In this document: one piece after another, positions 1 through 64,000 of the stretch
How positions within the stretch are numbered: the first letter of the stretch is position 1
Layout of the letters: the number at the start of each line of letters is the position of its first letter
Assembly (NCBI RefSeq): GCF_001280425.1
Contig: NZ_LIUF01000005.1
Coordinates: 1-64,000, forward strand
Direction of reading: 5' to 3'
Source: Haloarcula rubripromontorii
GTDB lineage: Archaea; Halobacteriota; Halobacteria; Halobacteriales; Haloarculaceae
Length of the DNA stretch: 64,000 nucleotides
Made by a program: the position numbers and the translations under genes
The notes under the pieces: model-generated
Told to the model about the DNA's origin: nothing
Seen by the model: the letters and a program-made list of their open reading frames with translations, nothing else
The model's database searches: none

Positions 1-478
1 CGGTCGTACAGTGAACGTCCAGAATAGCTTGGCTTTTTGTGTCGACGAGAGCTGTCGCTTTGAGCGTCTGTACTCGGTAATTCGTCCGACGGCAGTAATG
101 TTTGCTAGCGTTTTCGCGGTCGAAGAATGTCGCGTCAATGGCGGCGTGACCGGATGGCTCGTGCTCCTGCGCCGACAGGCGCAGCAGCACTCGCCAGAGC
201 GCTGTCTTGATTCTATCAAACCACTTGACTAGCGTGGAGTGGTCGGGGAGATCGGCCGGTTTGAGGCCGATCTCCCCGAGTATTTGTGGCATCTCACTCA
301 GCAAATCGAGTGCTTCTCGGTAGGATTTCTCCAGGTAAACCCGCAGACAGTGCAGCGACACCACCGCATACTCGGCGAAGCCGCCACCCCCTTCGGGGGC
401 GGCGACTTCGCCTCGCTCACCAACAGCATTTTTAGCTAACTGGACCGCTTTGTTTGTGAAGCGGGAGATCTTCGACAT
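1..478 (-). CDS. IS5-family transposase, N-terminal 159 residues (runs off window)
   Basis: The minus-strand frame starts at ATG 476-478 and stays open to base 1. It begins MSKISRFTNKAVQLAKNAV, the familiar N-terminus of haloarchaeal IS5 transposases. Further in are a YREALDLL helix, a DHSTLVKWFDRIK stretch and the first catalytic aspartate in AAIDATFF, typical of the DDE domain. No stop or frameshift is seen in the visible part, so this copy could be intact. Its start lies about 78 bases inside the proposed element end. Confidence 0.85.
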   Translation of the reverse strand, partial: MSKISRFTNKAVQLAKNAVGERGEVAAPEGGGGFAEYAVVSLHCLRVYLEKSYREALDLLSEMPQILGEIGLKPADLPDHSTLVKWFDRIKTALWRVLLRLSAQEHEPSGHAAIDATFFDRENASKHYCRRTNYRVQTLKATALVDTKSQAILDVHCTT

Positions 479-556
479 AGAGCATCGGCGGTTTCCCGCT
501 TCATTCCACTAGTTCTAACGGTCGAAGCCGACGCTGTCCAGCGATTCACCAGAGCC
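1..556 (-). mobile_element. IS5-family insertion sequence, partial (one end outside window)
   Basis: The element contains the transposase start at 478 and ends near 556. Read on the minus strand, the outermost bases are GGCTCTGGTGAATCGCTGG, which resemble the GGCTTTGTTGAAT-type ends of IS903-like IS5 elements. The far end lies before base 1, so the second inverted repeat and any target duplication cannot be checked. The boundary at 556 is inferred from that terminal similarity. Confidence 0.7.
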
Positions 557-583
557 AATATATCTTATCTCTCTAAGACAGAA

Positions 584-1387
584 TTGTCTAAAAACGAAGA
601 GGCGGCGTGGGAATCTGCTGATAAAGAAGACCTCGAAGAAGTCAAAGAGTGGGTTGATAAGAATAAATCTTATCGCACCTTAGAATATTTTGAACACTGG
701 GTTGGCCCAATTGAAGGCGATATCCTCGAACTTGGCGCTGGACATTGTTGGCTATCTGGTTACTTATCTCAAATGGATAAAGTAGACCGTGTTTGTGCTG
801 TTGAACTGTCTGAAAGTTGGCTACGCTCTGTGGCACCACCGGTACTTGAGTACGTCAACGCAGATCTTGATTTAATCGATTTTTATATCGGCGATTTCCT
901 AAATTTAGAAGCATTTGGAGACAACGAATTTGATATAGTGGTGTTTGATTCAGCATTTCATCACACGTACCACCCAATCGAGTTACTTCACGAGGTATCG
1001 CGAGTCGTGAAAGATGATGGTTATGTCCTGCTTCAACGTGAACCAACGCTTTACCCCCCCTTGAGTCCAAACCGATTACTAGGACCGTGGTCAATCACGC
1101 TGGATAACAACATTCCTCGTGAGGAACGGCAGGCGGAGACGCCGGAACAAAACGAATTGATCTATTCAGTGGAAGAATACGAATTATTCGCGCATATGTC
1201 GGGTCTCAAATTAGAAATATATCCTCAACTCCACGACTCAGCATCGCTCAGATCTTTGCGCCGCCCTCTTATTGAGTATTTAGGGAAACAGCCGCAGAAC
1301 ATTAAAAAATTAATTGGTATGCGTATGCATACCCGTTGGTTCATAGTACTTCAATCAAAAGACTTGCCACTGGACGACCACGTTTAG
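584..1387 (+). CDS. class I SAM-dependent methyltransferase
   Basis: This 267-residue protein has a Rossmann methyltransferase core. The SAM motif LELGAGHCWLSGYL is at about residues 47-60, an acidic end of strand 2 appears as AVELS, and the later DIVVFDSAFHHTYHP and GYVLLQREP segments match strands 4 and 5. The substrate is not evident; glycan or lipid modification is possible given the neighbours. The only credible start is TTG at 584, just 28 bases from the proposed IS5 end at 556, and the frame stays open upstream into the IS. The native start may have been removed or replaced by the insertion. The gene is AT-richer than the core genes here, which fits acquisition by transfer. Confidence 0.75.
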   Translation: MSKNEEAAWESADKEDLEEVKEWVDKNKSYRTLEYFEHWVGPIEGDILELGAGHCWLSGYLSQMDKVDRVCAVELSESWLRSVAPPVLEYVNADLDLIDFYIGDFLNLEAFGDNEFDIVVFDSAFHHTYHPIELLHEVSRVVKDDGYVLLQREPTLYPPLSPNRLLGPWSITLDNNIPREERQAETPEQNELIYSVEEYELFAHMSGLKLEIYPQLHDSASLRSLRRPLIEYLGKQPQNIKKLIGMRMHTRWFIVLQSKDLPLDDHV

Positions 1388-1704
1388 TTAAGCAAATTAA
1401 GCCAGTTTGCATATCTGTCTATGCTGACTTCGACCGTTTCACGCTCAGCGTGAGTGAAATTGTTTGAGAACGAAAGTTACCGTCGTTTTATTTACTGACA
1501 ATACATTTGATGACATTCCAATATCTATACTTTCTTTGCCGGAATAAAAGACCATGATGGCCGAGCACAATTCGAAATTGCCAGCTATATTAACAATAAA
1601 CGGTGCGTTTTCAACAGTTCTCTACCTCGATTTCAGTTGAATTACGTACAATCTTATTCGATGTTTCTATAGAACTCAACAAATGATACAGCTCTCAAAC
1701 AGGT
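1388..1704. other. AT-rich intergenic stretch
   Basis: No convincing gene, RNA or repeat is seen between the methyltransferase stop and the IS6-type element. Base composition is AT-rich compared with the second half of the window, as in other haloarchaeal surface-glycan islands. Confidence 0.5.
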
Positions 1705-1718
1705 GGCACTGTCTAGTT
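1705..1718. repeat. terminal inverted repeat, left
   Basis: GGCACTGTCTAGTT is the exact reverse complement of 2425-2438. Confidence 0.9.
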
Positions 1719-1728
1719 CTGGATTCTC

Positions 1729-2382
1729 TCAGCCGGCGTTTCCCCATCGAGCGCTTGGTTCGGTCGTTCGTGGTTGTAGTGGTGTCTGAAGGGTTGTAAC
1801 TACTGTTTCGCGCTGGGTTGACTGCCCCTTCAGAAGGAGTGAAAGCGGTTGATTCGCATGGTTACAGTTTGGAATCATTTCGATGTGGTTCCGGATTCGA
1901 CAGTCGAACCAACCGCTTGAATCGTGACGTGAGAGAGCGGTCAGATAGCCGCCAGCATTGATGAGAAACACTGAATCGGTGACATCATGTTTCTGACCGT
2001 GCAGGAACGCCGCCGCGGGGTCAGTCACGCGCGGCTGGACACGTCAACTTCGAGTAACAGTTTTGATTCGGTGTCGACAGCGGCGTACAACCCTTTCCTT
2101 TCGCCGTCAACCTCAATTTGTTTCTAGTCGACCTTGCCCCGCGACGGCTGTGCCGTCGGCGGGTCGCTCTGTTCCTCAGACAGTGTATGAACCCAATTCC
2201 AGACCGCGCTGTGAGAACGATCGATACCTAGCAGGTCTAAGATAGCGGCCGTCTCCCTGATCGACAGCCCCGAAGTATGGAGACGCACCCCAAACCGCTG
2301 AACGGCTGCGGGGTGCGCTCATTCTCCTAACCGTCTTGGCTGTCCTTATTTAGGTTTCTCTGAGGAGGTCTGCGAATGGCAT
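1729..2382 (-). pseudogene. IS6-family transposase pseudogene
   Basis: The minus strand starts MPFADLLRET and then meets a stop. Pieces of an IS6 DDE transposase follow in shifting frames: RSHSAVWNWVHTLSE-like and VDGERKGLYAAVDTESK-like blocks, then an open C-terminal block from 2028 to 1729 with DPAAAFLHGQKHDVTDSVF, INAGGYLTALSRHDSSG and a degraded RNHIEMIPNC where IS6 proteins have the catalytic region. The final TTEPSARWGNAG is a frame-shifted trace of the usual ERPNQALDGETPAE end. Several frameshifts and nonsense changes rule out a functional enzyme. Confidence 0.85.
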
Positions 2383-2424
2383 GAACACTTCTCGCTACGA
2401 CCTCCTCGCTTTTTAAACTCGCTC

Positions 2425-2438
2425 AACTAGACAGTGCC
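2425..2438. repeat. terminal inverted repeat, right
   Basis: AACTAGACAGTGCC is the exact reverse complement of 1705-1718. Confidence 0.9.
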
Positions 2439-2502
2439 GATTTGTCAGTGATATCAAAACGTTCATGTGACCCTCTGACTCAAAAAAAATAAGACCACAA
2501 CG

Positions 2503-3804
2503 ATGGAAGCGTTGAAAAAAACTGGGTTATCTACTGAAGATCTCGATGCAGTAGATCTTCTAGTGCTGTGTATGGTTTTCTCTCTCCCATTCGCTGGGTA
2601 CGCGATTCCGACTGGTATAGTATTTGTCAGCCCCACAAATCTTCTTATTCTAACGGCAATCACAGTCCTCACAATTCGACAACTGCTGCGGGCGGAAATT
2701 TCGCGGCTCTCGTTGCTTTACTTGGTGGTCATCCTATTTGTCACATTTCTACTGTATAATGTTCTCGCCCAAGCCATCAACGGTGGCTCATATCGCCGGA
2801 TCATAACACAGGTAGGGTACCTCATGCTGGTTGTCTCGCTGCTCCTGTACGTTGACTCTTGGAAGCGGCTGCATACTGTTCTATCGACAGTTTTTCTCTC
2901 TAGTCTGGCCATTAGTGTTATTGGCATCGTAAGTTCGCTTACGGGGGTTTTCTTCGGCGGCGAGTTCCTGCCGTCGCGGTCGATTGCTTCCTATATTATC
3001 CCGTTTACGCGTACTTCGGGGATAGAGTTGTCACACGGCGAGATTGGAATGTTCTCCCTTGGTTCGTTACCATACGTTGTTTTCAGATCGAAACGAAGCG
3101 GGCAATATCTTCCTTTCGTGGGCGTAGCAGTGATTCTGTTTTATATTGTGTTTATTCTGCAGTCGCGTAGTACATGGGGAGCGCTGTTAGCGATGGTATA
3201 CGTAGCATTCTACCTGTATCCGCTGAGAAATAGCTCAGTTCGAACACCGATAGCGCTGCTTCGACTCGCTGGAATCGTCTTGCTTCCGCTGACCATTGCT
3301 TTCGTCTTTCACCTATTTACCGGCCTTGAGAGCGGGGGTGGATCGCTCACTCACCGCCTCACCCAGCTCAAAGTCTCGTATAGGCTGATATCAGAAAACA
3401 TCTTAACTGGGGTCGGATGGGGGAATATTCGGCAACACTTCTTCCGGAATCGCCTCCCACATAATGCATTCCTTATAATCGGGGTTGGTGCGGGGATCCC
3501 GGCGATAGCATTTATTACCGGTGTTATTACTACTACTTGTGGATTCCTTCTGAGACTGGTGTCGGGTTCAAAGTTAATCGAACACAGGCTGCTCGCGCTC
3601 GCGCTTCTAACTTCGATGACAGCCGTCGTCGTCGAAGCGAACTTCCTCGTTGGATTTGGGAAGGCTGGATGGATGTGGGTTGGGATCGCTTTGGCATTTA
3701 TTGACTTGCAGCAGCGGGCCAGTGTAACCGCTCCGCAGTACCAGTCCGACGACCAAAGACACGTCAGACGAAGCGGAGGGGACGATCAAAACAATATTTA
3801 TTAG
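2503..3804 (+). CDS. O-antigen ligase/polymerase-like membrane protein
   Basis: This 433-residue protein has roughly 11-12 hydrophobic segments. In the C-terminal half it carries the Wzy_C/WaaL-type pattern: LQSRSTWGALLAMVYVA near residues 220-235, then ILTGVGWGN and LPHNAFL, with His320 in a loop before the last helices. Members of this family join or polymerise lipid-linked glycans on the outer face of the membrane. In a haloarchaeon this may mean polymerising an exopolysaccharide or extending a surface glycan. The ATG at 2503 is the first start after the IS6 remnant. The hydrophilic tail after residue 410 is poorly conserved in character. The exact substrate cannot be read from the sequence. 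Confidence 0.72.
   Translation: MEALKKTGLSTEDLDAVDLLVLCMVFSLPFAGYAIPTGIVFVSPTNLLILTAITVLTIRQLLRAEISRLSLLYLVVILFVTFLLYNVLAQAINGGSYRRIITQVGYLMLVVSLLLYVDSWKRLHTVLSTVFLSSLAISVIGIVSSLTGVFFGGEFLPSRSIASYIIPFTRTSGIELSHGEIGMFSLGSLPYVVFRSKRSGQYLPFVGVAVILFYIVFILQSRSTWGALLAMVYVAFYLYPLRNSSVRTPIALLRLAGIVLLPLTIAFVFHLFTGLESGGGSLTHRLTQLKVSYRLISENILTGVGWGNIRQHFFRNRLPHNAFLIIGVGAGIPAIAFITGVITTTCGFLLRLVSGSKLIEHRLLALALLTSMTAVVVEANFLVGFGKAGWMWVGIALAFIDLQQRASVTAPQYQSDDQRHVRRSGGDDQNNIY
3794..3803 (+). promoter_or_regulatory. TATA-like box before the 60-residue gene
   Basis: ATATTTATTA lies 23-32 bases upstream of the ATG at 3826 and overlaps the end of the preceding gene. This spacing fits a leaderless haloarchaeal promoter. 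Confidence 0.45.
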
Positions 3805-3825
3805 TGGCGGTGATATTGCATAAAT

Positions 3826-4008
3826 ATGGAGATTGATATCGATTCGGATCTTAGGGAGAAACTTTTCGCGCGTGCCGATAGATACGGGTTTGACTCCGGC
3901 GAAGAATACGCTTCCACCATTCTCCAGATCGTCATCAGCGAGTTGGAAGGTACTGAAGCCGAGGATGACGATCTCGAGGGTAGGCTAGAAGATCTTGGAT
4001 ACCTCTAG
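3826..4008 (+). CDS. small acidic protein with sulfatase-tail-like C-terminus
   Basis: A 60-residue acidic protein. Residues 1-40 (IDSDLREKLFARADRYGFD...) read like a compact helical unit, possibly ribbon-helix-helix-like. The last residues, GRLEDLGYL, match the short C-terminal tail common on sulfatases and related phosphodiesterases; the AP-superfamily protein at 7814-9196 ends EQLEALGYK. The gene converges on an AP-superfamily gene, the two stops sharing a CTAG. It may be an accessory partner of such enzymes, but no function is established. A TATA-like box supports its expression. Confidence 0.55.
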   Translation: MEIDIDSDLREKLFARADRYGFDSGEEYASTILQIVISELEGTEAEDDDLEGRLEDLGYL

Positions 4009-5540
4009 TAGTCAAGCGAGCGAGCGATTCGTCGAATTCGCCGGATTTCTGCATCACGTTCATTTGAGTCACGATACTCGATAGGGGTGTCTGCGATGGG
4101 GCTGTCTGCAGCGAACACATCAGATCTAACCGTTCCGTCCATCGACGTCGGGATATCCTTTCCGTATAGATGTAACAGCGTCGGTGCAAGGTCGAGAATC
4201 GACATCGGATCCACAGCTTCCGAGGTGAAGTCGGGACCGCATGCTGCGAACAGGCCGCGGCGTTTGTTCTCTGCGCGCCATCCCTCACTTTCCGGGTCGG
4301 TAAATATATCATCGTTACCGATCCCACCGCGGATATGAACGCCTTCACGTTGGTCGATGATGATGTCTGGTGCCTCTTTCTCATACAGCCCCGAGTAGTA
4401 CTCCTCTTTGACCAGAACGTCGTTGCACACCCTTTCGCCGTTCGGGCCACGCACGGCAGTGAGCTGTTCGACGATACGTGACCGAACACGATCGTACTCC
4501 GAGGTCGACGAGTCAAGCAAGAGATACACGGGGCCTTGCCCGCTCGCTAAGGCGACGCTTTCATCCCAGTTCACCCGGTCGGTCTTTGCACCCTTGTGGA
4601 CTTCGCCCTGCTCGTCCGGAACTTTTTGTTTGAGTCGCTCCGGGGCGAGTTTGAACGCGAGACTCCGAAGCCCGAGCGCGTCGACGAACTGCTCGATCCG
4701 GTTCGTCGTCAACCCAAGCCGATACATGAAATCGGAGACATCTCGCTTAAGTGTGAGGTACCCTTCCTGCTCAAGCCAGGCGTTAATATTGAATACTGTC
4801 TCGATCTCCGTCGATCCATGGTCGCTCATCAGTACCACGTTCCGATCCCCCGAACGGAGGTCGCCGATGTGCGCGTCGATCGCCCGCCAAGCCTCTAGAG
4901 TCGCCTCGTCGTCCCACAGAAAGTGGTGGAGCGTGTTGATGTAGAACGTTGTCACCTGTAGGAAATCGAGATCGGACGTTTCGAGAAGGTGTTTCGCAAC
5001 CTTGAAGCGGCTATCGATGCGCTCGAGAATCTCCTCAACGGTTGCATCCGGCTTCGTCTCCATTCGATTCTTGGTGGTGACGGTGTAGTCGAATTTGTCC
5101 ACAAGCTCTGCTTCTAGAGATTCCGGTGTCGAGAAACCGGCGTTCTCGCCATCCGGCGCACCTGCCACCACGCACGCATTGTCGACGGACTTCGGTGGGT
5201 ACGTCGTTGGGACGTTGACGACGCCGACTGACGCGTCCTCCGCGATGTGTTCCCAGTACTCGATCTGTTCGTTCTTACGATGGGACGGGTAGTAGACGCG
5301 TCGGTTGTCGGTGTCGATGTTCTCCCACCAGAAAATCCCGAACTTACCTGGGTTCTTCCCGGTGAGATACGCCTTCCAATTCGGAGATGTGACCGGCGGG
5401 AGAACGGAGCACAGGTCTGCAGTGGTACCGTCGTCGATAATGGAAGCGATGTTGGGAAGCTTACCCTCTTCGATCCACGGACGGAGCAATTCGAAGTGCG
5501 CACCGTCGAGACCGATGACGACTGTCTGTCGCTGGCTCAT
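4005..5540 (-). CDS. alkaline phosphatase superfamily protein (type I phosphodiesterase/nucleotide pyrophosphatase-like)
   Basis: From the ATG at 5540 the product is 511 residues. It opens VVIGLDGAHFELL (metal-binding Asp12) and carries PPVTSPNWKAYLTGKNP, with Thr51 in the nucleophile position of nucleotide pyrophosphatase/phosphodiesterases. The second metal site is MSDHGSTEIE, and GGIGNDDIF lies near the C-terminus. These enzymes cleave or transfer phosphoesters. In this cluster a role in glycan phosphodiester modification or lipid-phosphate turnover is plausible. A longer reading from TTG at 5570 would add ten residues before the conserved strand, so the ATG is preferred. It lies 32 bases after the deacetylase gene on the same strand, suggesting one transcript. 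Confidence 0.8.
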   Translation of the reverse strand: MSQRQTVVIGLDGAHFELLRPWIEEGKLPNIASIIDDGTTADLCSVLPPVTSPNWKAYLTGKNPGKFGIFWWENIDTDNRRVYYPSHRKNEQIEYWEHIAEDASVGVVNVPTTYPPKSVDNACVVAGAPDGENAGFSTPESLEAELVDKFDYTVTTKNRMETKPDATVEEILERIDSRFKVAKHLLETSDLDFLQVTTFYINTLHHFLWDDEATLEAWRAIDAHIGDLRSGDRNVVLMSDHGSTEIETVFNINAWLEQEGYLTLKRDVSDFMYRLGLTTNRIEQFVDALGLRSLAFKLAPERLKQKVPDEQGEVHKGAKTDRVNWDESVALASGQGPVYLLLDSSTSEYDRVRSRIVEQLTAVRGPNGERVCNDVLVKEEYYSGLYEKEAPDIIIDQREGVHIRGGIGNDDIFTDPESEGWRAENKRRGLFAACGPDFTSEAVDPMSILDLAPTLLHLYGKDIPTSMDGTVRSDVFAADSPIADTPIEYRDSNERDAEIRRIRRIARSLDY

Positions 5541-5572
5541 TACCGTGAATTCTTGAGAAGGGATTATCAACC

Positions 5573-6478
5573 CTACGACCGATCTGCGTGCACGGCGACG
5601 GCGTCAGCCATCGGACGGACAGGGACATCAATACGCTCCGCGTACTCCAGAACACGGCGTAGGTCTTTGAGCAGTGTGGGCGTGAAGTTATGTGGATGAG
5701 CCCAGAGGTGGATCACCTCGTCCCGGTCGTGGGCGCATTCGAGCCCACGGAGTGCCCGGGCGAGCCGGATGGGAGAATCCTCGAGAGGTCCCGGCGAGAC
5801 ATACGGGAAATACTGGGAAGCTGGAAGTTCCCATAACCCGGACGGATCTCGGACGGGCTGGACGGTCGGTGCCGGTCGTCTGGCGAGGTAACGAGCGAAA
5901 CGTCGGTAGCGCCCTGCAATCGCTTCATCCCGCAACCGACGTTCCGGGGACAGTCCGCGGAAGGCAGTGAAACCGGCGTCGGCCACGGTCCCAAGCATAT
6001 CGATCTGGTTCTGCGGGAACACAAGCGAGCGGAGGTTGACGCCGAACGACGACGCGAGTTCGCGGCATCGCTTTAGTTCGGTTTCGAGCACCGCCTCGGT
6101 GCACCCATGCTGGTGACAGAGGACGTGTGAAAACGTGTGGGACCCGATCTCGTGATCGACTGGGGCGGAAACGATATTCTCGACAATGTCGCGTCCGTAC
6201 CGCAGGGGATCGGCGGACTGTGACGTTCCCGGATCGGTGTCGAACCAGTATCTTCGGGGCGGCTCGATATCCGCGTGCCGTCCGTCACAGGTGTCTAAGA
6301 ACAGGTGCCCAACGACTGCCCACGTCACCGGTGCATCAAAGGCGTCGAACAGGTCAAGTAGTGTATCGACGTTCGAGCGTCCCTCCCGTCCGCCGGTGGA
6401 AAACTCCTTCTCAGCATCGATGCCGTGAAACCCCCACTGGAGTTCAGTGTCCAGTGAGATGACCAGCGAACCCGACAT
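5573..6478 (-). CDS. polysaccharide deacetylase (NodB-like) family protein
   Basis: This 301-residue protein has the NodB homology domain. The strand-1 motif SLDTEL supplies the catalytic Asp10, HEIGSHTFSH gives the metal pair His114/His118, and a later strand reads SLVFPQNQ. No signal peptide is present, so it probably acts in the cytoplasm or at the inner membrane face. Family members remove N- or O-acetyl groups from sugars. Start ATG 6476-6478 directly abuts the stop of the upstream glycosyltransferase, so the two are probably co-transcribed. Similar deacetylases are frequent in polysaccharide loci, where they create free amino groups. Confidence 0.82.
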   Translation of the reverse strand: MSGSLVISLDTELQWGFHGIDAEKEFSTGGREGRSNVDTLLDLFDAFDAPVTWAVVGHLFLDTCDGRHADIEPPRRYWFDTDPGTSQSADPLRYGRDIVENIVSAPVDHEIGSHTFSHVLCHQHGCTEAVLETELKRCRELASSFGVNLRSLVFPQNQIDMLGTVADAGFTAFRGLSPERRLRDEAIAGRYRRFARYLARRPAPTVQPVRDPSGLWELPASQYFPYVSPGPLEDSPIRLARALRGLECAHDRDEVIHLWAHPHNFTPTLLKDLRRVLEYAERIDVPVRPMADAVAVHADRS

Positions 6479-7648
6479 TCAAACCAGTTCCTCCACAGCT
6501 TCGGCGACGCTCGTTTTGAATCGGTCTGGCCCGTAGTTCTTGTTCGGGTCGGGCAACGACGAGCGGAGGGATGCCTGAACGTCGGGGTTCTCGAGGACGG
6601 CTTCGGCGAGCGTTACGGCATCCTCGAGGGAGTCGTAGATCAGTGCATCCTCACCGTCCAGAATCTCGGCAGGCCCCGCCCCAGACGGAACAAACGGAAT
6701 CATGCCTGCGCCGACCATTTCGACGACGCTCATGCCGAACGGTTCTCGCTCCTTTCCGTGAATACCATACCGATGGGTCGTCAGAAGTTCGACAAGCGTC
6801 GCTCGCTTTACCTCGCCTTCGAGGCTGACGAAGTCCCGTTCAGCCGCCACGTCATAGACACTGTCGGCGTACGGGGAATCGCCGACTGTCCCGATGACGT
6901 GCAAGTGGGTGTCGAATCCGCGGTCGCGGAGTTCAGACACGATTTTGATTGTCCGAAGCGTTCGTTTCGATGGACAGACGCGGCCGATCGTTACGAAACC
7001 GTTCTCTCGTCGGTCCCACTGAACGGGATTGAACTCGGAGAGAGTGACGGGTGGGTACACCGTCCGAATATCGACGTCGGGACCGTAGAACTCTCTGGTG
7101 AGCGATCGGGTCCAGTCAGAGTTCGTCAGCAACACGTCGTTATGAACGGACGGTGGGTTATGTCCGGCGAGAGTGGTACAAATATGGTTGTAGATGCGCC
7201 TGACGGTACTTTTTTCACTCCGGTCAGGGTGCGATACCCGACGACCCGCGGCGAGCAACGCTAACCGCGGCGTGTGAACGTACTGGAGCGTCGGCTGCGG
7301 GAGCGAAACGTCGTCGCGGACGCTCACAAGGAGGTCGTACTCCGGTGCAATTGCACGGACGCGACGGATGAACAGGGACTTCGTCACTAGGTCGAAGTTA
7401 TTTCCGCTCACGGTCCCGAGTAGATTTGTGACGCGACCAGGGACGGTCACGTCGACGTCTAGTTCCCGGTAGTTGAGGGTAAACTCGGTCCCGACCAGTT
7501 CCGTACTCAGTTCCCGCGTTCGAGGAGGAGTTGCAGTGATCAGCTCCACGTCGTGTTCGGTACGGAGGGCGTCAACGATGGTAAGACAGACTGCTTCCGC
7601 ACCACCGAAGGCAGTGAGCCGAGGATAGATAACGCCGATAGAAGCCAT
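6479..7648 (-). CDS. glycosyltransferase family 4 protein
   Basis: A 389-residue GT-B protein. The N-terminal domain begins IGVIYPRLTAFGGAEAV, with the acceptor-side glycine-rich loop. The C-terminal domain starts with NGFVTIGRVCPSKRT and contains EREPFGMSVVEM at about residues 297-310, the conserved E-x7-E region that binds the nucleotide sugar. GT4 enzymes are retaining transferases that add hexoses to lipid-linked or surface glycans. It is first in a minus-strand run with the deacetylase and phosphodiesterase genes and diverges from the AP-superfamily gene at 7814. Confidence 0.85.
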   Translation of the reverse strand: MASIGVIYPRLTAFGGAEAVCLTIVDALRTEHDVELITATPPRTRELSTELVGTEFTLNYRELDVDVTVPGRVTNLLGTVSGNNFDLVTKSLFIRRVRAIAPEYDLLVSVRDDVSLPQPTLQYVHTPRLALLAAGRRVSHPDRSEKSTVRRIYNHICTTLAGHNPPSVHNDVLLTNSDWTRSLTREFYGPDVDIRTVYPPVTLSEFNPVQWDRRENGFVTIGRVCPSKRTLRTIKIVSELRDRGFDTHLHVIGTVGDSPYADSVYDVAAERDFVSLEGEVKRATLVELLTTHRYGIHGKEREPFGMSVVEMVGAGMIPFVPSGAGPAEILDGEDALIYDSLEDAVTLAEAVLENPDVQASLRSSLPDPNKNYGPDRFKTSVAEAVEELV

Positions 7649-7813
7649 TTGTGAGCGACTCGTAGGCTAGCGGCTATTGTGAATCTACTGGTCCAACGGA
7701 CGCAGAGTCGGCATAGCATCGATGAAAACAGTAACAGACACAGGCCGGCGCCGAAGCGTGACTCGCTCAAACGATTCGGTTAAGTGCGTTTGTGAAAGTT
7801 ATCAGAGCAAGCA

Positions 7814-9196
7814 ATGGACGTCATTCTGTCCGTCGTCGATTCGTTGCGGGCGGATCACGTCTCCGCCTACGGATACGATCGCGCCACGACTCCGAACCTT
7901 GATAATCTCGCCGAAGAAGGGCGGCTGTTTACTCAGTGTTTCAGCCCGTCCACGTGGACTCGGCCGGTCGCTTCGTCTCTTTTGACGGGCCGTTATCCGC
8001 CGGCACACGGTGTCGAAACACGTTCTGACAGCATACCGGACGGGATCCCGCTGCTTTCGGAAGCGTTCGCCTCAGCTGGCTTCAAGACGCTCTGCGTCAC
8101 CTCGATGGGCAACGTCTCGTCCGCGACAGGCTTCGACCGCGGGTTCGACGACATAATCGAGGTGTACAAACACCCCGAAGTACTCGAGCGACGGACCACG
8201 ACGACGGCCGACCGAGAACTTCTCGACACCGACCAGGATATACTCGCGTATCCGAGGGCCGAGGACCTGAACAGTTATCTCTTCGAATGGTTTGGAGAAC
8301 ACGAGCACGAGGATACGTTCGTCCTCATATGGTCGATCGACCCTCACTCCCCCTACGACCCACCGGACGGGTTCTCGCAGTTCTCCGGAGAGTTCGACGG
8401 CGACGATTCGTTCGGCAGGGATCAGGACACAGTGAACCAGGCGAGTGCGCCCCATGAGTTTCGAAGGCTGGAAAATCTCTACGACGATTGCATCAACTAT
8501 TGGGACGACATGCTGGGGGAGTTTCGCTCCTACCTGCAATCGAACCGACGGGCCGACGATTCGATCATCGCAGTCGTCGGTGACCACGGCGAGGCGTTCG
8601 GTGAGCGCGTACTGTTCCGGAATCCGGCGCGAGGACACAACACTATCCCGCATGACGAACAGACCCACGTTCCGTTCGTTCTCAAAACCTCGTCGACGGA
8701 TGGTGGTATTCACGACGAGATCGTGTCTCTGATCGACGTTCCATATACGCTTCTTCGAGCAGCAGACGCCGATCCCGAATTCCTCAGCGGACAAGGATCG
8801 GTTGTCTGGGAGCCGGGAGTTGTGTCTGGACACGAGTTCGTGTTCAGTAGAACCCAGAGTCGACGGCGCGGGCCAGCCTTCACCAGCGTCCGTTCTACCG
8901 ACAGGAAGCTAATCTCTATCGATCCACCAGACTGGTCCTTCGAGAACCTCAAAAACCATCTGCGAGAGATGGTCGGATACAGGTTCCTTGTCGACGACGA
9001 GATGCTCTATCACGTCGACGAAGACCCACGCGAGACGGAGAACAGGATCAGTGAGGACACCGAAACCGCTAGCGAATTGCGGGCGGAACTCGACTTATGG
9101 TACGAGGAGTGTCGCCAGTTGCGGTCCGACCAGTCGAACGAGTTCCAGAACGGAATAGAAACGGAACAGCTAGAGGCGCTTGGATACAAGATGTGA
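7814..9196 (+). CDS. sulfatase-like AP-superfamily protein with Thr in the nucleophile position
   Basis: This 460-residue protein has the sulfatase fold signature: VVDSLRADHVSAYGYDRATTPNL at the start, VVGDHGEAFGE for metal binding, THVPFVLK, and the LEALGYK tail. The usual C/S-x-P-x-R motif reads T49-R-P-V-A, followed by SSLLTG. There is therefore no Cys or Ser to become formylglycine. Thr is the nucleophile in phosphodiesterases and LtaS-type phosphoglycerol transferases, so phospho-transfer or phosphodiester cleavage is at least as likely as sulfate removal. TATA-like GGTTAAGT lies about 30-37 bases upstream of the ATG. It sits between glycan genes on the opposite strand. Confidence 0.8.
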   Translation: MDVILSVVDSLRADHVSAYGYDRATTPNLDNLAEEGRLFTQCFSPSTWTRPVASSLLTGRYPPAHGVETRSDSIPDGIPLLSEAFASAGFKTLCVTSMGNVSSATGFDRGFDDIIEVYKHPEVLERRTTTTADRELLDTDQDILAYPRAEDLNSYLFEWFGEHEHEDTFVLIWSIDPHSPYDPPDGFSQFSGEFDGDDSFGRDQDTVNQASAPHEFRRLENLYDDCINYWDDMLGEFRSYLQSNRRADDSIIAVVGDHGEAFGERVLFRNPARGHNTIPHDEQTHVPFVLKTSSTDGGIHDEIVSLIDVPYTLLRAADADPEFLSGQGSVVWEPGVVSGHEFVFSRTQSRRRGPAFTSVRSTDRKLISIDPPDWSFENLKNHLREMVGYRFLVDDEMLYHVDEDPRETENRISEDTETASELRAELDLWYEECRQLRSDQSNEFQNGIETEQLEALGYKM

Positions 9197-9206
9197 GCGG
9201 CGGCGT

Positions 9207-10787
9207 CTACCGTAGCACCGGTTCGTCGGCGAGGATTTTCCGAACGATGAAATCGAAGTTCTCGTTCCCTGGCTTGACCTCGTCGTGTTCCACTTTGAAA
9301 TACTCGTTGTCGCCCGCGGACCGCGTCCTGAAGAACGGAAAGCCGATGTGCTTCCGTTCGAAGTAGACGTGTACGTACCGCTTCGCGCGTGCGACCATTT
9401 CCTCGTCCATCTCTACATCGCGAACGTTGCGTAACAATCCGAAGTACTCGTCCTGCGTTTCTGGATCGAATGTGAAACCGAGGTCGCGGTAATGGGTGTC
9501 CCCGGCCACGATAGTTGGGACACCTTCGTACGCCATCTCAAGGCCAACTGTAGAGTTGTATACGATCCCTGCGTCCAGATCACGAATGAGTGCGTACGTA
9601 TCGATGTCGGTATCCGGTGATAGGATTTCAAGATTGTCGGGGAGTGGGTCGTGTCCGTCACGGATTCGTCCTTCAACTGACTCGTCCGTACCGAACTTCG
9701 CCTCGGCGGGATGGGTCTTCAAGACGAACTGCACGTCGTCGACCCTCGATACGTATTCGACTGTGTCATCTATCCAATCGAGTACGTCCGGGAAAACGAG
9801 TTCCTCGACTTCGAGAGAAGCGTCCCAGATCAGGTTCGTGAATATGCCGACCGTACAGTCAGCAGACGAGTCGAACGAGTTGTTGGTTCGAGCGGAGTAG
9901 TTGATCCTGACGTCAGAACCTTCGGTTCTGGCAGCCATGATTTCTTTGACTCGGCGCTCCTCGCTATCAGAGAGAGGTTCCGCTAACTCCGTCTGGAGCG
10001 TATCATGGTCAGTAAAGAATGGTAATGAGGAGCGGTTTCCTGCGTCACCGAACAGGATAGTCCCCTCGCGGCGACCGAGGGCATGACTGTACGACGTTAC
10101 GCCGTGTTTCTGCGCGACTGCGAGATGGATCCCGCCGTGAATGTAGCGGTCGTCGTGTGCGAGAACAGCGTCGAACGGATATTGCTCGAACAGCGCCTCA
10201 CACATGTCGACGAGGATGACCGCACTTCGGAGGAACCTGAGGTACGTTTCACGATGGTAGTTGTCCTCGAAGTCGATCGAGTGCCGCAAGAGGAAGCGGC
10301 GAGTGGATGACATCGCGTAATCAGCGACGGAAATTCCGCGATAAGTTTGGAGCGTTGTATCTACCTCCGGTGGACTGTATGTTTCACCGAGCAGTGACTC
10401 GATGGGAATGCCCTCAAGTCCGAACGCTGAAAGGAGCGACCGCCCGGCGTAGTTACACACGTCACAGACTGCCTTCCCATCCTTCTCGCATGTCTTCCGT
10501 TGGCAAAGATCGAGATCGGCGTGGCAAAGGGGAATAATTGGAGTGTAGCCCCGCGTCCGAAAGGCGTGTGCGAGAATACAATACCGGAAGGAATTCAGTC
10601 CGTCTTGCCCGCGCGTGAGAGGAATGAGGACATACCCGTCATCTGTAGGCTCCGAATACGATTTTAAACTTTCGTCCGTCAGATCCGAAAAGTCGTACTT
10701 CTGGGTAAAGTGGTTCTCTAGCCGGATTGCGGCCGATCCGAGACCGGCCTTAGAGAGAGTCTGATAGATTTTCCACTTCGAGAGCAT
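9207..10787 (-). CDS. capsule polysaccharide synthesis-like glycosyltransferase (KpsS/LipB-like)
   Basis: A 526-residue protein of GT-B appearance. The N-terminal half has a Cys-rich insert, CQRKTCEKDGKAVCDVCNY, that could bind metal. The C-terminal half contains FVLKTHPAE, then DAGIVYNSTVGLEMAYEG and VPTIVAGDTHYRDLGF, a pattern of capsule-synthesis/Kdo-transferase proteins in which a Thr/Ser-rich loop and Glu bind the nucleotide sugar. No membrane segment is evident. It is convergent with the AP-superfamily gene (10 bases apart) and lies downstream of the ABC exporter on the same strand, 70 bases away. The donor sugar is unknown; CMP-nonulosonate made by the downstream cluster is one candidate. 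Confidence 0.6.
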   Translation of the reverse strand: MLSKWKIYQTLSKAGLGSAAIRLENHFTQKYDFSDLTDESLKSYSEPTDDGYVLIPLTRGQDGLNSFRYCILAHAFRTRGYTPIIPLCHADLDLCQRKTCEKDGKAVCDVCNYAGRSLLSAFGLEGIPIESLLGETYSPPEVDTTLQTYRGISVADYAMSSTRRFLLRHSIDFEDNYHRETYLRFLRSAVILVDMCEALFEQYPFDAVLAHDDRYIHGGIHLAVAQKHGVTSYSHALGRREGTILFGDAGNRSSLPFFTDHDTLQTELAEPLSDSEERRVKEIMAARTEGSDVRINYSARTNNSFDSSADCTVGIFTNLIWDASLEVEELVFPDVLDWIDDTVEYVSRVDDVQFVLKTHPAEAKFGTDESVEGRIRDGHDPLPDNLEILSPDTDIDTYALIRDLDAGIVYNSTVGLEMAYEGVPTIVAGDTHYRDLGFTFDPETQDEYFGLLRNVRDVEMDEEMVARAKRYVHVYFERKHIGFPFFRTRSAGDNEYFKVEHDEVKPGNENFDFIVRKILADEPVLR

Positions 10788-10857
10788 GAGAAGGATCAGG
10801 TCGGTAGAATTTAAAAACGCTTGGAATATAGACAGTGCGGTTTCTTAACGGGGTGAA

Positions 10858-12648
10858 TCAGGGTGATCGGATCTGCGTTCGATACATCGAGGCGTACATT
10901 CCATCCCGCTCAAGCAACTCGTCGTGGGGACCTACTTCCCGGATCCCGCCATCGTCTACAACGTAAATCCGGTCCGCATCCGTGATCGTAGAGAGGCGGT
11001 GCGCGATGACGACGAGCATGACGTCATCGCGACGCTCGATGCGTTCGTGTATTTCCTCTTCGAGGTGAGAGTCCAAGTCACTCGTCGCCTCGTCGAGAAC
11101 CAGAATTTCCGCGTCCTTGAGCACCGCTCTCGCGATGGAAATCCGCTGTCGCTGGCCACCCGAGAGTCGGACCCCGTCGTCACCAAGCACGGTGTCGAAT
11201 CCGTTCGGTAGTTCGTCGAGGAACTCAGTCACCTGCGCCGCTCGACAGGCCGCTTCGACCTCCTCCTTAGTCGCATCCCTATCAGCGACGGTCACATTTT
11301 TCCAGAGCGTATCGTTGAAAATGTACGGTTGCTGGCGGACGACCGAGAGTCGCTGGCGCCATTCATCGAGTTCGTAGGTCTCGATTGGTACGTCGTTGGT
11401 CGTGATAGTCCCCGTGTCGGGATCGTAAAAACGGGCGAGAAGCGAGACGATGGTCGACTTCCCGGCCCCGGAACCACCGGCGAACGCGACGAATTCGCCT
11501 TGCTCGATCACGAAGGAAATATCGTCCAGTACGGTTTCATCTTGATATGCGAAGGTGACATCGCGAAAGGAAACGCGTTCGAGTTGGTCTGGGCACGGGT
11601 CCCCGTCGGAACCCGGTTCCTTCCGGTCCGCTAGTTCGTCGATGAACGTCTGGGTCCGGATGAGGTGTGGCAGGTGTCCTTCGATCTGGTAGAACTGGTT
11701 GTTGATTGTACTAACCCGAGGTGCGAGTCGGAAAACCGCGAACAAGAGCAGTCCCAGTCCGCCGAAAGAAAGATTAGAATATTCGAGGAACGCGTATAGC
11801 GAAGTGAAGATTGTGACGGCTATGGTGAACTGATAGAAGTGATCAATTGCAGACCGGTTCCGATACAACTGGATCGTCGACGCGGTATACTTCTGAACCG
11901 ATTCAAGGAAGTCGTCCATTAGTTCGTCTGAGAGCGCAAAGAGTTTCACGTCGCGGATGCCCTGCGTCCCGGCCTGAACGACCGTCTGTATCTCGTGATT
12001 CGCGTCGGCGACTCGATCACCGACGGAGTAGCCGGACTCGACCATTTTCCGCGCGAAATAGAAGAGGCCACCGAGGAAAACGGCTGCAACGATCAGGAAC
12101 TTCGGTGCCAAATAGACCACTATCGCCACGTAGATCAAACTCATGAACGCTTGTTTGAGGATTTCGACGAGCCACTGGATCATTTGACCGGCATACTCGG
12201 CTTGCGTCACTATCGTATTGAGAATGTCGTCGGACCCCTTTTCATCGAAGTACGCAATCTCGGTATCCAGTGCCCGGTCGAAGGCCGTCGTCTGCAGATG
12301 ACGGACGTAATCTGTTCGGAGATAGGCCTTCAACCAGTCGACGACGAAACTGGACCCGTACCGAACACCCATCACGGTGATGACACCGACGATGATGTAC
12401 TCGAGTGTGAATGGAATTCCTAGAACGTCGTAGAGCGTAACGAACGCCTCAATGAATTGGCTCTGGTCGGACGAAGACGCTTCCCCCCGAGTGATATCGA
12501 TGATGGGAAGAATGAAACTGAGACCAATACCCTCCAGCACGGCGGCAACCAGACTCATCCCAAGAATGGCGAGTGTCGTCAGTGGACGATGACGAGCGAC
12601 GTGTTCGAGCGCAGCTAATTTCTCCCGCTGCGAGGCTTCGTTGTTCAT
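10858..12648 (-). CDS. ABC exporter, fused membrane and ATPase domains (MsbA/PglK-like)
   Basis: This 596-residue half-transporter has about six membrane segments in residues 20-330. A nucleotide-binding domain follows, with Walker A GGSGAGKST near residue 389, signature LSGGQRQRISIARA near 499, and Walker B ILVLDEATSDLDS just after. Such exporters homodimerise. Relatives flip lipid-linked oligosaccharides, which fits this glycan cluster. The ATG at 12646-12648 (MNNEASQ) is preferred over an upstream start that would add 15 proline-rich residues. The gene diverges from neuB, with a 332-base gap that carries the neuB promoter. Confidence 0.82.
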   Translation of the reverse strand: MNNEASQREKLAALEHVARHRPLTTLAILGMSLVAAVLEGIGLSFILPIIDITRGEASSSDQSQFIEAFVTLYDVLGIPFTLEYIIVGVITVMGVRYGSSFVVDWLKAYLRTDYVRHLQTTAFDRALDTEIAYFDEKGSDDILNTIVTQAEYAGQMIQWLVEILKQAFMSLIYVAIVVYLAPKFLIVAAVFLGGLFYFARKMVESGYSVGDRVADANHEIQTVVQAGTQGIRDVKLFALSDELMDDFLESVQKYTASTIQLYRNRSAIDHFYQFTIAVTIFTSLYAFLEYSNLSFGGLGLLLFAVFRLAPRVSTINNQFYQIEGHLPHLIRTQTFIDELADRKEPGSDGDPCPDQLERVSFRDVTFAYQDETVLDDISFVIEQGEFVAFAGGSGAGKSTIVSLLARFYDPDTGTITTNDVPIETYELDEWRQRLSVVRQQPYIFNDTLWKNVTVADRDATKEEVEAACRAAQVTEFLDELPNGFDTVLGDDGVRLSGGQRQRISIARAVLKDAEILVLDEATSDLDSHLEEEIHERIERRDDVMLVVIAHRLSTITDADRIYVVDDGGIREVGPHDELLERDGMYASMYRTQIRSP

Positions 12649-12944
12649 TTGTTTGGGAAAGCAGAGTTCGATCGGCGGTGGACCCTCCACCAATAAAAAC
12701 GATCCGATCCGCTAGCCGTCGCTCCGGGGATACGGCACCTTGGCGTGGGTATAGTCCGTAGGCACATCGGTAGATACGATCATAGCCGGGTGTGGTACTT
12801 GATGAGTATCAGTGTACGTGATTCGATCAGAATAGAATGTGTTTGGCCGTGATGTTCATTCGACTATCGCTGGCGTCGACCCGTTCGATCACAGATCTAC
12901 CGACGTTCACACACTACAGAGGGAGCCAGTGTTCGCCATACGTC

Positions 12945-12956
12945 GATATATTCTTA
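12945..12956 (+). promoter_or_regulatory. TATA-like box of the nonulosonate operon
   Basis: GATATATTCTTA ends 25 bases before the chosen neuB ATG at 12981. This spacing suits a leaderless or nearly leaderless transcript and supports that start over upstream in-frame codons. Confidence 0.55.
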
Positions 12957-12980
12957 TCCGATGGTGAGTTGTACTCATTC

Positions 12981-14009
12981 ATGACCGCAGATACTGGTTT
13001 GGAACCCCACTGCAAAGTTATCGCGGAGGCAGGTGTGAACCACAACGGCGATATCGAGATAGCCAAAGGCCTTGTGGACGCAGCCGCTGCCGCCGGTGCT
13101 GACGCGGTCAAATTTCAGACCTTCCAGCCGAAAGAAGTCGCGACGGCTCAGACGGAGCAGGCCGACTATCAGAAGGAACGGGATGCCAGCACAAATCAGT
13201 ACGAAATGCTGGAAAATGTAAAATTGCGAGAGGAAGATCACGACGTCCTGATGGAATATTGCCAGGAAGCTGGAATCGAATTCATGTCTACGCCGTACGA
13301 CCCGGGGAGCGTCGAAATTCTTGAATCCTCCGGCGTTGATCGGTACAAAGTCGCCTCAGCCGATATCGTGAACAAACCCCTCTTGAGTGCGATTGCAGAA
13401 ACAGGAAAGCCCGTCATCCTCTCCACGGGGATGGCAAACCTTGGTGAAATCGAACGCGCAGTCGAGTTCCTCCGGTCTCGAAATTGCGAGGACGTCACTC
13501 TCTTGCACTGCGTTTCATCGTATCCAGCCAAGGCCACCCAGCTCAATATGCGATTTATCGAGACTCTCGCAACGGCGTTCCCCGGGCAGGTCGGGTTTTC
13601 GGATCATACGAGGGGGGTCGTGGCTCCAGTCTTGGCGATGGGATACGGAGCCTCTGTGATTGAAAAGCACTTCACTCTAAACCGGGGGATGGAGGGGCCA
13701 GACCACTACGCGTCGTTAGAACCCGAGGAACTCTCGCAGATGGTGGACAACGTGCGATTCGCCGAGAAGGCAATCGGAAGTACACGCCGGTTGATCTCTA
13801 AAGTGGAACGGAACAACAAACACTCCATGCGCCGGAGCTTACACGCCAGTCACGATATCGAATCTGGTGCGGCTATCTCTCCCGACGACTTATTGATCGT
13901 CCGCCCAGACGAAGGGATAAGTCCGTGGAATTACGACGATGTCGTCGGTAAGTCTACTACACAAGAGATCCCCAAACACTCACCGATTACGTGGGACCAC
14001 ATCGCATGA
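12981..14009 (+). CDS. neuB: N-acetylneuraminate/legionaminate synthase family (NeuB-like)
   Basis: This 342-residue enzyme condenses a six-carbon amino sugar with phosphoenolpyruvate to make a nine-carbon nonulosonic acid. IAEAGVNHNGD at residues 14-24, VKFQTFQPK, EFMSTPYDPGSVE, YKVASADIVN, ILSTGMA, HCVSSYPA, GFSDHTRG and IEKHFTLNR are all classic NeuB-family blocks. The C-terminal SAF (antifreeze-like) domain begins around RRSLHASHDI. NeuB, LegI and PseI cannot be separated by eye, and the sialic versus legionaminic product is open. A longer frame from 12837 lacks conserved sequence, so ATG 12981 is chosen. Its stop overlaps the next start as ATGA, making it the first gene of a tight operon. 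Confidence 0.9.
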   Translation: MTADTGLEPHCKVIAEAGVNHNGDIEIAKGLVDAAAAAGADAVKFQTFQPKEVATAQTEQADYQKERDASTNQYEMLENVKLREEDHDVLMEYCQEAGIEFMSTPYDPGSVEILESSGVDRYKVASADIVNKPLLSAIAETGKPVILSTGMANLGEIERAVEFLRSRNCEDVTLLHCVSSYPAKATQLNMRFIETLATAFPGQVGFSDHTRGVVAPVLAMGYGASVIEKHFTLNRGMEGPDHYASLEPEELSQMVDNVRFAEKAIGSTRRLISKVERNNKHSMRRSLHASHDIESGAAISPDDLLIVRPDEGISPWNYDDVVGKSTTQEIPKHSPITWDHIA

Positions 14010-14839
14010 TATGTGCATCAACGCAGTGTCTTCCAGATACCGGGATGGAGGAGACACTAAAGGCGTACTCCCGGGCCGACATCGAAAACGTCGAACTCGG
14101 CTACTGCAGCGAAAAGGATGTAGATGTCTCGGCGCTAGTCAAGGAGTATTCGTTCAATTTTGTTGCCCACAATTACTTTCTCCCCGTTCAGGATGAGTTC
14201 ATACTTAACCTCGCCTCGCCGGACGAATCCCTGCGACGACAAAGCGTCGACTATGTCAAGGACGCGATCAACTTCTGTGAGAAGCACGATATACCGCGGT
14301 ACACGTTCCACGGCGGGTTCAGAGTCGACCCGGATCTGTCCCTGACATTCCCTAAGCGGTCGCCACCCGACTACGAAGCGTGCTTCGAACGGTTTCTTTC
14401 GTCACTGCAGTCTGTAATTGACCATGCGACGTCAACCGACGTGTCGATTTCGATAGAGAACAACGTCGTCACCACGGAGAACGTGGTTGGGGGAGATCCC
14501 CTCCTCATGTTTTGTCGACCTGACGAATTCAGTCGTTTATTCGAGGAGGTAAACCCATCTGACTGTGGCGTTTTACTCGATACTGGCCATCTGAACGTGT
14601 CCTCACATACCTTTGACTACGATAAGTCAAAATTCGTACAAGAAGTAGCGGACTGTCTCGATTGTCTCCATCTGCATACAAATAACGGACGTGCTGACCA
14701 ACACGAAGCGGTCAATCCAGCCGACGACATACCTGTGTCGTCGATGTCAGGGCTGACTCGCGTAGTCGAATCACACCATGGGAACGCAAGAGACTTAAAA
14801 CAACTGTTGGTACGCTTAGGCGCTAAGAGTGAACGGTGA
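14006..14839 (+). CDS. sugar phosphate isomerase/epimerase-like TIM-barrel protein
   Basis: A 277-residue protein of the xylose isomerase-like/AP-endonuclease-2 superfamily. Likely metal ligands sit in YTFHGGF, SISIENNV (Glu), LLDTGHLN (Asp/His) and CLHLHTNNG. Such proteins isomerise or epimerise sugars using a divalent metal. The start ATG at 14006 overlaps the neuB stop by ATGA. It is embedded between neuB and the formyltransferase, so it probably acts on a precursor of the same nonulosonic acid, although canonical pathways do not use this fold. The precise reaction is unknown. Confidence 0.7.
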   Translation: MICASTQCLPDTGMEETLKAYSRADIENVELGYCSEKDVDVSALVKEYSFNFVAHNYFLPVQDEFILNLASPDESLRRQSVDYVKDAINFCEKHDIPRYTFHGGFRVDPDLSLTFPKRSPPDYEACFERFLSSLQSVIDHATSTDVSISIENNVVTTENVVGGDPLLMFCRPDEFSRLFEEVNPSDCGVLLDTGHLNVSSHTFDYDKSKFVQEVADCLDCLHLHTNNGRADQHEAVNPADDIPVSSMSGLTRVVESHHGNARDLKQLLVRLGAKSER

Positions 14840-15618
14840 TGATTGACACAAAAATTCTATTGGCGACGTTCTATCGATCTGGGATTCTAGCGATTAGGCA
14901 GTTGTTGAATAGTGGCTTCGAAAAAGAGCAACTTCGCGTCCTGACCTACGATATCGAACGGAACGAAGAACTACTGGAGTTTCTCGAAAAGAAGGATATA
15001 TCGTATAAGACCGACGATATTTCCGACCCCAATACAGAGTCGTGGATCGAGGAGTTCAATCCAGACCTCATTTTTTCCCTCTACTATCGAGACAAGATCC
15101 CGAGCCATATCCTCGATATTCCACAGTACGGTGGTGTGAATCTCCATCCGTCGTTGCTCCCGCAGTACGCCGGTGTGCTGTCGGTGCCGTGGGCGATGGT
15201 CGAAGGTGAATCGCGTACCGGCTACACGTACCACTACATGACAGACAAGATCGACACTGGTCCGATACTCAAGCAGGAAGAGGTCTCTATCGGTCCTACT
15301 GATACCGCTTATTCGCTCTACCACCGGCTCATCCACGCTGGAATGAGCAACTTCCTGCCGGTACTCGAATTGATCGTGGAAGAGGAGTACAGCGGTCGAC
15401 CACAGACGGGAGCCGGCACGTATCACGGGCGAGGCGACCTTCCGAATGACGGAGTTATCAACCATCAGTGGTCCGACGGTGAAATCGACCGATTCATCCG
15501 GGCGATGTACTACCCACCGTTTCGACCCGCAGTAGCCGAGTTCTGCGGTCAGGAATTCGAGATAACGTCGATGGCTGAGTACTGTCGTCTCCGACGTCAA
15601 CACGGTATCAAGCAATGA
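14839..15618 (+). CDS. formyltransferase family protein, probable sugar N-formyltransferase
   Basis: This 259-residue protein has the hydrolase/formyltransferase core that uses 10-formyl-tetrahydrofolate. The catalytic triad is visible: Asn101 and His103 in GVNLHPSLLPQYAG and Asp139 in MTDKIDTGPIL. It is shorter than methionyl-tRNA formyltransferase, and archaea do not formylate initiator tRNA. Within a NeuB-NeuA operon next to a sugar aminotransferase, it most likely formylates an amino sugar. The start is ATG 14839, sharing a base with the previous TGA; GTG at 14836 would add one residue. Its stop overlaps the neuA start. Confidence 0.75.
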   Translation: MIDTKILLATFYRSGILAIRQLLNSGFEKEQLRVLTYDIERNEELLEFLEKKDISYKTDDISDPNTESWIEEFNPDLIFSLYYRDKIPSHILDIPQYGGVNLHPSLLPQYAGVLSVPWAMVEGESRTGYTYHYMTDKIDTGPILKQEEVSIGPTDTAYSLYHRLIHAGMSNFLPVLELIVEEEYSGRPQTGAGTYHGRGDLPNDGVINHQWSDGEIDRFIRAMYYPPFRPAVAEFCGQEFEITSMAEYCRLRRQHGIKQ

Positions 15619-16319
15619 CGTGTGACGTATTCGCCGTAATTCCGGCGCGCGGAGGGTCAAAGCGGATACCGAAAAAGAATATCAGGGAAGTAGCTGGAAA
15701 GCCCCTCATCGCCCACACGGTGGAGCAGGCGAACGAAGCGACAACAATAGATAGAGTGATTGTCTCGACTGACGACGAGGAAATAGCCTCAGTAGCACGC
15801 GAGTACGGCGGGGAAGTCCCTTTTATAAGACCGGCCAGACTAGCAACGGATGAGACACCGGGGCCACCGGTCATCCAACACGCGCTCGACTGGATTGAAA
15901 AACAACACGAACTGCCGACCGTGATTGTAAAGTTGCAAGTTACTTCTCCACTCCGTCGAGTAGATGACATCGACCAGGCAGTACGGAAACTGCAGAACGA
16001 CGAGACTGCGAAATCGGTCATCTCCGTGACTGAGTTTGAGCAACCACCATTCTGGGCAGTAGCACCCGACGATGACGGGTACCTACATACGTACTTCGAT
16101 AGGGACGTCCTTTGGACTGACGACATTCCGCGTAGCCAAGACCTTCCAGCTTTGCATTGCCCGAACGGAGCCATCTTTGCCGCACGGAGGAAGGCTTTTA
16201 TTAAACACGAATCATTCTATACCGACGCTACGGTTCCATTCGAAATGCCAAGAGACCGGTCAATTGATATTGACGAACCGATAGACCTAGAGATAGTCAG
16301 GACTCTTGCAGAGAAATGA
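15615..16319 (+). CDS. neuA: CMP-nonulosonate cytidylyltransferase (NeuA-like)
   Basis: The 234-residue protein activates a nonulosonic acid with CTP to give the CMP-sugar donor. AVIPARGGSKRIPKKN at residues 7-22 is the nucleotide-binding loop. PLIAHTVEQA, VSTDDEEIASVA, LQVTSPLR and a C-terminal RDRSIDIDEPIDL segment are all conserved in acylneuraminate cytidylyltransferases. ATG 15615 overlaps the preceding stop as ATGA, so all four genes from 12981 form one translationally coupled unit. Substrate choice among sialic, legionaminic and pseudaminic acids cannot be set by eye. Confidence 0.9.
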   Translation: MTCDVFAVIPARGGSKRIPKKNIREVAGKPLIAHTVEQANEATTIDRVIVSTDDEEIASVAREYGGEVPFIRPARLATDETPGPPVIQHALDWIEKQHELPTVIVKLQVTSPLRRVDDIDQAVRKLQNDETAKSVISVTEFEQPPFWAVAPDDDGYLHTYFDRDVLWTDDIPRSQDLPALHCPNGAIFAARRKAFIKHESFYTDATVPFEMPRDRSIDIDEPIDLEIVRTLAEK

Positions 16320-16335
16320 AATGTAACGCGTATAG

Positions 16336-16347
16336 TTTAAGAATATA
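16336..16347 (+). promoter_or_regulatory. TATA-like box before the aminotransferase gene
   Basis: TTTAAGAATATA lies 34-45 bases before ATG 16381 in a short AT-rich gap. It could drive separate expression of the aminotransferase with a short leader. Confidence 0.4.
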
Positions 16348-16380
16348 CGATCACCTTCACTGGTACTCTACTACTTATAA

Positions 16381-17463
16381 ATGATTCCGCTTGCGGAACC
16401 GACATTTGGAGACGCCGAACGTTCTCGGGTGGTTGACGCACTTGAACGTGGATGGATTTCCCCAAAGGGCGAGTACGTCACGGAGTTCGAAGATGTGTTC
16501 GGGGCTTGGATCGGAACCGAACACGCTTTCGCTACCTCGACCGGGACCGCTGCACTCCACCTTTCACTTTTGGCTGCCGGGATCGGCGAGGGAGATGAGG
16601 TAATCGTCCCGGACCTGACGTGGATCGCCTGTGCAAACGTCGTGTCCTACGTCGGTGCAACGCCGGTGTTCGCCGACGTTGATCCGGATACATACACACT
16701 CGACCCCGCTAGCGTCCGTGAGCGTCTCACCGAAGACACCAAGGCGGTGATGCCGGTCCATCTCTACGGACAGCCCTGCGAGATGACGCCGATTCAACGG
16801 CTCGCCGACAAGCATGATCTCTTGGTCCTCGAGGACGCTGCCGAGGCACACGGAGCGACGTATCGTGGTCGACGTGTGGGGAGCCTCGGCGACGTCGGCT
16901 GTTTCAGCTTTTACGGGAACAAGATCCTCACCACCGGTCAGGGTGGGATGATAACGACGGACGACGACGAACTTGCAGAGCGAATACGGCTGCTCCGGCG
17001 GGACGGTATGTCGAGAGACAGAAAGTACTACCACTCAGTGATCGGGTACAATTATCGACTGACGAATATACAGGCCGCAATCGGCGTTGGGCAGGTTGAG
17101 CGTGCCGACGCGATCCTTGAAAACAAACGCCGCGTCGCTGAGACATATCGCCGCGAGTTGACGACGCAGGACGTTCGCTTCCAAGCGACACCCGGTTGGG
17201 GGGAGTCAGCCCACTGGATGGTCGCCCCGGTGTTTCGAACGACCGGACAGTTCGAGCGGGTTCGGAACGCACTCGCTGATGCCGACGTAGAGACGCGGCC
17301 ATTTTTCTACCCACTCCACGAGCAACCGCCCTACGCCGGGAGTGGAAGCGATTGTCCTGTGACGGAACGACTCCATGAGCGTGGTCTGAATCTGCCGTCC
17401 GCTCCGAATCTTAATCACCAGATTATAATGGAGATATGTGACGTTATCCGCAATGCCCTCTAA
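16381..17463 (+). CDS. DegT/DnrJ/EryC1 family sugar aminotransferase
   Basis: This 360-residue PLP enzyme transfers an amino group to a keto-sugar nucleotide. It shows ATSTGTAALHLSLLAAGIG for cofactor phosphate binding, LVLEDAAEAHGA with the Asp that contacts the PLP ring, and FSFYGNKILTTGQGG with the Schiff-base Lys181. Size and motifs match LegC, PerA and PseC-type enzymes. It sits 61 bases after neuA, so the likely step is 4-amination of a 4-keto-6-deoxy sugar nucleotide produced by the SDR next door. That amine is what the formyltransferase could modify. Confidence 0.88.
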   Translation: MIPLAEPTFGDAERSRVVDALERGWISPKGEYVTEFEDVFGAWIGTEHAFATSTGTAALHLSLLAAGIGEGDEVIVPDLTWIACANVVSYVGATPVFADVDPDTYTLDPASVRERLTEDTKAVMPVHLYGQPCEMTPIQRLADKHDLLVLEDAAEAHGATYRGRRVGSLGDVGCFSFYGNKILTTGQGGMITTDDDELAERIRLLRRDGMSRDRKYYHSVIGYNYRLTNIQAAIGVGQVERADAILENKRRVAETYRRELTTQDVRFQATPGWGESAHWMVAPVFRTTGQFERVRNALADADVETRPFFYPLHEQPPYAGSGSDCPVTERLHERGLNLPSAPNLNHQIIMEICDVIRNAL

Positions 17464-17483
17464 TTTCGGCACCGAGGCGAGAA

Positions 17484-17492
17484 GGTTATAGT
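17484..17492 (+). promoter_or_regulatory. TATA-like box before the SDR gene
   Basis: GGTTATAGT lies 22-30 bases before ATG 17514, the expected place for a leaderless promoter. Confidence 0.45.
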
Positions 17493-17513
17493 CCCCGAAA
17501 AAAACTAACCCGT

Positions 17514-18545
17514 ATGGTTACCGAACTCCAAAATGAGCGGGTGCTGGTTACTGGGGGCGCCGGCTTCATTGGTTCCGCTCTCGTCAGGCGACTGCTCGAG
17601 AACGATAACCACGTCACTGTCTTGGACAACTTCGTAACGGGTTCCCTCGATAACTTACAGGATATCGTCAATCGAATCGAAGGGGAACGGGCCGACCTGG
17701 CAGACCACATCGACCTCGTTAGTGGTGATATCCTGCGGTCGGACCTGGCAGATCTGCTGGAGTCGAAGGAAATCGACTACGTGTTCCACCTCGCTGCAGA
17801 ACCATACATCCCGAGTTGTTACGATCGACCCACGGATTTCTTCTCGGTCAACGCAAACGGGACACTCAAACTGCTCCTCGCGTGCCGGGACGCTGACGTG
17901 GAGCGCATCCTTATATACTCGTCGTCGGAAGTGTACGGGACCGCCCAAGAGGTCCCGATGAGCGAGTCCCATCGTACGTATCCGCAGTCGACGTACGCGG
18001 TCAGTAAACTCGCAGCCGATCGCCTCTGTTTCACGCTCTTCCACGAACAGGATGTCCCGGTCGTCATCCTCCGTCAGTTTAACTGCTACGGGCCGCGAGA
18101 GACCCACCCCTACATCGTCCCCGAATTGATCGCACAGCTATCGACGGATAATCAGCTGTCGCTGGGGAATATTGAGGCGAGTCGCGACCTCACGTACGTC
18201 GAAGACGCGGTCCGCGGCGCCTCGAAGCTTATTAATTGTCCCGACGCGGAAGGCGAAGTTGTGAATCTCGGCTACGGTAAGGACTACACCGTTGAGGAGC
18301 TTGCGCACATAATCGCCGAAGAGATGGGGTACGCCGAAGTGAGCATCGAGGTCGAACAGTCCCGGTTCCGACCGCTGGACGTACAGCAGCTACACTGTGA
18401 TTATTCAAAGGCATCGGACCTGATCGACTACGAACCTCAGGTCGACATTCGTGAAGGGATACGGCGAACTATCGATTGGTACCAGCAAAACGGCGAATGG
18501 GTGTGGGAGCGGTCCCTGAAAGACCAGCTCTGGACTGAAGAATAA
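17514..18545 (+). CDS. NAD-dependent epimerase/dehydratase (extended SDR), sugar-nucleotide modifying
   Basis: A 343-residue extended short-chain dehydrogenase. LVTGGAGFIGSAL near residues 12-24 binds NAD, YVFHLAAEPYIPSCY follows, SSSEVYGTAQEVPM carries the active-site Ser, and STYAVSKLAADR holds Tyr161 and Lys165. Relatives include UDP-glucose 4-epimerases, GDP-mannose 4,6-dehydratases and LegB-type 4,6-dehydratases. Given the adjacent aminotransferase and nonulosonate genes, a 4,6-dehydratase making the keto-sugar is the favoured reading, but an epimerase cannot be excluded. It ends the plus-strand glycan genes. Confidence 0.82.
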   Translation: MVTELQNERVLVTGGAGFIGSALVRRLLENDNHVTVLDNFVTGSLDNLQDIVNRIEGERADLADHIDLVSGDILRSDLADLLESKEIDYVFHLAAEPYIPSCYDRPTDFFSVNANGTLKLLLACRDADVERILIYSSSEVYGTAQEVPMSESHRTYPQSTYAVSKLAADRLCFTLFHEQDVPVVILRQFNCYGPRETHPYIVPELIAQLSTDNQLSLGNIEASRDLTYVEDAVRGASKLINCPDAEGEVVNLGYGKDYTVEELAHIIAEEMGYAEVSIEVEQSRFRPLDVQQLHCDYSKASDLIDYEPQVDIREGIRRTIDWYQQNGEWVWERSLKDQLWTEE

Positions 18546-18769
18546 GCTCTGAACCGAAAAATAACCTGTTCCAATTGCTGCGTCAGAATTCGATGAGAGT
18601 ATACTGGTACCAACTGGGACACATCCTGTGGCGATGCCTGTACACTTACTGTCGGGATGGGGACGAGCAACGAACGGCGGAGACACGTCTCCAAATCGAC
18701 TGGCTATGCGCACTTTCGGCGGACGAGGGTCACTGTGCGTCTTCAGGAGATGTCGATGTAGACCTCTCG

Positions 18770-19423
18770 TCACGGCAGGATCATATACCTACTAATCTGT
18801 AGTCGACCTCCGTCTTCTTGTCTCACCGTGTGGGTTTTGAACGCTGGTTCGTCTGGTTCCGGAAGGTCGATGTCTATCTCGAACGGTTGCTCGTGGTTAG
18901 TAAGCGCTCCGCGTGGATCAGGTTCGCCAACACGCTTGATCGCCCCGGAGAGTTCATAGCTTTCAGTCGAAATGGTGATATTGTTCCCGCGCTGGACAAT
19001 GGCGTTGCTGAACTGCTGTTGACCGCTGTTTTCCAGAGTAGCCAGTGAAAGACCCACAAGCACGCGTTTGCGGTCGGGGTTCTGTGTCGCGTACGTGGTG
19101 ACCGCTCTCACTTCGGTTGCATCGTATCCGGCGACGGTAGTGATGTCGCCGGCAGCGATGCAGTCAGCCGTTTCTGCATCGACGGTTGTTTCGAGTACCA
19201 CATCGGTAGTCGTTTGCTGGAGACCACTACCGACCTGTTCAATACGGCCATTGAACGTGTAGTCTTTGGCTGGGAGCGTGACTGTCTGTCCGCGCCGGAC
19301 CTGTGTGCCGCCGAACCGACGGTTGGACTGCTGTCTGTGTGTGTTGAGTTCCGCTTCGATGAAGACAGTCTGTTCGGTTGAATCACTGGTCGTGTACGCG
19401 GCGACATCTTGAGCAACGTCCAA
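18770..19423 (-). CDS. DUF4330-like protein, probably lacking its N-terminus
   Basis: The 217-residue reading frame contains two related halves. Each has a phrase such as QVRRGQTVTLPAKDYTFNG or IVQRGNNITISTESYELSG followed by a short RIEQVG/IKRVG turn, resembling the beta-rich part of haloarchaeal DUF4330 proteins. Those normally begin with a cytoplasmic tail and one membrane helix, and neither is present. The only start is a TTG at 19423, and a stop lies 16 codons upstream with no ATG or GTG between, so the gene is probably 5'-truncated. It diverges from the Bat-type regulator. Confidence 0.5.
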   Translation of the reverse strand: MDVAQDVAAYTTSDSTEQTVFIEAELNTHRQQSNRRFGGTQVRRGQTVTLPAKDYTFNGRIEQVGSGLQQTTTDVVLETTVDAETADCIAAGDITTVAGYDATEVRAVTTYATQNPDRKRVLVGLSLATLENSGQQQFSNAIVQRGNNITISTESYELSGAIKRVGEPDPRGALTNHEQPFEIDIDLPEPDEPAFKTHTVRQEDGGRLQISRYMILP

Positions 19424-19530
19424 GTAGGAACAGAGCAGATCCCCACTATGATTATCAATATAGGCTCTCGATCAAAGGGTGCTATTAATATAGTGACAAT
19501 AGCCTTGTGCGAGATCCGTCTGGTGTCCGT

Positions 19531-20289
19531 ATGCGCAACACCGGCGACCAGAGATCAGCAGCCGAGGCGGACCAGCCAGTCGATGGCGCTGGGTACGGGC
19601 CGGCGAGCCCATCGGAGGCGACTGGGACATCACAGGAGAAGAGCCTCGGTGTCGATCTGTGTCTGAGCCATCCAGAACTGATACTGACGGATACAATCGA
19701 AAGTAGTCCAGACGTGACAGTCCGTCCGGAGCAGATGGTCGACGACGGCACGTCGAGTTTGCTGGTGATAGAGGCCGCGGGAGAAACCCTAGACCAGTTC
19801 GAAACAGCACTGGAGAGGGATAGCACAGTGTGTGATCATCTCGTGTTAGATTGGACGGAGACAAGCCGCGTCTATCGTGTCGAGGTGGCCGACAGCGCCG
19901 TCCGGATCACGCCCTCGCTCGTCCGTGCCGGTGGTCGGGCGCTTGACATCAAAGGGACAAGTGGACAGTGGCTGGTACACGCCCAGTTTCGGTCGCGGGC
20001 GGCACTGTCGCAGTTCCGAGCCGAATGCTCTGATCGGAATATCACGTTTCGACTTGATCGACTGTACTGGACCTCCGGAGAAGTCAACGCCGGTGCGTGC
20101 GGGCTCACCGCAGACCAGCAAGTCGCACTCGAGACGGCACACAGAGAGGGGTACTTCGACGTTCCCCGTGGCATCTCACAGGCAGAGTTGGCGGACAAAC
20201 TCGGCATTTCACCGTCGGCGATGTCACAGCGGATTCGGCGTGGGATGGACCAGGTTGTCGGGTCGGAGCTCGGACTCTCTGATGAGTAG
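19531..20289 (+). CDS. Bat-type HTH_10 transcriptional regulator
   Basis: From ATG 19531 the product is 252 residues. Residues about 40-185 match the regulatory region of bacterio-opsin activator-like proteins, with no clear catalytic motif. The C-terminus carries the HTH_10 domain: GLTADQQVALETAHREGYFD, then ISQAELADKLGISPSAMSQRI as the recognition helices. The first 30 residues are low-complexity. A GTG at 19507 would add eight residues; the ATG is preferred because TTAATATA at about 19486-19493 places a promoter suitably upstream. It heads a run of four regulators. Its target genes are unknown. Confidence 0.8.
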   Translation: MRNTGDQRSAAEADQPVDGAGYGPASPSEATGTSQEKSLGVDLCLSHPELILTDTIESSPDVTVRPEQMVDDGTSSLLVIEAAGETLDQFETALERDSTVCDHLVLDWTETSRVYRVEVADSAVRITPSLVRAGGRALDIKGTSGQWLVHAQFRSRAALSQFRAECSDRNITFRLDRLYWTSGEVNAGACGLTADQQVALETAHREGYFDVPRGISQAELADKLGISPSAMSQRIRRGMDQVVGSELGLSDE

Positions 20290-20396
20290 GTAGCTTGGGC
20301 GTGAAATAATGGTCGCTGAATTTTCAGGTGTGGCTATACGTGACAAGGGTAGTATGTGCCAAAAAGGATATTGTTCAGCTGTGACACCTGTACCGT

Positions 20397-22100
20397 ATGA
20401 GACACCGGATCGTGAGCGGGATGTGCGCTTTATTCCTCCTCTTGGCAGTCGCGTCTGTCTCCGTGGGTGTCGCTGCTGCAGCGGACGCCGGGCAGTATGC
20501 TGACTACACAGCGACGGGCAACGAAACAGCGCCAGCGATACAGTCGGTTGGTCCCACACAGGCTGTTGCAGACGGGCCGAACGGAACGGCGTTCGTCTGG
20601 GAACGGATAGACGGCGCGCGGCCCGGCGGGTATCAGATCGCAGTGGCTCTTAGCTCGCCACAGGAGAACCTCTCGGTCTGTGCGCGCGCAAACGGGTCAC
20701 TGAACTGTACGTCGGTCGGCCCGAACGGAACTGCGACGCTCACGACTCCCGGGATAACGGGACTCGATGAGCTCTCAGTCTCTCTCTACAACACGCGCAC
20801 CGACACCGCGATAGATCGGCAGCCGGTGTCTCTGCAGCCGATTCAGCGTGCCGGTGATATTGACGACGACGGGCTCAACAACAGCCACGAAGTGGTCCAG
20901 GGGACGAACCTCACTGACGCCGACACTGACGGCGACGGGCTGCTGGACGGGACAGAGGTCCACCAGCACGGGACGGCCCCCACGGACGCAGACACTGATG
21001 AAGACGGTGTCACCGACAGGACTGAGATCCAACAGGGCACCGATCCGAGACAGGACGATACCGATGGCGACGGCCTATCAGACGAACGTGAGCTGTCGCT
21101 CGGGACGAATCCGACCGTCGCGGATACTGACGGCGATGGGCTGTCCGACCAGCGAGAGGCGTCAGGCAAGACCGACCCAACCGACGCGGACACGGACAAC
21201 GACGGCGTCGTCGACGGCCGAGAGCTGACGGTCGGCACGAACCCGGTACAGGCCGACACCGACGCTGATGGGGTCGCTGATGGCAGGGAGCTAGCTCTGG
21301 GCATGGACCCAACAGTCGCAGACACTGACGGTGATGGGGTGGCAGATGGGACAGAACTCGAATCGGGGACCGAACCCACCGAGAGTGATACAGATAGTGA
21401 CGGCCTCGACGACGGAAGAGAACTGGCAGCCGGCACGTCCCCGACCACCGTCGATACGGATGGCGATGGCCTCAGCGACGGGCGCGAGGTTTCCGAACTT
21501 GGAACGGACCCACTCGCGTCCGATTCGGACGGTGACTTCCTGACTGACCCACAGGAAGTCACCTGGGGGACGAACCCGAACAGCGTTCTGACGCCAGCCT
21601 GGGTGACGAGTTCGCTACTGGGGTTCCTGATAGGGATTGGGCTGACAGTCGCAGCAATCAGGCGCGGCTGGGTTATACGGCTCTCAACGGCGGCCAGACT
21701 GTTCATCTATCGCTACCTCGAACTGGATCGGGAGATACTCGAAATTAACCGTGAAATCGACGCCACAGACAGGGTAGTCGAAGCTGACAGCGCAGATATC
21801 GACGTGGACACTGCAGCAGAGGCCTTCGAGCAAGCTGACCGGGAACTCACCCCCGACGCGCACCTCGTGAAGCTGATGCTGCAAGCCGAGAACGGTCGTC
21901 TGCACCAGACCGACATCGTTGAGGCGACGGACTGGTCGAAAGCGAAGGTTAGCCGCCTCCTTTCGCGGATGGTGGACGAAGACGAGGTCGTAAAGATACG
22001 TCTCGGCAGGGAGAACCTCATCTGTCTGGAGCGGGCAAAGCCCCCAGCGGCGAACTCGCCCCACGCAGGCGATATCAAGCCGCCGACACCCGGCGGATAA
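20397..22100 (+). CDS. membrane-anchored MarR-like HTH protein with extracellular thrombospondin type-3 calcium repeats
   Basis: This 567-residue protein has a signal peptide at residues 1-29, a beta-rich extracellular region to about 150, then 11 D-x-D-x-D-G calcium-binding repeats (about 153-397) of the form DTDGDGLSDGREL. One membrane segment follows at about 402-422 (SSLLGFLIGIGLTVAAI). The cytoplasmic tail ends in a winged-helix domain: DAHLVKLMLQAENGRLHQTD, ATDWSKAKVSRLLSRM and EDEVVKIRLGRENLICLE. The layout suggests a one-component sensor in which an external signal, calcium or a surface ligand, is passed to a DNA-binding domain held at the membrane. Proteolytic release is another possibility. 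There is no kinase or PAS domain. Confidence 0.85.
   Translation: MRHRIVSGMCALFLLLAVASVSVGVAAAADAGQYADYTATGNETAPAIQSVGPTQAVADGPNGTAFVWERIDGARPGGYQIAVALSSPQENLSVCARANGSLNCTSVGPNGTATLTTPGITGLDELSVSLYNTRTDTAIDRQPVSLQPIQRAGDIDDDGLNNSHEVVQGTNLTDADTDGDGLLDGTEVHQHGTAPTDADTDEDGVTDRTEIQQGTDPRQDDTDGDGLSDERELSLGTNPTVADTDGDGLSDQREASGKTDPTDADTDNDGVVDGRELTVGTNPVQADTDADGVADGRELALGMDPTVADTDGDGVADGTELESGTEPTESDTDSDGLDDGRELAAGTSPTTVDTDGDGLSDGREVSELGTDPLASDSDGDFLTDPQEVTWGTNPNSVLTPAWVTSSLLGFLIGIGLTVAAIRRGWVIRLSTAARLFIYRYLELDREILEINREIDATDRVVEADSADIDVDTAAEAFEQADRELTPDAHLVKLMLQAENGRLHQTDIVEATDWSKAKVSRLLSRMVDEDEVVKIRLGRENLICLERAKPPAANSPHAGDIKPPTPGG
20857..21588 (+). repeat. in-gene repeat coding for thrombospondin type-3 calcium motifs
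   Basis: Eleven units of roughly 60-75 bases each encode an Asp-rich loop (DTDGDG and variants) followed by an E-L-x-x-G-T-x-P segment. The reading frame is continuous and the units differ, so this is a protein repeat and not a CRISPR or satellite. Confidence 0.85.
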
Positions 22101-22570
22101 GCTGACTCACGGACCGGATAGCTTGGTCGGTAGTGGCATCACTGCACAGAGACGGATGAATTTTCGCCAAGCGTACCTGTCCGCCGCCGCCACGCCGGTC
22201 AGGAATCGGTTCACGACACAGGCCGGTAGCTGCAAAAGTCACCGTACTCCCGGCTTGTGTGCCTTCTACGTCCGGAAAACAGTCGAACCGGTCTGTGAGT
22301 CAGGACCTTCCACAGGACACGAGCGTGACTTTTCGCATACTAGTTGCCGTCGAACCGGTGGAACGATCCGGTATGGTGCGTGAAACAGTACCGGAACGAA
22401 GACATAGGCCGAACCCAAGAATATGGGTTTTTTGGGCCTTGATGAGCCGCTTTTACTGTCCCGCATCAAGAGTAAGTCCGTCGTTACCGACCTGCTAAAT
22501 CGGTGAAACAGTCGCAACCGACGGAACAGTCGGCCCGGTATATGACGGCTGCTGGAAAAGGAACGGGCAC
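22101..22570. other. 470-base gap with one hairpin, no gene recognised
   Basis: No supported reading frame is seen on either strand. At 22406-22439 an outer AGGCC/GGCCT stem encloses an inner AACCC/GGGTT stem, with a T run on the 3' side. It could be a terminator or part of an untranslated leader or small RNA. The rest has no clear repeat or RNA gene. Confidence 0.4.
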
Positions 22571-23284
22571 ATGTCGATAGCTGAAACGACTTCCGAACCC
22601 ACGGCAGCCGAGGCAGAAGAGTCCCCGACAGACGAGTCTCCGTCTGGAGGCTCCTCATCTGACGACGCCCTCACCCGCGACGACCTCTTCCACGTCCTCC
22701 AGTGTCGTCGTCGCCGCCTGGTCCTCAAGTACCTCCACGAGTACCCCGGCGATGAGCCGGCCGATATGAGCGACATCGCAGAGCACATCGCGGCGCTGGA
22801 ACACGACACAACCATCGACTCGCTTCGCTCGAAACAGCGCCAGCGCGTCTACATCGCGCTGTATCAGTCCCACCTCCCGAAGATGGACGACGCGGGCGTC
22901 ATCAACTACAATCAGGACCGGGGACTCGTCGAAGCGACAGCGCTCGCGAGCTCCTTCGATAAATATCTCGCTGCGGAACCATCACTCCTGTCGACGCCGA
23001 CTGCGGAGTCGACGCTGTCGGCCGGGCCTGTAACTGACCACGACCGGACCGGTGCCCACACGCCTGCCGATGAGCGGTGGGCAGGTCGGTATCTCGGGAC
23101 TGCGTGTGCCACACTGGTTGCAGTCGGTGGACTCGTACTCAGCGGGACTACAGTGTCAGGCGTCGCAGTCGCACTCGTCGTGAGCGTGGTATTTGTAGCA
23201 CTGGCAGTGGGCCATCGGCTCTCGCTGTCGGGGTCGCGGTCGCTTTCAGACCGTCTACGGGCCGCTCTCGATACGGAGATGTAA
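22571..23284 (+). CDS. winged-helix (DUF7344-like) protein with two C-terminal membrane helices
   Basis: A 237-residue protein. After an acidic low-complexity start, residues about 35-125 read LTRDDLFHVLQCRRRRLVLKY, then DMSDIAEHIAA and YIALYQSHLPKMDDAGVINY, the haloarchaeal winged-helix unit called DUF7344 in current family lists. The final 60 residues contain two hydrophobic helices, so the protein is membrane-bound with a cytoplasmic DNA-binding-like head. It is followed 55 bases later by a paralogue, and both lie behind the calcium-repeat regulator. Confidence 0.75.
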   Translation: MSIAETTSEPTAAEAEESPTDESPSGGSSSDDALTRDDLFHVLQCRRRRLVLKYLHEYPGDEPADMSDIAEHIAALEHDTTIDSLRSKQRQRVYIALYQSHLPKMDDAGVINYNQDRGLVEATALASSFDKYLAAEPSLLSTPTAESTLSAGPVTDHDRTGAHTPADERWAGRYLGTACATLVAVGGLVLSGTTVSGVAVALVVSVVFVALAVGHRLSLSGSRSLSDRLRAALDTEM

Positions 23285-23339
23285 GCTATGTACTGGACAG
23301 ATGCGTGCACACAGCGGGACACTCGGGGGTGACCAACAT

Positions 23340-23900
23340 ATGCGACCAGCAGTAGGTCCCGACGCCGTCGTTGATACCGGGAAAAGGACTACGCCGCCAG
23401 CGCAAAACGACCTCGATGGCGCGACCCTATTCGATAGTCTCGGCAACGAGCGCCGCCGCGCATGCTTGTACTGCCTTGCTGAACACGGGACAGCGCTCTC
23501 TGTCAGTACGCTGGGCGAACAGGTGGCACGGGCCGTCGCCGATGCAGAGACCGATAGTGACGAACTCTACGACAGTGTGTACATCTCACTCTGTCAGACT
23601 CACCTGCCCAAACTCGACGCTGCCGGGCTGGTAGAATACGAGCAAGACCGAAAACGTGTCCGTCAGGGCCCCAGGTTCGACGCTATCAGGGACCAGTTCG
23701 AAGCGGCCCACACGCCCGAGGAACAGGCAGCCGAGAGTATTCGAGCCGAGCCCATCGCGAGTATTCTGACAGTGGCGATAGGCGCGGCCGCAGTCGCGAG
23801 TCCACCGACAGCCAGAATCGTACTGCTTTTCGGACTCGTCGGGGGTCACCTTCTCGTTCTCATCCTTGGGTCCACGTCTTCGTTCAGAAGTAGTGACTGA
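23340..23900 (+). CDS. winged-helix (DUF7344-like) membrane protein, paralogue of the preceding gene
   Basis: From ATG 23340 the product is 186 residues. It has the same order as its neighbour: ATLFDSLGNERRRACLYCL, then VSTLGEQVARAVA and YISLCQTHLPKLDAAGLVEY, followed by two hydrophobic helices near the end. GGGGTGA at 23326-23332 lies seven bases before this ATG and acts as a Shine-Dalgarno match, favouring it over the in-frame ATG at 23301. The pair probably arose by tandem duplication and diverged strongly. Function unknown; transcriptional control at the membrane is the inference. Confidence 0.72.
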   Translation: MRPAVGPDAVVDTGKRTTPPAQNDLDGATLFDSLGNERRRACLYCLAEHGTALSVSTLGEQVARAVADAETDSDELYDSVYISLCQTHLPKLDAAGLVEYEQDRKRVRQGPRFDAIRDQFEAAHTPEEQAAESIRAEPIASILTVAIGAAAVASPPTARIVLLFGLVGGHLLVLILGSTSSFRSSD

Positions 23901-24152
23901 GCGCGTCCGTGTGGTCGGACGTAGCACAGACACCGGCCAGTGGTGAAATAGTAGTCACCTGCTACCGTAGTGAACGTTCCGCCGGGCGGCTGTTGCGTGT
24001 TGGACAGTGCCACAGACAGAGACCGGTGTCGTATTGTGGCGCAATCCTTGACGGCGGTTCCCTGAACTGAGCGGCAGAAGTACGCGTCTACCGGGTGAAT
24101 AGCGGGCGTAAAGAAGCATATAATCAAACGGTGGGCGGCAGAGAAAGCGTGT

Positions 24153-24281
24153 ATGACCGACTATGCCAGTATGCGAAAAGCGATCGAAGAGACGAAAGAA
24201 TCGTTCGATGCGGTCGAGCGGTTCCAACGTCGGTCAGCCCTCTGTCCTTGGTTGAATGTCCCGCTTCGTGATGAGCCGTAA
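24153..24281 (+). CDS. possible 42-residue small protein
   Basis: A short frame starting MTDYASMRKAIEETKESFD forms a charged amphipathic helix and ends LNVPLRDEP. An AT-rich CATATAATC at about 24118-24126 lies 27-35 bases upstream of the ATG, as expected for a leaderless gene. The family is not recognised. The support is promoter spacing and plausible haloarchaeal composition only. Confidence 0.4.
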   Translation: MTDYASMRKAIEETKESFDAVERFQRRSALCPWLNVPLRDEP

Positions 24282-24421
24282 GTAAGCCACAGGTGCGTCT
24301 TGACCGCCGGACCGGCAGTTATACACGACCGGTTCCCTGTCCGCCCCGATGGGACCGAGCCGCTGGCTGGATGAAAATACACTTCACCCATCGGTGGAAA
24401 GCTGATGCATATGAATCAGGC

Positions 24422-24426
24422 GGAGG
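24422..24426 (+). promoter_or_regulatory. ribosome binding site deciding the trkA start
   Basis: GGAGG ends seven bases before GTG 24434, which immediately precedes the first conserved strand (YIVIVGAGEVG). This selects GTG over upstream in-frame ATG codons. Confidence 0.65.
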
Positions 24427-24433
24427 CGCAGCC

Positions 24434-25765
24434 GTGTATATCGTAATCGTCGGCGCTGGCGAGGTCGGTTCGAACATTGCTGAGAGCCTCGCTGAAAGCC
24501 ACGAAGTCGCCGTCGTAGATATCGACCCAGACCGCGTTGAAAGCCTGATGTACGAGGCCGACGTGCTGGGCGTCGAAGGAGACGGTGCGGAACTCGACAC
24601 CCTCTCGGAGGCCGGTATCGAGAAAGCCGACGTTCTCATCGCCAGTACCGACGACGACGAGACGAACATCGTCACCTGCGGGACGGCGGTAACGGCGGCT
24701 GACCCGTTCACCATTTCCCGCGTCAAGAGCGCGAAGTTCCTCCGGACCTGGGAGAAATCTGAGGGTGCCTTTGGCGTGGACCACATGGTTGCGACGAACC
24801 TGCTCACCGCGGAGAATATCGCCCGAGTAATCGGGCTTCCCGGTTCGCGCGACGTGGAAACATTCGTTGACGGACAGGTCCAGATGGGTGAGTTCGAGGT
24901 GCGCGAATCAAGTCCAATCACGAATCTGACCGTCGCTGAGGCCGACCGCTACGAGTCACTAACCTTCGCTGCCGTCTTGCGCGATGACGAAGTCATCATT
25001 CCGCGCGGGGAGACAGTAATCAAAGCAGGTGACGAGATCGTCGTCATCGGCAGCTGTGAAAGCGTTCGCCTGTTCGCGACTGAAATCGCACCGGAGTCAA
25101 AATCGACCCAGAACGTCCTCGTCGTCGGCGGGAGCGATGTCGGCTATCACACTGCGCGACTGCTCCAGGACAGAGGGATCAAACCCCGGCTTATCGAAAA
25201 GAACCACGACAGGGCCCGCGAGCTCGCGGAAGACCTTCAGGGAACCACCGTACTGGAAAGCGACGCGACCGACAGCGAATTTCTAGAACGAGAACACGTC
25301 GAAGACGCCGACGCCGTGGTTGCGACGCTCGATAGCGACGAGAAGAACCTTCTGGTGACGCTGCTGGCCAAGCGACTCGGTGCGGAGCGAACCGTTGCCG
25401 TCGTCAACTCCGGCGAGTACGTCGACCTGTTCGAGGCTGTCGGCGTCGACGTGGCCGTCAACCCCCGAGAGACGACCGCCGAGGAGATTACGCGATTCAC
25501 CCGCGAGTACGACGCGACGAAGGTTGCCATCATCGAATCTGACCGCGCCGAAGTGTTGGAAATCGAGGTCTCTGCCGACAGCGTTCTGGCGGGGCGGCCG
25601 ATTCAGGAGTCGGTACAGGAACTGCCGACCGGCGTGGTCATCGGCGCTATCAGCCGCGGCGGCGAACTGGTCATCCCCCGTGGTGACACTGTCATCGAAC
25701 CCGGCGACCACGTCGTGGTGTTCGTGGACGCCGACTGTCTGGAAGCGGTCAACGACAAGCTATAG
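24434..25765 (+). CDS. trkA: Trk potassium uptake system protein TrkA
   Basis: This 443-residue protein has two RCK units in tandem. The first NAD-binding Rossmann domain starts YIVIVGAGEVGSNIAESL, followed by a TrkA-C domain around residues 135-215. The second begins NVLVVGGSDVGYHTARLL near 230 and ends with another TrkA-C domain (GGELVIPRGDTVIEPGDHVV). It gates a TrkH/KtrB channel in response to nucleotides and so supports potassium accumulation, the main osmotic strategy of haloarchaea. No trkH is in the window. A short gene and phoU follow on the same strand. Confidence 0.93.
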   Translation: MYIVIVGAGEVGSNIAESLAESHEVAVVDIDPDRVESLMYEADVLGVEGDGAELDTLSEAGIEKADVLIASTDDDETNIVTCGTAVTAADPFTISRVKSAKFLRTWEKSEGAFGVDHMVATNLLTAENIARVIGLPGSRDVETFVDGQVQMGEFEVRESSPITNLTVAEADRYESLTFAAVLRDDEVIIPRGETVIKAGDEIVVIGSCESVRLFATEIAPESKSTQNVLVVGGSDVGYHTARLLQDRGIKPRLIEKNHDRARELAEDLQGTTVLESDATDSEFLEREHVEDADAVVATLDSDEKNLLVTLLAKRLGAERTVAVVNSGEYVDLFEAVGVDVAVNPRETTAEEITRFTREYDATKVAIIESDRAEVLEIEVSADSVLAGRPIQESVQELPTGVVIGAISRGGELVIPRGDTVIEPGDHVVVFVDADCLEAVNDKL

Positions 25766-25816
25766 TAACACCGCTGCGCCCAAGGGACTAAGCCTGTTTG
25801 CCGCCGCAGTTAATGT

Positions 25817-26128
25817 ATGGCTTCCGTTGCAGACCGTATCGTGCTCTCGTTTGCCCCTAGCCCCAGCGATGGAGACCCATGGTCCGGCGTCGATACCGAG
25901 TGGATAGCTGACGAACTCTGCGGGGACACCTATCAGCAGTACCTTCGACGCGCCCACAGCGGCCCGGTAGCCGTCGGCGAGGAGTGGGACGAGTTCGTGA
26001 GCTGTGGTTGCGCAACGCCACAGGACGTGGTACTTCGCGTCGAGCGCGTCGAGGGCGGAACGGCAGTTGGTGACGAAACGACGCTGGACGTGCATCCCCG
26101 TAACGACACCGAGGCAGTGCCCCAGTAG
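25817..26128 (+). CDS. conserved haloarchaeal hypothetical protein, 103 residues
   Basis: A small acidic soluble protein: RIVLSFAPSPSDGDPWSGV, then ELCGDTYQQYLRRAHSGPVAV and DEFVSCGCATPQDVVLRVERV. A CGC pair in the middle could coordinate metal. It lies 51 bases after trkA and 124 before phoU on the same strand. It looks like a lineage-restricted family, but no function can be assigned. Confidence 0.65.
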   Translation: MASVADRIVLSFAPSPSDGDPWSGVDTEWIADELCGDTYQQYLRRAHSGPVAVGEEWDEFVSCGCATPQDVVLRVERVEGGTAVGDETTLDVHPRNDTEAVPQ

Positions 26129-26252
26129 CCGTTTTTGCTGTCGAGTGTGCCTGTCTCCGTATAGGAGTCCGCCGCGGCTGTCACGCCGGTCGGTATCGGG
26201 AGATATTGGGAGAAGGGAAAGGCTGATGCATACCACTAGCACATTCGGGATT

Positions 26253-26933
26253 ATGCCACGCGATTCCTATCAGGAGGGACTGAACTCGCTCCGTGAGGAT
26301 GTCCTTTATATGTCAGAGATCGTCCTCGAGCGGCTCCGGCTCGGCTTGGATGCGCTCGAACAGAAGGACGAAGAGATGGCCCGAGAAGTTATCGAGGGCG
26401 ACCACGAGATCAATCAGCTGTATCTCGACCTCGAACAGGACTGTATCGATCTGCTGGCGCTGCAACAGCCGGTCGCGTCCGATCTCCGCTTTATCGCCGC
26501 GTCGTTCAAGATCATCACCGACCTCGAACGGATCGGTGACCTCGCCACGAACCTCGGCGAGTACTCGCTGGAGGCCGAACGCGACGTATACCCCGAGGTC
26601 GACATCCAGGACGTTGCCGACGTAACCATCGAGATGGTCGAAAACGCGATGGAAGCCTACGGCGACGAGAACGCCGACCAGTGCTACGCCATCGCCGACG
26701 TTGACGACGAGGTGGACGAACGCTGTGAGGCCGCCTCGGAGACGGTCGTGCGCGACCTCATCGAGCGGGAGATAGACACCGATTCCAGCGAGGCCGAAAT
26801 CGAGCAGTTAATGGCCGACGTGTCCCGGCTCCTGCTGACAATTCGTGACATCGAGCGCGTCGGTGACCATGCCGTCAACATCGCCGCGCGGACGCTGTAC
26901 ATGGTCGAGAACGACGACGACCTCATTTACTAG
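26253..26933 (+). CDS. phoU: phosphate signalling complex protein PhoU
   Basis: From ATG 26253 the product is 226 residues, a typical PhoU length. It is all-helical with two PhoU repeats. Each carries the conserved E/D-x-x-x-D metal-cluster motif, seen as ITDLERIGDLATNLGEY near residue 90 and IRDIERVGDHAVNIA near 198. PhoU proteins down-regulate phosphate uptake and can modulate Pst or Trk-type transporters. This copy is next to trkA and not to pst, whose adjacent regulator is the AbrB-PhoU protein at 47360-48358. The upstream reading frame lacks conserved sequence, so the ATG before PRDSYQEGL is chosen. Confidence 0.92.
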   Translation: MPRDSYQEGLNSLREDVLYMSEIVLERLRLGLDALEQKDEEMAREVIEGDHEINQLYLDLEQDCIDLLALQQPVASDLRFIAASFKIITDLERIGDLATNLGEYSLEAERDVYPEVDIQDVADVTIEMVENAMEAYGDENADQCYAIADVDDEVDERCEAASETVVRDLIEREIDTDSSEAEIEQLMADVSRLLLTIRDIERVGDHAVNIAARTLYMVENDDDLIY

Positions 26934-26948
26934 TACCTTTTTACTGCA

Positions 26949-26986
26949 GGGGGTTTCCTCGCGCCTGCGGCGCTGTGGGAACCCCC
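26949..26986. terminator. strong hairpin after phoU, terminator-like
   Basis: GGGGGTTTCC (26949-26958) pairs with GGGAACCCCC (26977-26986) with one G-U pair, enclosing an inner GCGCC-TGC-GGCGC stem at 26961-26973. A short T run follows on the plus strand. It sits 16 bases after the phoU stop. Intrinsic hairpins are not the standard archaeal signal, so its role is inferred. Confidence 0.5.
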
Positions 26987-27238
26987 TTTGCAAAAATCTA
27001 CGTTAAAAACGACCTCCGAGACGCGGCCAGGGCCGCGCTCGGAGCGAAACCGCGCTCGCTCCGCTCGCGCGGTATGCGTTAATCACGACAGCCACAGAAC
27101 CGCGACAGCCACACGCCTCCCCAGCCGACTGCGTTGCTCGGCTCGCTCCGCTCGCCTGTGCGACTCGTCCCTCGCGCTTGCGACGCGGCCGTCGCCGCGA
27201 CGGCGCGCGCCTGACAGCTATCTTTATTATTGACTGGC
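26987..27238. other. GC-rich gap between phoU and radB with a long hairpin
   Basis: At 27013-27044 CTCCGAG-A-CGCGGCC pairs with GGCCGCG-CTCGGAG across a two-base loop, an almost perfect 14-pair stem. Downstream are short GCTCGCTCCGCTCGC-type tracts often seen between haloarchaeal genes. No gene is supported. Confidence 0.45.
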
Positions 27239-27949
27239 TTACTGCGGCGTTTCGGGCGTGCCGTCGCCCACAAGTCCCGAGTCGGTGATGCGGAACTGAG
27301 CCGTGTCGCCGGCCGGTTTGGCGCGGTGTTTCTCCAGCGTCGCCCGTCGGTTGCCACCGCGGAACCGGTCCAGACGGACGATTGCGCCCGACCAGTGGTT
27401 CAGGGTGTGGCCGCCGAGCGCAGTCGAGCGGTCGCTGTCGGGGTCGGTGAACACTTGATTCGTGTACAGGACGGCGATGTCGTGCTTGCGGGCCAGCGAG
27501 AGCAGGTGAGTAATCTGGCGGGCCACGTCCCGGAGCGTCTCGCCGCCGTCCTCGTCGTCGCGGCGGAGTCGATAGAACCCGGTCGCACTATCGAGGACGA
27601 TGAGTTCGACCTCGGCGGCGAACTCGGCGGCGTCCTGAACGGCCTCGGCCTGCTCGTCGTAGTCCAGCGCCTCCGTAATAATGAGTCGCCCGGCGAGGTC
27701 GTCGACGGTCTGGGCGGTCCCGCGAGCGCGGCCGCTGGCGACCTGCTCCATCCGGTCGGCCGAGAGCCCCTCGGTGTCGATGTACAGCGCGGCGTCGCCG
27801 GCGGCGGCGACTTCCATCACCGCCGACAGGGCGAAGTTGGTCTTGCCGGCCGCCGGCGGGCCGTACACCTGCGTGACCGCGCCGCGCTCTAACCCACCAC
27901 CCAGGAGGTCGTCGATAGCGTCACACCCGGTCGGGACGTACTCGCTCAC
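27239..27949 (-). CDS. radB: DNA repair and recombination protein RadB
   Basis: This 236-residue RecA-family ATPase is the archaeal RadA paralogue. Walker A GPPAAGKT is at residues 30-37, Walker B VELIVLDSATGFYRL follows, and DIAVLYTNQVFTDP and GGHTLNHWSGAIVRLDR match RadB. It lacks the N-terminal HhH domain of RadA, as expected, and assists homologous recombination. A longer frame from 27982 exists. GTG 27949 (MSEYVPTGCDAI) is chosen because the family starts here and TTTTTATC lies about 25-30 bases upstream on the minus strand. Confidence 0.9.
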   Translation of the reverse strand: MSEYVPTGCDAIDDLLGGGLERGAVTQVYGPPAAGKTNFALSAVMEVAAAGDAALYIDTEGLSADRMEQVASGRARGTAQTVDDLAGRLIITEALDYDEQAEAVQDAAEFAAEVELIVLDSATGFYRLRRDDEDGGETLRDVARQITHLLSLARKHDIAVLYTNQVFTDPDSDRSTALGGHTLNHWSGAIVRLDRFRGGNRRATLEKHRAKPAGDTAQFRITDSGLVGDGTPETPQ

Positions 27950-28003
27950 GGGCAGGGGTTGGGCAGGTTCGGATAAAAACACTGGTACCTGACGACACTG
28001 CTG

Positions 28004-28834
28004 TCAGTCGTCCGGAAGCCGTTCGGCCAGCGTCCATTCGACGAGAGACACGTCGTCGATGTCGGCCGTTGCGAACCGGAGGGCTGTCCCCCATCTGCGG
28101 GTGATGACGAGCGACTCCGCGTCGAGGTCGTAGGAGTCCAGTTCTTCCCAGGCGTAGAACCGTCTGGCGACAGGGAGTCTGATTTCCAGACCGCGCTCGG
28201 TCGCCACGGCGGTTCGGGTTCCGCCCGTCGAGAGGAGAACGAAGCCGGACGGGAACAGCACCTGACTGGTGTACTGGAGCAGGGCGATATCGAACACCGC
28301 ACCGACGGCGAAGCCGATGGTCGCGACGCCAGCGATGGCTCCGCCGACGTGCAACCGGCGGCGCTGTGCAGACTCGGGCCAGCTCGCTCGCCAGCGGGTC
28401 AGCTCGTCCGTGTTCGCAGTGACCGCAGCGGTGTACCGCGTCTGGGCCATGACCGCAGTGGCCATCCCTAGTAGGAACGCCAGCAGGCCGAAAAAGAACG
28501 CCAGCACGCCGACGACGCCGGTCGTCGCAAGCGACGCAAAGCCGGCGGCGGCGTACCCGACCGCGATTGCCATCGGGAGCCAGCGTGCGCGAGTCGCGCC
28601 GAGCGCGGTGGCCACGGCTGGTCGGTCGGACAGGACCCAGGCCGTCCCAGTAGCCACAGCGGCGAGCGTCCCGATCAGTGCCAGATACAGCGCCCACGAC
28701 TCCGTGACGCCGAGTTGCTCCAGAAGCAGTACTACTGGTGGTGCCAGTATCAAGCCCAGATACGCGCCGCTGACCCCACCGAACAGCGGGTCGGATTCCG
28801 TGTCGTTGTCGGCAGTGCTGGCCCCCTGTCCCAT
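28004..28834 (-). CDS. multi-pass membrane protein, unknown function
   Basis: This 276-residue protein has about six hydrophobic segments in residues 20-215, then a soluble tail (GLEIRLPVARRFYAWEELDSY, SLVITRRWGTALRFATADI) that looks like a bacterial PH-type domain at the membrane face. The ATG at 28834 is preceded by a GTG codon; either could be used. It lies 54 bases upstream of radB on the same strand. The family is not recognised. Confidence 0.65.
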   Translation of the reverse strand: MGQGASTADNDTESDPLFGGVSGAYLGLILAPPVVLLLEQLGVTESWALYLALIGTLAAVATGTAWVLSDRPAVATALGATRARWLPMAIAVGYAAAGFASLATTGVVGVLAFFFGLLAFLLGMATAVMAQTRYTAAVTANTDELTRWRASWPESAQRRRLHVGGAIAGVATIGFAVGAVFDIALLQYTSQVLFPSGFVLLSTGGTRTAVATERGLEIRLPVARRFYAWEELDSYDLDAESLVITRRWGTALRFATADIDDVSLVEWTLAERLPDD

Positions 28835-28972
28835 CACCGAACGTTACCGCACCTGTCACAAAAAATCTATTATATGTAACAGGAATAGTCACTACCCCCA
28901 TCTAGATCTATTCTTGCCTTTCTGGTATCTATCTGGAACGTTTAATTCGTCCTCGGACTCCCACATGTGTAA

Positions 28973-29764
28973 GTGATCGGCGACCGAAATCGGCCCGTGA
29001 TTGTCGTCGCCACAGCGGACTTCGAAGTGTACCACGGTGTCGTCAACGAGCTGCGCGACCGTGGTGTGGCGTTTACAACTATCGAACCAGGCGACCAATG
29101 GCCCGAGGAGGCGGAGGTCGCGGTCATCGCGGCCGGAGAATCGGTCGAGATACCTGACGGCGTCGACCTTGTGCAGGCGGACCCGGACACACCGCGACGA
29201 GCCGTTGAAGCGGTCATTTCGACACTCCGGGGTGGTGACGGTCGCACCGTCATCGGTATCGACCCCGGTGAACGACCGGGTGTCGCGATTCTTCACGGCG
29301 ATATGGTCGTCGCGGCGTTCCAGGTGCCTGCGGCGGAAATTACCGACATCATCAGCGAGGAAGTCGAGGACGCGGTCGACCCGGTCGTTCGCATTGGCGA
29401 TGGGGCACGGCTCGTCGGTGCGCGCATCATCGACGAGATTCAGTCCGTGCCGGTGGAACTGGTCGACGAAACGGGGACGACGCCGTATCTCGGTTCTGGC
29501 GCACGCGGAATGGGCGACGTGCTGGCAGCGGTCAACATCGCCCGGCTCGACGGCGAGGAAATCGAGAGCCGGACTATCGAGCCCACGGCCGGCGAACTCC
29601 AGAAGATCAAGGACCGCTCGCGGGAGGCAAGCGAGACGAACCGGGCGATCAGCGAGGCCCTCGCCCGGCAGGTCGCAACCGGTTCGCTCACCGTCGAGGA
29701 GGCACTGGCCGAACACGATAGCGACAGTTCGACTGACGACGAGGGTGACCCCGACGACGAGTAG
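28973..29764 (+). CDS. conserved archaeal protein with RNase H-like GIDPGERPG motif
   Basis: This 263-residue protein has an N-terminal Rossmann-like part (VIVVATADFEVYHGVVNEL) and a second domain with TVIGIDPGERPGVAIL near residues 92-107. That motif resembles the first strand and acidic residue of RuvC/YqgF-like RNase H folds. The C-terminal third is helical and acidic. GTG 28973 is the start; TTTAATTC about 24-32 bases upstream suits a leaderless transcript. It may be a nucleic-acid enzyme, but the remaining catalytic acids are not certain by eye. It converges on larC, two bases apart. Confidence 0.6.
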   Translation: MIGDRNRPVIVVATADFEVYHGVVNELRDRGVAFTTIEPGDQWPEEAEVAVIAAGESVEIPDGVDLVQADPDTPRRAVEAVISTLRGGDGRTVIGIDPGERPGVAILHGDMVVAAFQVPAAEITDIISEEVEDAVDPVVRIGDGARLVGARIIDEIQSVPVELVDETGTTPYLGSGARGMGDVLAAVNIARLDGEEIESRTIEPTAGELQKIKDRSREASETNRAISEALARQVATGSLTVEEALAEHDSDSSTDDEGDPDDE

Positions 29765-29766
29765 TG

Positions 29767-31092
29767 CTACTCTCGGACCAGCTGCTCGGCTCGCTGCATA
29801 ACCTCACGGACGGGGAGTCCGGTCGTGTCCGCGACGGCCGCGGCGTCGTCGTACTCTGCGCTCACGTCGAACACCGCGCCGTCGGTGTCGCTTGCGACCT
29901 TGACCGTGACATCGAACTCCTCGCCGTCGATAGAGAGGAAAACCGTCTCGTACTCCCGGTCGGCGACCCAACGGTGGCCGGCCCCGGACTCGCGCACACC
30001 GAGCGTCCCGGTTGCCTCGGCGAGACGGCGCGCGACCCGCTCGGCGTCCTCCGGTCTGCAGATGACCTTGACGATGTGGCCGGGCCGTGACTTCTTCATC
30101 GTCGTCGGCACTATCGACACGTCGCGTGCGCCGACATCCGGGAGCGAGCGCTGGAGGTCGCCAAGCACCTCGGGCGGGGCGTCGTCGACGTTCGTTTCGA
30201 GGACCGTGATTTCGTCGCGGCGGAGTCGCCCCGCGCCGTCGCCGACCATGGCCCGCAAGACGTTGGGGCGGCTGTCGAGGTCCCAGCCGCCAGCACCGTA
30301 GCCTGACGCGTCGACATCGAGCGGCGGCAGCGACTCGGTCCCGTCAGCAATGTGGGCGAGAATCGCTGCGCCGGTCGGCGTCAGGAGTTCCCTGTCGATG
30401 GGGCCTCCCTGCAGCGACCAGTCGGCCCGCTCGGCGACCGCGACCACCGCCGGGGTCGGGACCGGGTAAGTGCCGTGGCTCATCTCGACGGTTCCGCCGC
30501 CAGTCGCCAGCGGCGTCGTTACGACCCGCTCGATGTCGAGGTCGTCCAGCAGGAGGCAGACGCCGACGATATCGGCGATGGCGTCGTCGGCCCCGACCTC
30601 GTGGAAGTGCGTGTCATCAAGGTCAGTCCCGTGGACCGACGCCTCGGCCTCGCCGAGTATCTCGAATATCGCCAGCGCGTCCGTTCGCACTGTCGCCGGC
30701 AGGTCCATCTCCCCGACGAGTTCGACGACCTCGGCGTACGTTCGGCTCGGGCCGTGGCCCTCAGCGTGGGTGTGGTCGTGGTCGCCGTGAGTATGTGAAT
30801 ATTCGTCGTCCCCAGCGTGGTCGTGTCCCTCGTCATGGTCGTGGGAGTGAGCATGCGAGTGAGTGCCGTGAGCGTCGTCGTGAGAATCGTCGACATCGTC
30901 GGCGTCAGACAGCAGTACTTCGACGCGCGTTGCAGCAATCCCTGAGCGGTCCACCGTGGAGACGGCGTATTCGATGTCCAGCGCGTCCTCAACCGGCGAC
31001 AGCGCCTCGCGGTCGGCCCCGGCGGCCAGTAGTGCCCCAAGCAGCATGTCGCCGGCGGCACCCATCCGGCCATCGAAAGCGAGTGTTCGCAT
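29767..31092 (-). CDS. larC: nickel pincer cofactor biosynthesis protein LarC
   Basis: From ATG 31092 the product is 441 residues. It shows MRTLAFDGRMGAAGDMLLGA at the start, then FHEVGADDAIADIVGV, ELLTPTGAAIL, VLETNVDDAPPEVLG and VICRPEDAERVARRL, the order expected of LarC (DUF111). LarC inserts nickel into the pincer cofactor of lactate racemase-type enzymes. Residues 71-114 hold 15 histidines mixed with acids, a probable nickel reservoir loop. The gene is one continuous frame, unlike Lactobacillus, where larC is split by programmed frameshifting. No larA, larB or larE is nearby. An upstream in-frame extension to 31290 overlaps the stress-protein gene and is rejected. Confidence 0.9.
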   Translation of the reverse strand: MRTLAFDGRMGAAGDMLLGALLAAGADREALSPVEDALDIEYAVSTVDRSGIAATRVEVLLSDADDVDDSHDDAHGTHSHAHSHDHDEGHDHAGDDEYSHTHGDHDHTHAEGHGPSRTYAEVVELVGEMDLPATVRTDALAIFEILGEAEASVHGTDLDDTHFHEVGADDAIADIVGVCLLLDDLDIERVVTTPLATGGGTVEMSHGTYPVPTPAVVAVAERADWSLQGGPIDRELLTPTGAAILAHIADGTESLPPLDVDASGYGAGGWDLDSRPNVLRAMVGDGAGRLRRDEITVLETNVDDAPPEVLGDLQRSLPDVGARDVSIVPTTMKKSRPGHIVKVICRPEDAERVARRLAEATGTLGVRESGAGHRWVADREYETVFLSIDGEEFDVTVKVASDTDGAVFDVSAEYDDAAAVADTTGLPVREVMQRAEQLVRE

Positions 31093-31138
31093 ACCCGAAG
31101 AGTCTGGCTGGGCCGGTAAAAGCCCTCTCGCTACAGCC

Positions 31139-31555
31139 TCACGTCCGTCGGACGATGTGGATGTCGTAGGACTCGCCGTCTGTGACTTCGCCGATGGGGA
31201 CGACGATGTCTTCGGTGTCGTCGCTACCGAGGAACACGACGCTGGCGTCGACATCGCGGGCAGTTTGTCTGATCGTCGTCGACAGTTCACTGGTGGAGTG
31301 GGCGCTCACGTCGTCGTAGCGGAGTTCGGAGTCGTCGGTCGCCTCCTCGATCTTGCGTCGGAGGTCGTCCGCGGCGGTTTCGGCGGCGAAGTCTTCACTG
31401 GGGTCGACGCGCCGGCGGCGCTCGGCGTAGTCGGCCCCAGTGGGGATGAACGCGACGGCGACGACGTCCTCGTTAAGCGCCCCAGCGTAGGTGACGGCGC
31501 GGTCGAGTGCAGCATCTGCAAGCGGTGACCCATCGAAGGGAACGAGAAATACCAT
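31139..31555 (-). CDS. universal stress protein (UspA family)
   Basis: This 138-residue single Usp domain starts MVFLVPFDGSPLADAALDRA, with the mid-region ELSTTIRQTARDVDASVVFLG and the end DIVVPIGEVTDGESYDIHIV. The usual G-x2-G-x9-G-S/T nucleotide loop is not clearly conserved near the end, so ATP binding is uncertain. ATG 31555 is chosen because upstream residues are not conserved. It lies 46 bases upstream of larC on the same strand and may be co-transcribed. Confidence 0.82.
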   Translation of the reverse strand: MVFLVPFDGSPLADAALDRAVTYAGALNEDVVAVAFIPTGADYAERRRRVDPSEDFAAETAADDLRRKIEEATDDSELRYDDVSAHSTSELSTTIRQTARDVDASVVFLGSDDTEDIVVPIGEVTDGESYDIHIVRRT

Positions 31556-31755
31556 ATCGGCGCTATCGCGTCCAGCCTTATGAAACGCGGCGATGGCGGC
31601 AGCCTGTGTCACTGCTTCCCAGAACGGAGGCTATTAGGGTGTGCTGTGCGGTGTGTTATTAGGTATCATATAAACCCGTCGCCCTGCGTCTTGGCCGCCG
31701 GTAGCATAAAGCATATCTCCGGGGCTACCCGAGTTCGTTGTAAGCAGGCTCTACT

Positions 31756-33981
31756 ATGAACGAAGTCCAATTGGAAGTGGCGAAGGCGTACCCGAACGAC
31801 TCGGGGCGCGGCATCGCCCGACTCGACCCCGACACGCTGCTGCATCTCAAGCTTTCCCCCGGCGACATCATCGAGATCGAAGGGAGCGATACGACCGCGG
31901 CAAAGGTGTGGCGCGCCGACCGGCAGGACTGGAACACCGACACCGTCCGCATCGACGGCTTCACGCGCCAGAATGCCGACGTGGGCATTGGCGAGCGCGT
32001 CACCATCCGCAAGGCCGAGGCGGAGAAGGCCGACAAGCTCGTCCTCGCGCCGCCGGAAGAGGCGTCGGTCCAGTTCGGCTCCGACGCTGCCGGCATGGTC
32101 AAACGGCAGATCCTCAAGCGGCCGGTCGTCGAGCGCGACATCGTCCCGGTGATGTCCTCGACGAACCACCCGTTCATGCGCTCGCCCGGCCAGGCAATCC
32201 CGCTGATTGCCGTCGAGACCGAGCCAGAAGGCGTCTGTCTCATCACCGAAGACACCGAGGTGGAACTCCGCGAGGAACCCATCTCCGGCTTCGAGAAGAC
32301 CGGCGGCGGCATCACCTACGAGGACATCGGCGGACTGCAAAACGAGATTCAGCGGGTCCGCGAGATGGTCGAACTGCCGATGAAACACCCTCAGATCTTC
32401 AAGAAGCTCGGCATCGAGCCGCCACAGGGGGTCCTGCTTCACGGGCCGCCCGGCACCGGGAAGACGCTGCTGGCGAAGGCCGTCGCCAACGAAACCTCAG
32501 CTAGCTTCTTCTCTATCGCCGGCCCTGAGATCATCTCGAAGTACTACGGCGAGTCCGAACAGCAGTTACGCGAGATATTCGAGGACGCCAGCGAAGAGTC
32601 GCCCTCGATAATCTTCATCGACGAACTGGACTCCATCGCCCCCAAGCGTGAGGACGTGACCGGCGAGGTCGAGCGCCGGGTCGTCGCCCAGTTGCTGACG
32701 ATGATGGATGGCCTCGAATCGCGAGGGCAAGTCATCGTCATCGCCGCGACCAACCGCGTCGACAGCGTGGACCCGGCGCTGCGTCGCCCGGGCCGGTTCG
32801 ACCGCGAAATCGAAATCGGCGTGCCCGACGAGGTCGGCCGCGAGGAAATCCTCCAGATCCACACCCGCGGCATGCCCCTCTCGGACGACGTGAACCTCGC
32901 CAAGCTGGCGACGGACACGCACGGCTTCGTCGGGGCAGACATCGAGAGCCTGACCAAGGAGGCCGCGATGAAGGCGCTGCGCCGGTACCTCCCCGAAATC
33001 GACCTCGACGAGGAGGACATCCCGCCGAGCCTCATCGACCGGATGATCATCAAGCGCGACGACTTCAAAGGGGCGCTCAACGAGGTGAGTCCATCGGCGA
33101 TGCGGGAGGTGCTGGTCGAACTCCCGAAGGTGTCCTGGGACAGCGTCGGCGGCCTCAGCGAGCCCAAAGAGCAGGTTCAGGAGGCCGTCGAGTGGCCGAT
33201 GAACTCCCCGGAGAAGTTCGAGCGCATGGGCGTGACGCCGCCCTCCGGGGTGTTGCTGTACGGCCCGCCCGGCACCGGGAAGACGCTCATGGCGAAGGCC
33301 GTCGCCAACGAGACGGACGCGAACTTCATCTCGGTCCGTGGCCCGCAACTGCTCAGCAAGTGGGTCGGCGAGAGCGAGAAGGCCATCCGGCAGACGTTCC
33401 GGAAGGCCCGACAGGTCGCCCCGACCATCATCTTCTTCGACGAACTCGACTCGCTGGCACCGGGACGGGGCGGGGAGATGGGGTCGAACGTCTCCGAGCG
33501 CGTCGTCAATCAGCTCCTGACCGAACTCGACGGGCTGGAGGAGATGGAGGACGTGATGGTCATCGGCGCGACCAACCGCCCGGACATGATTGACCCGGCG
33601 CTCATCCGCTCGGGCCGGTTCGACCGGCTGGTGATGATCGGCGAGCCCGACATCGAGGGCCGCGAGCAAATCCTGAAGATTCACACGGACGACACGCCGC
33701 TGTCGCCCGACGTGAGCCTGCGCGAACTGGCCGAAGTCAGCGACGGGTTCGTCGGCTCGGACCTGGAATCCATCGCCCGCGAGGCCGCCATTGAGGCGCT
33801 CCGCGAGGACGACGACGCCGACGAGGTCGAGATGCGCCACTTCCGGCAGGCCATGGACAGCGTGCGCCCGACCATCACCGACGACATCCGCGAGTACTAC
33901 GAGCAGATGGAAGAGGAGTTCAGAGGGGGTTCCAGCCCACAGCGTCAGGCCGGATCCGGCGGCCGAATCGGCTTCCAGTAA
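31756..33981 (+). CDS. cdc48: CDC48/VAT-type AAA+ ATPase
   Basis: The 741-residue protein has the full p97/VAT layout. The N-domain ([19 protein letters not shown]...) covers residues 1-180, followed by two AAA modules. Walker A GPPGTGKT is near residue 230 and again near 502. Walker B is [10 protein letters not shown] near 285 and [11 protein letters not shown] near 557, with second-region arginines in RRPGRFDRE and RSGRFDRL. It forms hexamers that unfold and extract proteins, often feeding the proteasome. The tail ends in a short Gly/Ser/Gln segment. It is monocistronic, with AT-rich sequence upstream. Confidence 0.95.
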
Positions 33982-34166
33982 CGCCGGCGCCCTCGATACC
34001 TGCTTCTCGCTGCGGTTCGAACGCGTTTTCCGCTTCACCGCTCCCGATCAGCGATGCAGCTTCCGTGGTTGCCCAATATCCGTGTATAATTATTAGATAA
34101 ACTATACAACCGGTGTTTGTTTCTCCTTTCGAAGCCCCCTTTCGGGTCCCAAGTGTATAGCGGGTG

Positions 34167-35180
34167 ATGTCGAACACTAACCGCGTTTACCGGCTGGCGA
34201 AGCGCCCCGAAGGGACCCCCGACCACGATACGTTCGAGCTTTCAGAGGAAGAAATTCCGGACCCGGGACCTGGCGAGGTACTCATCAAGACGCTGTACCT
34301 CTCAGTCGACCCGTATATGCGCGACCGGATGCGAGACAGCGAATCGTACGAGGAGCCGTGGGACGTGGGGGACCCGCTCAAGGGTGCAGTCGTCGGTGAG
34401 GTCGTCGAATCCAACGGTGCACGCTTTGACGAGGGCGATGTCGTCACCGGCGAGCTAGAGTGGGCGGAGTACGCCACAGCGCCCGGACCGGTGCTTACAG
34501 AAGTCAATCCGGAACTTGCACCCATCTCGACGGCGCTCGGTGTCTTAGGGATGCCGGGCCTGACAGCGTACTTCGGCACACGGGACGTCGCGCAGCCCTC
34601 CGCCGGCGACACGTTCGTCGTCACCGGGGCCGCTGGGGCCGTCGGCTCCGTTGCAGGCCAGCTCGCCAAGCTCCAGGGGGCACGCGTCGTCGGTTTCGCC
34701 GGCTCCGACGAGAAGGTCTCGTTCCTCGAAGACGACCTCGGCTTCGACGCGGGCATCAACTACAAGACGACCGACGACTACCGGGCCGCGCTGGACGAGG
34801 CCGCGCCGGACGGCGTCGACGCGTACTTCGACAACGTCGGCGGACCGATTACTGATGCGGTGTTCACTCGACTCAACACCGACGCGCGCGTCGCCGTCTG
34901 CGGGCAGATATCGCTGTACAACAGCGAGGAGATTCCGATGGGGCCGCGCAAGCTGACCCAGGTCATCCAGTCCCGGGCAACCGTCGAAGGCCTCCTCGTC
35001 TCCGACTTCGAGCCGCGGTTTGAGGAAGCGACGAAGCAACTCGGCCAGTGGGTTGCCTCGGGCGACATCTCCTACCGAGAAACCGTCACCGAGGGCATCG
35101 AGAACGCGCCCGACGCGTTCCTCGGGCTGTTCGAAGGCGAGAACATCGGCAAGCAGCTCGTGCAGGTCGCCGAGCGATAG
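34167..35180 (+). CDS. NADP-dependent oxidoreductase, MDR superfamily (leukotriene B4 dehydrogenase/CurA-like)
   Basis: This 337-residue zinc-free medium-chain reductase reads VYRLAKRPEGTPDHDTFEL at the start, then PGPGEVLIKTLYLSVDPYMRD and MPGLTAYFGTRDV. The nucleotide-binding VTGAAGAVGSVAGQLAKL comes near residue 152 and YFDNVGGPITD later. Such enzymes reduce activated double bonds of quinones or enones with NADPH. ATG 34167 follows a GTG; either start is possible. No operon partner is evident. Confidence 0.86.
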   Translation: MSNTNRVYRLAKRPEGTPDHDTFELSEEEIPDPGPGEVLIKTLYLSVDPYMRDRMRDSESYEEPWDVGDPLKGAVVGEVVESNGARFDEGDVVTGELEWAEYATAPGPVLTEVNPELAPISTALGVLGMPGLTAYFGTRDVAQPSAGDTFVVTGAAGAVGSVAGQLAKLQGARVVGFAGSDEKVSFLEDDLGFDAGINYKTTDDYRAALDEAAPDGVDAYFDNVGGPITDAVFTRLNTDARVAVCGQISLYNSEEIPMGPRKLTQVIQSRATVEGLLVSDFEPRFEEATKQLGQWVASGDISYRETVTEGIENAPDAFLGLFEGENIGKQLVQVAER

Positions 35181-35198
35181 AAAAGAACGAATCCCCGG

Positions 35199-36341
35199 TT
35201 ACAGTTCGCCGAGTTTGCGGAGGAGCTGGCCGCGGTACTCCTCGTCGGCCTGAACACCTTTCAGTTCGAGCACGTTGCGCTCTAGCTTGTCGAGTGCGAC
35301 GTTGAACGCGGTTTCAGCGCCGTAGCCTTCGCCGGAGCCGGCTGCCTGACCTTTGTTGGTCCGCAGGCGGATCTGACACTGGATGAGCGGCGTGCCACGG
35401 AGCTTCTCCTTGTGCTCGTGGAACCGGACGTGGGCGTGCTGGACCTGCATTGCCCCGTACTTGTCCGCGACTTGCTCGATGTCGGCCCGGATGTCCGCAC
35501 GGGAGATGGTGTCGAGCAGTTTGATGTTCGTGATCTGGACGTCCATGTGCTCCTCCTCGGTGTAGGTCAGCGCGCGGAGCACGTCGGTCTTCGTGAGGAT
35601 GCCGGCGACGTGGGTGTCGTCCTCTTCCGGCGTGACGACGAGGCCGGCGAAGTCGTTTTCCAGCATCCGCGCGACGGCGTCCTCGACGGAGTCGCCGAGC
35701 TTCGCCGTCTCAACCGGGCTGCTCATCACGTCGTAGACCGGCATGTCGAGCACGCGCTCTATCTCGCCGGAGCGGTCGCCCCGCGTCGTCTTGTTCATGT
35801 CCCGGACGACCACGTCGACGATGTCGTGGCGCGTGACCATCCCGGACAGGCCGTCGTCGTCACCGAGTACCGGAAGCCGGGAGATGCCGTGTTTCCGGAG
35901 GAGGTTGACGACCTGCCCGACGTTGGTGTCTTCCGAGACCGTGATGACATCTCGTGTGTAGATGTCCTCGACGCTTAGCGCGTCGAGGTTGTCGAGAACC
36001 GCGTCGAGGATATCGTCCTCGGTGACGATACCCCAGAGCTCGCCCGCCTCGAACACCGGCGCGAGCTTGACACCACCCTCGACGAGGACGCGCGCGACTT
36101 CGCGCACGTCGTCGGTGCGCTCGACTTTCGGCGCCGAGCGCGTCATCGCCCCCGCTTTCGCGTTGTCCTCGACGTGGGACTGGACCAGCTGTTTCTGCGT
36201 GATAACGCCAGCGTAGTCATCGTCTTCCGTGACGATGATACCCTTGGGGTTCTCGCGTTCGAAGATAGACCGGACTTTCCCCAAGCGCTTGTTGGCGTCA
36301 ACCTCGACAAATTCTCTGGTGGCGATATCAGCAATATCCAT
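35199..36341 (-). CDS. four-CBS-domain protein with C-terminal HPF/RaiA-like domain (possible ribosome dimerisation factor)
   Basis: A 380-residue protein. Four CBS repeats fill residues 1-270, with the recurring pattern TxDDIxxxxxR (GIIVTEDDDYAGVITQKQL, VTEDDILDAV, LPVLGDDDGLSGMVTRHDI, GILTKTDVLRAL). The last ~110 residues differ: ISRADIRADIEQVADKYGAM, VRFHEHKEKLRGTPLIQCQI and GAETAFNVALDKLERNV resemble the beta-alpha fold of hibernation-promoting factor. From memory, related CBS-HPF proteins have been reported as archaeal ribosome dimerisation factors. CBS domains would bind adenine nucleotides and set the oligomeric state. The start is ATG 36341, and a TATA-like element lies about 35-42 bases upstream. 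Confidence 0.82.
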   Translation of the reverse strand: MDIADIATREFVEVDANKRLGKVRSIFERENPKGIIVTEDDDYAGVITQKQLVQSHVEDNAKAGAMTRSAPKVERTDDVREVARVLVEGGVKLAPVFEAGELWGIVTEDDILDAVLDNLDALSVEDIYTRDVITVSEDTNVGQVVNLLRKHGISRLPVLGDDDGLSGMVTRHDIVDVVVRDMNKTTRGDRSGEIERVLDMPVYDVMSSPVETAKLGDSVEDAVARMLENDFAGLVVTPEEDDTHVAGILTKTDVLRALTYTEEEHMDVQITNIKLLDTISRADIRADIEQVADKYGAMQVQHAHVRFHEHKEKLRGTPLIQCQIRLRTNKGQAAGSGEGYGAETAFNVALDKLERNVLELKGVQADEEYRGQLLRKLGEL

Positions 36342-36449
36342 CGTTCTTCACAATTCGTAGATTCGACGTGTGGGGTTATCAAGGTTGGTTTAGTCCCCGG
36401 AAACCGAGAGACGGACTAAGCTTTACGCCCTTGGATCTAAGGTGGCTGT

Positions 36450-36770
36450 ATGCTGCCTGACATCGGCGTCTTCGGCCCCTACACGTATCTAGTTACGGAG
36501 GTAATCTGGGGGAGTATCGCCCTCGTGTTGCTCTGGCGCGCGAACGCCCTCCGGATGGCGGCCAAGACCATCGTCGTGCTCTATCCGATCGCCTATGTCT
36601 GGGACTGGTACACGCTCACTGTCGGTGTCTTCGAAATTAAACTCCGGACCGGTGTCGACCTGCTCGGAATCCCAATCGAGGAGCATATTTTCATGATTGT
36701 CGTTCCGGCGCTTATTCTCGGCATCCACGAAAACCTCCACGGTCTTTCGTCCGGGTCGAACAGCGAATAG
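36450..36770 (+). CDS. single lycopene-cyclase-domain membrane protein
   Basis: This 106-residue protein has three membrane helices. The segment WDWYTLTVGVFEIK followed by GIPIEEHIFMIVVPALI is the hallmark of the CrtYcd-type carotenoid cyclase domain, with the acidic EE in IPIEEH. Complete haloarchaeal CrtY enzymes carry two such domains in about 230 residues, and only one is present here. It could be half of a heterodimeric cyclase, a homodimer, or a distinct carotenoid enzyme. CTAAGCTTTACG at 36415-36426 gives a promoter 24-35 bases upstream of the ATG. Confidence 0.75.
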   Translation: MLPDIGVFGPYTYLVTEVIWGSIALVLLWRANALRMAAKTIVVLYPIAYVWDWYTLTVGVFEIKLRTGVDLLGIPIEEHIFMIVVPALILGIHENLHGLSSGSNSE

Positions 36771-36951
36771 TAAGGAATCCGATATCGTTTTCAGCTGTTA
36801 GCTACTTTCGAATCCGCGTTACAACTGGAAGCATACTCGATTACAGATACTGCCAATTTCAGATGTATACGGGCCTGAAGAGTCTATCTGCACTATGCAG
36901 ACATCTCTCACAGTATCTATATGTGTCAGCCGGGAGTGCTGTCCGATAGCC

Positions 36952-37443
36952 ATGAGTGATACTAATCCGACACCTCACATCGAGCTATATGTCCGGTCGA
37001 TGTTGCCCGACGGCGCACACGAGCGACAGGAAGCGGTCATCGACCGCCTCCAGACCCTCGACGAGAACGACCACATCGACGGGTTCAACGTCATCGTCTG
37101 GGGCAAACAGATCGCACCGCAGTCGGCCGCCGCACGGACGGCGGAAGGCAAGTACATCCTGAACCGGGTCGCCGAGTTCAAGCAGTGGGCACTGAGTCAC
37201 AATGTCTCCCTGGACTCGTTCTATCAGGACACAACCGTTGATTCAGAAGCAGCGGAGTCGGCATACGACGCCATGGCATTGCCAGTCATGGGGCTGGCTG
37301 AATACGACGGCAACGAACTCGTCCACGTCGCACCCTGTACGAAAGACGATATCGTCCACACGATTATGGACCGTCTTGACCGTCTCGAAGTGGGCCAGCC
37401 ACCCGCGCTCGACCAGGAGGGTGGCGACGTGAGCGTCGTCTAA
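36952..37443 (+). CDS. conserved haloarchaeal hypothetical protein, 163 residues
   Basis: A soluble acidic alpha/beta protein: HIELYVRSMLPDGAHERQEA, then DGFNVIVWGKQIAPQSAA, TAEGKYILNRVAEFKQWAL and ALPVMGLAEYDGNELVHVAPC. The fold might be ferredoxin- or thioredoxin-like, but no motif fixes a function. ATG 36952 is chosen over 36895 because the extra residues are hydrophobic and cysteine-rich, unlike the rest. It converges on the wHTH gene. Confidence 0.65.
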   Translation: MSDTNPTPHIELYVRSMLPDGAHERQEAVIDRLQTLDENDHIDGFNVIVWGKQIAPQSAAARTAEGKYILNRVAEFKQWALSHNVSLDSFYQDTTVDSEAAESAYDAMALPVMGLAEYDGNELVHVAPCTKDDIVHTIMDRLDRLEVGQPPALDQEGGDVSVV

Positions 37444-37451
37444 CGTGGAAC

Positions 37452-37805
37452 CTACGAGGACCGCACCGTTTCGATATACGAGTCGAACTCGTCTGTCGTC
37501 GATAGCGCTTCGAGTACTTCGTCCGGGTCTCCAGCCAGTTCGTACCCCGGCCGTCCTTTCCCCGTCGGTGACTCCGTCTTTTCGTTGCTCAGCAGCCCCT
37601 TATCGGCGAGCTGGCCCAGCACCGAGATGACCTTCTGTCGCTCGACGCCGCCGAATGGCTGTCGGTCGATATCTGCGAGGTGCGCTTTCATTGTCTGTGT
37701 CACGTGATAGGAGTGGACTGGCGTCTCACCGGCGGTTTCGAGTTCCGCAACGGCCAGCAGCACGAACTGTTCGAACGCGTCCGCCGACTGGACCTGATCT
37801 CTCAT
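37452..37805 (-). CDS. winged-helix DNA-binding protein, 117 residues
   Basis: From ATG 37805 the product begins RDQVQSADAFEQFVLLAVAE, continues HSYHVTQTMKAHLADID and VERQKVISVLGQLADKGLLS, and ends GRPGYELAGDPDEVLEAL. The order fits a winged helix similar to PadR-like or Cdc6 C-terminal domains, with a wing at EKTESPTGKGRPGY. It could be a small autonomous regulator. Upstream in-frame sequence to 37958 is Arg/Pro-rich and is not taken as coding. Confidence 0.65.
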   Translation of the reverse strand: MRDQVQSADAFEQFVLLAVAELETAGETPVHSYHVTQTMKAHLADIDRQPFGGVERQKVISVLGQLADKGLLSNEKTESPTGKGRPGYELAGDPDEVLEALSTTDEFDSYIETVRSS

Positions 37806-38109
37806 ATAGATGACTCTAACGCGGTTAGGGCAAGAAACTATGGGACGATTCTGTCGGCCCGTCGGTCTCAGCCCCGCTCTGTCGGAACCGCTGTCTCGGC
37901 GACAGCAGGGGGTAACTTCGGCGGATTGTGGTCCACGTCGAGACGAGTTCGCTTGCACAGACTCGGCGGATCGGCGCTAGTAATCGCTGCAGACTCGCTT
38001 CGCTCGTCGGTGGCGACGGTAGAAATGGGTTCGATTTTGAACGCTCTGGGCCTCCTCACTCGCTCCGCTCGCAGCCGCATTGTGGAGCTACGTGACCGGG
38101 CCATAGACC
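37806..38109. other. intergenic sequence before the integrase remnant
   Basis: No gene or RNA could be supported. A T-loop-like GGGTTCGATTTT at about 38026-38037 has no surrounding cloverleaf. GC-rich CTCGCTCCGCTCGC-type tracts occur, as in other haloarchaeal gaps. Confidence 0.4.
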
Positions 38110-38970
38110 AACGATTCAGGGGTACGCTATGGCTGAAAAATTACACTCCAGAGCGTTTGATTGAATTGTATCAAGACCACCGGGAAGGAGAAGTTACAGA
38201 GAAAACCTTACGCAACAACTGGTCCATCTTCGAGACTTCAGGGGTGGTGTGAGCGTAACGGCATTGAGGACCTGCGGAACCTAGATAGGCTTGAGCTACA
38301 GTCATTCTGGGTCCATCTCAAAGAGGGTCGCTCATTGACTACCATCTAAAACCACGCTTCAACTATCCGAGCATTCCTACGGTGGCTTCATAAGCTCAAT
38401 GTGGTTGAACAGGACCTGTCTAAAGCCCTCGAAGTTCCTGGCCTCTCTGACGGAGAGCGCGCGACGTGATGATTGAACCAGAAACAGGAACGCGCCTCAA
38501 GAACGCAGGGGCCGGAGAGCGGAAGCCGTACATTCGAGCTGACTATTGCGATGTATCAGACGACCACATTGAGGCGCGACGGGTTGATGTTCAAGACGAA
38601 TACGGACGGAACCCTCTCCTTTCCAATCAAAATGGTAGATACCACGTGAATTCGTTTCAGGCGATGGCCTATGCTATGACCCGTCCCTGTTACTACACGA
38701 ATGATTGTCCTCATGACCGTGACATTGAGGATTGAGGCAGCCCAATACGATTCGGCATCGAGGTGTCCATCAAGCATGTCTCCACACCCTGTGAGGCGAG
38801 GTTCTATCACTGACCATCTACGCGAGAAAGATTGGGGGTATGACGATGTATCACAGCGGTTCGACGTATCAGTGAAAGTTCTTAAGAAGCATTACGACAG
38901 AACCACCGAAGACGACCGCCGCGACAGGAGAGCATCAAGATACTTTGACAATGAGTCTGGAAATCTATAG
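38110..38970 (+). pseudogene. tyrosine recombinase/integrase pseudogene
   Basis: The N-terminal core-binding part (WLKNYTPERLIELYQDHREG) is followed by a frameshift into CERNGIEDLRNLDRLELQSF, then a stop, then STIRAFLRWLHKLNVVEQDL. The middle of the catalytic domain, including the first catalytic Arg, is missing. The C-terminal part reads PETGTRLKNAGAGERK, then TRPCYYTNDCPHDRDIED, and after another frameshift SPHPVRRGSIT with the His-x-x-Arg box and KKHYDRTTEDD with the catalytic Tyr. At least two frameshifts, one stop and one deletion make it non-functional. It is the remnant of an integrated virus or plasmid. Confidence 0.85.
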
Positions 38971-39158
38971 TTCTCAAAGTCCCTTATTATAATTACTACT
39001 AAGCATATAATAAAATTCGCACCCACTTCCACGGAGACGGTCAGTACAGTAACTACAACTTGCAGGCCACGAAAGCTCTGGTGTTAATCAGAATTAGTTG
39101 TAGACGAGACCTACAGCCGAGTTGGGAACAGACCCTCAAAGAGACATTCTACTGATTA

Positions 39159-39623
39159 TCAGTCCTCTGTAACGTCGGTTTCCCCGTGCATCAAGCGAGA
39201 CACTCCGCGCAGCAACAGGATAATCCCAGCGAGCCCAGCCCCGATGCCGAGTGTATCCACGAAGCCACATGTCTTGCATCTTGAGGCGGTGATTATACTG
39301 TATACCGTCCCGTTTTTTTCCACAAGGGCAGTGGCCGATGTGTCTCCAGTTGGATACTCGAAATCTGGTGGTGACTGATTCACCCGGATAAATTCATCAG
39401 CACGAAGTCCTTGGTCAAACAACTCTTGACCCTCCTCTGAAAGGTTACTGTACCTGAGCACCTCCTCATCGGGAGAGATATCCGATTCATCCACCTCCGT
39501 GACGAGAACTTGGGTTCCCGTATCGGGGGCAACGAAAAGGAGTAGACCAGCTATAATAAACGATACCACTCCAAATATAACGAGAGTTCGGCCACTGAAT
39601 TGAAATCCTGCTGGTGTACTCAT
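39159..39623 (-). CDS. small membrane protein with two helices and a Cys pair
   Basis: A 154-residue protein. One membrane helix lies at about 12-31, an outer acidic loop includes EVLRYSNLSEEGQELFDQGL, and a C-K-T-C pair (Cys116/Cys119) sits just before a second helix at about 125-140. The layout recurs in haloarchaeal proteins of unknown function, often in accessory regions. Local composition is AT-richer than the core. It lies between an integrase remnant and a tRNA gene and may be cargo of the same element. Confidence 0.65.
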   Translation of the reverse strand: MSTPAGFQFSGRTLVIFGVVSFIIAGLLLFVAPDTGTQVLVTEVDESDISPDEEVLRYSNLSEEGQELFDQGLRADEFIRVNQSPPDFEYPTGDTSATALVEKNGTVYSIITASRCKTCGFVDTLGIGAGLAGIILLLRGVSRLMHGETDVTED

Positions 39624-39996
39624 TTTATAGAGTTACTGAAATAAATAGTGTTTAGTATCCGAATTCATCAGCCAAGTTAGCGATTCCGCCTTCCGTGCAA
39701 GTAGGTATATTCCTTGTGGATCCGCTGGCGTTCTTACTGATTCAATTGCTTCTTTCGCACGTTTCGTTTTAGCAGGTAATTCAACTCATGGCTGGTGAAA
39801 GCAACTCTCTCAGTAGTAATTATGAGCATTGAGGTGCTTTTGCACTTCGGCTTATCAATGCTGTCCGTTAGTAGTTCGAAAGTCATGGGCGGCATGATGA
39901 AGAGAGCTTACGTACCTGATTAAATACGCTTATTTCTGATACAATTAATAAATGCAGGCCCGCTGTTGGTGAATTAGGCCCCAACAAGTAATTTAG
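39624..39996. other. AT-rich gap downstream of tRNA-Val
   Basis: No gene is supported. A short hairpin GTTGG/CCAAC at 39965-39985 lies just past the tRNA 3' end and could terminate it. No second copy of the tRNA 3' sequence was found that would mark an attachment site. Confidence 0.4.
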
Positions 39997-40071
39997 TGGG
40001 TTCGGGCGGATTTGAACCGCCGGCCTCCTCCATGTCAAGGAGGTGTCATAACCGACCTAGACCACGAACCC
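39997..40071 (-). tRNA. tRNA-Val (anticodon GAC)
   Basis: The minus strand folds as a complete cloverleaf of 75 bases. The acceptor stem is GGGTTCG/CGAACCC with discriminator A. The anticodon stem is CCTCC/GGAGG around the loop TTGACAT, giving anticodon GAC. The T arm is GGCGG-TTCAAAT-CCGCC. No intron is present and CCA is not encoded. It is opposite in strand to the trp operon that starts 179 bases away. Confidence 0.95.
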
Positions 40072-40191
40072 TCACTGCGAGGTACACCACATTGTTTCCG
40101 GCGGGTGTAATTGAAGGTTTCGAATTCCGTATCGCTACGTTGTCTGTTGATTGTCCACACATATCCGTCACCGGGCAAAGGTCCCGATAGG

Positions 40192-40198
40192 CTTAAGT
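40192..40198 (+). promoter_or_regulatory. TATA-like box of the trpDFEG operon
   Basis: CTTAAGT at 40192-40198 would set transcription near 40221, leaving a leader of about 29 bases before the trpD ATG at 40250. Confidence 0.5.
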
Positions 40199-40200
40199 CA

Positions 40201-40218
40201 ATGTACGGATTTGTACAT
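40201..40218 (+). promoter_or_regulatory. inverted repeat resembling TRP boxes, candidate trp operator
   Basis: ATGTAC-GGATTT-GTACAT is a perfect 6-base inverted repeat with a 6-base spacer. It lies between the TATA-like box and the predicted transcription start, where a bound protein would block initiation. The TGTAC/GTACA half-sites resemble the TGTACA TRP box bound by TrpY in Methanothermobacter. Confidence 0.55.
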
Positions 40219-40249
40219 CACAACACGAAATAGTCCATTGGTGAATACA

Positions 40250-41245
40250 ATGAAAGAGTATATTGAACGCGTCACCGACGGTGAAGACCTGACACAGGAC
40301 GAGGCTCGGACCGTTGCGACGACTGTCTTCGAGGATGCGACTGAGGCACAGATCGGGGCGCTTCTGACGGCACTGCGGGCAAAGGGGGAGACTGAGGCCG
40401 AGATCGCCGGCTTCGCAGAGGGGATGCGCGACGCCGCACGGACCATCCGGCCCGACCGCGAGGGGCTTGTCGACACCTGCGGGACCGGTGGCGACGACTA
40501 CAACACGATCAACGTCTCGACAACGAGTGCCATCGTCGCGGCCGGGGCCGGCGTCCCTGTCGCCAAACACGGCAACTACTCTGTCTCTTCATCTTCTGGG
40601 AGCGCCGACGTACTCGAAGAGGTCGGCGTCGACATCGAGGCCGAACCGCCGGACGTCGAGGAGACGATTGAGCGAGACGGGATCGGCTTCATGCTCGCAC
40701 CCGTGTTCCACCCGGCGATGAAGGCCGTCATCGGCCCGCGTCAGGAACTCGGGATGCGGACCGTGTTCAATATCCTCGGCCCGCTGACGAACCCTGCCGA
40801 CGCCGACGCACAGGTCCTTGGCGTCTACGATCCGGACCTCGTGCCCGTGATGGCCGAGGCGCTGGCCCGACTGGATGTCGAGCGGGCGCTGGTCGTCCAC
40901 GGCGACGGCCTCGACGAGATCGCGGTCCACGGCGAGACGGTTGTCGCGGAGGTCACCGGCGACCGGATCGCGGAGTACACCATCACCCCGGAAGACATGG
41001 GGCTTGAGACACACGACATCGAGGACATCGCAGGCGGCGAACCCGCGGAGAACGCGGCCGACCTCCGCGGCATCGTCTCGGGCGAGGTCACCGGCGCGAA
41101 GCGGGACATCATCCTCGCTAACGCTGGCGCAGCCATCTACGTCGCCGGCGTCGCCGACACGCACGAGGAGGGGGTCGAACAGGCCCGGCAGGCCATCGAA
41201 TCGGGCGCGGCGGCCGACAAACTCGACGATCTGATCGGGGCATGA
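40250..41245 (+). CDS. trpD: anthranilate phosphoribosyltransferase TrpD
   Basis: The 331-residue enzyme joins anthranilate and PRPP in tryptophan synthesis. VDTCGTGGDDYNTINVSTTS near residue 77 is the PRPP-binding glycine loop. GVPVAKHGNYSVSSSSGSAD and FMLAPVFHPAMKAV, then RTVFNILGPLTNP, are all diagnostic. The real start is ATG 40250; an in-frame extension to 40151 would run through the operator and has no conserved residues. It is the first of four genes joined by ATGA overlaps. Confidence 0.95.
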   Translation: MKEYIERVTDGEDLTQDEARTVATTVFEDATEAQIGALLTALRAKGETEAEIAGFAEGMRDAARTIRPDREGLVDTCGTGGDDYNTINVSTTSAIVAAGAGVPVAKHGNYSVSSSSGSADVLEEVGVDIEAEPPDVEETIERDGIGFMLAPVFHPAMKAVIGPRQELGMRTVFNILGPLTNPADADAQVLGVYDPDLVPVMAEALARLDVERALVVHGDGLDEIAVHGETVVAEVTGDRIAEYTITPEDMGLETHDIEDIAGGEPAENAADLRGIVSGEVTGAKRDIILANAGAAIYVAGVADTHEEGVEQARQAIESGAAADKLDDLIGA

Positions 41246-41886
41246 CGCGCGTGAAGATCTGTGGCGTGACGGACAGCGCGGACCGCAATGCCGTCGTTAC
41301 GGCCGGTGCTGATGCGGTCGGCGTCATCCACGGCGTCCCGGTCGACACGCCCCGCGAGGTCGACGAGGAGACCGCCATGCGGCTCGTCGACGGCGTCCCG
41401 CCGTTCGTGACGAGCGTGCTGGTGACGATGCCGACGACGGTTCAGGAGGCCGTCAGGCGCGTCGACAGGATCGAACCCGACGCAGTACAGGTCCACGACG
41501 GACTCTCGCCGGCAGAGCTCGGAGCCCTCGACAGCCGAATTACCCAGGATATCGTCGCCGTCGTTGAGGCGAACGCGCCAGCCATCGAGGACTATGCCAC
41601 CCACGCCGACGCCCTGCTCGTGGACTCAGTCGACGCCGACGGCGGCGGCGGCACGGGCGAGACACACGACTGGGAGCGCACGCGCGCGGTTGTCGACTCG
41701 CTGGACGTGCCCGTGGTACTGGCCGGGGGGCTGACCCCCGAGAACGTCGCCGAGGCCGTCGAGACGGTCGGGCCGTTCGCCGTCGACGTGGCAAGCGGCG
41801 TCGAGCAGTCGGGCGGCCGGAAGGACCACGACGCAGTCGGGCGGTTTGTCCGGAACGCCACGCGGGCGGCGGGGGGCGCGGTATGA
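41242..41886 (+). CDS. trpF: phosphoribosylanthranilate isomerase TrpF
   Basis: This 214-residue TIM barrel catalyses the Amadori rearrangement after TrpD. The general-base Cys7 is in VKICGVTD. ADALLVDSVDADGGGGTGE supplies the catalytic Asp and the phosphate-loop glycines, and VVLAGGLTPENV completes the phosphate site near the end. The start overlaps the trpD stop (ATGA) and the stop overlaps the trpE start. Confidence 0.93.
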   Translation: MTRVKICGVTDSADRNAVVTAGADAVGVIHGVPVDTPREVDEETAMRLVDGVPPFVTSVLVTMPTTVQEAVRRVDRIEPDAVQVHDGLSPAELGALDSRITQDIVAVVEANAPAIEDYATHADALLVDSVDADGGGGTGETHDWERTRAVVDSLDVPVVLAGGLTPENVAEAVETVGPFAVDVASGVEQSGGRKDHDAVGRFVRNATRAAGGAV

Positions 41887-43490
41887 CCCTCGATATCTCA
41901 CGCGAGGCGTTCGTCGAGTACGCCAAGGCCGACCGCCCGGTTGTCGTCCGCACCGCTGCCGAACTGAATGTTGATGTGGAGCCACTGACCGCGTACGCGG
42001 CGCTGACCGGTCGCACGAGCGACGTGGCGGCAAACGACTACACGTTCCTGCTTGAAAGCGCCGAGAAAGTCGCCTCCAGCGACCCCGACGGCGCGTTCGC
42101 ACCGGAGACCGACGACCGCCACGCCCGATTCTCCTTTGTCGGCTACGACCCGCGCGCCGTGGTCACGGTGACCGGCGACGAGAGCGACATCGAGGCGTTC
42201 GACGAGCGCTACGCCGACCTTGTGACGACGGATGGCGGCGACGTGGTTGATGACCTCCGGGCGGCGATGCCCGACGTGGCGCTGCGGAACTTCCCGGAGA
42301 TGGACCGCCAGCACCTCGAAGGCGGTCTCGTCGGCTTCCTCTCGTACGACGCTGTCTACGACCTCTGGCTCGACGAGGTGGGCCTCGACCGCCCGGACTC
42401 GCGGTTCCCCGACGCCCAGTTCGTCCTCACCACGTCGACGGTCCGGTTCGACCACGTCGAGGATACTGTCTCGCTCGTGTTCACGCCCGTAGTCAGGCAA
42501 GGCGAGGACGCCGGCGAGCGCTACGACGAACTGGCCGCCGAGGCCGAACGGGTCGAGAATATCCTCTCGGACCTCGCCCCGCTGGAGACTGGCGGCTTCC
42601 GCCGCGAGGATGAGGTTGCCGGGCCACAGGACGAGTACGAGGCTGCCGTCGAGCGCGCCAAGGAGTACGTCCTCTCGGGGGACATTTACCAGGGCGTCAT
42701 CTCCCGGACCCGCGAGCTGTACGGCGAGGTCGACTCGCTGGGCTTCTACGAGGCGCTCCGGGCGGTGAACCCCTCGCCGTACATGTACCTGCTGGGCTAC
42801 GACGACCTGACCATCGTCGGCGCGAGCCCGGAGACGCTCGTTTCGGTCGCCGGTGACCACGTCGTCTCGAACCCCATCGCGGGGACGTGTCCACGGGGGA
42901 ACTCCCCCGTCGAGGACCGCCGCCTCGCCGGCGAGATGCTCGCCGACGGAAAAGAGCGGGCCGAACATACGATGCTCGTGGACCTCGCGCGCAACGACGT
43001 GCGCCGGGTCGCCGAGGCCGGGAGCGTCCGCGTCCCCGAGTTCATGAACGTCCTCAAGTACAGCCACGTCCAGCACATCGAGTCGACGGTGACGGGCCGA
43101 CTCGCCGAAGAGAAGGACGCCTTCGACGCCGCTCGGGCGACCTTCCCGGCGGGAACCCTCTCCGGTGCGCCGAAGATTCGCGCCATGGAGATCATCGACG
43201 AACTCGAACGCTCGCCGCGTGGCCCCTACGGCGGCGGCGTCGGCTACTTCGACTGGGATGGCGACACCGACTTCGCTATCGTCATCCGCTCGGCGACGGT
43301 CGAAGACGAGGGCGACCGGGACCGCATCACGGTCCAGGCCGGGGCCGGAATCGTCGCGGATTCGGACCCCGAAAGCGAGTACGTCGAGACCGAACAGAAG
43401 ATGGACGGCGTGTTGACGGCCCTGGAGGAAATCGAGGGGGACCCTGTCCACGCTGGGAGCGACGACACCCCGGAGGAGGTGACCCGATGA
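41883..43490 (+). CDS. trpE: anthranilate synthase component I TrpE
   Basis: The 535-residue subunit makes anthranilate from chorismate using ammonia from TrpG. The LLES feedback site is at residues 56-59 (YTFLLESAEK), so inhibition by tryptophan is expected. The chorismate-binding domain shows SGDIYQGVISR, NPSPYMYLLGYDD, IAGTCPRGNS, HTMLVDLARNDVRRV and GAPKIRAMEIIDELE. It overlaps trpF and trpG by ATGA, consistent with equal production of the two synthase subunits. Confidence 0.94.
   Translation: MTLDISREAFVEYAKADRPVVVRTAAELNVDVEPLTAYAALTGRTSDVAANDYTFLLESAEKVASSDPDGAFAPETDDRHARFSFVGYDPRAVVTVTGDESDIEAFDERYADLVTTDGGDVVDDLRAAMPDVALRNFPEMDRQHLEGGLVGFLSYDAVYDLWLDEVGLDRPDSRFPDAQFVLTTSTVRFDHVEDTVSLVFTPVVRQGEDAGERYDELAAEAERVENILSDLAPLETGGFRREDEVAGPQDEYEAAVERAKEYVLSGDIYQGVISRTRELYGEVDSLGFYEALRAVNPSPYMYLLGYDDLTIVGASPETLVSVAGDHVVSNPIAGTCPRGNSPVEDRRLAGEMLADGKERAEHTMLVDLARNDVRRVAEAGSVRVPEFMNVLKYSHVQHIESTVTGRLAEEKDAFDAARATFPAGTLSGAPKIRAMEIIDELERSPRGPYGGGVGYFDWDGDTDFAIVIRSATVEDEGDRDRITVQAGAGIVADSDPESEYVETEQKMDGVLTALEEIEGDPVHAGSDDTPEEVTR
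43475..43482 (+). promoter_or_regulatory. strong ribosome binding site for trpG
   Basis: GGAGGTGA, a full match to the 16S 3' end, lies four bases before ATG 43487 inside the end of trpE. It would allow independent or coupled initiation on trpG. Confidence 0.7.
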
Positions 43491-44110
43491 GCGCGTCACA
43501 GCCGGCCGCCGAGGACGCCGTCAGGGACGACCTTCGGGTGCTGTTCGTGGACAACTTCGACTCCTTTACCTACAACCTCGTCGAGTACGTCTCCGAACAC
43601 GCAGAGACCGAAGTCGTCCGCAACACCGCGACGCTCGCTGAGGTCGAGGCATTCGACCCTGACGCGATCATCCTTTCGCCGGGTCCGGGCCACCCGAAGA
43701 ACGAACGGGATGTCGGGGTGACACTGGAAGTCCTCAGGGAAGTCAGTCCTGACGTGCCGACGCTCGGGGTCTGTCTCGGCCTCGAATCGGCGGTGTACGC
43801 CTACGGCGGCAGCATCGGGCGCGCGCCGGAACCCATCCACGGCAAGGCGTTTCCTATCGACCACGACGGGAAGGGCGTCTTCGCGGGCCTCGAACAGGGC
43901 TTTCAGGGCGGGCGCTATCACTCGCTCATCGCGGCCGATGTTCCCGAGGCGTTCGTCGTCAGTGCGACGACGGAGACCGAAGACGGGACAGAGCTGGTGA
44001 TGGGCGTCCGCCACCGGGAGTACCCCATCGAGGCCGTCCAGTTCCATCCGGAGTCGGTCCTGACCGCGGTCGGCCACGACGTCATCAGGAACTTCCTCGC
44101 CGGTCTCTAG
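43487..44110 (+). CDS. trpG: anthranilate synthase glutamine amidotransferase TrpG
   Basis: This 207-residue class I glutaminase supplies ammonia to TrpE. VLFVDNFDSFTYNLVEYV, ILSPGPGHPKNE, GVCLGLESAVYAYGG with the nucleophile Cys, and AVQFHPESVL with catalytic His and Glu are visible. The usual C-L-G-H-Q reads C-L-G-L-E, losing the glutamine-contacting Gln. ATG 43487 overlaps the trpE stop. Its own stop TAG lies in a CTAG shared with the convergent small membrane gene. Confidence 0.92.
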   Translation: MSASQPAAEDAVRDDLRVLFVDNFDSFTYNLVEYVSEHAETEVVRNTATLAEVEAFDPDAIILSPGPGHPKNERDVGVTLEVLREVSPDVPTLGVCLGLESAVYAYGGSIGRAPEPIHGKAFPIDHDGKGVFAGLEQGFQGGRYHSLIAADVPEAFVVSATTETEDGTELVMGVRHREYPIEAVQFHPESVLTAVGHDVIRNFLAGL

Positions 44111-44292
44111 ATGACCTGAAAGCCCAGCATTCCGAGTATCCAGAGGACGGCGACGGCGATGATAGCGATGATGACGAGCCGCCACGCCACCTTCATCACG
44201 AGCCGACCGACCAGTAGCACCACAGCGATAGCCAGCAAGCCGACGAGTATCGCTGGCGGCGAGAGTGCCCCGAGCTGGAGGAGTGGCAACAT
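44107..44292 (-). CDS. small two-helix membrane protein, 61 residues
   Basis: From ATG 44292 (LPLLQLGALSPPAILVGLL) the protein is almost entirely two hydrophobic helices with a short K/R turn (GRLVMKVAWRLV). It has no recognised function. Its stop is formed from the same CTAG that ends trpG on the other strand. Confidence 0.6.
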   Translation of the reverse strand: MLPLLQLGALSPPAILVGLLAIAVVLLVGRLVMKVAWRLVIIAIIAVAVLWILGMLGFQVI

Positions 44293-44375
44293 AGTACAGA
44301 TAGGAATGCCCACGGGGAAATACTTCGTGGCCGCATCGCCAAAGATTCAAACGGCCAGATGTGCTACGCGATGAC

Positions 44376-44576
44376 ATGAGCGTCGCCGGACTGTGCGAAC
44401 TCTGTGAGCGCCCGGACGTGGACCACACCTGCGACAGGTGCGGGCGGCTCGTCTGTGACCGTCACTGGGACGATGACACCGGGATGTGCGTCGAGTGTGG
44501 GTCGGAGGTCGGCCGGCCGAGCGACCGCGTCCCGTCGGAGGACATGCCCGACGGCGTCGACACGTATCGGTTCTGA
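44376..44576 (+). CDS. small zinc-finger protein (HIT-like), 66 residues
   Basis: Starting at ATG 44376 (SVAGLCELCERPDVDHTCD), it has C-x2-C, C-x2-C, a Cys-x3-His pair (LVCDRHW) and a final C-x2-C (MCVECG), enough ligands for two zinc ions in a HIT/MYND-type cross-brace. The tail is acidic. Such small zinc proteins are common in haloarchaea and act as regulators or adaptors. Its TGA is immediately followed by the convergent pyrF stop. Confidence 0.72.
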   Translation: MSVAGLCELCERPDVDHTCDRCGRLVCDRHWDDDTGMCVECGSEVGRPSDRVPSEDMPDGVDTYRF

Positions 44577-45410
44577 CTATCGGAACTGGTTCAGACGCTG
44601 TTTGAGTTGTTTGGCGGACTGTCCGGCGGCCTTGAAGAACGCATCACCTGAGTCGTCCCGGCGCGTGTCGGCGTCCTCGCCAGCGAAGATGATGCCCCGC
44701 GAGGAGTTGACGAGGCCGACGCCGTCCGCGAGGCCGTGTTCGACGGCCGCCTCGGCGTCCCCGCCCTGTGCGCCCACACCGGGGACGAGAAACGGGATGT
44801 CCGGGACCAGTTCGCGGATTTCTTCGAGTTCGTCGGGATTCGTTGCACCGACGACTAAGCCGACGTTGCCGTTCCCGTTCCAGAGGTCCGCGAGGTGGAC
44901 GACCCGCTCGTACAGTTTCTCGCCGGAGGCCAGTTCGAGGTCCTGTAAGTCCTCGCCGCCGGGGTTCGATGTGCGCCCGAGAACGAACACGCCCTTGTCA
45001 GCGCGCTGGAGGAACGGCTCTAAGGAGTCCCGACCGAGAAAGGGGTTGACCGTGATGGCGTCGGCGGCGGGGCCTGCCTCGTCGTCGAGAATCTGGGCGT
45101 ACTGCCGTGCAGTGTTGCCGATGTCGCCCCGCTTTGCGTCCAGCAACACGGGCACGTCCTTCCCGTGGGCGTAGGCGATTGTTTCTTCGAGGGCGCGCCA
45201 GCCGTCGGGGTCCTCGTAGAAGGCGGCGTTTGGCTTGTAGCATGCGGCGTGCTCGTGGGTCGCGTCGATGATTCGGCGGTTGAACTGCCAGCGCGGGAGG
45301 TCAGCGTCCAGCACGCTGTCTGGGAGGCGGTCAGGGTCCGGGTCGAGGCCGACCGATACCACGCTGTCGGCGGTCGCGATGCGGTCCGCGAGGCGGTCGA
45401 AGAAGTGCAT
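44577..45410 (-). CDS. pyrF: orotidine 5'-phosphate decarboxylase PyrF (type 2)
   Basis: The 277-residue enzyme makes UMP. VSVGLDPDPDRLP binds the ligand early, VPVLLDAKRGDIGNTA carries the catalytic Lys-x-x-Asp-type network, and ITVNPFLGRDSLEPFL, FLVPGVGAQGGD and NSSRGIIFAG complete the long bacterial-like form (pyrF subfamily 2) used by haloarchaea. The start is ATG 45410. It is convergent with the zinc-finger gene, zero bases apart. Confidence 0.94.
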   Translation of the reverse strand: MHFFDRLADRIATADSVVSVGLDPDPDRLPDSVLDADLPRWQFNRRIIDATHEHAACYKPNAAFYEDPDGWRALEETIAYAHGKDVPVLLDAKRGDIGNTARQYAQILDDEAGPAADAITVNPFLGRDSLEPFLQRADKGVFVLGRTSNPGGEDLQDLELASGEKLYERVVHLADLWNGNGNVGLVVGATNPDELEEIRELVPDIPFLVPGVGAQGGDAEAAVEHGLADGVGLVNSSRGIIFAGEDADTRRDDSGDAFFKAAGQSAKQLKQRLNQFR

Positions 45411-45532
45411 AGATACCGCGGCGGTTGGCAGCGATACAAGCGTTTCCTTCTCGCGTCGTCCCCGGCTTCAGTGGAATCAGATTTGATATTCATCCCCCCT
45501 GTCTATTTTACACCGGAGGTAAAAGCCCGCGT

Positions 45533-46015
45533 ATGGATCGTTTCGTGGATGTCGGTCACGTGGCCGAGACCCTCCCAGACCTGAGCGAAGCCCTGGATGA
45601 CCCACGGCTGCGGCAGTTCGGACTCGTCGGCGGTGTCGTGCTCGTAGCCCTCGGCGCGCTTCTATCGCTCGCGCCCGCGTCCGAACAGTGGCTGTTCTGG
45701 TCGTACGCCGTCGCCGCGACGCTGGTGTTTATCGGCGTCCCGATGCTGTGTCTCGGTCTCGCCGCCCCCGACCCGGAACCCGGGTCGCTGTTACACCTCG
45801 GCATCGAACTGACGCCGACACAGCGCCGGGCCGTCGCGCTGGGCTCGCTCTGTATCACAGTGACACCGATTGTCATCGCCGTCGGGACGCCGCTTGGCCT
45901 CCCGACGCTGGTGCTTGCTATCGCAGCCGTGACGGCCATACTCGGCTCCGTACTCATCCTCACCGGGTTCGTCGCATGGACGTCCGCAGCTATCGCTGAA
46001 CCGAGCCGCCACTGA
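45533..46015 (+). CDS. four-helix membrane protein, unknown function
   Basis: This 160-residue protein has a short soluble N-terminus (DRFVDVGHVAETLPDLSEAL) and four membrane helices grouped as two hairpins, separated by PDPEPGSLLHLGIELTPTQRR. The ATG at 45533 follows GGAGGT at 45515-45520, twelve bases away, which is loose for a ribosome site. The family is not recognised; the composition is typical of haloarchaeal conserved hypotheticals. Confidence 0.65.
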   Translation: MDRFVDVGHVAETLPDLSEALDDPRLRQFGLVGGVVLVALGALLSLAPASEQWLFWSYAVAATLVFIGVPMLCLGLAAPDPEPGSLLHLGIELTPTQRRAVALGSLCITVTPIVIAVGTPLGLPTLVLAIAAVTAILGSVLILTGFVAWTSAAIAEPSRH

Positions 46016-46063
46016 TTGCAGTTCAGCCGCTGTCCAACCGTTTTCGCCCCTCGAAAGACCGTG

Positions 46064-46408
46064 CTACCCCGAGAGAGTCTGCTCCAGCACGTCGACCGCA
46101 GATTTTACCGCCGCGCCGCTGTGAACAACAACGGTTCTCCCGTCGGTCGTGACATCGGCCCGCTCTGGGACGATTGCGGGCTCCGCGTTCAGGACCAGTC
46201 GGGCCGTCTCCGGCGTCACCTCAACAACCGCCACTTCGGTGTCGTCGGTCGTCACGCGGTAAGCGAACGCCCCGTCTGGCGTCGGTTCCACGTCTCTGTC
46301 CGCATCAACGACGGAAACGTCCGCGAGCGGGCCGCGCTGGAGGCCGGTCAACTCCGAGGCGAGCAACTGTCCGATCCGCCGGCCGTCAGTGATTCTGTCT
46401 TTGACCAT
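46064..46408 (-). CDS. conserved haloarchaeal hypothetical protein, 114 residues
   Basis: A small acidic alpha/beta protein: KDRITDGRRIGQLLASELTG, then TPDGAFAYRVTTDDTEVAVV and VHSGAAVKSAVDVLEQTL. Its ATG shares a base with the stop of the DUF2240 gene (TGATG), so the two are translationally coupled and probably work together. No function can be named. Confidence 0.65.
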   Translation of the reverse strand: MVKDRITDGRRIGQLLASELTGLQRGPLADVSVVDADRDVEPTPDGAFAYRVTTDDTEVAVVEVTPETARLVLNAEPAIVPERADVTTDGRTVVVHSGAAVKSAVDVLEQTLSG

Positions 46409-46848
46409 CAGAGTTCCTCCCGAACGTCCGCCGCGACGGCTTCGACGTCGACACCCTCACTTCGCGCATACACGACAGCCGCAGCCTCAAGCGTAACGCC
46501 GATGTCGGACTGAAGTGCGTTGATGCCGGCGACGGCGGTTTGTTTCTCCATACCGGCCTCGACGACAGCGTCGAGCACTCGCTCGAACGTCGACCGCGAC
46601 TGGAGGATTTCCTCGCCCGGCGTGAACCCATCCGGGATATCGGTGTGCGTGGCGTCGAAGCCGACGACGAGGTCGTCGTCGTCCCGTTCGACTAACCCTT
46701 CGCTTGCGGCCACATCGACCAGTGTCTTGGCCTGATCGGGCGAGAACCAGTTCCGGTCCAGCGAGAGCGCGACGACGAACTCGCTTTCCGCCATCCGGTC
46801 GGTTCCACGCTGGCGGAACGGCGCGGCGACGGCCGTCTTCAGACTCAT
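46408..46848 (-). CDS. DUF2240 family protein
   Basis: From ATG 46848 the product is 146 residues. VALSLDRNWFSPDQAKTLVD is the recognisable DUF2240 signature. Then come a short SEGLVERDDDDLVVGFD winged-helix-like part and a C-terminal helical region, QTAVAGINALQSDIGVTLEA. It is an archaeal family of unknown role, possibly nucleic-acid linked. It is coupled to the next gene by a one-base overlap and diverges from rps8e. Confidence 0.8.
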   Translation of the reverse strand: MSLKTAVAAPFRQRGTDRMAESEFVVALSLDRNWFSPDQAKTLVDVAASEGLVERDDDDLVVGFDATHTDIPDGFTPGEEILQSRSTFERVLDAVVEAGMEKQTAVAGINALQSDIGVTLEAAAVVYARSEGVDVEAVAADVREEL

Positions 46849-46938
46849 CGTCAAAGCAACCGCTCGGCACGGGGGTAATGATTACGATGGCGAGTCGGCA
46901 TCGAACGGTTCAAGTAGCCGCTGGGTCTTCCTTCCCCT

Positions 46939-47310
46939 ATGAAAGACCAGGGACGCTCCCCTCGCAAGCGGACAGGCGGACGCCGACGACCGAACCACAA
47001 GAAGAAGAAACACGAGCTCGGCAAGGACACCGTCGAGACGCAGGTCGGCGAGCAGCGACTGAAGACCGTCGACTCCCGCGGCAACACCCAGAAGGTCCGT
47101 GCGGTCAAGACCGACGTTGCGAGCATCGCTGACGGCGCGGAAACCATCGAGGCGACCATCGAGAACGTCGTGGAGAACCCGTCGAACCCGAACTACGCCC
47201 GCCGAAACATCATCACGAAAGGCGCAATCCTCGAAACCTCCGAGGGACGTGCCCGCGTGACTTCCCGTCCCGGGCAGCACGGGCAGGTCAACGCCGTGCT
47301 TGTCGAGTAA
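46939..47310 (+). CDS. rps8e: 30S ribosomal protein S8e
   Basis: This 123-residue basic protein starts KDQGRSPRKRTGGRRRPNHK, followed by KKKHELGKDTVETQVGE. It ends ARRNIITKGAILETSEGRAR and SRPGQHGQVNAVLVE, all characteristic of archaeal and eukaryotic S8e. Its many basic residues contrast with the acidic proteome and reflect rRNA binding. Confidence 0.96.
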   Translation: MKDQGRSPRKRTGGRRRPNHKKKKHELGKDTVETQVGEQRLKTVDSRGNTQKVRAVKTDVASIADGAETIEATIENVVENPSNPNYARRNIITKGAILETSEGRARVTSRPGQHGQVNAVLVE

Positions 47311-47359
47311 TCCGGCACGCAATCAGCGTTTTCAGCTGGCCACAGATCCGGAGCGACTG

Positions 47360-48358
47360 CTACGGCCGTGGCGCGGCCTTCTGGAGTGCGCTTTCGGCGA
47401 TATTGCCGCCGTAGTCTGCAGTCCGGGACAGCGAGTCCACCACGCGGCCAAGTAGTTGTGCGCTCTGTGGATCCAGCTCCCTGACTTTGCCGTCGACCTC
47501 GCGGGCGGTTTCATCGACTTCGGGAATGCGGGACCGAGCCTCGTTTGCCAGTTCGACGGCCTCGTCGTTGTCGTCAGCTAACAGCGCATCCATCGCGGTT
47601 TCGGGGACGGCAATGGCTTCGGTCTCCAGCTGGTCGAGAAGGTCGGCGGTTTCGCCGGTGATTTCGTCGATCTCCTGTGAGAGGCCGGCGATCTTGGTCG
47701 CGTGGTCGGCGATACGTTCGAGTTGCCGGGCGCTGGACTGGTAATCGAACACGGTCTCGCGAGGGAAGCCAATCTCGTTGGCAGCCGTCGGATTGCGGAG
47801 GACGGTTCGGAACACGCGCGAGACCATGTACCAGAGCCGGTCCACGTCGTCGTCGCGTTGCATTACGTCTTCTGCGAGATCGTTGTCGTCTTCGATGAGC
47901 GCCTCGACGGCATCGGAGAGCATCGTTAGCGACACGAGTCGCATACGTGTGATGGCGTTGAGAACAGAGAGTTCCGAAGAGTCAAGCAGGTCCTGCAGAA
48001 CAACACGGTCAGCCGTTTCCTCGATCATCTCTAAGCCGACCAGTCCTTGCGTCGCATCGCGGATGATGCGTCGCTGTTCGGCCGTGATCCGGGCGGCTTC
48101 CAGTCGGATGATGTCGAAGCCGCTGACGTACATCGTCATCACTGCTCGCGTGAGTTCGTGCCTGTTTTCGAGGCCGGTCACGTCCAGCGTTCCCTCGACG
48201 TGGTCGTTGCCGTGCTGTGGCGAAACCAGTAGCAGGTCGTCTTCGGCATAAAACTCGACGATACTGCCGCTCTCGACACCGTTCTCTGTCGCCCACTCCT
48301 TCGGTAATGAGACGGTATACGTGGACCCACCCGTCAACTGTACTTTGCGCGTCTCCAT
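47360..48358 (-). CDS. AbrB-PhoU fusion, phosphate uptake regulator
   Basis: A 332-residue protein. Residues 1-50 form a SpoVT/AbrB-type DNA-binding swapped-hairpin (RKVQLTGGSTYTVSLPKEWA, GSIVEFYAEDDLLLVSP). The remainder holds two PhoU helical bundles, with QLERIADHATKIAG and a later SRTADYGGNIAES. The fusion can bind DNA and probably sense phosphate status, so it is the natural regulator of the divergent pstSCAB operon. TTTATAAA at 48383-48390 gives its own promoter, 25-32 bases upstream. Confidence 0.87.
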   Translation of the reverse strand: METRKVQLTGGSTYTVSLPKEWATENGVESGSIVEFYAEDDLLLVSPQHGNDHVEGTLDVTGLENRHELTRAVMTMYVSGFDIIRLEAARITAEQRRIIRDATQGLVGLEMIEETADRVVLQDLLDSSELSVLNAITRMRLVSLTMLSDAVEALIEDDNDLAEDVMQRDDDVDRLWYMVSRVFRTVLRNPTAANEIGFPRETVFDYQSSARQLERIADHATKIAGLSQEIDEITGETADLLDQLETEAIAVPETAMDALLADDNDEAVELANEARSRIPEVDETAREVDGKVRELDPQSAQLLGRVVDSLSRTADYGGNIAESALQKAAPRP

Positions 48359-48382
48359 AGTACTACAAATACGCGCCAGGGA

Positions 48383-48390
48383 TTTATAAA
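48383..48390 (-). promoter_or_regulatory. TATA box of the AbrB-PhoU gene
   Basis: TTTATAAA lies 25-32 bases upstream of the ATG at 48358, suited to a leaderless transcript. Confidence 0.6.
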
Positions 48391-48586
48391 ATGTGCTTTG
48401 ACTATATATCGCCGGCTGGAACTCTGTCTGATATTGTCATGGAATCACAACACACTGTGAATGCACTATTCCAAGTGGTCTGCCAACAACAGGCCTGTCG
48501 TGGATTCCGTTCCGAATCAGGCCGAAATCGGGTTCAGACAACCGCTGAGTCGGTTTCACGGGATAGGTTGGTAGGACCACATAATA

Positions 48587-48622
48587 CTATATAGAAGTAT
48601 ATAGCGTTTATATCCGGATATA
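48587..48622 (+). promoter_or_regulatory. palindromic AT-rich control region upstream of pstS
   Basis: CTATATA-GAAG-TATATAG (48587-48604) is a spaced inverted repeat, and TATATCCGGATATA (48609-48622) is a perfect 14-base palindrome. They lie 44-79 bases before the pstS ATG, where a TATA element and its upstream control site would be expected. They are candidates for phosphate-box elements and for AbrB-PhoU binding. Confidence 0.55.
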
Positions 48623-48665
48623 GGGCTAATAGTAGGGTACTTATCCGCTCTTCATCTGAAACTGG

Positions 48666-49694
48666 ATGATGACAGATTCACCGAGCGGTGGGTTCTCCCG
48701 TCGTCGTTTTTTGACGAGTTCCGGTGCAATCGGAGCGCTGGCACTGGCCGGCTGTACCGAACAGTCCTCCGATGGCAGTGACGGAAGCTCCGGTAACAAC
48801 GGTGGCAGCACCGACAGTAGCGGCAGCGGACAGCTGTCCGGTGAAATTACGATTACAGGGAGCAGCACGGTGTTCCCCCTCGCGACGGCCGTCGCAAACG
48901 AATTCCAGAAGCAACACGGCCAAGTCAACATCAGTCTCTCCTCTACAGGGTCCGGTGGCGGCTTCAGCAACCACTTCTGTGTCGGAAACGCTGAGTTCAA
49001 CAACGCCTCACGGCCGATTTCTAGCGAAGAGGAGCAGCTCTGTGCCGATAACGACATTGAGTTCCACGAGATTCAGGTCGCCACGGACGCGGTGACCGTT
49101 ATCGTCAACACGGAGAACGACTGGGTTGACTGCGTGACGCCGGAACAGCTCAGACAGATGTGGCGCGCAGACGGTGCGTCGACCTGGGCAGACGTGAATT
49201 CGGACTGGCCCGACGAGCCGATCAACCGGTTCGGTGCCGCCGACACGTCCGGGACGTTCGATTACTTCAACGAGGCGATTCTCGGCGAGGAAGCAGACCA
49301 CACCAGCAACTACGAAGCGACCGAACAGGATAATCTCATCCTGCAGGGCGTCCAGCAGGACCAGTACGCCATCGGCTACTTCGGCTTCGCTTACTACCAG
49401 AGCAACACGGACGCAGTCACGGCACTCAGCATTGACAACGGCGACGGCTGTGTCGAGCCGTCGCTGGAGACAGCCAAGGCCGGCGATTACCAGCCCCTTT
49501 CGCGCCCCCTGTTCACCTATCCGCAGAAGGGCGCACTCGCCGAGGAGCACGTCGCCGAGTTCGCTCGGTACTTCATCGAGCAGAGCGCCAACACTGAACT
49601 CGTCGCCGAGGAGATCGGCTACGTCCCACGGACCGAGGAAGCGATGCAGGAGGAACTCGACGCCCTCAACGAAGTTATCGACGAGGTCCAGTAA
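48666..49694 (+). CDS. pstS: phosphate ABC transporter substrate-binding lipoprotein PstS
   Basis: The 342-residue protein has a twin-arginine signal (SRRRFLTSSGAIGALALAGC) with the lipobox Cys30, so it is exported folded by Tat and lipid-anchored outside. After a Ser/Gly/Asn linker come ITITGSSTVFPLATAVANEF, SLSSTGSGGGFSNHFCVG, NNASRPI and FGAADTSGTFDYFNEAI, the phosphate-binding loops. ATG codons at 48666 and 48669 are both possible. It is the first gene of pstSCAB. Confidence 0.94.
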   Translation: MMTDSPSGGFSRRRFLTSSGAIGALALAGCTEQSSDGSDGSSGNNGGSTDSSGSGQLSGEITITGSSTVFPLATAVANEFQKQHGQVNISLSSTGSGGGFSNHFCVGNAEFNNASRPISSEEEQLCADNDIEFHEIQVATDAVTVIVNTENDWVDCVTPEQLRQMWRADGASTWADVNSDWPDEPINRFGAADTSGTFDYFNEAILGEEADHTSNYEATEQDNLILQGVQQDQYAIGYFGFAYYQSNTDAVTALSIDNGDGCVEPSLETAKAGDYQPLSRPLFTYPQKGALAEEHVAEFARYFIEQSANTELVAEEIGYVPRTEEAMQEELDALNEVIDEVQ

Positions 49695-49777
49695 CGAGTC
49701 AGATATATAGACAATAGAGAACTACAGAGACAATAACACACTTTTCCCGAGATACATAGAATGAGTGAACAACACCG

Positions 49778-50788
49778 ATGAGCAACGAAGGACAGACGCC
49801 AGACCTAGCAGGGGATCGAGGGTTCAGGTCGGTCCGTGAGTCGGCATACAAATACGCGCTGGCGGGCTGTGCCGTCCTGTCCGTCCTGACGACGGTGAGT
49901 ATCATCGGGGTACTCGTCCTGGACGCCGCGGAGTTTTTCGCCGAGGTGCCAGTCCTGGCGTTCCTGACCGGAACGACGTTCAGTCCGAACCTCGAACCGG
50001 TCTCGTTCGGCGTGTTGCCCCTCGTCCTCGGGACAATTCTCATCACCATCGGCGCGGGCGCGCTCGCGCTCCCGACCGGCGTATTAACCGCGATATACCT
50101 GAGCGAGTACGCGAGCGACCGCACGCGGTCGATACTCAAACCGATGCTCGAAGTACTCGCCGGCGTCCCCACGGTCGTCTACGGCTACTTCGCCATCGTC
50201 TACGTCACGCCCGCGCTGAACACCGCGATCACGTGGTTCAACGGCGCGTTCGGGACAGGGTTCGAGGAGCTTGGCCTGTTCAACGGGCTCTCAGCCTCTA
50301 TCGTCGTCGGCATCATGATTATCCCGATGGTCTCCTCTATCAGCGAAGATGCGATGAGTTCGGTCCCGGACTCGCTTCGCCAGGCCGGCTACGGCCTCGG
50401 CGCGACGAAGTTTAACGTCTCGCTTACTATCGTGGTGCCAGCGGCGGTCTCCGGTATCGCCTCGTCGTTCATCCTTGCTATCTCGCGGGCTATCGGCGAG
50501 ACAATGGCCGTCGTACTGGCCGCGGGGTCGCAGCCGCCGGATATACCGCCCGTCCAGCAGGCCTTTGGCATCCCGTACGTGGCACCGGCTGACGTGATCG
50601 GGCTCTTTACCGAGAGCTCTGCGACAATGACCGTCGCGATGGTCAACATCGCACAGGGGGATATCTCCGGCGGGTCGACCGCGTACCAGTCACTGTTCGC
50701 TATCGGGCTCACGCTGTTCGTCATCACGCTGGTGATGAACGTTGTCAGCGACCTCGTGGCGAGTCGCTACCGGGAGGTTTACGAGTAA
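49778..50788 (+). CDS. pstC: phosphate ABC transporter permease PstC
   Basis: This 336-residue permease has six membrane segments. The binding-protein-dependent transport domain covers residues about 80-325, with the EAA-like loop [20 protein letters not shown] that contacts PstB. The start is ATG 49778, 83 bases after pstS. It forms the channel with PstA. The pstA start follows its stop after one base. Confidence 0.92.
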   Translation: MSNEGQTPDLAGDRGFRSVRESAYKYALAGCAVLSVLTTVSIIGVLVLDAAEFFAEVPVLAFLTGTTFSPNLEPVSFGVLPLVLGTILITIGAGALALPTGVLTAIYLSEYASDRTRSILKPMLEVLAGVPTVVYGYFAIVYVTPALNTAITWFNGAFGTGFEELGLFNGLSASIVVGIMIIPMVSSISEDAMSSVPDSLRQAGYGLGATKFNVSLTIVVPAAVSGIASSFILAISRAIGETMAVVLAAGSQPPDIPPVQQAFGIPYVAPADVIGLFTESSATMTVAMVNIAQGDISGGSTAYQSLFAIGLTLFVITLVMNVVSDLVASRYREVYE

Positions 50789-50789
50789 A

Positions 50790-52433
50790 ATGGCCACGAC
50801 ATCACCGACCGAGACCGAGTTCGGCGAGGTCAGCCGAATCAAAGGCATCGTCTTCAAGTACATTTCGTTTGCCGCATCTATCGTCGGTATCCTCGCGCTC
50901 GGCGTGTTGCTCGCCTACGTGTTCTGGGACGCGCTGGGCCTGGAGAGCGCCGGCACCAGCTGGTACCTCGCGTACACGGCCACGCTGCTCGTCCCGCTGC
51001 TCGCGTTCTTCGTCTACGCCCGGACACGGCCCGCCGTCGTCGCGGGGACGTTCGAACTGTTCAGCATGACGCTGGCCGGCGTCCTGTTGACCGGCGCGGG
51101 CGTCATCATCCTCTCGATTATCGCCAGTCCGGGGGTATGGTTCACGTACTTCCTCACCGTCGTCGGCCCAATCGTCGGCCTGTACGTCTACGGCCAGTAC
51201 GACCGCAAGGCGACCTGGGTCGGTCTGGCGATGCTCGTGGTGTTGCTCGTCGGCCCGGTGGTCGGGACGCTCGGACTGAGCGTGTTGACAACAATCGGGG
51301 CGTTGCTCGGCTCGCCCGGCATCTACTTCCTCTCGCTCGTGGTCCCCGCGGCCGCCGTCGCCGCGTATCTGTCGGCGGAGCGGTTGGATTTCTCCCGGCG
51401 ACGGAGCATCGGTATCGGCGTCGGCCTCCCCGTTCTCGCTATCGCCGCCGTCCCGCTCGTCGACACCGTGCCGGCGATCTCGCGGTCGGTCTGGCTCATC
51501 GGCCTCGTACTGTTCGGCCTCCCGGTCGGGTTCGCGGTCGCAAACACTGCCCGAATCCGGGACCGGTGGCCCGCGTTTGCGTTCCCCGCAATCATCGCTC
51601 TCGGATTCCTTGCCGGTGAGGCCGTCGTCTCGGCCATCGGGGCGACGCCGCCGACGCCGTGGCTCGACTGGCAGTACGTCACCAGCGGTCCGTCCCAGAC
51701 CGCGGCGGAGGCAGGACTGTACCCGGCCATCATCGGCTCGATATTCCTCATCGTGCTGGTGAGCGTGTTCACCTTCGTCTTCGGCGTCGGCGCGGCCATC
51801 TACCTCGAAGAGTACGCGCCCGGTAGCGGCCCGCTGGCCGCCGTCACGCGGATTATCAAGGTCAACATCTCGAACCTCGCCGGCGTCCCGTCGGTGGTGT
51901 ATGGCCTGCTGGGGCTGGGCATCTTCGTGAACATCGAGTCCCAGCTCGGTCCGTTCACCTACGCCGGCTTCGGCGTCGGGACGGTGCTGACCGCCGCGAT
52001 GACCCTGTCCCTGCTCATCCTGCCCATCGTCATCATCTCGGCACAGGAGGCGATTCGGTCCGTGCCGGACTCGCTGCGGCAGGCGTCCTACGGGATGGGC
52101 GCGACCCGGTGGCAGACGATTCGGAACGTCGTCCTGCCCCGCTCGCTGCCGGGCATTCTGACCGGGACAATTCTCGCGCTCGGGCGGGCTATCGGGGAGA
52201 CCGCGCCGCTCATCATGGTCGGCGCGGCGACGACGAAGTTCTCCCCGCCGAGTGGGCTGTTCGGCAAGCTCACGGCGATGCCGATGCAGATCTTCGCCTG
52301 GGCGTTCGAACCGAGCGACGAATTCCGGTACGGCGTCGTCGCGGCCGGCGTCGTGACGCTGCTCATCGTCATGCTGACGATGAACTCAGTTGCGATTCTC
52401 GTACGGAACAAATATCAACAGGAGGCAAACTAA
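50790..52433 (+). CDS. pstA: phosphate ABC transporter permease PstA, long form
   Basis: The 547-residue protein is about twice the bacterial PstA length. The first ~290 residues add some eight to nine extra membrane helices. The C-terminal half is the standard permease domain ([31 protein letters not shown]) with the loop [20 protein letters not shown]. The ATG at 50790 is preferred over an upstream ATG at 50742 because it directly follows the pstC stop and has GGGAGG just upstream. Long PstA forms also occur in other haloarchaea. Confidence 0.91.
52421..52425 (+). promoter_or_regulatory. ribosome binding site for pstB
   Basis: GGAGG lies seven bases before ATG 52433, which shares a base with the pstA stop (TAATG). 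This rules out a much longer in-frame reading beginning within pstA. Confidence 0.65.
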
Positions 52434-53311
52434 TGACTTCACAGGACATGGCCAGCGACACCGACGTTGAGACCGACGACGACTCCCTCGTGACGACCGA
52501 CCCCGGCAAGGGCGGCTTAGACGAGAACGCCGACCGAGGCTCGGTTGGACAAAGCGGGGCGGGGACTGTCATCGAGTCCCGCAGTCTCGACGTGTTCTAC
52601 GGCGAGACTCAGGCGCTCCAGGACATCGACCTGGCCATCCCGGAGAATCAGGTGACGGCGATGATCGGCCCCTCCGGCTGTGGCAAGTCGACGTTCCTGC
52701 GGTGTATCAACCGCATGAACGACCTCATTGACATCGCCCGCGTCGATGGGGACCTCACGTTCAAGGGGAAAAACGTCTACGACACTGACGTGGATCCGGT
52801 GGCTCTCCGACGCCGAATCGGAATGGTGTTCCAGCACCCGAACCCGTTCCCAAAGAGCATCTACGACAACGTCGCCTACGGCCTCCGCATTCAGGACAAG
52901 ACCGACAATATAGACGATGTGGTGGAGCAGTCTTTGAAGAAAGCGGCGCTGTGGGACGAGGTCAAGGACCGGCTCGACGAGTCGGCCCTCGACCTCTCTG
53001 GGGGGCAACAGCAGCGACTGTGCATCGCCCGCGCAATCGCCGTCGACCCCGAGGTCATCCTGATGGACGAGCCGGCGTCGGCACTGGACCCCATCGCCAC
53101 CTCACAGATCGAGGACCTCATCGAGGAACTGGCCGAGGAGTACACGGTCGTCATCGTGACGCACAACATGCAGCAGGCGGCCCGCATCTCCGATAAGACG
53201 GCCGTCTTCCTCACCGGCGGCGAACTCGTCGAGTTCGACGACACCGACAAGATCTTCGAGAACCCGGACAGCCAGCGCGTCGAGGACTACATCACTGGGA
53301 AGTTCGGATAG
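52433..53311 (+). CDS. pstB: phosphate ABC transporter ATP-binding protein PstB
   Basis: This 292-residue ATPase powers phosphate uptake. After an acidic N-terminal extension of about 45 residues come [18 protein letters not shown], Walker [10 protein letters not shown] (79-87), [20 protein letters not shown], signature [15 protein letters not shown] and Walker [14 protein letters not shown]. It ends [12 protein letters not shown], as PstB proteins do. It completes pstSCAB. No phoU follows directly, since the regulator is divergent upstream. Confidence 0.95.
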
Positions 53312-53345
53312 CCGCCGTCTGCGGACCGGCCGTTTTTGTCGCCTC

Positions 53346-54191
53346 TTACTGCTCCAGCGTCGCTTCGGTGTCAATACCGTACACCGCCTTTGGTGTCTCG
53401 ACGTGTGCCGTTCTGACCGCGTCCTCGTGTCCGTTTTCGAGTAGCCAGCGGACGCGCCGCGGGACGGTCTTCGGTCCAAGTACCGCGCCAGGACGGTCCG
53501 GGTCGTCGATGTAGTCGGTCTCCATCAGGAACGGCTCGTCCGTCTCGACCGCCACCTCCAGTTCATCCTTGTCCGCCAGCACCGACTTGACCGGCCCCTG
53601 AAGTCGGCCCCCGGAGTAGTGTTTCACGACCTGCGTCCGGTCGAGGCCGCGTTCCTCCGCCCACTCTGCGACCGTCTCGAAGTCCTCGCCACCCTCTGTG
53701 TGGAGCTGTATCGCACAGCCCACGTCGGCGGCGCGTTCGAAGCCGTGGCACAGCACTTCGTTCGAAGCCTCCCAGACCGCGTCGTCCACGTCGTAGTGGG
53801 GGCGGCCGGACTTTATCCCGAGCGCCCGCCCCTCGGCGACGTACTCCGCCGCCACGTCGAGGCCGGTCTGCATGATGTCCCGTGCTTCCGGCGGCGTGTA
53901 GCCGTCGTCGACGAGCTTCGAAATCAACGCTGGGTGAACACCGAGGACGGGCCAGGTCCGGCCGTCGAGTACATCCGACGCGTCGTCGGCCGCTTCGACA
54001 GTCAGGTCGAACACTTCCCGGAAGATGGCCTCGTCGGTGGCCGTCTCGACGAGGTGCCAGGACGGCTTGTTGAGCACCAGCAGATGTGTGCCGCCCTGTG
54101 CTGCGAACTCCTCGGCTGCCGCGACGTTCCGACCGTTGACCGGATCGAGATGGAGGTGGTTGTCCAGTACCGGTGTGTCGTCGATATTCAT
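53346..54191 (-). CDS. TatD-family metal-dependent hydrolase
   Basis: The 281-residue protein is an amidohydrolase-fold enzyme. VLDNHLHLDPVNG supplies the first metal His pair, GVHPALIS follows, IQLHTEGGEDF gives another His, and FLMETDYIDDP the final Asp. Relatives include TatD deoxyribonucleases and other phospho- or amidohydrolases, so the substrate is open. The start is ATG 54191. It is convergent with pstB and lies downstream of the NYN-domain gene on the same strand. Confidence 0.84.
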   Translation of the reverse strand: MNIDDTPVLDNHLHLDPVNGRNVAAAEEFAAQGGTHLLVLNKPSWHLVETATDEAIFREVFDLTVEAADDASDVLDGRTWPVLGVHPALISKLVDDGYTPPEARDIMQTGLDVAAEYVAEGRALGIKSGRPHYDVDDAVWEASNEVLCHGFERAADVGCAIQLHTEGGEDFETVAEWAEERGLDRTQVVKHYSGGRLQGPVKSVLADKDELEVAVETDEPFLMETDYIDDPDRPGAVLGPKTVPRRVRWLLENGHEDAVRTAHVETPKAVYGIDTEATLEQ

Positions 54192-54244
54192 ATGTGCCCA
54201 CTAGCACTGGCCGAAAAAACAGTTGGCGTCATGCGCTTCGAATC

Positions 54245-54691
54245 TTAGAGCGTCACTGCGTCCTCAGCCGCGTTGCGTAACGCATCAGAGCGGCCATACT
54301 CTCCCGGCGCGATGGCGACCGTTCGGACTCCTTCTCGTGCAGCCACCTCCAGCGCCGGCTTGAAATCTGTATCCCGCGAGGCAACGGCCAGTACGTCGAT
54401 CTGTCCAGCAACGGCGGCGTCTGTCGCGTCAACAGCCAGTCGGACATCGACGTCACCACTGGTGGTCCGAACCTCGAAGCCGCGGGCCTCAGCGGCCTGA
54501 ATAAGCCCCGGCGAGGCGTTCTGGTCGACGTAGAGACGAGTGACCGCCAGCGGGCCGTATTCGGCTGCGATATCCCGAACTTCATCTAGATCGACATCGA
54601 ACTCGGACCTGAGCACGTTCGGGCCGTCGACAAATAGTCCGACGCGCTGTGATGAGTCGTTCTCCCTGAATATTCGACGGAACAGCTTCAT
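54245..54691 (-). CDS. NYN-domain protein (PIN-like nuclease fold)
   Basis: From ATG 54691 the product is 148 residues. RVGLFVDGPNVLRSEFDVDL is the first acidic strand of the NYN/PIN fold. DVDVRLAVDATDAAV and VLAVASRDTDFKPAL supply the other catalytic Asp residues, and GEYGRSDALRNAAED ends the domain. These proteins are predicted RNA-processing or RNA-degrading nucleases. The chosen start drops a poorly conserved Tyr/Lys-rich stretch that would begin at 54772. Confidence 0.83.
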   Translation of the reverse strand: MKLFRRIFRENDSSQRVGLFVDGPNVLRSEFDVDLDEVRDIAAEYGPLAVTRLYVDQNASPGLIQAAEARGFEVRTTSGDVDVRLAVDATDAAVAGQIDVLAVASRDTDFKPALEVAAREGVRTVAIAPGEYGRSDALRNAAEDAVTL

Positions 54692-54853
54692 GCGCCTCTT
54701 TCCCTGCCCGGCCTGCTTATGCGTGCCGCTTCGGTCGGTAAACTGTTTTCCGCTATATAGAATATACGGCACAAAGTTTAGGATGTTACCTCCCTCACAT
54801 TATGGACGCATTTCCGTCCGGAGCCGGCAGCAACAATGCGTAGGATATGACAT

Positions 54854-56650
54854 ATGAGTGATGGAGCGCTTCACGACCAAGACGTACTAAACGGGCTCTG
54901 TGAGATAATTTCTGATCCAGCTATGGTCATCGACGCCAGCGGCGTCTTTGTCGATGTCATCCACAACGCCCACAACGGGGCATTATTTTTCAGAGATCCG
55001 GAAACACTACTGGGGACGGATCTCTGGGACATTTTCCCTACGGCACAGGCTGACCAGTTCTACGCAATTATTGAGGATGTTTTACAAACGGGTGACCAGC
55101 AGGATATCGAGTACCAGCTATCGCTTGATCACGGAGAGCGATACTTCGAGGCTCGTGTCACGCCGGTCGGCGGTGATAACATGGGGCGCGTGCTATGGCT
55201 GGCGGAGGATATCACACAGCGTAAACAGCGGCAGAAAAAGCAAGCCCTCATCGAACGGGTGTTCGAGGTCAGTCCGGTCGGCATTGTCGTCGTAGAACGG
55301 TCTGGCAAAATTTCGCTAGCTAACGAGCGCGCCGAGGAGCTGCTGGGTCTCGATCGCGAGAGGATCACTCAGAGACGGTACACCCAACCAGAGTGGACCA
55401 TCTACTACGAAGACGGGACGCCAATCCCCAATTCGGAACACCCGGTTACGCAGGTGCTCGAATCGGGCGAACCAGTGTTCGGATTCGAGCACTGGATAGA
55501 ACTTGCAGACGGCAGCGAGCGGTGGCTTTCGAGCAATGCCGCGCCGATACTGGATGAGGACGGGACTGTTGAGCGCGTCGTCGTAGGTCTGGACGACGCC
55601 ACGGGATTGAAACAGCGGGAGGAACACCTAGAGTGGCTTGTCGGGACCGAAACCCTGGCCGACGTTGGCGGGTGGGAACTCGATCTAGAGACGGGCACGA
55701 TAGAGGGAACGACCGGAATGAAGCGACTCTACGGAACGTCAGCGTACAATCCGACGCTTGAGGAGGCCATCGAGCAGTACCATCCCGACGATAGAGCGGC
55801 CGTCCGCGACGCCATCGAAACCTGTTGTGAGACTGGCGAACCGATGGAACTAGAGGCACGCCGCCAGACTGCGTCCGAAACCGAGCGCTGGTTCCGGCTC
55901 CGGGCCGAAAAAACTGTTCAGGACGGGACGCCGAAACTGCGGGGCATCGTTCGCGATATCACACAAGACAAAGAGCGAGAGCAGCGGCTCATGGTCATGA
56001 GTCGGATTCTCCGGCACAACATCCGGAACAAGCTGACCGTGATACGGGGTAATTCGAGACTTCTCAAGGAAGAACTCGACTCGCCTGATTTCACTGTTGA
56101 CGCTGCTAGCGGACATATCAACAGAATCGAAAGCGCCTCGAAAGAGCTTGACTCGCTGGCCGAGCGCGCACGGACGTTCGACCGAGCCATCGAGCGCGAC
56201 CTCCGGGGTGGGACGTTTCACCTTCAGCAGGCGCTCACTGATGTCCGGGATGACCTCACGGAACAACATCCCGAGGTGACTAGTGAGGTCGCGCTGACTG
56301 ACGCGGAGGTACAAGGTGACAGGATGGCTATCGACCTGATACTGGAGATTCTTGTCGAGAACGTGCTGGAATACAGCGACCTGTCAAACCCGACAATTAA
56401 CCTTACCGCCGAAGAGACACCGCCGGGACAGGTGACAGTCAAGATTGAGGCCGATGGCTCCGCGATCCCCGATATGGAGCGCGATGTCCTGGCTTTGGAG
56501 ACCGAGGGGCCAGTGGCCCACAGCCGCGGGCTCGGACCGTGGGCAGTCATGTGGCTTGTCCGACGCCTCGGCGGGTCCGTGACGATGGACGAAGATCACG
56601 ACGACGGAACCCGAGTTGAACTCGTGTTCCCGCAGGCGCGAAACGAGTAA
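54854..56650 (+). CDS. soluble PAS-domain sensor histidine kinase
   Basis: A 598-residue kinase with no membrane segment. Three PAS units lie at about 10-125, 130-250 and 260-380. The H box is SRILRHNIRNKLTVI with His388, and a HATPase domain includes EILVENVLEYSDLSNP (N box), then AHSRGLGPWAVMWLVRRLGG and TRVELVFP. It is cytoplasmic and probably senses a small molecule, redox state or light. No receiver protein is adjacent, so the partner is unknown. It diverges from the NYN gene. Confidence 0.85.
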   Translation: MSDGALHDQDVLNGLCEIISDPAMVIDASGVFVDVIHNAHNGALFFRDPETLLGTDLWDIFPTAQADQFYAIIEDVLQTGDQQDIEYQLSLDHGERYFEARVTPVGGDNMGRVLWLAEDITQRKQRQKKQALIERVFEVSPVGIVVVERSGKISLANERAEELLGLDRERITQRRYTQPEWTIYYEDGTPIPNSEHPVTQVLESGEPVFGFEHWIELADGSERWLSSNAAPILDEDGTVERVVVGLDDATGLKQREEHLEWLVGTETLADVGGWELDLETGTIEGTTGMKRLYGTSAYNPTLEEAIEQYHPDDRAAVRDAIETCCETGEPMELEARRQTASETERWFRLRAEKTVQDGTPKLRGIVRDITQDKEREQRLMVMSRILRHNIRNKLTVIRGNSRLLKEELDSPDFTVDAASGHINRIESASKELDSLAERARTFDRAIERDLRGGTFHLQQALTDVRDDLTEQHPEVTSEVALTDAEVQGDRMAIDLILEILVENVLEYSDLSNPTINLTAEETPPGQVTVKIEADGSAIPDMERDVLALETEGPVAHSRGLGPWAVMWLVRRLGGSVTMDEDHDDGTRVELVFPQARNE

Positions 56651-56794
56651 CCAAGACGACTCCTTACTTTGCCGCCCGGCCCCATCGTCTTGCCTGACGC
56701 GATTGCCGATTTGATATCGTCGTATATCATTTATCAGCGGGCTGAAGACGGTGAGGGCCAAACGGTAAGACCACGCGGTACGAGAGGTCCGCGT

Positions 56795-57886
56795 ATGACA
56801 CTGCGGGCACCACCGCTTTCTGCGGTTCACCAGCGAGCCGACGCTTCGTTCACCGATTTCGGCGGGTGGGAGATGCCGGTCGAGTTCGAGTCAATCCGCA
56901 CAGAACACGAAGCAGTTCGGAGCGAGGCCGGGAAGTTCGACGTCTCACACATGGGACAGATAACTGTGGCCGGCCCGGACGCCGCAACGCTGACACAGCG
57001 GCTGACCACCAACGACGTGACCGTACTGGACCCGGGCGAGGCCCAGTACGGGGCCATCACAGACGAGGACGGAATCATGCTGGACGACACCGTCGTCTAC
57101 CGGCTGCCGGACAGCGCGACCGATGAGTTCCTGTTCATCCCAAACGCCGGGCACGACGGAGAGATGACCGAACGGTGGCTCTCTGAGCGGGACGAGCGGG
57201 GGCTTGACGCGACTGTGACTAATCGGACCGAGGAGTACGCGATGATCGCCGTTCAGGGTCCTGACGCGCCGGATCTGCTGGCGGCACAGACAGATGTCTC
57301 GCTTGCTGGCCTGTCGCGGTTCGAGGTGGCTAACGGGAGCGTCGCGGGCGTCGACTCGTTGATCGCTCGGACGGGCTACACGGGCGAACCCGGCTTCGAA
57401 ATCCTCTGTCCGCCAGACGGTGCCGAAACGGTCTGGGGCGCGCTTGAGTGCCAGCCCTGCGGGCTCGGTGCCCGTGACACGCTCCGTCTGGAAATGGGGT
57501 TTCTGCTCTCAGGGCAGGAGTTCCATCCGGTCGACGAGCCCAGGACACCCTACGAGGCCGGTATCGGCTGGACGGTCAAGCTCGATACGGAGTTCGTCGG
57601 TCGGGACGCACTGGAGGGCGTCGCCGCGGACGGTCCCGAAGAGAAGCTCATCGGCATCGAACTCATCGACCGTGGTGTGCCGCGCCACGGGTACGACGTG
57701 ACGACGCCTGACGGGGAGCCAATCGGCCACATCACCAGCGGAACGATGAGTCCGACGCTGGAAGCGCCGATTGCTCTCGCCTACGTCCCGGCGGCGTACG
57801 CCGAACCGGGCACATCCGTTCGCGTTGTCGTCCGCGGTGAACCGAAGAAAGCACGTACCAGGAGCACGCCATTCCTCGATAGATGA
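56795..57886 (+). CDS. gcvT: glycine cleavage system aminomethyltransferase GcvT
   Basis: The 363-residue T-protein transfers the methylene group from lipoyl-bound aminomethyl to tetrahydrofolate, releasing ammonia. [52 protein letters not shown] and [21 protein letters not shown] are all conserved. ATG 56795 is chosen because upstream in-frame sequence from 56669 is not family-like. A TATA-like ATATCATTTATC lies some 70 bases upstream. Its stop overlaps the gcvH start by ATGA. Confidence 0.94.
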
Positions 57887-58266
57887 GCTTCGACGTTCCC
57901 GACGACCTGCGATATCTGGAGTCACACGAATGGGTACGCGTCGCCGGCGATACCGCAGAGGTCGGCATCACGGCGTTCGCACAGGATGAACTCGGCGACG
58001 TGGTGTTCGTCGAACTGCCCGAGGAAGGGGCGGAGCTGACAGCAGGCGAGGACTTCGGCGTCGTGGAGTCCATCAAGGCAGTCTCGGACGTGTATGCCCC
58101 CGTTTCCGGCACCGTCACAGCAGTCAACGACCGACTCCGCGACGAGCCGGAACTGCTGAACGAGGACCCGTTCGGAGACGGCTGGATGCTCAAGGTGGCG
58201 GTGACCGAGGAGAGCGAAATCGACGACTTGCTCTCACCCGACGCGTACCGCGGCCAGATCGAGTAA
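57883..58266 (+). CDS. gcvH: glycine cleavage system H protein GcvH
   Basis: The 127-residue lipoyl carrier shuttles the aminomethyl group between P and T proteins. The lipoylated Lys65 sits in [31 protein letters not shown] at the start and [19 protein letters not shown] near the end fit GcvH. The ATGA overlap with gcvT couples their translation. Confidence 0.95.
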
Positions 58267-58374
58267 CCCCCTGGTGGCAGCGGTCCCCTGCAGGGGTGAA
58301 AGGAGTAACCTAATGTGGACACGGTCGCTAGCTGTCGATATCATGTCACCCCGGCGCTACTGGGTGGTTCTCCA

Positions 58375-59718
58375 ATGAGCGATAGTGATTCACACGCGAC
58401 AGGCAGTCCGTACGCACCGCAAACGGCTGCAGAGACCGCGGCGATGCTCGACGCAGTCGGGGCCGACGACCTCGAATCGCTGTTCGACGTTCCCGAGTCC
58501 GTTGCCTTCGACAGCGAGTTCGGTATCGACGCCCGAAGCGAGCGGGCGACGCGTCGGGAAGTCGCTCGCCTTTTAGGTCGTAACGCCGACCTCACCGAGT
58601 TTCTTGGCCGTGGCCACTACGACCACTACGTCCCGAGCGTCGTCGACGACCTCGCAAGCCGGTCGGAGTTTTTGACCTCCTACACGCAGTATCAGCCCGA
58701 GGTCGCACAGGGGTTCCTGCAGGCCCTCTTCGAGTTCCAGTCGATGCTGGTAGAGCTCACGGGACTGGGCGTTGCCAACTGCTCGATGTACGACGATGCG
58801 ACGGCGCTGGGTGAGGCGGCGACGCTCTCCCAGCGCGTCCGCTCAGTGTCTGGCGACCGGATTCTGGTCCCCGAACACCTCCGTGCGGGCAAACGCGCCG
58901 TACTGTCGAACTACGCCGATGGACCGGACCTCACGGTCGAGTCCTACCCGATGAGCGACGGCATCGTCGACGTGCCGGCGCTGGCCGACGACATAGGCGA
59001 CGACACTGCGATGGTGTACGCCGAATCGCCCACGGTCCGTGGCGTTATCGAAGAACGACTCGGCGCAATCGGCGACCTGACCCACGACCACGAGGCGCTG
59101 TTCTGCCTCGGCTCGGACCCGATTGCGCTGTCCCTGCTGGAGCGCCCGGTCGATGTCGGGGCTGACGTGGTCGTCGGCGACGCCGCGTCGCTGGGGACCG
59201 GGACCGCCTACGGCTTCGGACTGGGAATGTTCGTCACCCGCGAGGAGTACCTGCGGCAGGTCCCCGGCCGGCTGGTCGGGGCCAGCGAAGACGCCGCCGA
59301 CCGTCGCGCGTACACGCTGACACTCCAGACGCGAGAGCAGCATATCCGCAAGGAGCGAGCCACCTCCAACATCTGTACGAACCAGGCGTGGGTCGCGCTC
59401 CGAACTGCGATGCACGCCGCGTGGCTCGGCCCGGACGGGCTGATCGACCTCGCCAAGGACTGTGTCACCCGCGCCCGTGACATAGCCGACCGTCTCGACG
59501 ACATCGTCGGTGTGAAAGCGCCGATTCACGGCCGTCATCACTTCCGGGAGTTCCTCGCCCGGACGGACCAGCCCGCAAGCGCCATCGTTGCCGATCTCGC
59601 AGCGGAGGGCTTTGCGGTCCACGCGGTCGACGACCATCTGGTACAGGTGTGTGCGACCGAGACCACTGCCGACGCCACAGACGAGTTCGTCGCGGCGTTC
59701 CGGGAGGTGGCGAAATGA
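58375..59718 (+). CDS. gcvPA: glycine dehydrogenase (decarboxylating) subunit 1 GcvPA
   Basis: The 447-residue N-terminal half of the split P-protein. It shows [39 protein letters not shown]-like sequence, [20 protein letters not shown] and [18 protein letters not shown], as expected for GcvPA. It lacks the PLP lysine, which is in GcvPB, and the two form a heterotetramer. ATG 58375 (SDSDSHATG) is chosen over an in-frame 58315 start lying in the gap after gcvH. Confidence 0.94.
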
Positions 59719-59787
59719 CACTCGCCGCACTGTGTTCGGCGACCCACCGTGGGACAAGCCGCGTCCCACGGCCGTCACGCTTGACAC

Positions 59788-59794
59788 GGAGGTG
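59788..59794 (+). promoter_or_regulatory. ribosome binding site deciding the gcvPB start
   Basis: GGAGGTG lies six bases before GTG 59801. Family proteins begin with NYDQAR, which directly follows this GTG. Confidence 0.7.
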
Positions 59795-59800
59795 TCTCGC

Positions 59801-61222
59801 GTGAACTACGACCAAGCGCGCTGGACCGACGACAGCGACGACCTGTATGAACCGCTGCTCTCGGAGAAAGCGAACGAAACGGTCGAGGTCGACGACTCGC
59901 CGCTACCTGACGACCTGACGCGGGACTCCCTCTCGCTGCCGGACCCAGCCGAGCCTGAACTGGCCCGACATTACACGCGCCTTTCGCAGATGAACTACGG
60001 CGTCGAGAGCGGGCCGTTCCCGCTTGGTTCGTGTACGATGAAGTACAACCCCTCCTTTACCGAGGATGTCGCTGGGCGGGCAGACGCCGCTATCCATCCG
60101 GGCCGGCCTGATTCAACTGTGCAGGGGACGCTAGCGCTGTGTCACCGGCTACAGGACTATCTGGGCCGCATCGGCGGTATGGACGCCGTGACGCTGCAGC
60201 CACCCGCCGGCGCGGCCGGTGAGTTCACCGGGATACAGATTGCAAAGGCGTACCACGAACACAACGACGACGAGCGCTCGGAGGTCGTCATCCCGGACTC
60301 GGCACACGGCACGAACTTCGCAACGGCGGCGATGGCCGGCTACGAGGTCGTGGAGCTACCGAGCGGCGACGACGGTCGCGTCGACATCGAGGCGCTGGAG
60401 GCGGCTGTCGGCGACGATACCGCCGCGTTGATGCTCACAAACCCCAACACGCTGGGGCTGTTCGAGCGCGATATCGAGCACGTCGCCGACATCGTCCACG
60501 ACGCCGGCGGCCTGCTGTACTACGACGGCGCGAACCTCAATGCCCTGCTCGGGCGCGCTCGCCCCGGCGATATGGGCTTTGACGTGATGCACTACAACGT
60601 CCACAAGACGTTCGCGACGCCCCACGGCGGCGGTGGCCCCGGTGCCGGCCCGGTCGGCGTCCGCGAGGAACTGGCACAGTTCCTCCCGAACCCGCACGTC
60701 AGAGAGCGCGGTGGGAACTACGAACACTACGAGCCATCGAACTCCATCGGGAAGGTGCATGGCTTCTATGGCAACTGGCCGGTACTGCTCAAAACCTTCG
60801 CCTATATCGCCAGACTCGGCGACGAGGGCCTGCGGGACGCCAGCGCGAAGGCCGTGCTGAACGCGAACTATCTCGCCGAGCAGATTGAGTACGAAGTTCC
60901 CTTCGGCCCGTTCCACCACGAGTTCGTCGCCAGCGCGGGCGAGCAGGACGCCGCAGACGCGGCCAAGCGGATGCTCGATTACGGCGTCCACCCACCGACG
61001 ACGAAGTGGCCTGAAATCGTCGATGAGGCGTTGATGACCGAGCCCACGGAAGGTGAAACCAAGCGCTCGCTGGACCAGCTCGCGGCCGCGTTCAACGCTG
61101 TGGCCGGTGACTCGGACGCCGAACTGGCCGACGCACCGTCGCGTCCGACGGCGAAACGCATCGACCAGGCGACTGCGGCCCGGAACCCGCGGCTCTCCTG
61201 GCAGGCGCTTGACGACACGTAG
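59801..61222 (+). CDS. gcvPB: glycine dehydrogenase (decarboxylating) subunit 2 GcvPB
   Basis: The 473-residue C-terminal half of the P-protein binds PLP and decarboxylates glycine. GVESGPFPLGSCTMKYNP, LQPPAGAAGEFTGI, DSAHGTNFATAAMAGYEV and YDGANLNALLG are visible, and HYNVHKTFATPHGGGGPG holds the PLP Lys269. GTG 59801 is chosen from the ribosome site and N-terminal match. An open extension upstream to 59588 overlaps gcvPA and has non-native composition. No lipoamide dehydrogenase is in the window. Confidence 0.94.
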   Translation: MNYDQARWTDDSDDLYEPLLSEKANETVEVDDSPLPDDLTRDSLSLPDPAEPELARHYTRLSQMNYGVESGPFPLGSCTMKYNPSFTEDVAGRADAAIHPGRPDSTVQGTLALCHRLQDYLGRIGGMDAVTLQPPAGAAGEFTGIQIAKAYHEHNDDERSEVVIPDSAHGTNFATAAMAGYEVVELPSGDDGRVDIEALEAAVGDDTAALMLTNPNTLGLFERDIEHVADIVHDAGGLLYYDGANLNALLGRARPGDMGFDVMHYNVHKTFATPHGGGGPGAGPVGVREELAQFLPNPHVRERGGNYEHYEPSNSIGKVHGFYGNWPVLLKTFAYIARLGDEGLRDASAKAVLNANYLAEQIEYEVPFGPFHHEFVASAGEQDAADAAKRMLDYGVHPPTTKWPEIVDEALMTEPTEGETKRSLDQLAAAFNAVAGDSDAELADAPSRPTAKRIDQATAARNPRLSWQALDDT

Positions 61223-61298
61223 CCGCTCGTTTCGACATTTGATACTCTCGCCCGAGCGTATATGCCACCCCGTGGTATAGCAATTACAACGGAACGCT

Positions 61299-64000
61299 AT
61301 GTCCGATATGCCGCATTTGTTGTACGTAGGCGCTGCTGACGATGACGCGGACACAGCCATGCCCGGCACGCCGGCTTCGGTCACGTCGGTCACCGGTGTG
61401 GCGGAGGCGCTGTCTGAACTGGCCGAGCACGCCTACGACGCCGTCGTCTGTGAACAGTACCTGTCGGGGGGAGACACCGGGCTGGAGGCACTGGCAGCGA
61501 TACGTGAGCAGTACGACGCACTCCCGGTCGTACTCTGTACGGCCGAACCGGACGGCTCGGTCGCCGCTCGCGCGACACGACTCGATGTGACCGAGTACGT
61601 CCCTCGTAGCGAAGTGTCGCTGACGGACCGAGTGTACGATATCGTGACGCAGGGGCGCGGACCAACGGGCCGCGGCAACGAAAGTCGCTCACCGGCGGCT
61701 CCCGATGGCCGGCCGACGCGGCTCCCACCGGAACTCGCGGACTCCTTCGACGCCATCGCCGGTAGTATCTCCGATGCCGTCGTCACAATCGATGCCGACA
61801 GCGAAGTCGTGTACGCCAACGACGAGGCCGCTGAGCTGACTGGCTATGACCGCGAGGAGCTGGTCGGTGACGATTTCGCGAAAGTGATCCCCGAACATCT
61901 TCGAAGCTCCCACTTCGAGGGAGTGGACCGCTACCGCCGGACCGGCGACCGGAACGTCGACTGGGACTACCTCGAACTGCCGCTCGTAACTGCTGCCGGG
62001 GACCAGCTGACCGTTGCGGTGTCGTTCGGCGATTTCGAGCGAAACGGACAGTGGTTCTGTACGGGCGTTCTCAGGGATATCTCTGATCGAAAAGAACGCG
62101 AACGGGCGCTCGAAGAGACGAACCGGCGCCTCGACCTGGCGCTGGATGGAACGGACACCGGCGTCTACGAGTGGAATCTGGGCACCGGCGAGATGGTCTG
62201 GGACGAAGCGACCGCGGAACTCTTCGGAACGACGCCAGCGGCCTTCGAAGGCACCGTCTCGGCGTTCTACGAGTGCGTCCATCCCGACGACCGGCAGTCG
62301 CTCGAAGCGGCGTTCGAGCGGGTGTCGGAGAGCGGCGAACGGGTCGACGCCGAGTTCCGTACCGATGTCGACGGAGAGACGCGATGGCTCCGGACGAGCG
62401 GCGTTATCGAGGACCGGGACGCACAGGCCCCGCGCCTTGTCGCCATCGCCACGGATATCACGGAGCGTAAGGAGCGCGAACGGGCGTTGCGTGCCAACAA
62501 CGACTCGCTGCAGGAGCTGACACAGCTTGCAACCGGGAACGGACTCAGCGAGGCCGAAACCGTCAGCCGAGTCATCGAAATCGGGCTGGACCGACTCGAC
62601 ATGGCGTTTGGCTATCTGAGCCGTATCGAAGACGGGGTCCACGAAATCCAGCTGGTCACCGGGAACACCCCTCTCGAATCCGGGACACAGACGCCGCTTG
62701 AAGACACGTACTGCCAGCAAGTGCTCGAATCCGGTGACCTTTACGCAATTACCGATGCCACCAGCGAGGATGGACACGTAGGTGACGTGTATCGGAAAAG
62801 CGGTGTCGCGTGCTACGCCGGTGGCCTCATCACGGTCGACGGCGAGCCGTACGGAACGCTCTGTTTCGGCGATGAACGGCCACGGTCGGAGCCATTCTCC
62901 GAGAGCGAGGAGGCGTTCATGAATGTCCTCGTAGAGTGGGTGAACCACGAACTCGAACGCCGCCACCGCGAGGACGAACTCGAACGCTACGAGAACATCA
63001 TCGAGGCGGTGGACGACGGCGTGTACGCCCTTGACTCGGAGGGGTATTTCGAGTTCGTCAATCAGGCGATGACCGACCTCACGGGCTACTCCGAGTCTGA
63101 ACTGCTTGGTTCGTACACCGGCTTCATCAAAAACGACGGCGTGGTCGAGCGGGCTACGTCTATCGTGCAGGAGATGATATTCGAGGACCGCGACGACGAA
63201 GAAACGTTCGAGTTGGAGATCCAGCAGGCCTCGGGGAACTCGTTCCCAGCGCAGGACCACATGACGCTGCTGTACGACGATGCCGGGCGATTCGATGGGA
63301 CTGCAGGCGTCATTCGGGATATCACTGAGCAGAAACAGCGCGACGAGGCCCTGGCCGGACTGCTGGATACGACCCGGTCGCTCATGCAGGCCCAGACGGC
63401 TCAGGAGGTCGCCGAAACGGTTATTCAGGCGACCGAGTCGGACCTCGGGTTCGACCACGCGCTCGTCAGACTGTACAATGCGGAAACGGACACACTCCGG
63501 CCGGCCGCCGCCAGTGACAAAGTCCCGGAACGACCGGTGTACGACGCTGACGAGGGGTTCCCTGGCGACGCGTTCCAGCGCGGTGACCCGATGGTCGTTG
63601 ACGAGTTCGACCGGGTCGACAACTACGACTCCGATGTTCTGACAGCGGTCATGTACCTTCCGATAGGTGACCACGGGGTCGTGAGTATCGGCGCACAGCG
63701 GGGCCACGAGTTCACCGAATCGGACGTCTCTGTTGGGAAGATTCTCGCGTCCAATGCAGCCGCCGCGTTCGACCGGGTCGAGCGCGAGCGGAGCCTGTTG
63801 CGGTACGAGTCGGTCGTCGAGAACGTCCGTGACATGATGTACGTCCTCGACGACGAGGGCCGGGTCCAGTTGGTCACCGAACCGCTCGCGGAGTGGCTCG
63901 GCTACGACCGGGCGACGCTTCTCGGTCAGCGTCCGAGCGTGGTCCTCGAACAGGACGCTGTCGATGAGTTTACCCGCCGCATTGCCGACCTCCGTCAGCG
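61299..64000 (+). CDS. large PAS/GAF sensor protein with receiver-like N-terminus, incomplete
   Basis: The frame is open from ATG 61299 to the window end, about 900 residues. Residues 1-115 look like a response-regulator receiver, but the phosphoacceptor position reads VVCEQYLSGGDTG, with Glu instead of Asp. Then come PAS (about 146-265), PAS3-type (275-388), GAF (400-553), PAS (562-678), GAF (682-827) and the start of another PAS (832 on). This order is typical of haloarchaeal Bat-like regulators or PAS kinases; the C-terminal output domain is outside the window. No membrane helix is seen. A TATA-like GGTATAGC lies about 19-26 bases before the start. Confidence 0.85.
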   Translation, partial: MSDMPHLLYVGAADDDADTAMPGTPASVTSVTGVAEALSELAEHAYDAVVCEQYLSGGDTGLEALAAIREQYDALPVVLCTAEPDGSVAARATRLDVTEYVPRSEVSLTDRVYDIVTQGRGPTGRGNESRSPAAPDGRPTRLPPELADSFDAIAGSISDAVVTIDADSEVVYANDEAAELTGYDREELVGDDFAKVIPEHLRSSHFEGVDRYRRTGDRNVDWDYLELPLVTAAGDQLTVAVSFGDFERNGQWFCTGVLRDISDRKERERALEETNRRLDLALDGTDTGVYEWNLGTGEMVWDEATAELFGTTPAAFEGTVSAFYECVHPDDRQSLEAAFERVSESGERVDAEFRTDVDGETRWLRTSGVIEDRDAQAPRLVAIATDITERKERERALRANNDSLQELTQLATGNGLSEAETVSRVIEIGLDRLDMAFGYLSRIEDGVHEIQLVTGNTPLESGTQTPLEDTYCQQVLESGDLYAITDATSEDGHVGDVYRKSGVACYAGGLITVDGEPYGTLCFGDERPRSEPFSESEEAFMNVLVEWVNHELERRHREDELERYENIIEAVDDGVYALDSEGYFEFVNQAMTDLTGYSESELLGSYTGFIKNDGVVERATSIVQEMIFEDRDDEETFELEIQQASGNSFPAQDHMTLLYDDAGRFDGTAGVIRDITEQKQRDEALAGLLDTTRSLMQAQTAQEVAETVIQATESDLGFDHALVRLYNAETDTLRPAAASDKVPERPVYDADEGFPGDAFQRGDPMVVDEFDRVDNYDSDVLTAVMYLPIGDHGVVSIGAQRGHEFTESDVSVGKILASNAAAAFDRVERERSLLRYESVVENVRDMMYVLDDEGRVQLVTEPLAEWLGYDRATLLGQRPSVVLEQDAVDEFTRRIADLRQ

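Follow-up and report, generated by a model that had tools for sequence, protein, structure and literature searches.

A haloarchaeal gene cluster predicted to make a legionaminic-type nonulosonic acid without LegG, with an endonuclease IV-like TIM barrel as the candidate replacement

Introduction

Nonulosonic acids cap surface glycans. The GDP-legionaminic acid pathway of Campylobacter jejuni comprises LegB, LegC, LegH, LegG, LegI and LegF. Legionaminic acid synthesis in Bacillus subtilis requires SpsG, not LegG (PMC7439481), and formylated legionaminic acid has been demonstrated in the haloarchaeon Halorubrum sp. PV6, where the glycan bears the 5-N-formyl derivative and the gene cluster has LegG, NeuD and a formyltransferase different from the one described below (PMC6137143). 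A formylated nonulosonic acid has also been implicated in haloarchaeal virus attachment (PMC6137143).

Here, we report a computational analysis of a cluster of six genes in Haloarcula rubripromontorii, located in a window of 64,000 nucleotides (positions 1 to 64,000 of contig NZ_LIUF01000005.1), which a sequence-only reading had taken for a possible variant route to a probably N-formylated nonulosonic acid. We consider it probable, judging from the encoded proteins, that these genes produce a CMP-activated, legionaminic-type nonulosonic acid without LegG, most likely the 5-N-acetyl-7-N-formyl form, and that an enzyme resembling endonuclease IV (Endo IV) frees the sugar from its nucleotide. Since formyl-legionaminic acid is already known in haloarchaea, the pathway itself is not new, but its LegG-free version with a TIM barrel would be.

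Results

The six-gene block

Six open reading frames, all on the + strand, occupy positions 12981-18545, where the sequence-only reading had placed them, and their Pfam families score well over the respective cut-offs. The first four, encoding a NeuB/LegI-type nonulosonate synthase (12981..14009), a PF01261 TIM barrel (14006..14839), a formyltransferase (14836..15618) and a NeuA/LegF/PseF-like CMP-nonulosonate synthetase (15615..16319), overlap, as that reading had claimed, and do so by 4 bases at each of the three stop/start junctions (ATGA, GTGA and ATGA); an alternative GTG start of the TIM barrel at 13991 would extend its overlap with NeuB to 19 bases. A DegT-family aminotransferase (16381..17463) and a sugar-nucleotide short-chain dehydrogenase/reductase (SDR; 17514..18545) follow, again as anticipated. 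The order of the block is kept in a second Haloarcula species (locus L014), in which the TIM barrel is 94% identical, and the same enzymes, rearranged, are present in two further haloarchaeal genera (loci L013 and L119), so that the gene set is not a chance assemblage.

NeuB consists of a PF03102 domain (6e-96) and a PF08666 SAF domain, and scores 406.5 bits with TIGR03569, the NeuB_NnaB equivalog (cut-off 399.65), which supports the assignment of the cluster to nonulosonic acid synthesis; its closest solved structure is that of B. subtilis SpsE. NeuA matches PF02348 (1.7e-28, 100 bits), as expected of a CMP-nonulosonate synthetase, and scores 180.5 bits with the PseF model, under the cut-off of 205.7. 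The aminotransferase (PF01041, 5e-122) contains the PLP lysine motif SFYGNK, has perosamine enzymes as its nearest solved relatives, and among NCBIfam models matches best the LegC family TIGR04181, at 354.6 bits and under the cut-off of 420. For the SDR, which carries the dehydratase-type motif SSSEVYG/YAVSK, the best NCBIfam match is TIGR04180 (LegB), with 242.5 bits against a cut-off of 475. Because the LegB and LegC models remain below their curated cut-offs, the start sugar is uncertain. The block also differs from a pseudaminic acid pathway: the PseI model on NeuB is under its cut-off and scores below NeuB_NnaB, profile searches of the host genome found no PseG, and the SDR is not PseB-like by NCBIfam models.

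On the - strand, the cluster is flanked by a divergent gene for an ABC exporter (10858..12693; PF00005, PF00664), which is only possibly part of the nonulosonate system, and by a gene for a weakly KpsS/Capsule_synth-like protein (9207..10787; PF05159, E 0.0084; KpsS model, E 0.0012), which, speculatively, might be a CMP-sugar transferase. Homologues of the exporter are present in many haloarchaeal NeuB loci.

The formyltransferase

The PF00551 (Formyl_trans_N) domain of the formyltransferase contains the motif N102-x-H104 together with D140, and the closest solved relative is the GDP-perosamine formyltransferase WbkC (4.8e-52, over nearly the whole length). The score is 180 bits against WbkC, 95 against ArnA, and less against tRNA and purine enzymes; a purine or tRNA formyltransferase, the outcome that would have spoken against a nonulosonic acid cluster, is thus rejected, and by these matches the protein is of the sugar-nucleotide N-formyltransferase kind. 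Brucella WbkC has the N-x-H and D motif in common with it and, unlike the window enzyme, works in O-polysaccharide synthesis, in which nonulosonate genes are not involved. The six-gene block includes no LegH acetyltransferase. Since a NeuD/PglD-like acetyltransferase stands in the place of the formyltransferase in two of the four clusters with a TIM barrel (L013 and L119), the comparison suggests that formylation replaces the LegH step.

The TIM barrel and its predicted metal site

The TIM barrel belongs to PF01261 (4e-24), and alignment with Escherichia coli Nfo matches eight of the nine metal ligands of Endo IV. The ninth, Nfo H69, is unmatched in its column; we infer that the nearby invariant H60 is its displaced equivalent. 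Ligands H107, D236 and H238 are invariant, an Azospirillum relative has N instead of H at one ligand position, and in the predicted structure (pLDDT 84) the metal ligands sit at the strand ends. Foldseek searches with this model returned both Endo IV and ketose 3-epimerases and did not separate them. The protein is not Endo IV proper (32.9 bits with the nfo model, cut-off 129.65), scores 24.1 bits with the ketose 3-epimerase (DTE) model (cut-off 300), and is far under the cut-off of the CbiR model. It shares the TIM fold and, if H60 is counted as the displaced ninth ligand, the metal ligand set with the Endo IV/CbiR/MJ1311 branch of the AP_endonuc_2 superfamily, in which CbiR provides a precedent for another hydrolase (PMC7733943); unlike the members of that branch, it is encoded beside sugar-nucleotide genes rather than those of DNA repair or cobamides. 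The earlier label of an isomerase is not supported, as the protein is not recognisably one, has ligands of the Endo IV type and would occupy the position of LegG or PseG in the pathway; it is probably an Endo IV-like metallo-enzyme and not an ordinary isomerase.

Absence of LegG and PseG

The cluster had been described as having no LegG/NeuC or acetyltransferase nearby, and the first of these absences extends to the whole host genome. Its only Epimerase_2 protein is of the WecB type, scoring with WecB-type members and encoded next to a UDP-ManNAc-type dehydrogenase; it was therefore rejected as a LegG located elsewhere. Three of the four genomes with TIM-barrel clusters encode a WecB-type epimerase, whereas Epimerase_2 is entirely missing from the fourth (G379, 94% complete). 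Three of the four genomes, the host genome among them, lack an AGE-type epimerase, and no enzyme for epimerisation at C2 was identified.

Across 77 NeuB neighbourhoods from 75 haloarchaeal genomes, LegG accompanies all 18 NeuB proteins of one clade, PseG accompanies 26 of 32 in a second, and the TIM barrel accompanies four of four in a third, which is a single clade in the NeuB tree (support 100/99). The pairing of TIM barrel and NeuB clade is one-to-one: the three associations are unmixed, and neither LegG nor PseG occurs with any of the four. These four clusters, from three genera and with two of them in near-identical species, are the only ones found in archaea; searches of the whole family yielded no additional clusters, a pattern scan of genome contigs with the four TIM-barrel sequences recovered mainly distant superfamily members, and a scan of viral contigs found no TIM barrel. 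A bacterial neighbourhood combines NeuA, the TIM barrel and LegC, with NeuB 6 kb off and no NeuC seen. In two genomes of another family, close relatives of the TIM barrel are encoded in a sugar-nucleotide locus that has no NeuB, so the protein is not specific to nonulosonic acid synthesis.

Comparison with described systems

Of the C. jejuni pathway, the window has LegB- and LegC-like proteins and homologues of NeuB and NeuA; a formyltransferase is found instead of LegH, and LegG is gone, apparently replaced by the Endo IV-like TIM barrel. The sps pathway of B. subtilis resembles the window in lacking LegG and in SpsE, and differs in SpsG, UDP sugars, a dehydratase replaceable by PglF, and the absence of a TIM barrel and a formyltransferase. 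As in PV6, NeuB, NeuA, an aminotransferase, a dehydratase and a formyltransferase are encoded in one haloarchaeal region. The parallel drawn earlier with Halorubrum is functional only, as LegG, NeuD and the PV6-type formyltransferase are not found in the window: the last of these, represented by a stand-in locus with matching gene sizes (L053), resembles ArnA and has 23% identity to the window enzyme. PV6-like and other LegG clusters have a PseB-type dehydratase (L058) and a PseC-type aminotransferase (L054, L059 and L048), and aglB, close to the PV6 genes, is about 190 kb from the window cluster.

Discussion

We infer the reactions, their substrates and the position of the formyl group from sequence comparisons. 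An NDP-GlcNAc, with GDP favoured, would be dehydrated by the LegB-like SDR, and the LegC-like enzyme would place an amine on C4, which the WbkC-like enzyme would then formylate in lieu of acetylation by LegH. The metal-dependent TIM barrel, standing in for LegG, would remove the nucleotide, after which NeuB would condense the freed hexose with phosphoenolpyruvate and NeuA would activate the product with CTP. Inversion at C2 might be carried out by the TIM barrel itself, be unnecessary with a pre-formed manno precursor, or not occur. The idea of a variant route stands with respect to the sugar-nucleotide formyltransferase and the missing LegG, with formylation predicted only. Tentatively, we propose that the TIM barrel represents a third, unnamed class of nonulosonate-pathway enzymes that release the hexose from the nucleotide, unrelated to LegG/NeuC and PseG and present in archaea and at least one bacterium; a multinuclear metal site might allow such an enzyme to invert C2 as it releases the sugar. 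A literature search found no paper on such a TIM barrel in nonulosonate synthesis, most subscription papers being outside that search.

The TIM barrel could instead be an epimerase of the D-tagatose 3-epimerase kind, only inverting C2 of a sugar freed by a hydrolase encoded elsewhere. Membership of the same superfamily and the Foldseek and NCBIfam matches to ketose 3-epimerases fit such a role, which would also close the gap in C2 inversion; we nevertheless find it unlikely, given that no His stands opposite the invariant H107 in the alignment for D-tagatose 3-epimerase, that D236 and H238 are likewise of the Endo IV type, and that, with LegG and PseG absent, another, unknown hydrolase must be assumed. 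Rather unlikely, too, is a precursor already in the manno configuration, either GDP-mannose, made much as in perosamine synthesis, or UDP-ManNAc supplied by WecB. The TIM barrel would then only hydrolyse this precursor, and the product would be a 7-formamido acid resembling Kdn or a legionaminic acid derived from ManNAc. The perosamine enzymes nearest to the aminotransferase and formyltransferase favour this version, as do the WecB-type epimerases of three genomes, and C2 inversion would not be needed. However, none of the four genomes encodes a GDP-mannose 4,6-dehydratase that scores over the cut-off (the LegB-like SDR of the cluster reaches 84 bits against 415), which led us to reject the GDP-perosamine route, and G379 lacks any Epimerase_2.

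That the formyltransferase acts after formation of the nonulosonate (for example, at N5), as proposed but unproven for PV6, or on another sugar, appears improbable. The 5-N-formyl group of the PV6 glycan (PMC6137143) is consistent with late formylation, but the window enzyme, so distant from the PV6-like formyltransferase, is much nearer to a sugar-nucleotide 4-N-formyltransferase, and a NeuD/PglD-like acyltransferase swaps into its position in sister clusters. It is very improbable that the TIM-barrel gene lies here only by coincidence, with the LegG activity supplied by a WecB-type epimerase, for all the presence of the latter in three genomes: strict pairing with one NeuB clade in three genera, the 4-base overlap with NeuB, the bacterial NeuA-TIM pair and the lack of Epimerase_2 in G379 all argue against it.

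With both known nucleotide-removing enzymes absent and the rest of the pathway kept, one gene is singled out as the candidate replacement, which makes a single-enzyme assay possible. If the proposal is correct, PF01261 proteins annotated as 'sugar phosphate isomerase/epimerase' beside NeuA or NeuB would need re-annotation, and pathway predictors that demand LegG/NeuC would be overlooking real producers of nonulosonic acids.

Organization and assignment of the nonulosonate cluster

In the haloarchaeal host genome (3.97 Mb, 99.99% complete), NeuB, a PF01261 TIM barrel, a formyltransferase, NeuA, a DegT aminotransferase and an extended short-chain dehydrogenase/reductase (SDR) are encoded in this order on one strand (12981-18545, forward). 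The first three junctions are four-base overlaps (ATGA, GTGA and ATGA) and the last two are gaps of 61 and 50 bases, in agreement with the six genes and overlaps described in the sequence-only reading.

The NeuB scores above the NeuB_NnaB equivalog cut-off and under that for PseI, and its closest solved relative is SpsE, which belongs to a Bacillus subtilis legionaminic acid pathway (PMC7439481). NeuA is a cytidylyltransferase closest to the PseF model. The best NCBIfam matches of the aminotransferase and the SDR are LegC and LegB, respectively, both with scores under the cut-off. The SDR carries SSSEVYG, a 4,6-dehydratase motif, the SSSSVYG type being that of epimerases. The formyltransferase, with the motif N102-x-H104 and D140, matches WbkC at 4.8e-52 over 250 residues; ArnA matches are at 6e-26 or weaker, and those to Fmt and PurN are much weaker still. 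Grouping with purine or tRNA enzymes, which would have undermined the original interpretation, is thus ruled out.

G+C content is 47-59% across the first 20 kb of the window versus 57-67% in most of the remainder; reduced G+C is a common trait of surface-glycan islands. The upstream neighbors encode a methyltransferase, a Wzy_C-type protein, a phosphodiesterase, a polysaccharide deacetylase, a glycosyltransferase, a sulfatase, a weakly KpsS-like protein of 526 aa (9207-10787) and an ABC exporter. The KpsS-like protein, a candidate CMP-sugar transferase, has strong relatives at a few other NeuB loci (L090, L103, L071 and L078). The oligosaccharyltransferase AglB is encoded on the same contig about 190 kb away, so the sugar could be destined for either N-glycans or a surface polysaccharide.

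Elsewhere in the window, a 567-aa protein (20397-22100) is rich in DTDGDGLSD-type repeats and has a probable membrane segment, and its C-terminal part is regulator-like. A second sharp G+C dip (48.5%; 38001-40000), possibly an integrated element, ends at a tRNA-Val gene (39996-40071).

The TIM barrel as a proposed stand-in for LegG and PseG

A search of 391 genomes of the class yielded 77 NeuB genes in 75 genomes. The surroundings of every gene, extending to at most 20 kb, were scanned using the window proteins together with additional seeds, and a NeuB tree was built. The four NeuB genes adjacent to a TIM barrel form a single clade (support 100/99). In a second clade, LegG lies within 10 kb in all 18 cases, and in a third, of the PseI type, PseG is present in 26 of 32, with three of the six exceptions on short or cut contigs. 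The scans detected neither LegG nor PseG at TIM-clade loci, and neither PseG nor the TIM barrel at LegG-clade loci. Every NeuB clade, then, travels with its own enzyme, and by this gene context the TIM barrel occupies the place expected of the nucleotide-removing enzyme; the clade counts are non-independent events, though the three genera of the TIM clade are far apart, as their long branches in the NeuB tree show.

The lack of LegG/NeuC near the cluster, already perceived from the sequence, was borne out and extends to the whole host genome, in which an Epimerase_2 search found no LegG. The sole Epimerase_2 gene adjoins a UDP-ManNAc-type dehydrogenase and scores 351 bits, like WecB-type members elsewhere; NeuB-adjacent LegG genes in other genomes score 247-287, and one LegG-clade example matches NeuC_NnaA at 420 bits. 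Searches of the host genome for PseG and AGE were likewise negative.

Among the other loci, a formyltransferase occurs near PseI in 13 of 31 scanned haloarchaeal PseI-type clusters, often directly beside PseI and PseG (for example, L067:10564-12258; similarly in L068, L072, L074, L078, L081, L085 and L088), and N-formylated pseudaminic acids may, on this gene content, be common among haloarchaea. Four haloarchaeal NeuB proteins (L073, L076, L080 and L098) form a clade with open frames of about 630 aa, some 280 aa above the usual length. Beside a separate NeuB clade (L108, L111, L112, L114, L115 and L116) are proteins of roughly 545 aa with weak similarity to PseG, possibly a fused hydrolase.

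Predicted metal site and function of the TIM barrel

Sequence searches with the TIM barrel (14006-14839) place MJ1311 and endonuclease IV on top, with ketose 3-epimerases close behind when a four-sequence profile is used. In the alignment with Escherichia coli endonuclease IV (Nfo), eight of the nine Nfo metal ligands are matched by residues that do not vary among the four proteins from the clusters. The ninth, H69, has no match in its column, and an invariant histidine (H60) is close by. In the AlphaFold model (pLDDT 84), successive strands of the barrel end at, or one residue before, H60, H107, E156, D197, H229 and E260. The alignment with D-tagatose 3-epimerase shows no histidine at H107. 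Foldseek also ranks endonuclease IV and MJ1311 on top, with epimerases close, so that the fold by itself cannot decide the function. The superfamily has yielded other hydrolases, such as the phosphodiesterase CbiR (PMC7733943). Taken with the gene context, these ligands suggest that the TIM barrel is probably a metal-dependent sugar-nucleotide hydrolase. The original observation is correct and its interpretation partly so: the view of a nonulosonate cluster with a sugar-type formyltransferase is supported, and the isomerase label for the TIM barrel, which has endonuclease IV-like ligands and the position of a nucleotide remover, is not supported.

LegG couples hydrolysis to inversion at C2. 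The TIM barrel might perform both reactions; the pathway could use a manno precursor from the outset; or C2 would stay uninverted, giving a new stereoisomer. Perosamine enzymes are nearest among the solved relatives of two cluster proteins, which suggests a GDP-mannose start; against this, no GDP-mannose dehydratase matched above the cut-off in any of the four TIM-cluster genomes. WecB-made UDP-ManNAc is a possible precursor in three of these, the exception being G379 (94% complete), in which no Epimerase_2 was found. For LegG-free synthesis there is a precedent in B. subtilis, where legionaminic acid is made using SpsG rather than LegG (PMC7439481).

Alternative acyltransferase genes and known pathways

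Common to all four TIM clusters are NeuB, NeuA, the TIM barrel, an SDR and an aminotransferase of the LegC class; the SDR of L013 is further from LegB. The formyltransferase is present in two (the window and L014, from a second species of the genus), and a NeuD/PglD-like acetyltransferase stands in its stead in the other two (L013 and L119, from other genera). On the simplest reading of this swap, both enzymes would use the NDP-sugar's C4 amine as acceptor, yielding 7-N-formyl or 7-N-acetyl products, respectively.

A formylated nonulosonate is already known in a haloarchaeon: Halorubrum PV6 makes formylated legionaminic acid, with genes for LegB, LegC, LegF, LegG, a formyltransferase, NeuD and LegI (PMC6137143). 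In L053, which has the PV6 gene order and matching gene lengths, the formyltransferase resembles ArnA and shares 23% identity with the WbkC-like enzyme of the window. In the literature searched, we found no description of a LegG-free cluster combining a WbkC-like formyltransferase with an endonuclease IV-like TIM barrel.

TIM-barrel relatives beyond haloarchaeal NeuB loci

On an Azospirillum plasmid (L153:14261-17354), three consecutive genes encode NeuA, a TIM barrel with 29% identity and a fusion of an N-terminal CBS domain to a LegC aminotransferase; NeuB lies about 6 kb away, and no NeuC was found in 30 kb of this locus. The row is surrounded by amidotransferase/HisF/HisH genes, typical of acetamidino modification. 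In two genomes from another family of the phylum (L150:9515-13557 and L151:9585-13643), a close relative lies between a dehydratase-type SDR and a glycosyltransferase, in a row that also includes a UDP-sugar dehydrogenase and a nucleotidyltransferase. This context fits a family acting on sugar nucleotides and, lacking NeuB, shows that the family extends beyond nonulosonates. The most interesting part of the cluster is the very TIM barrel that had been labeled an isomerase.
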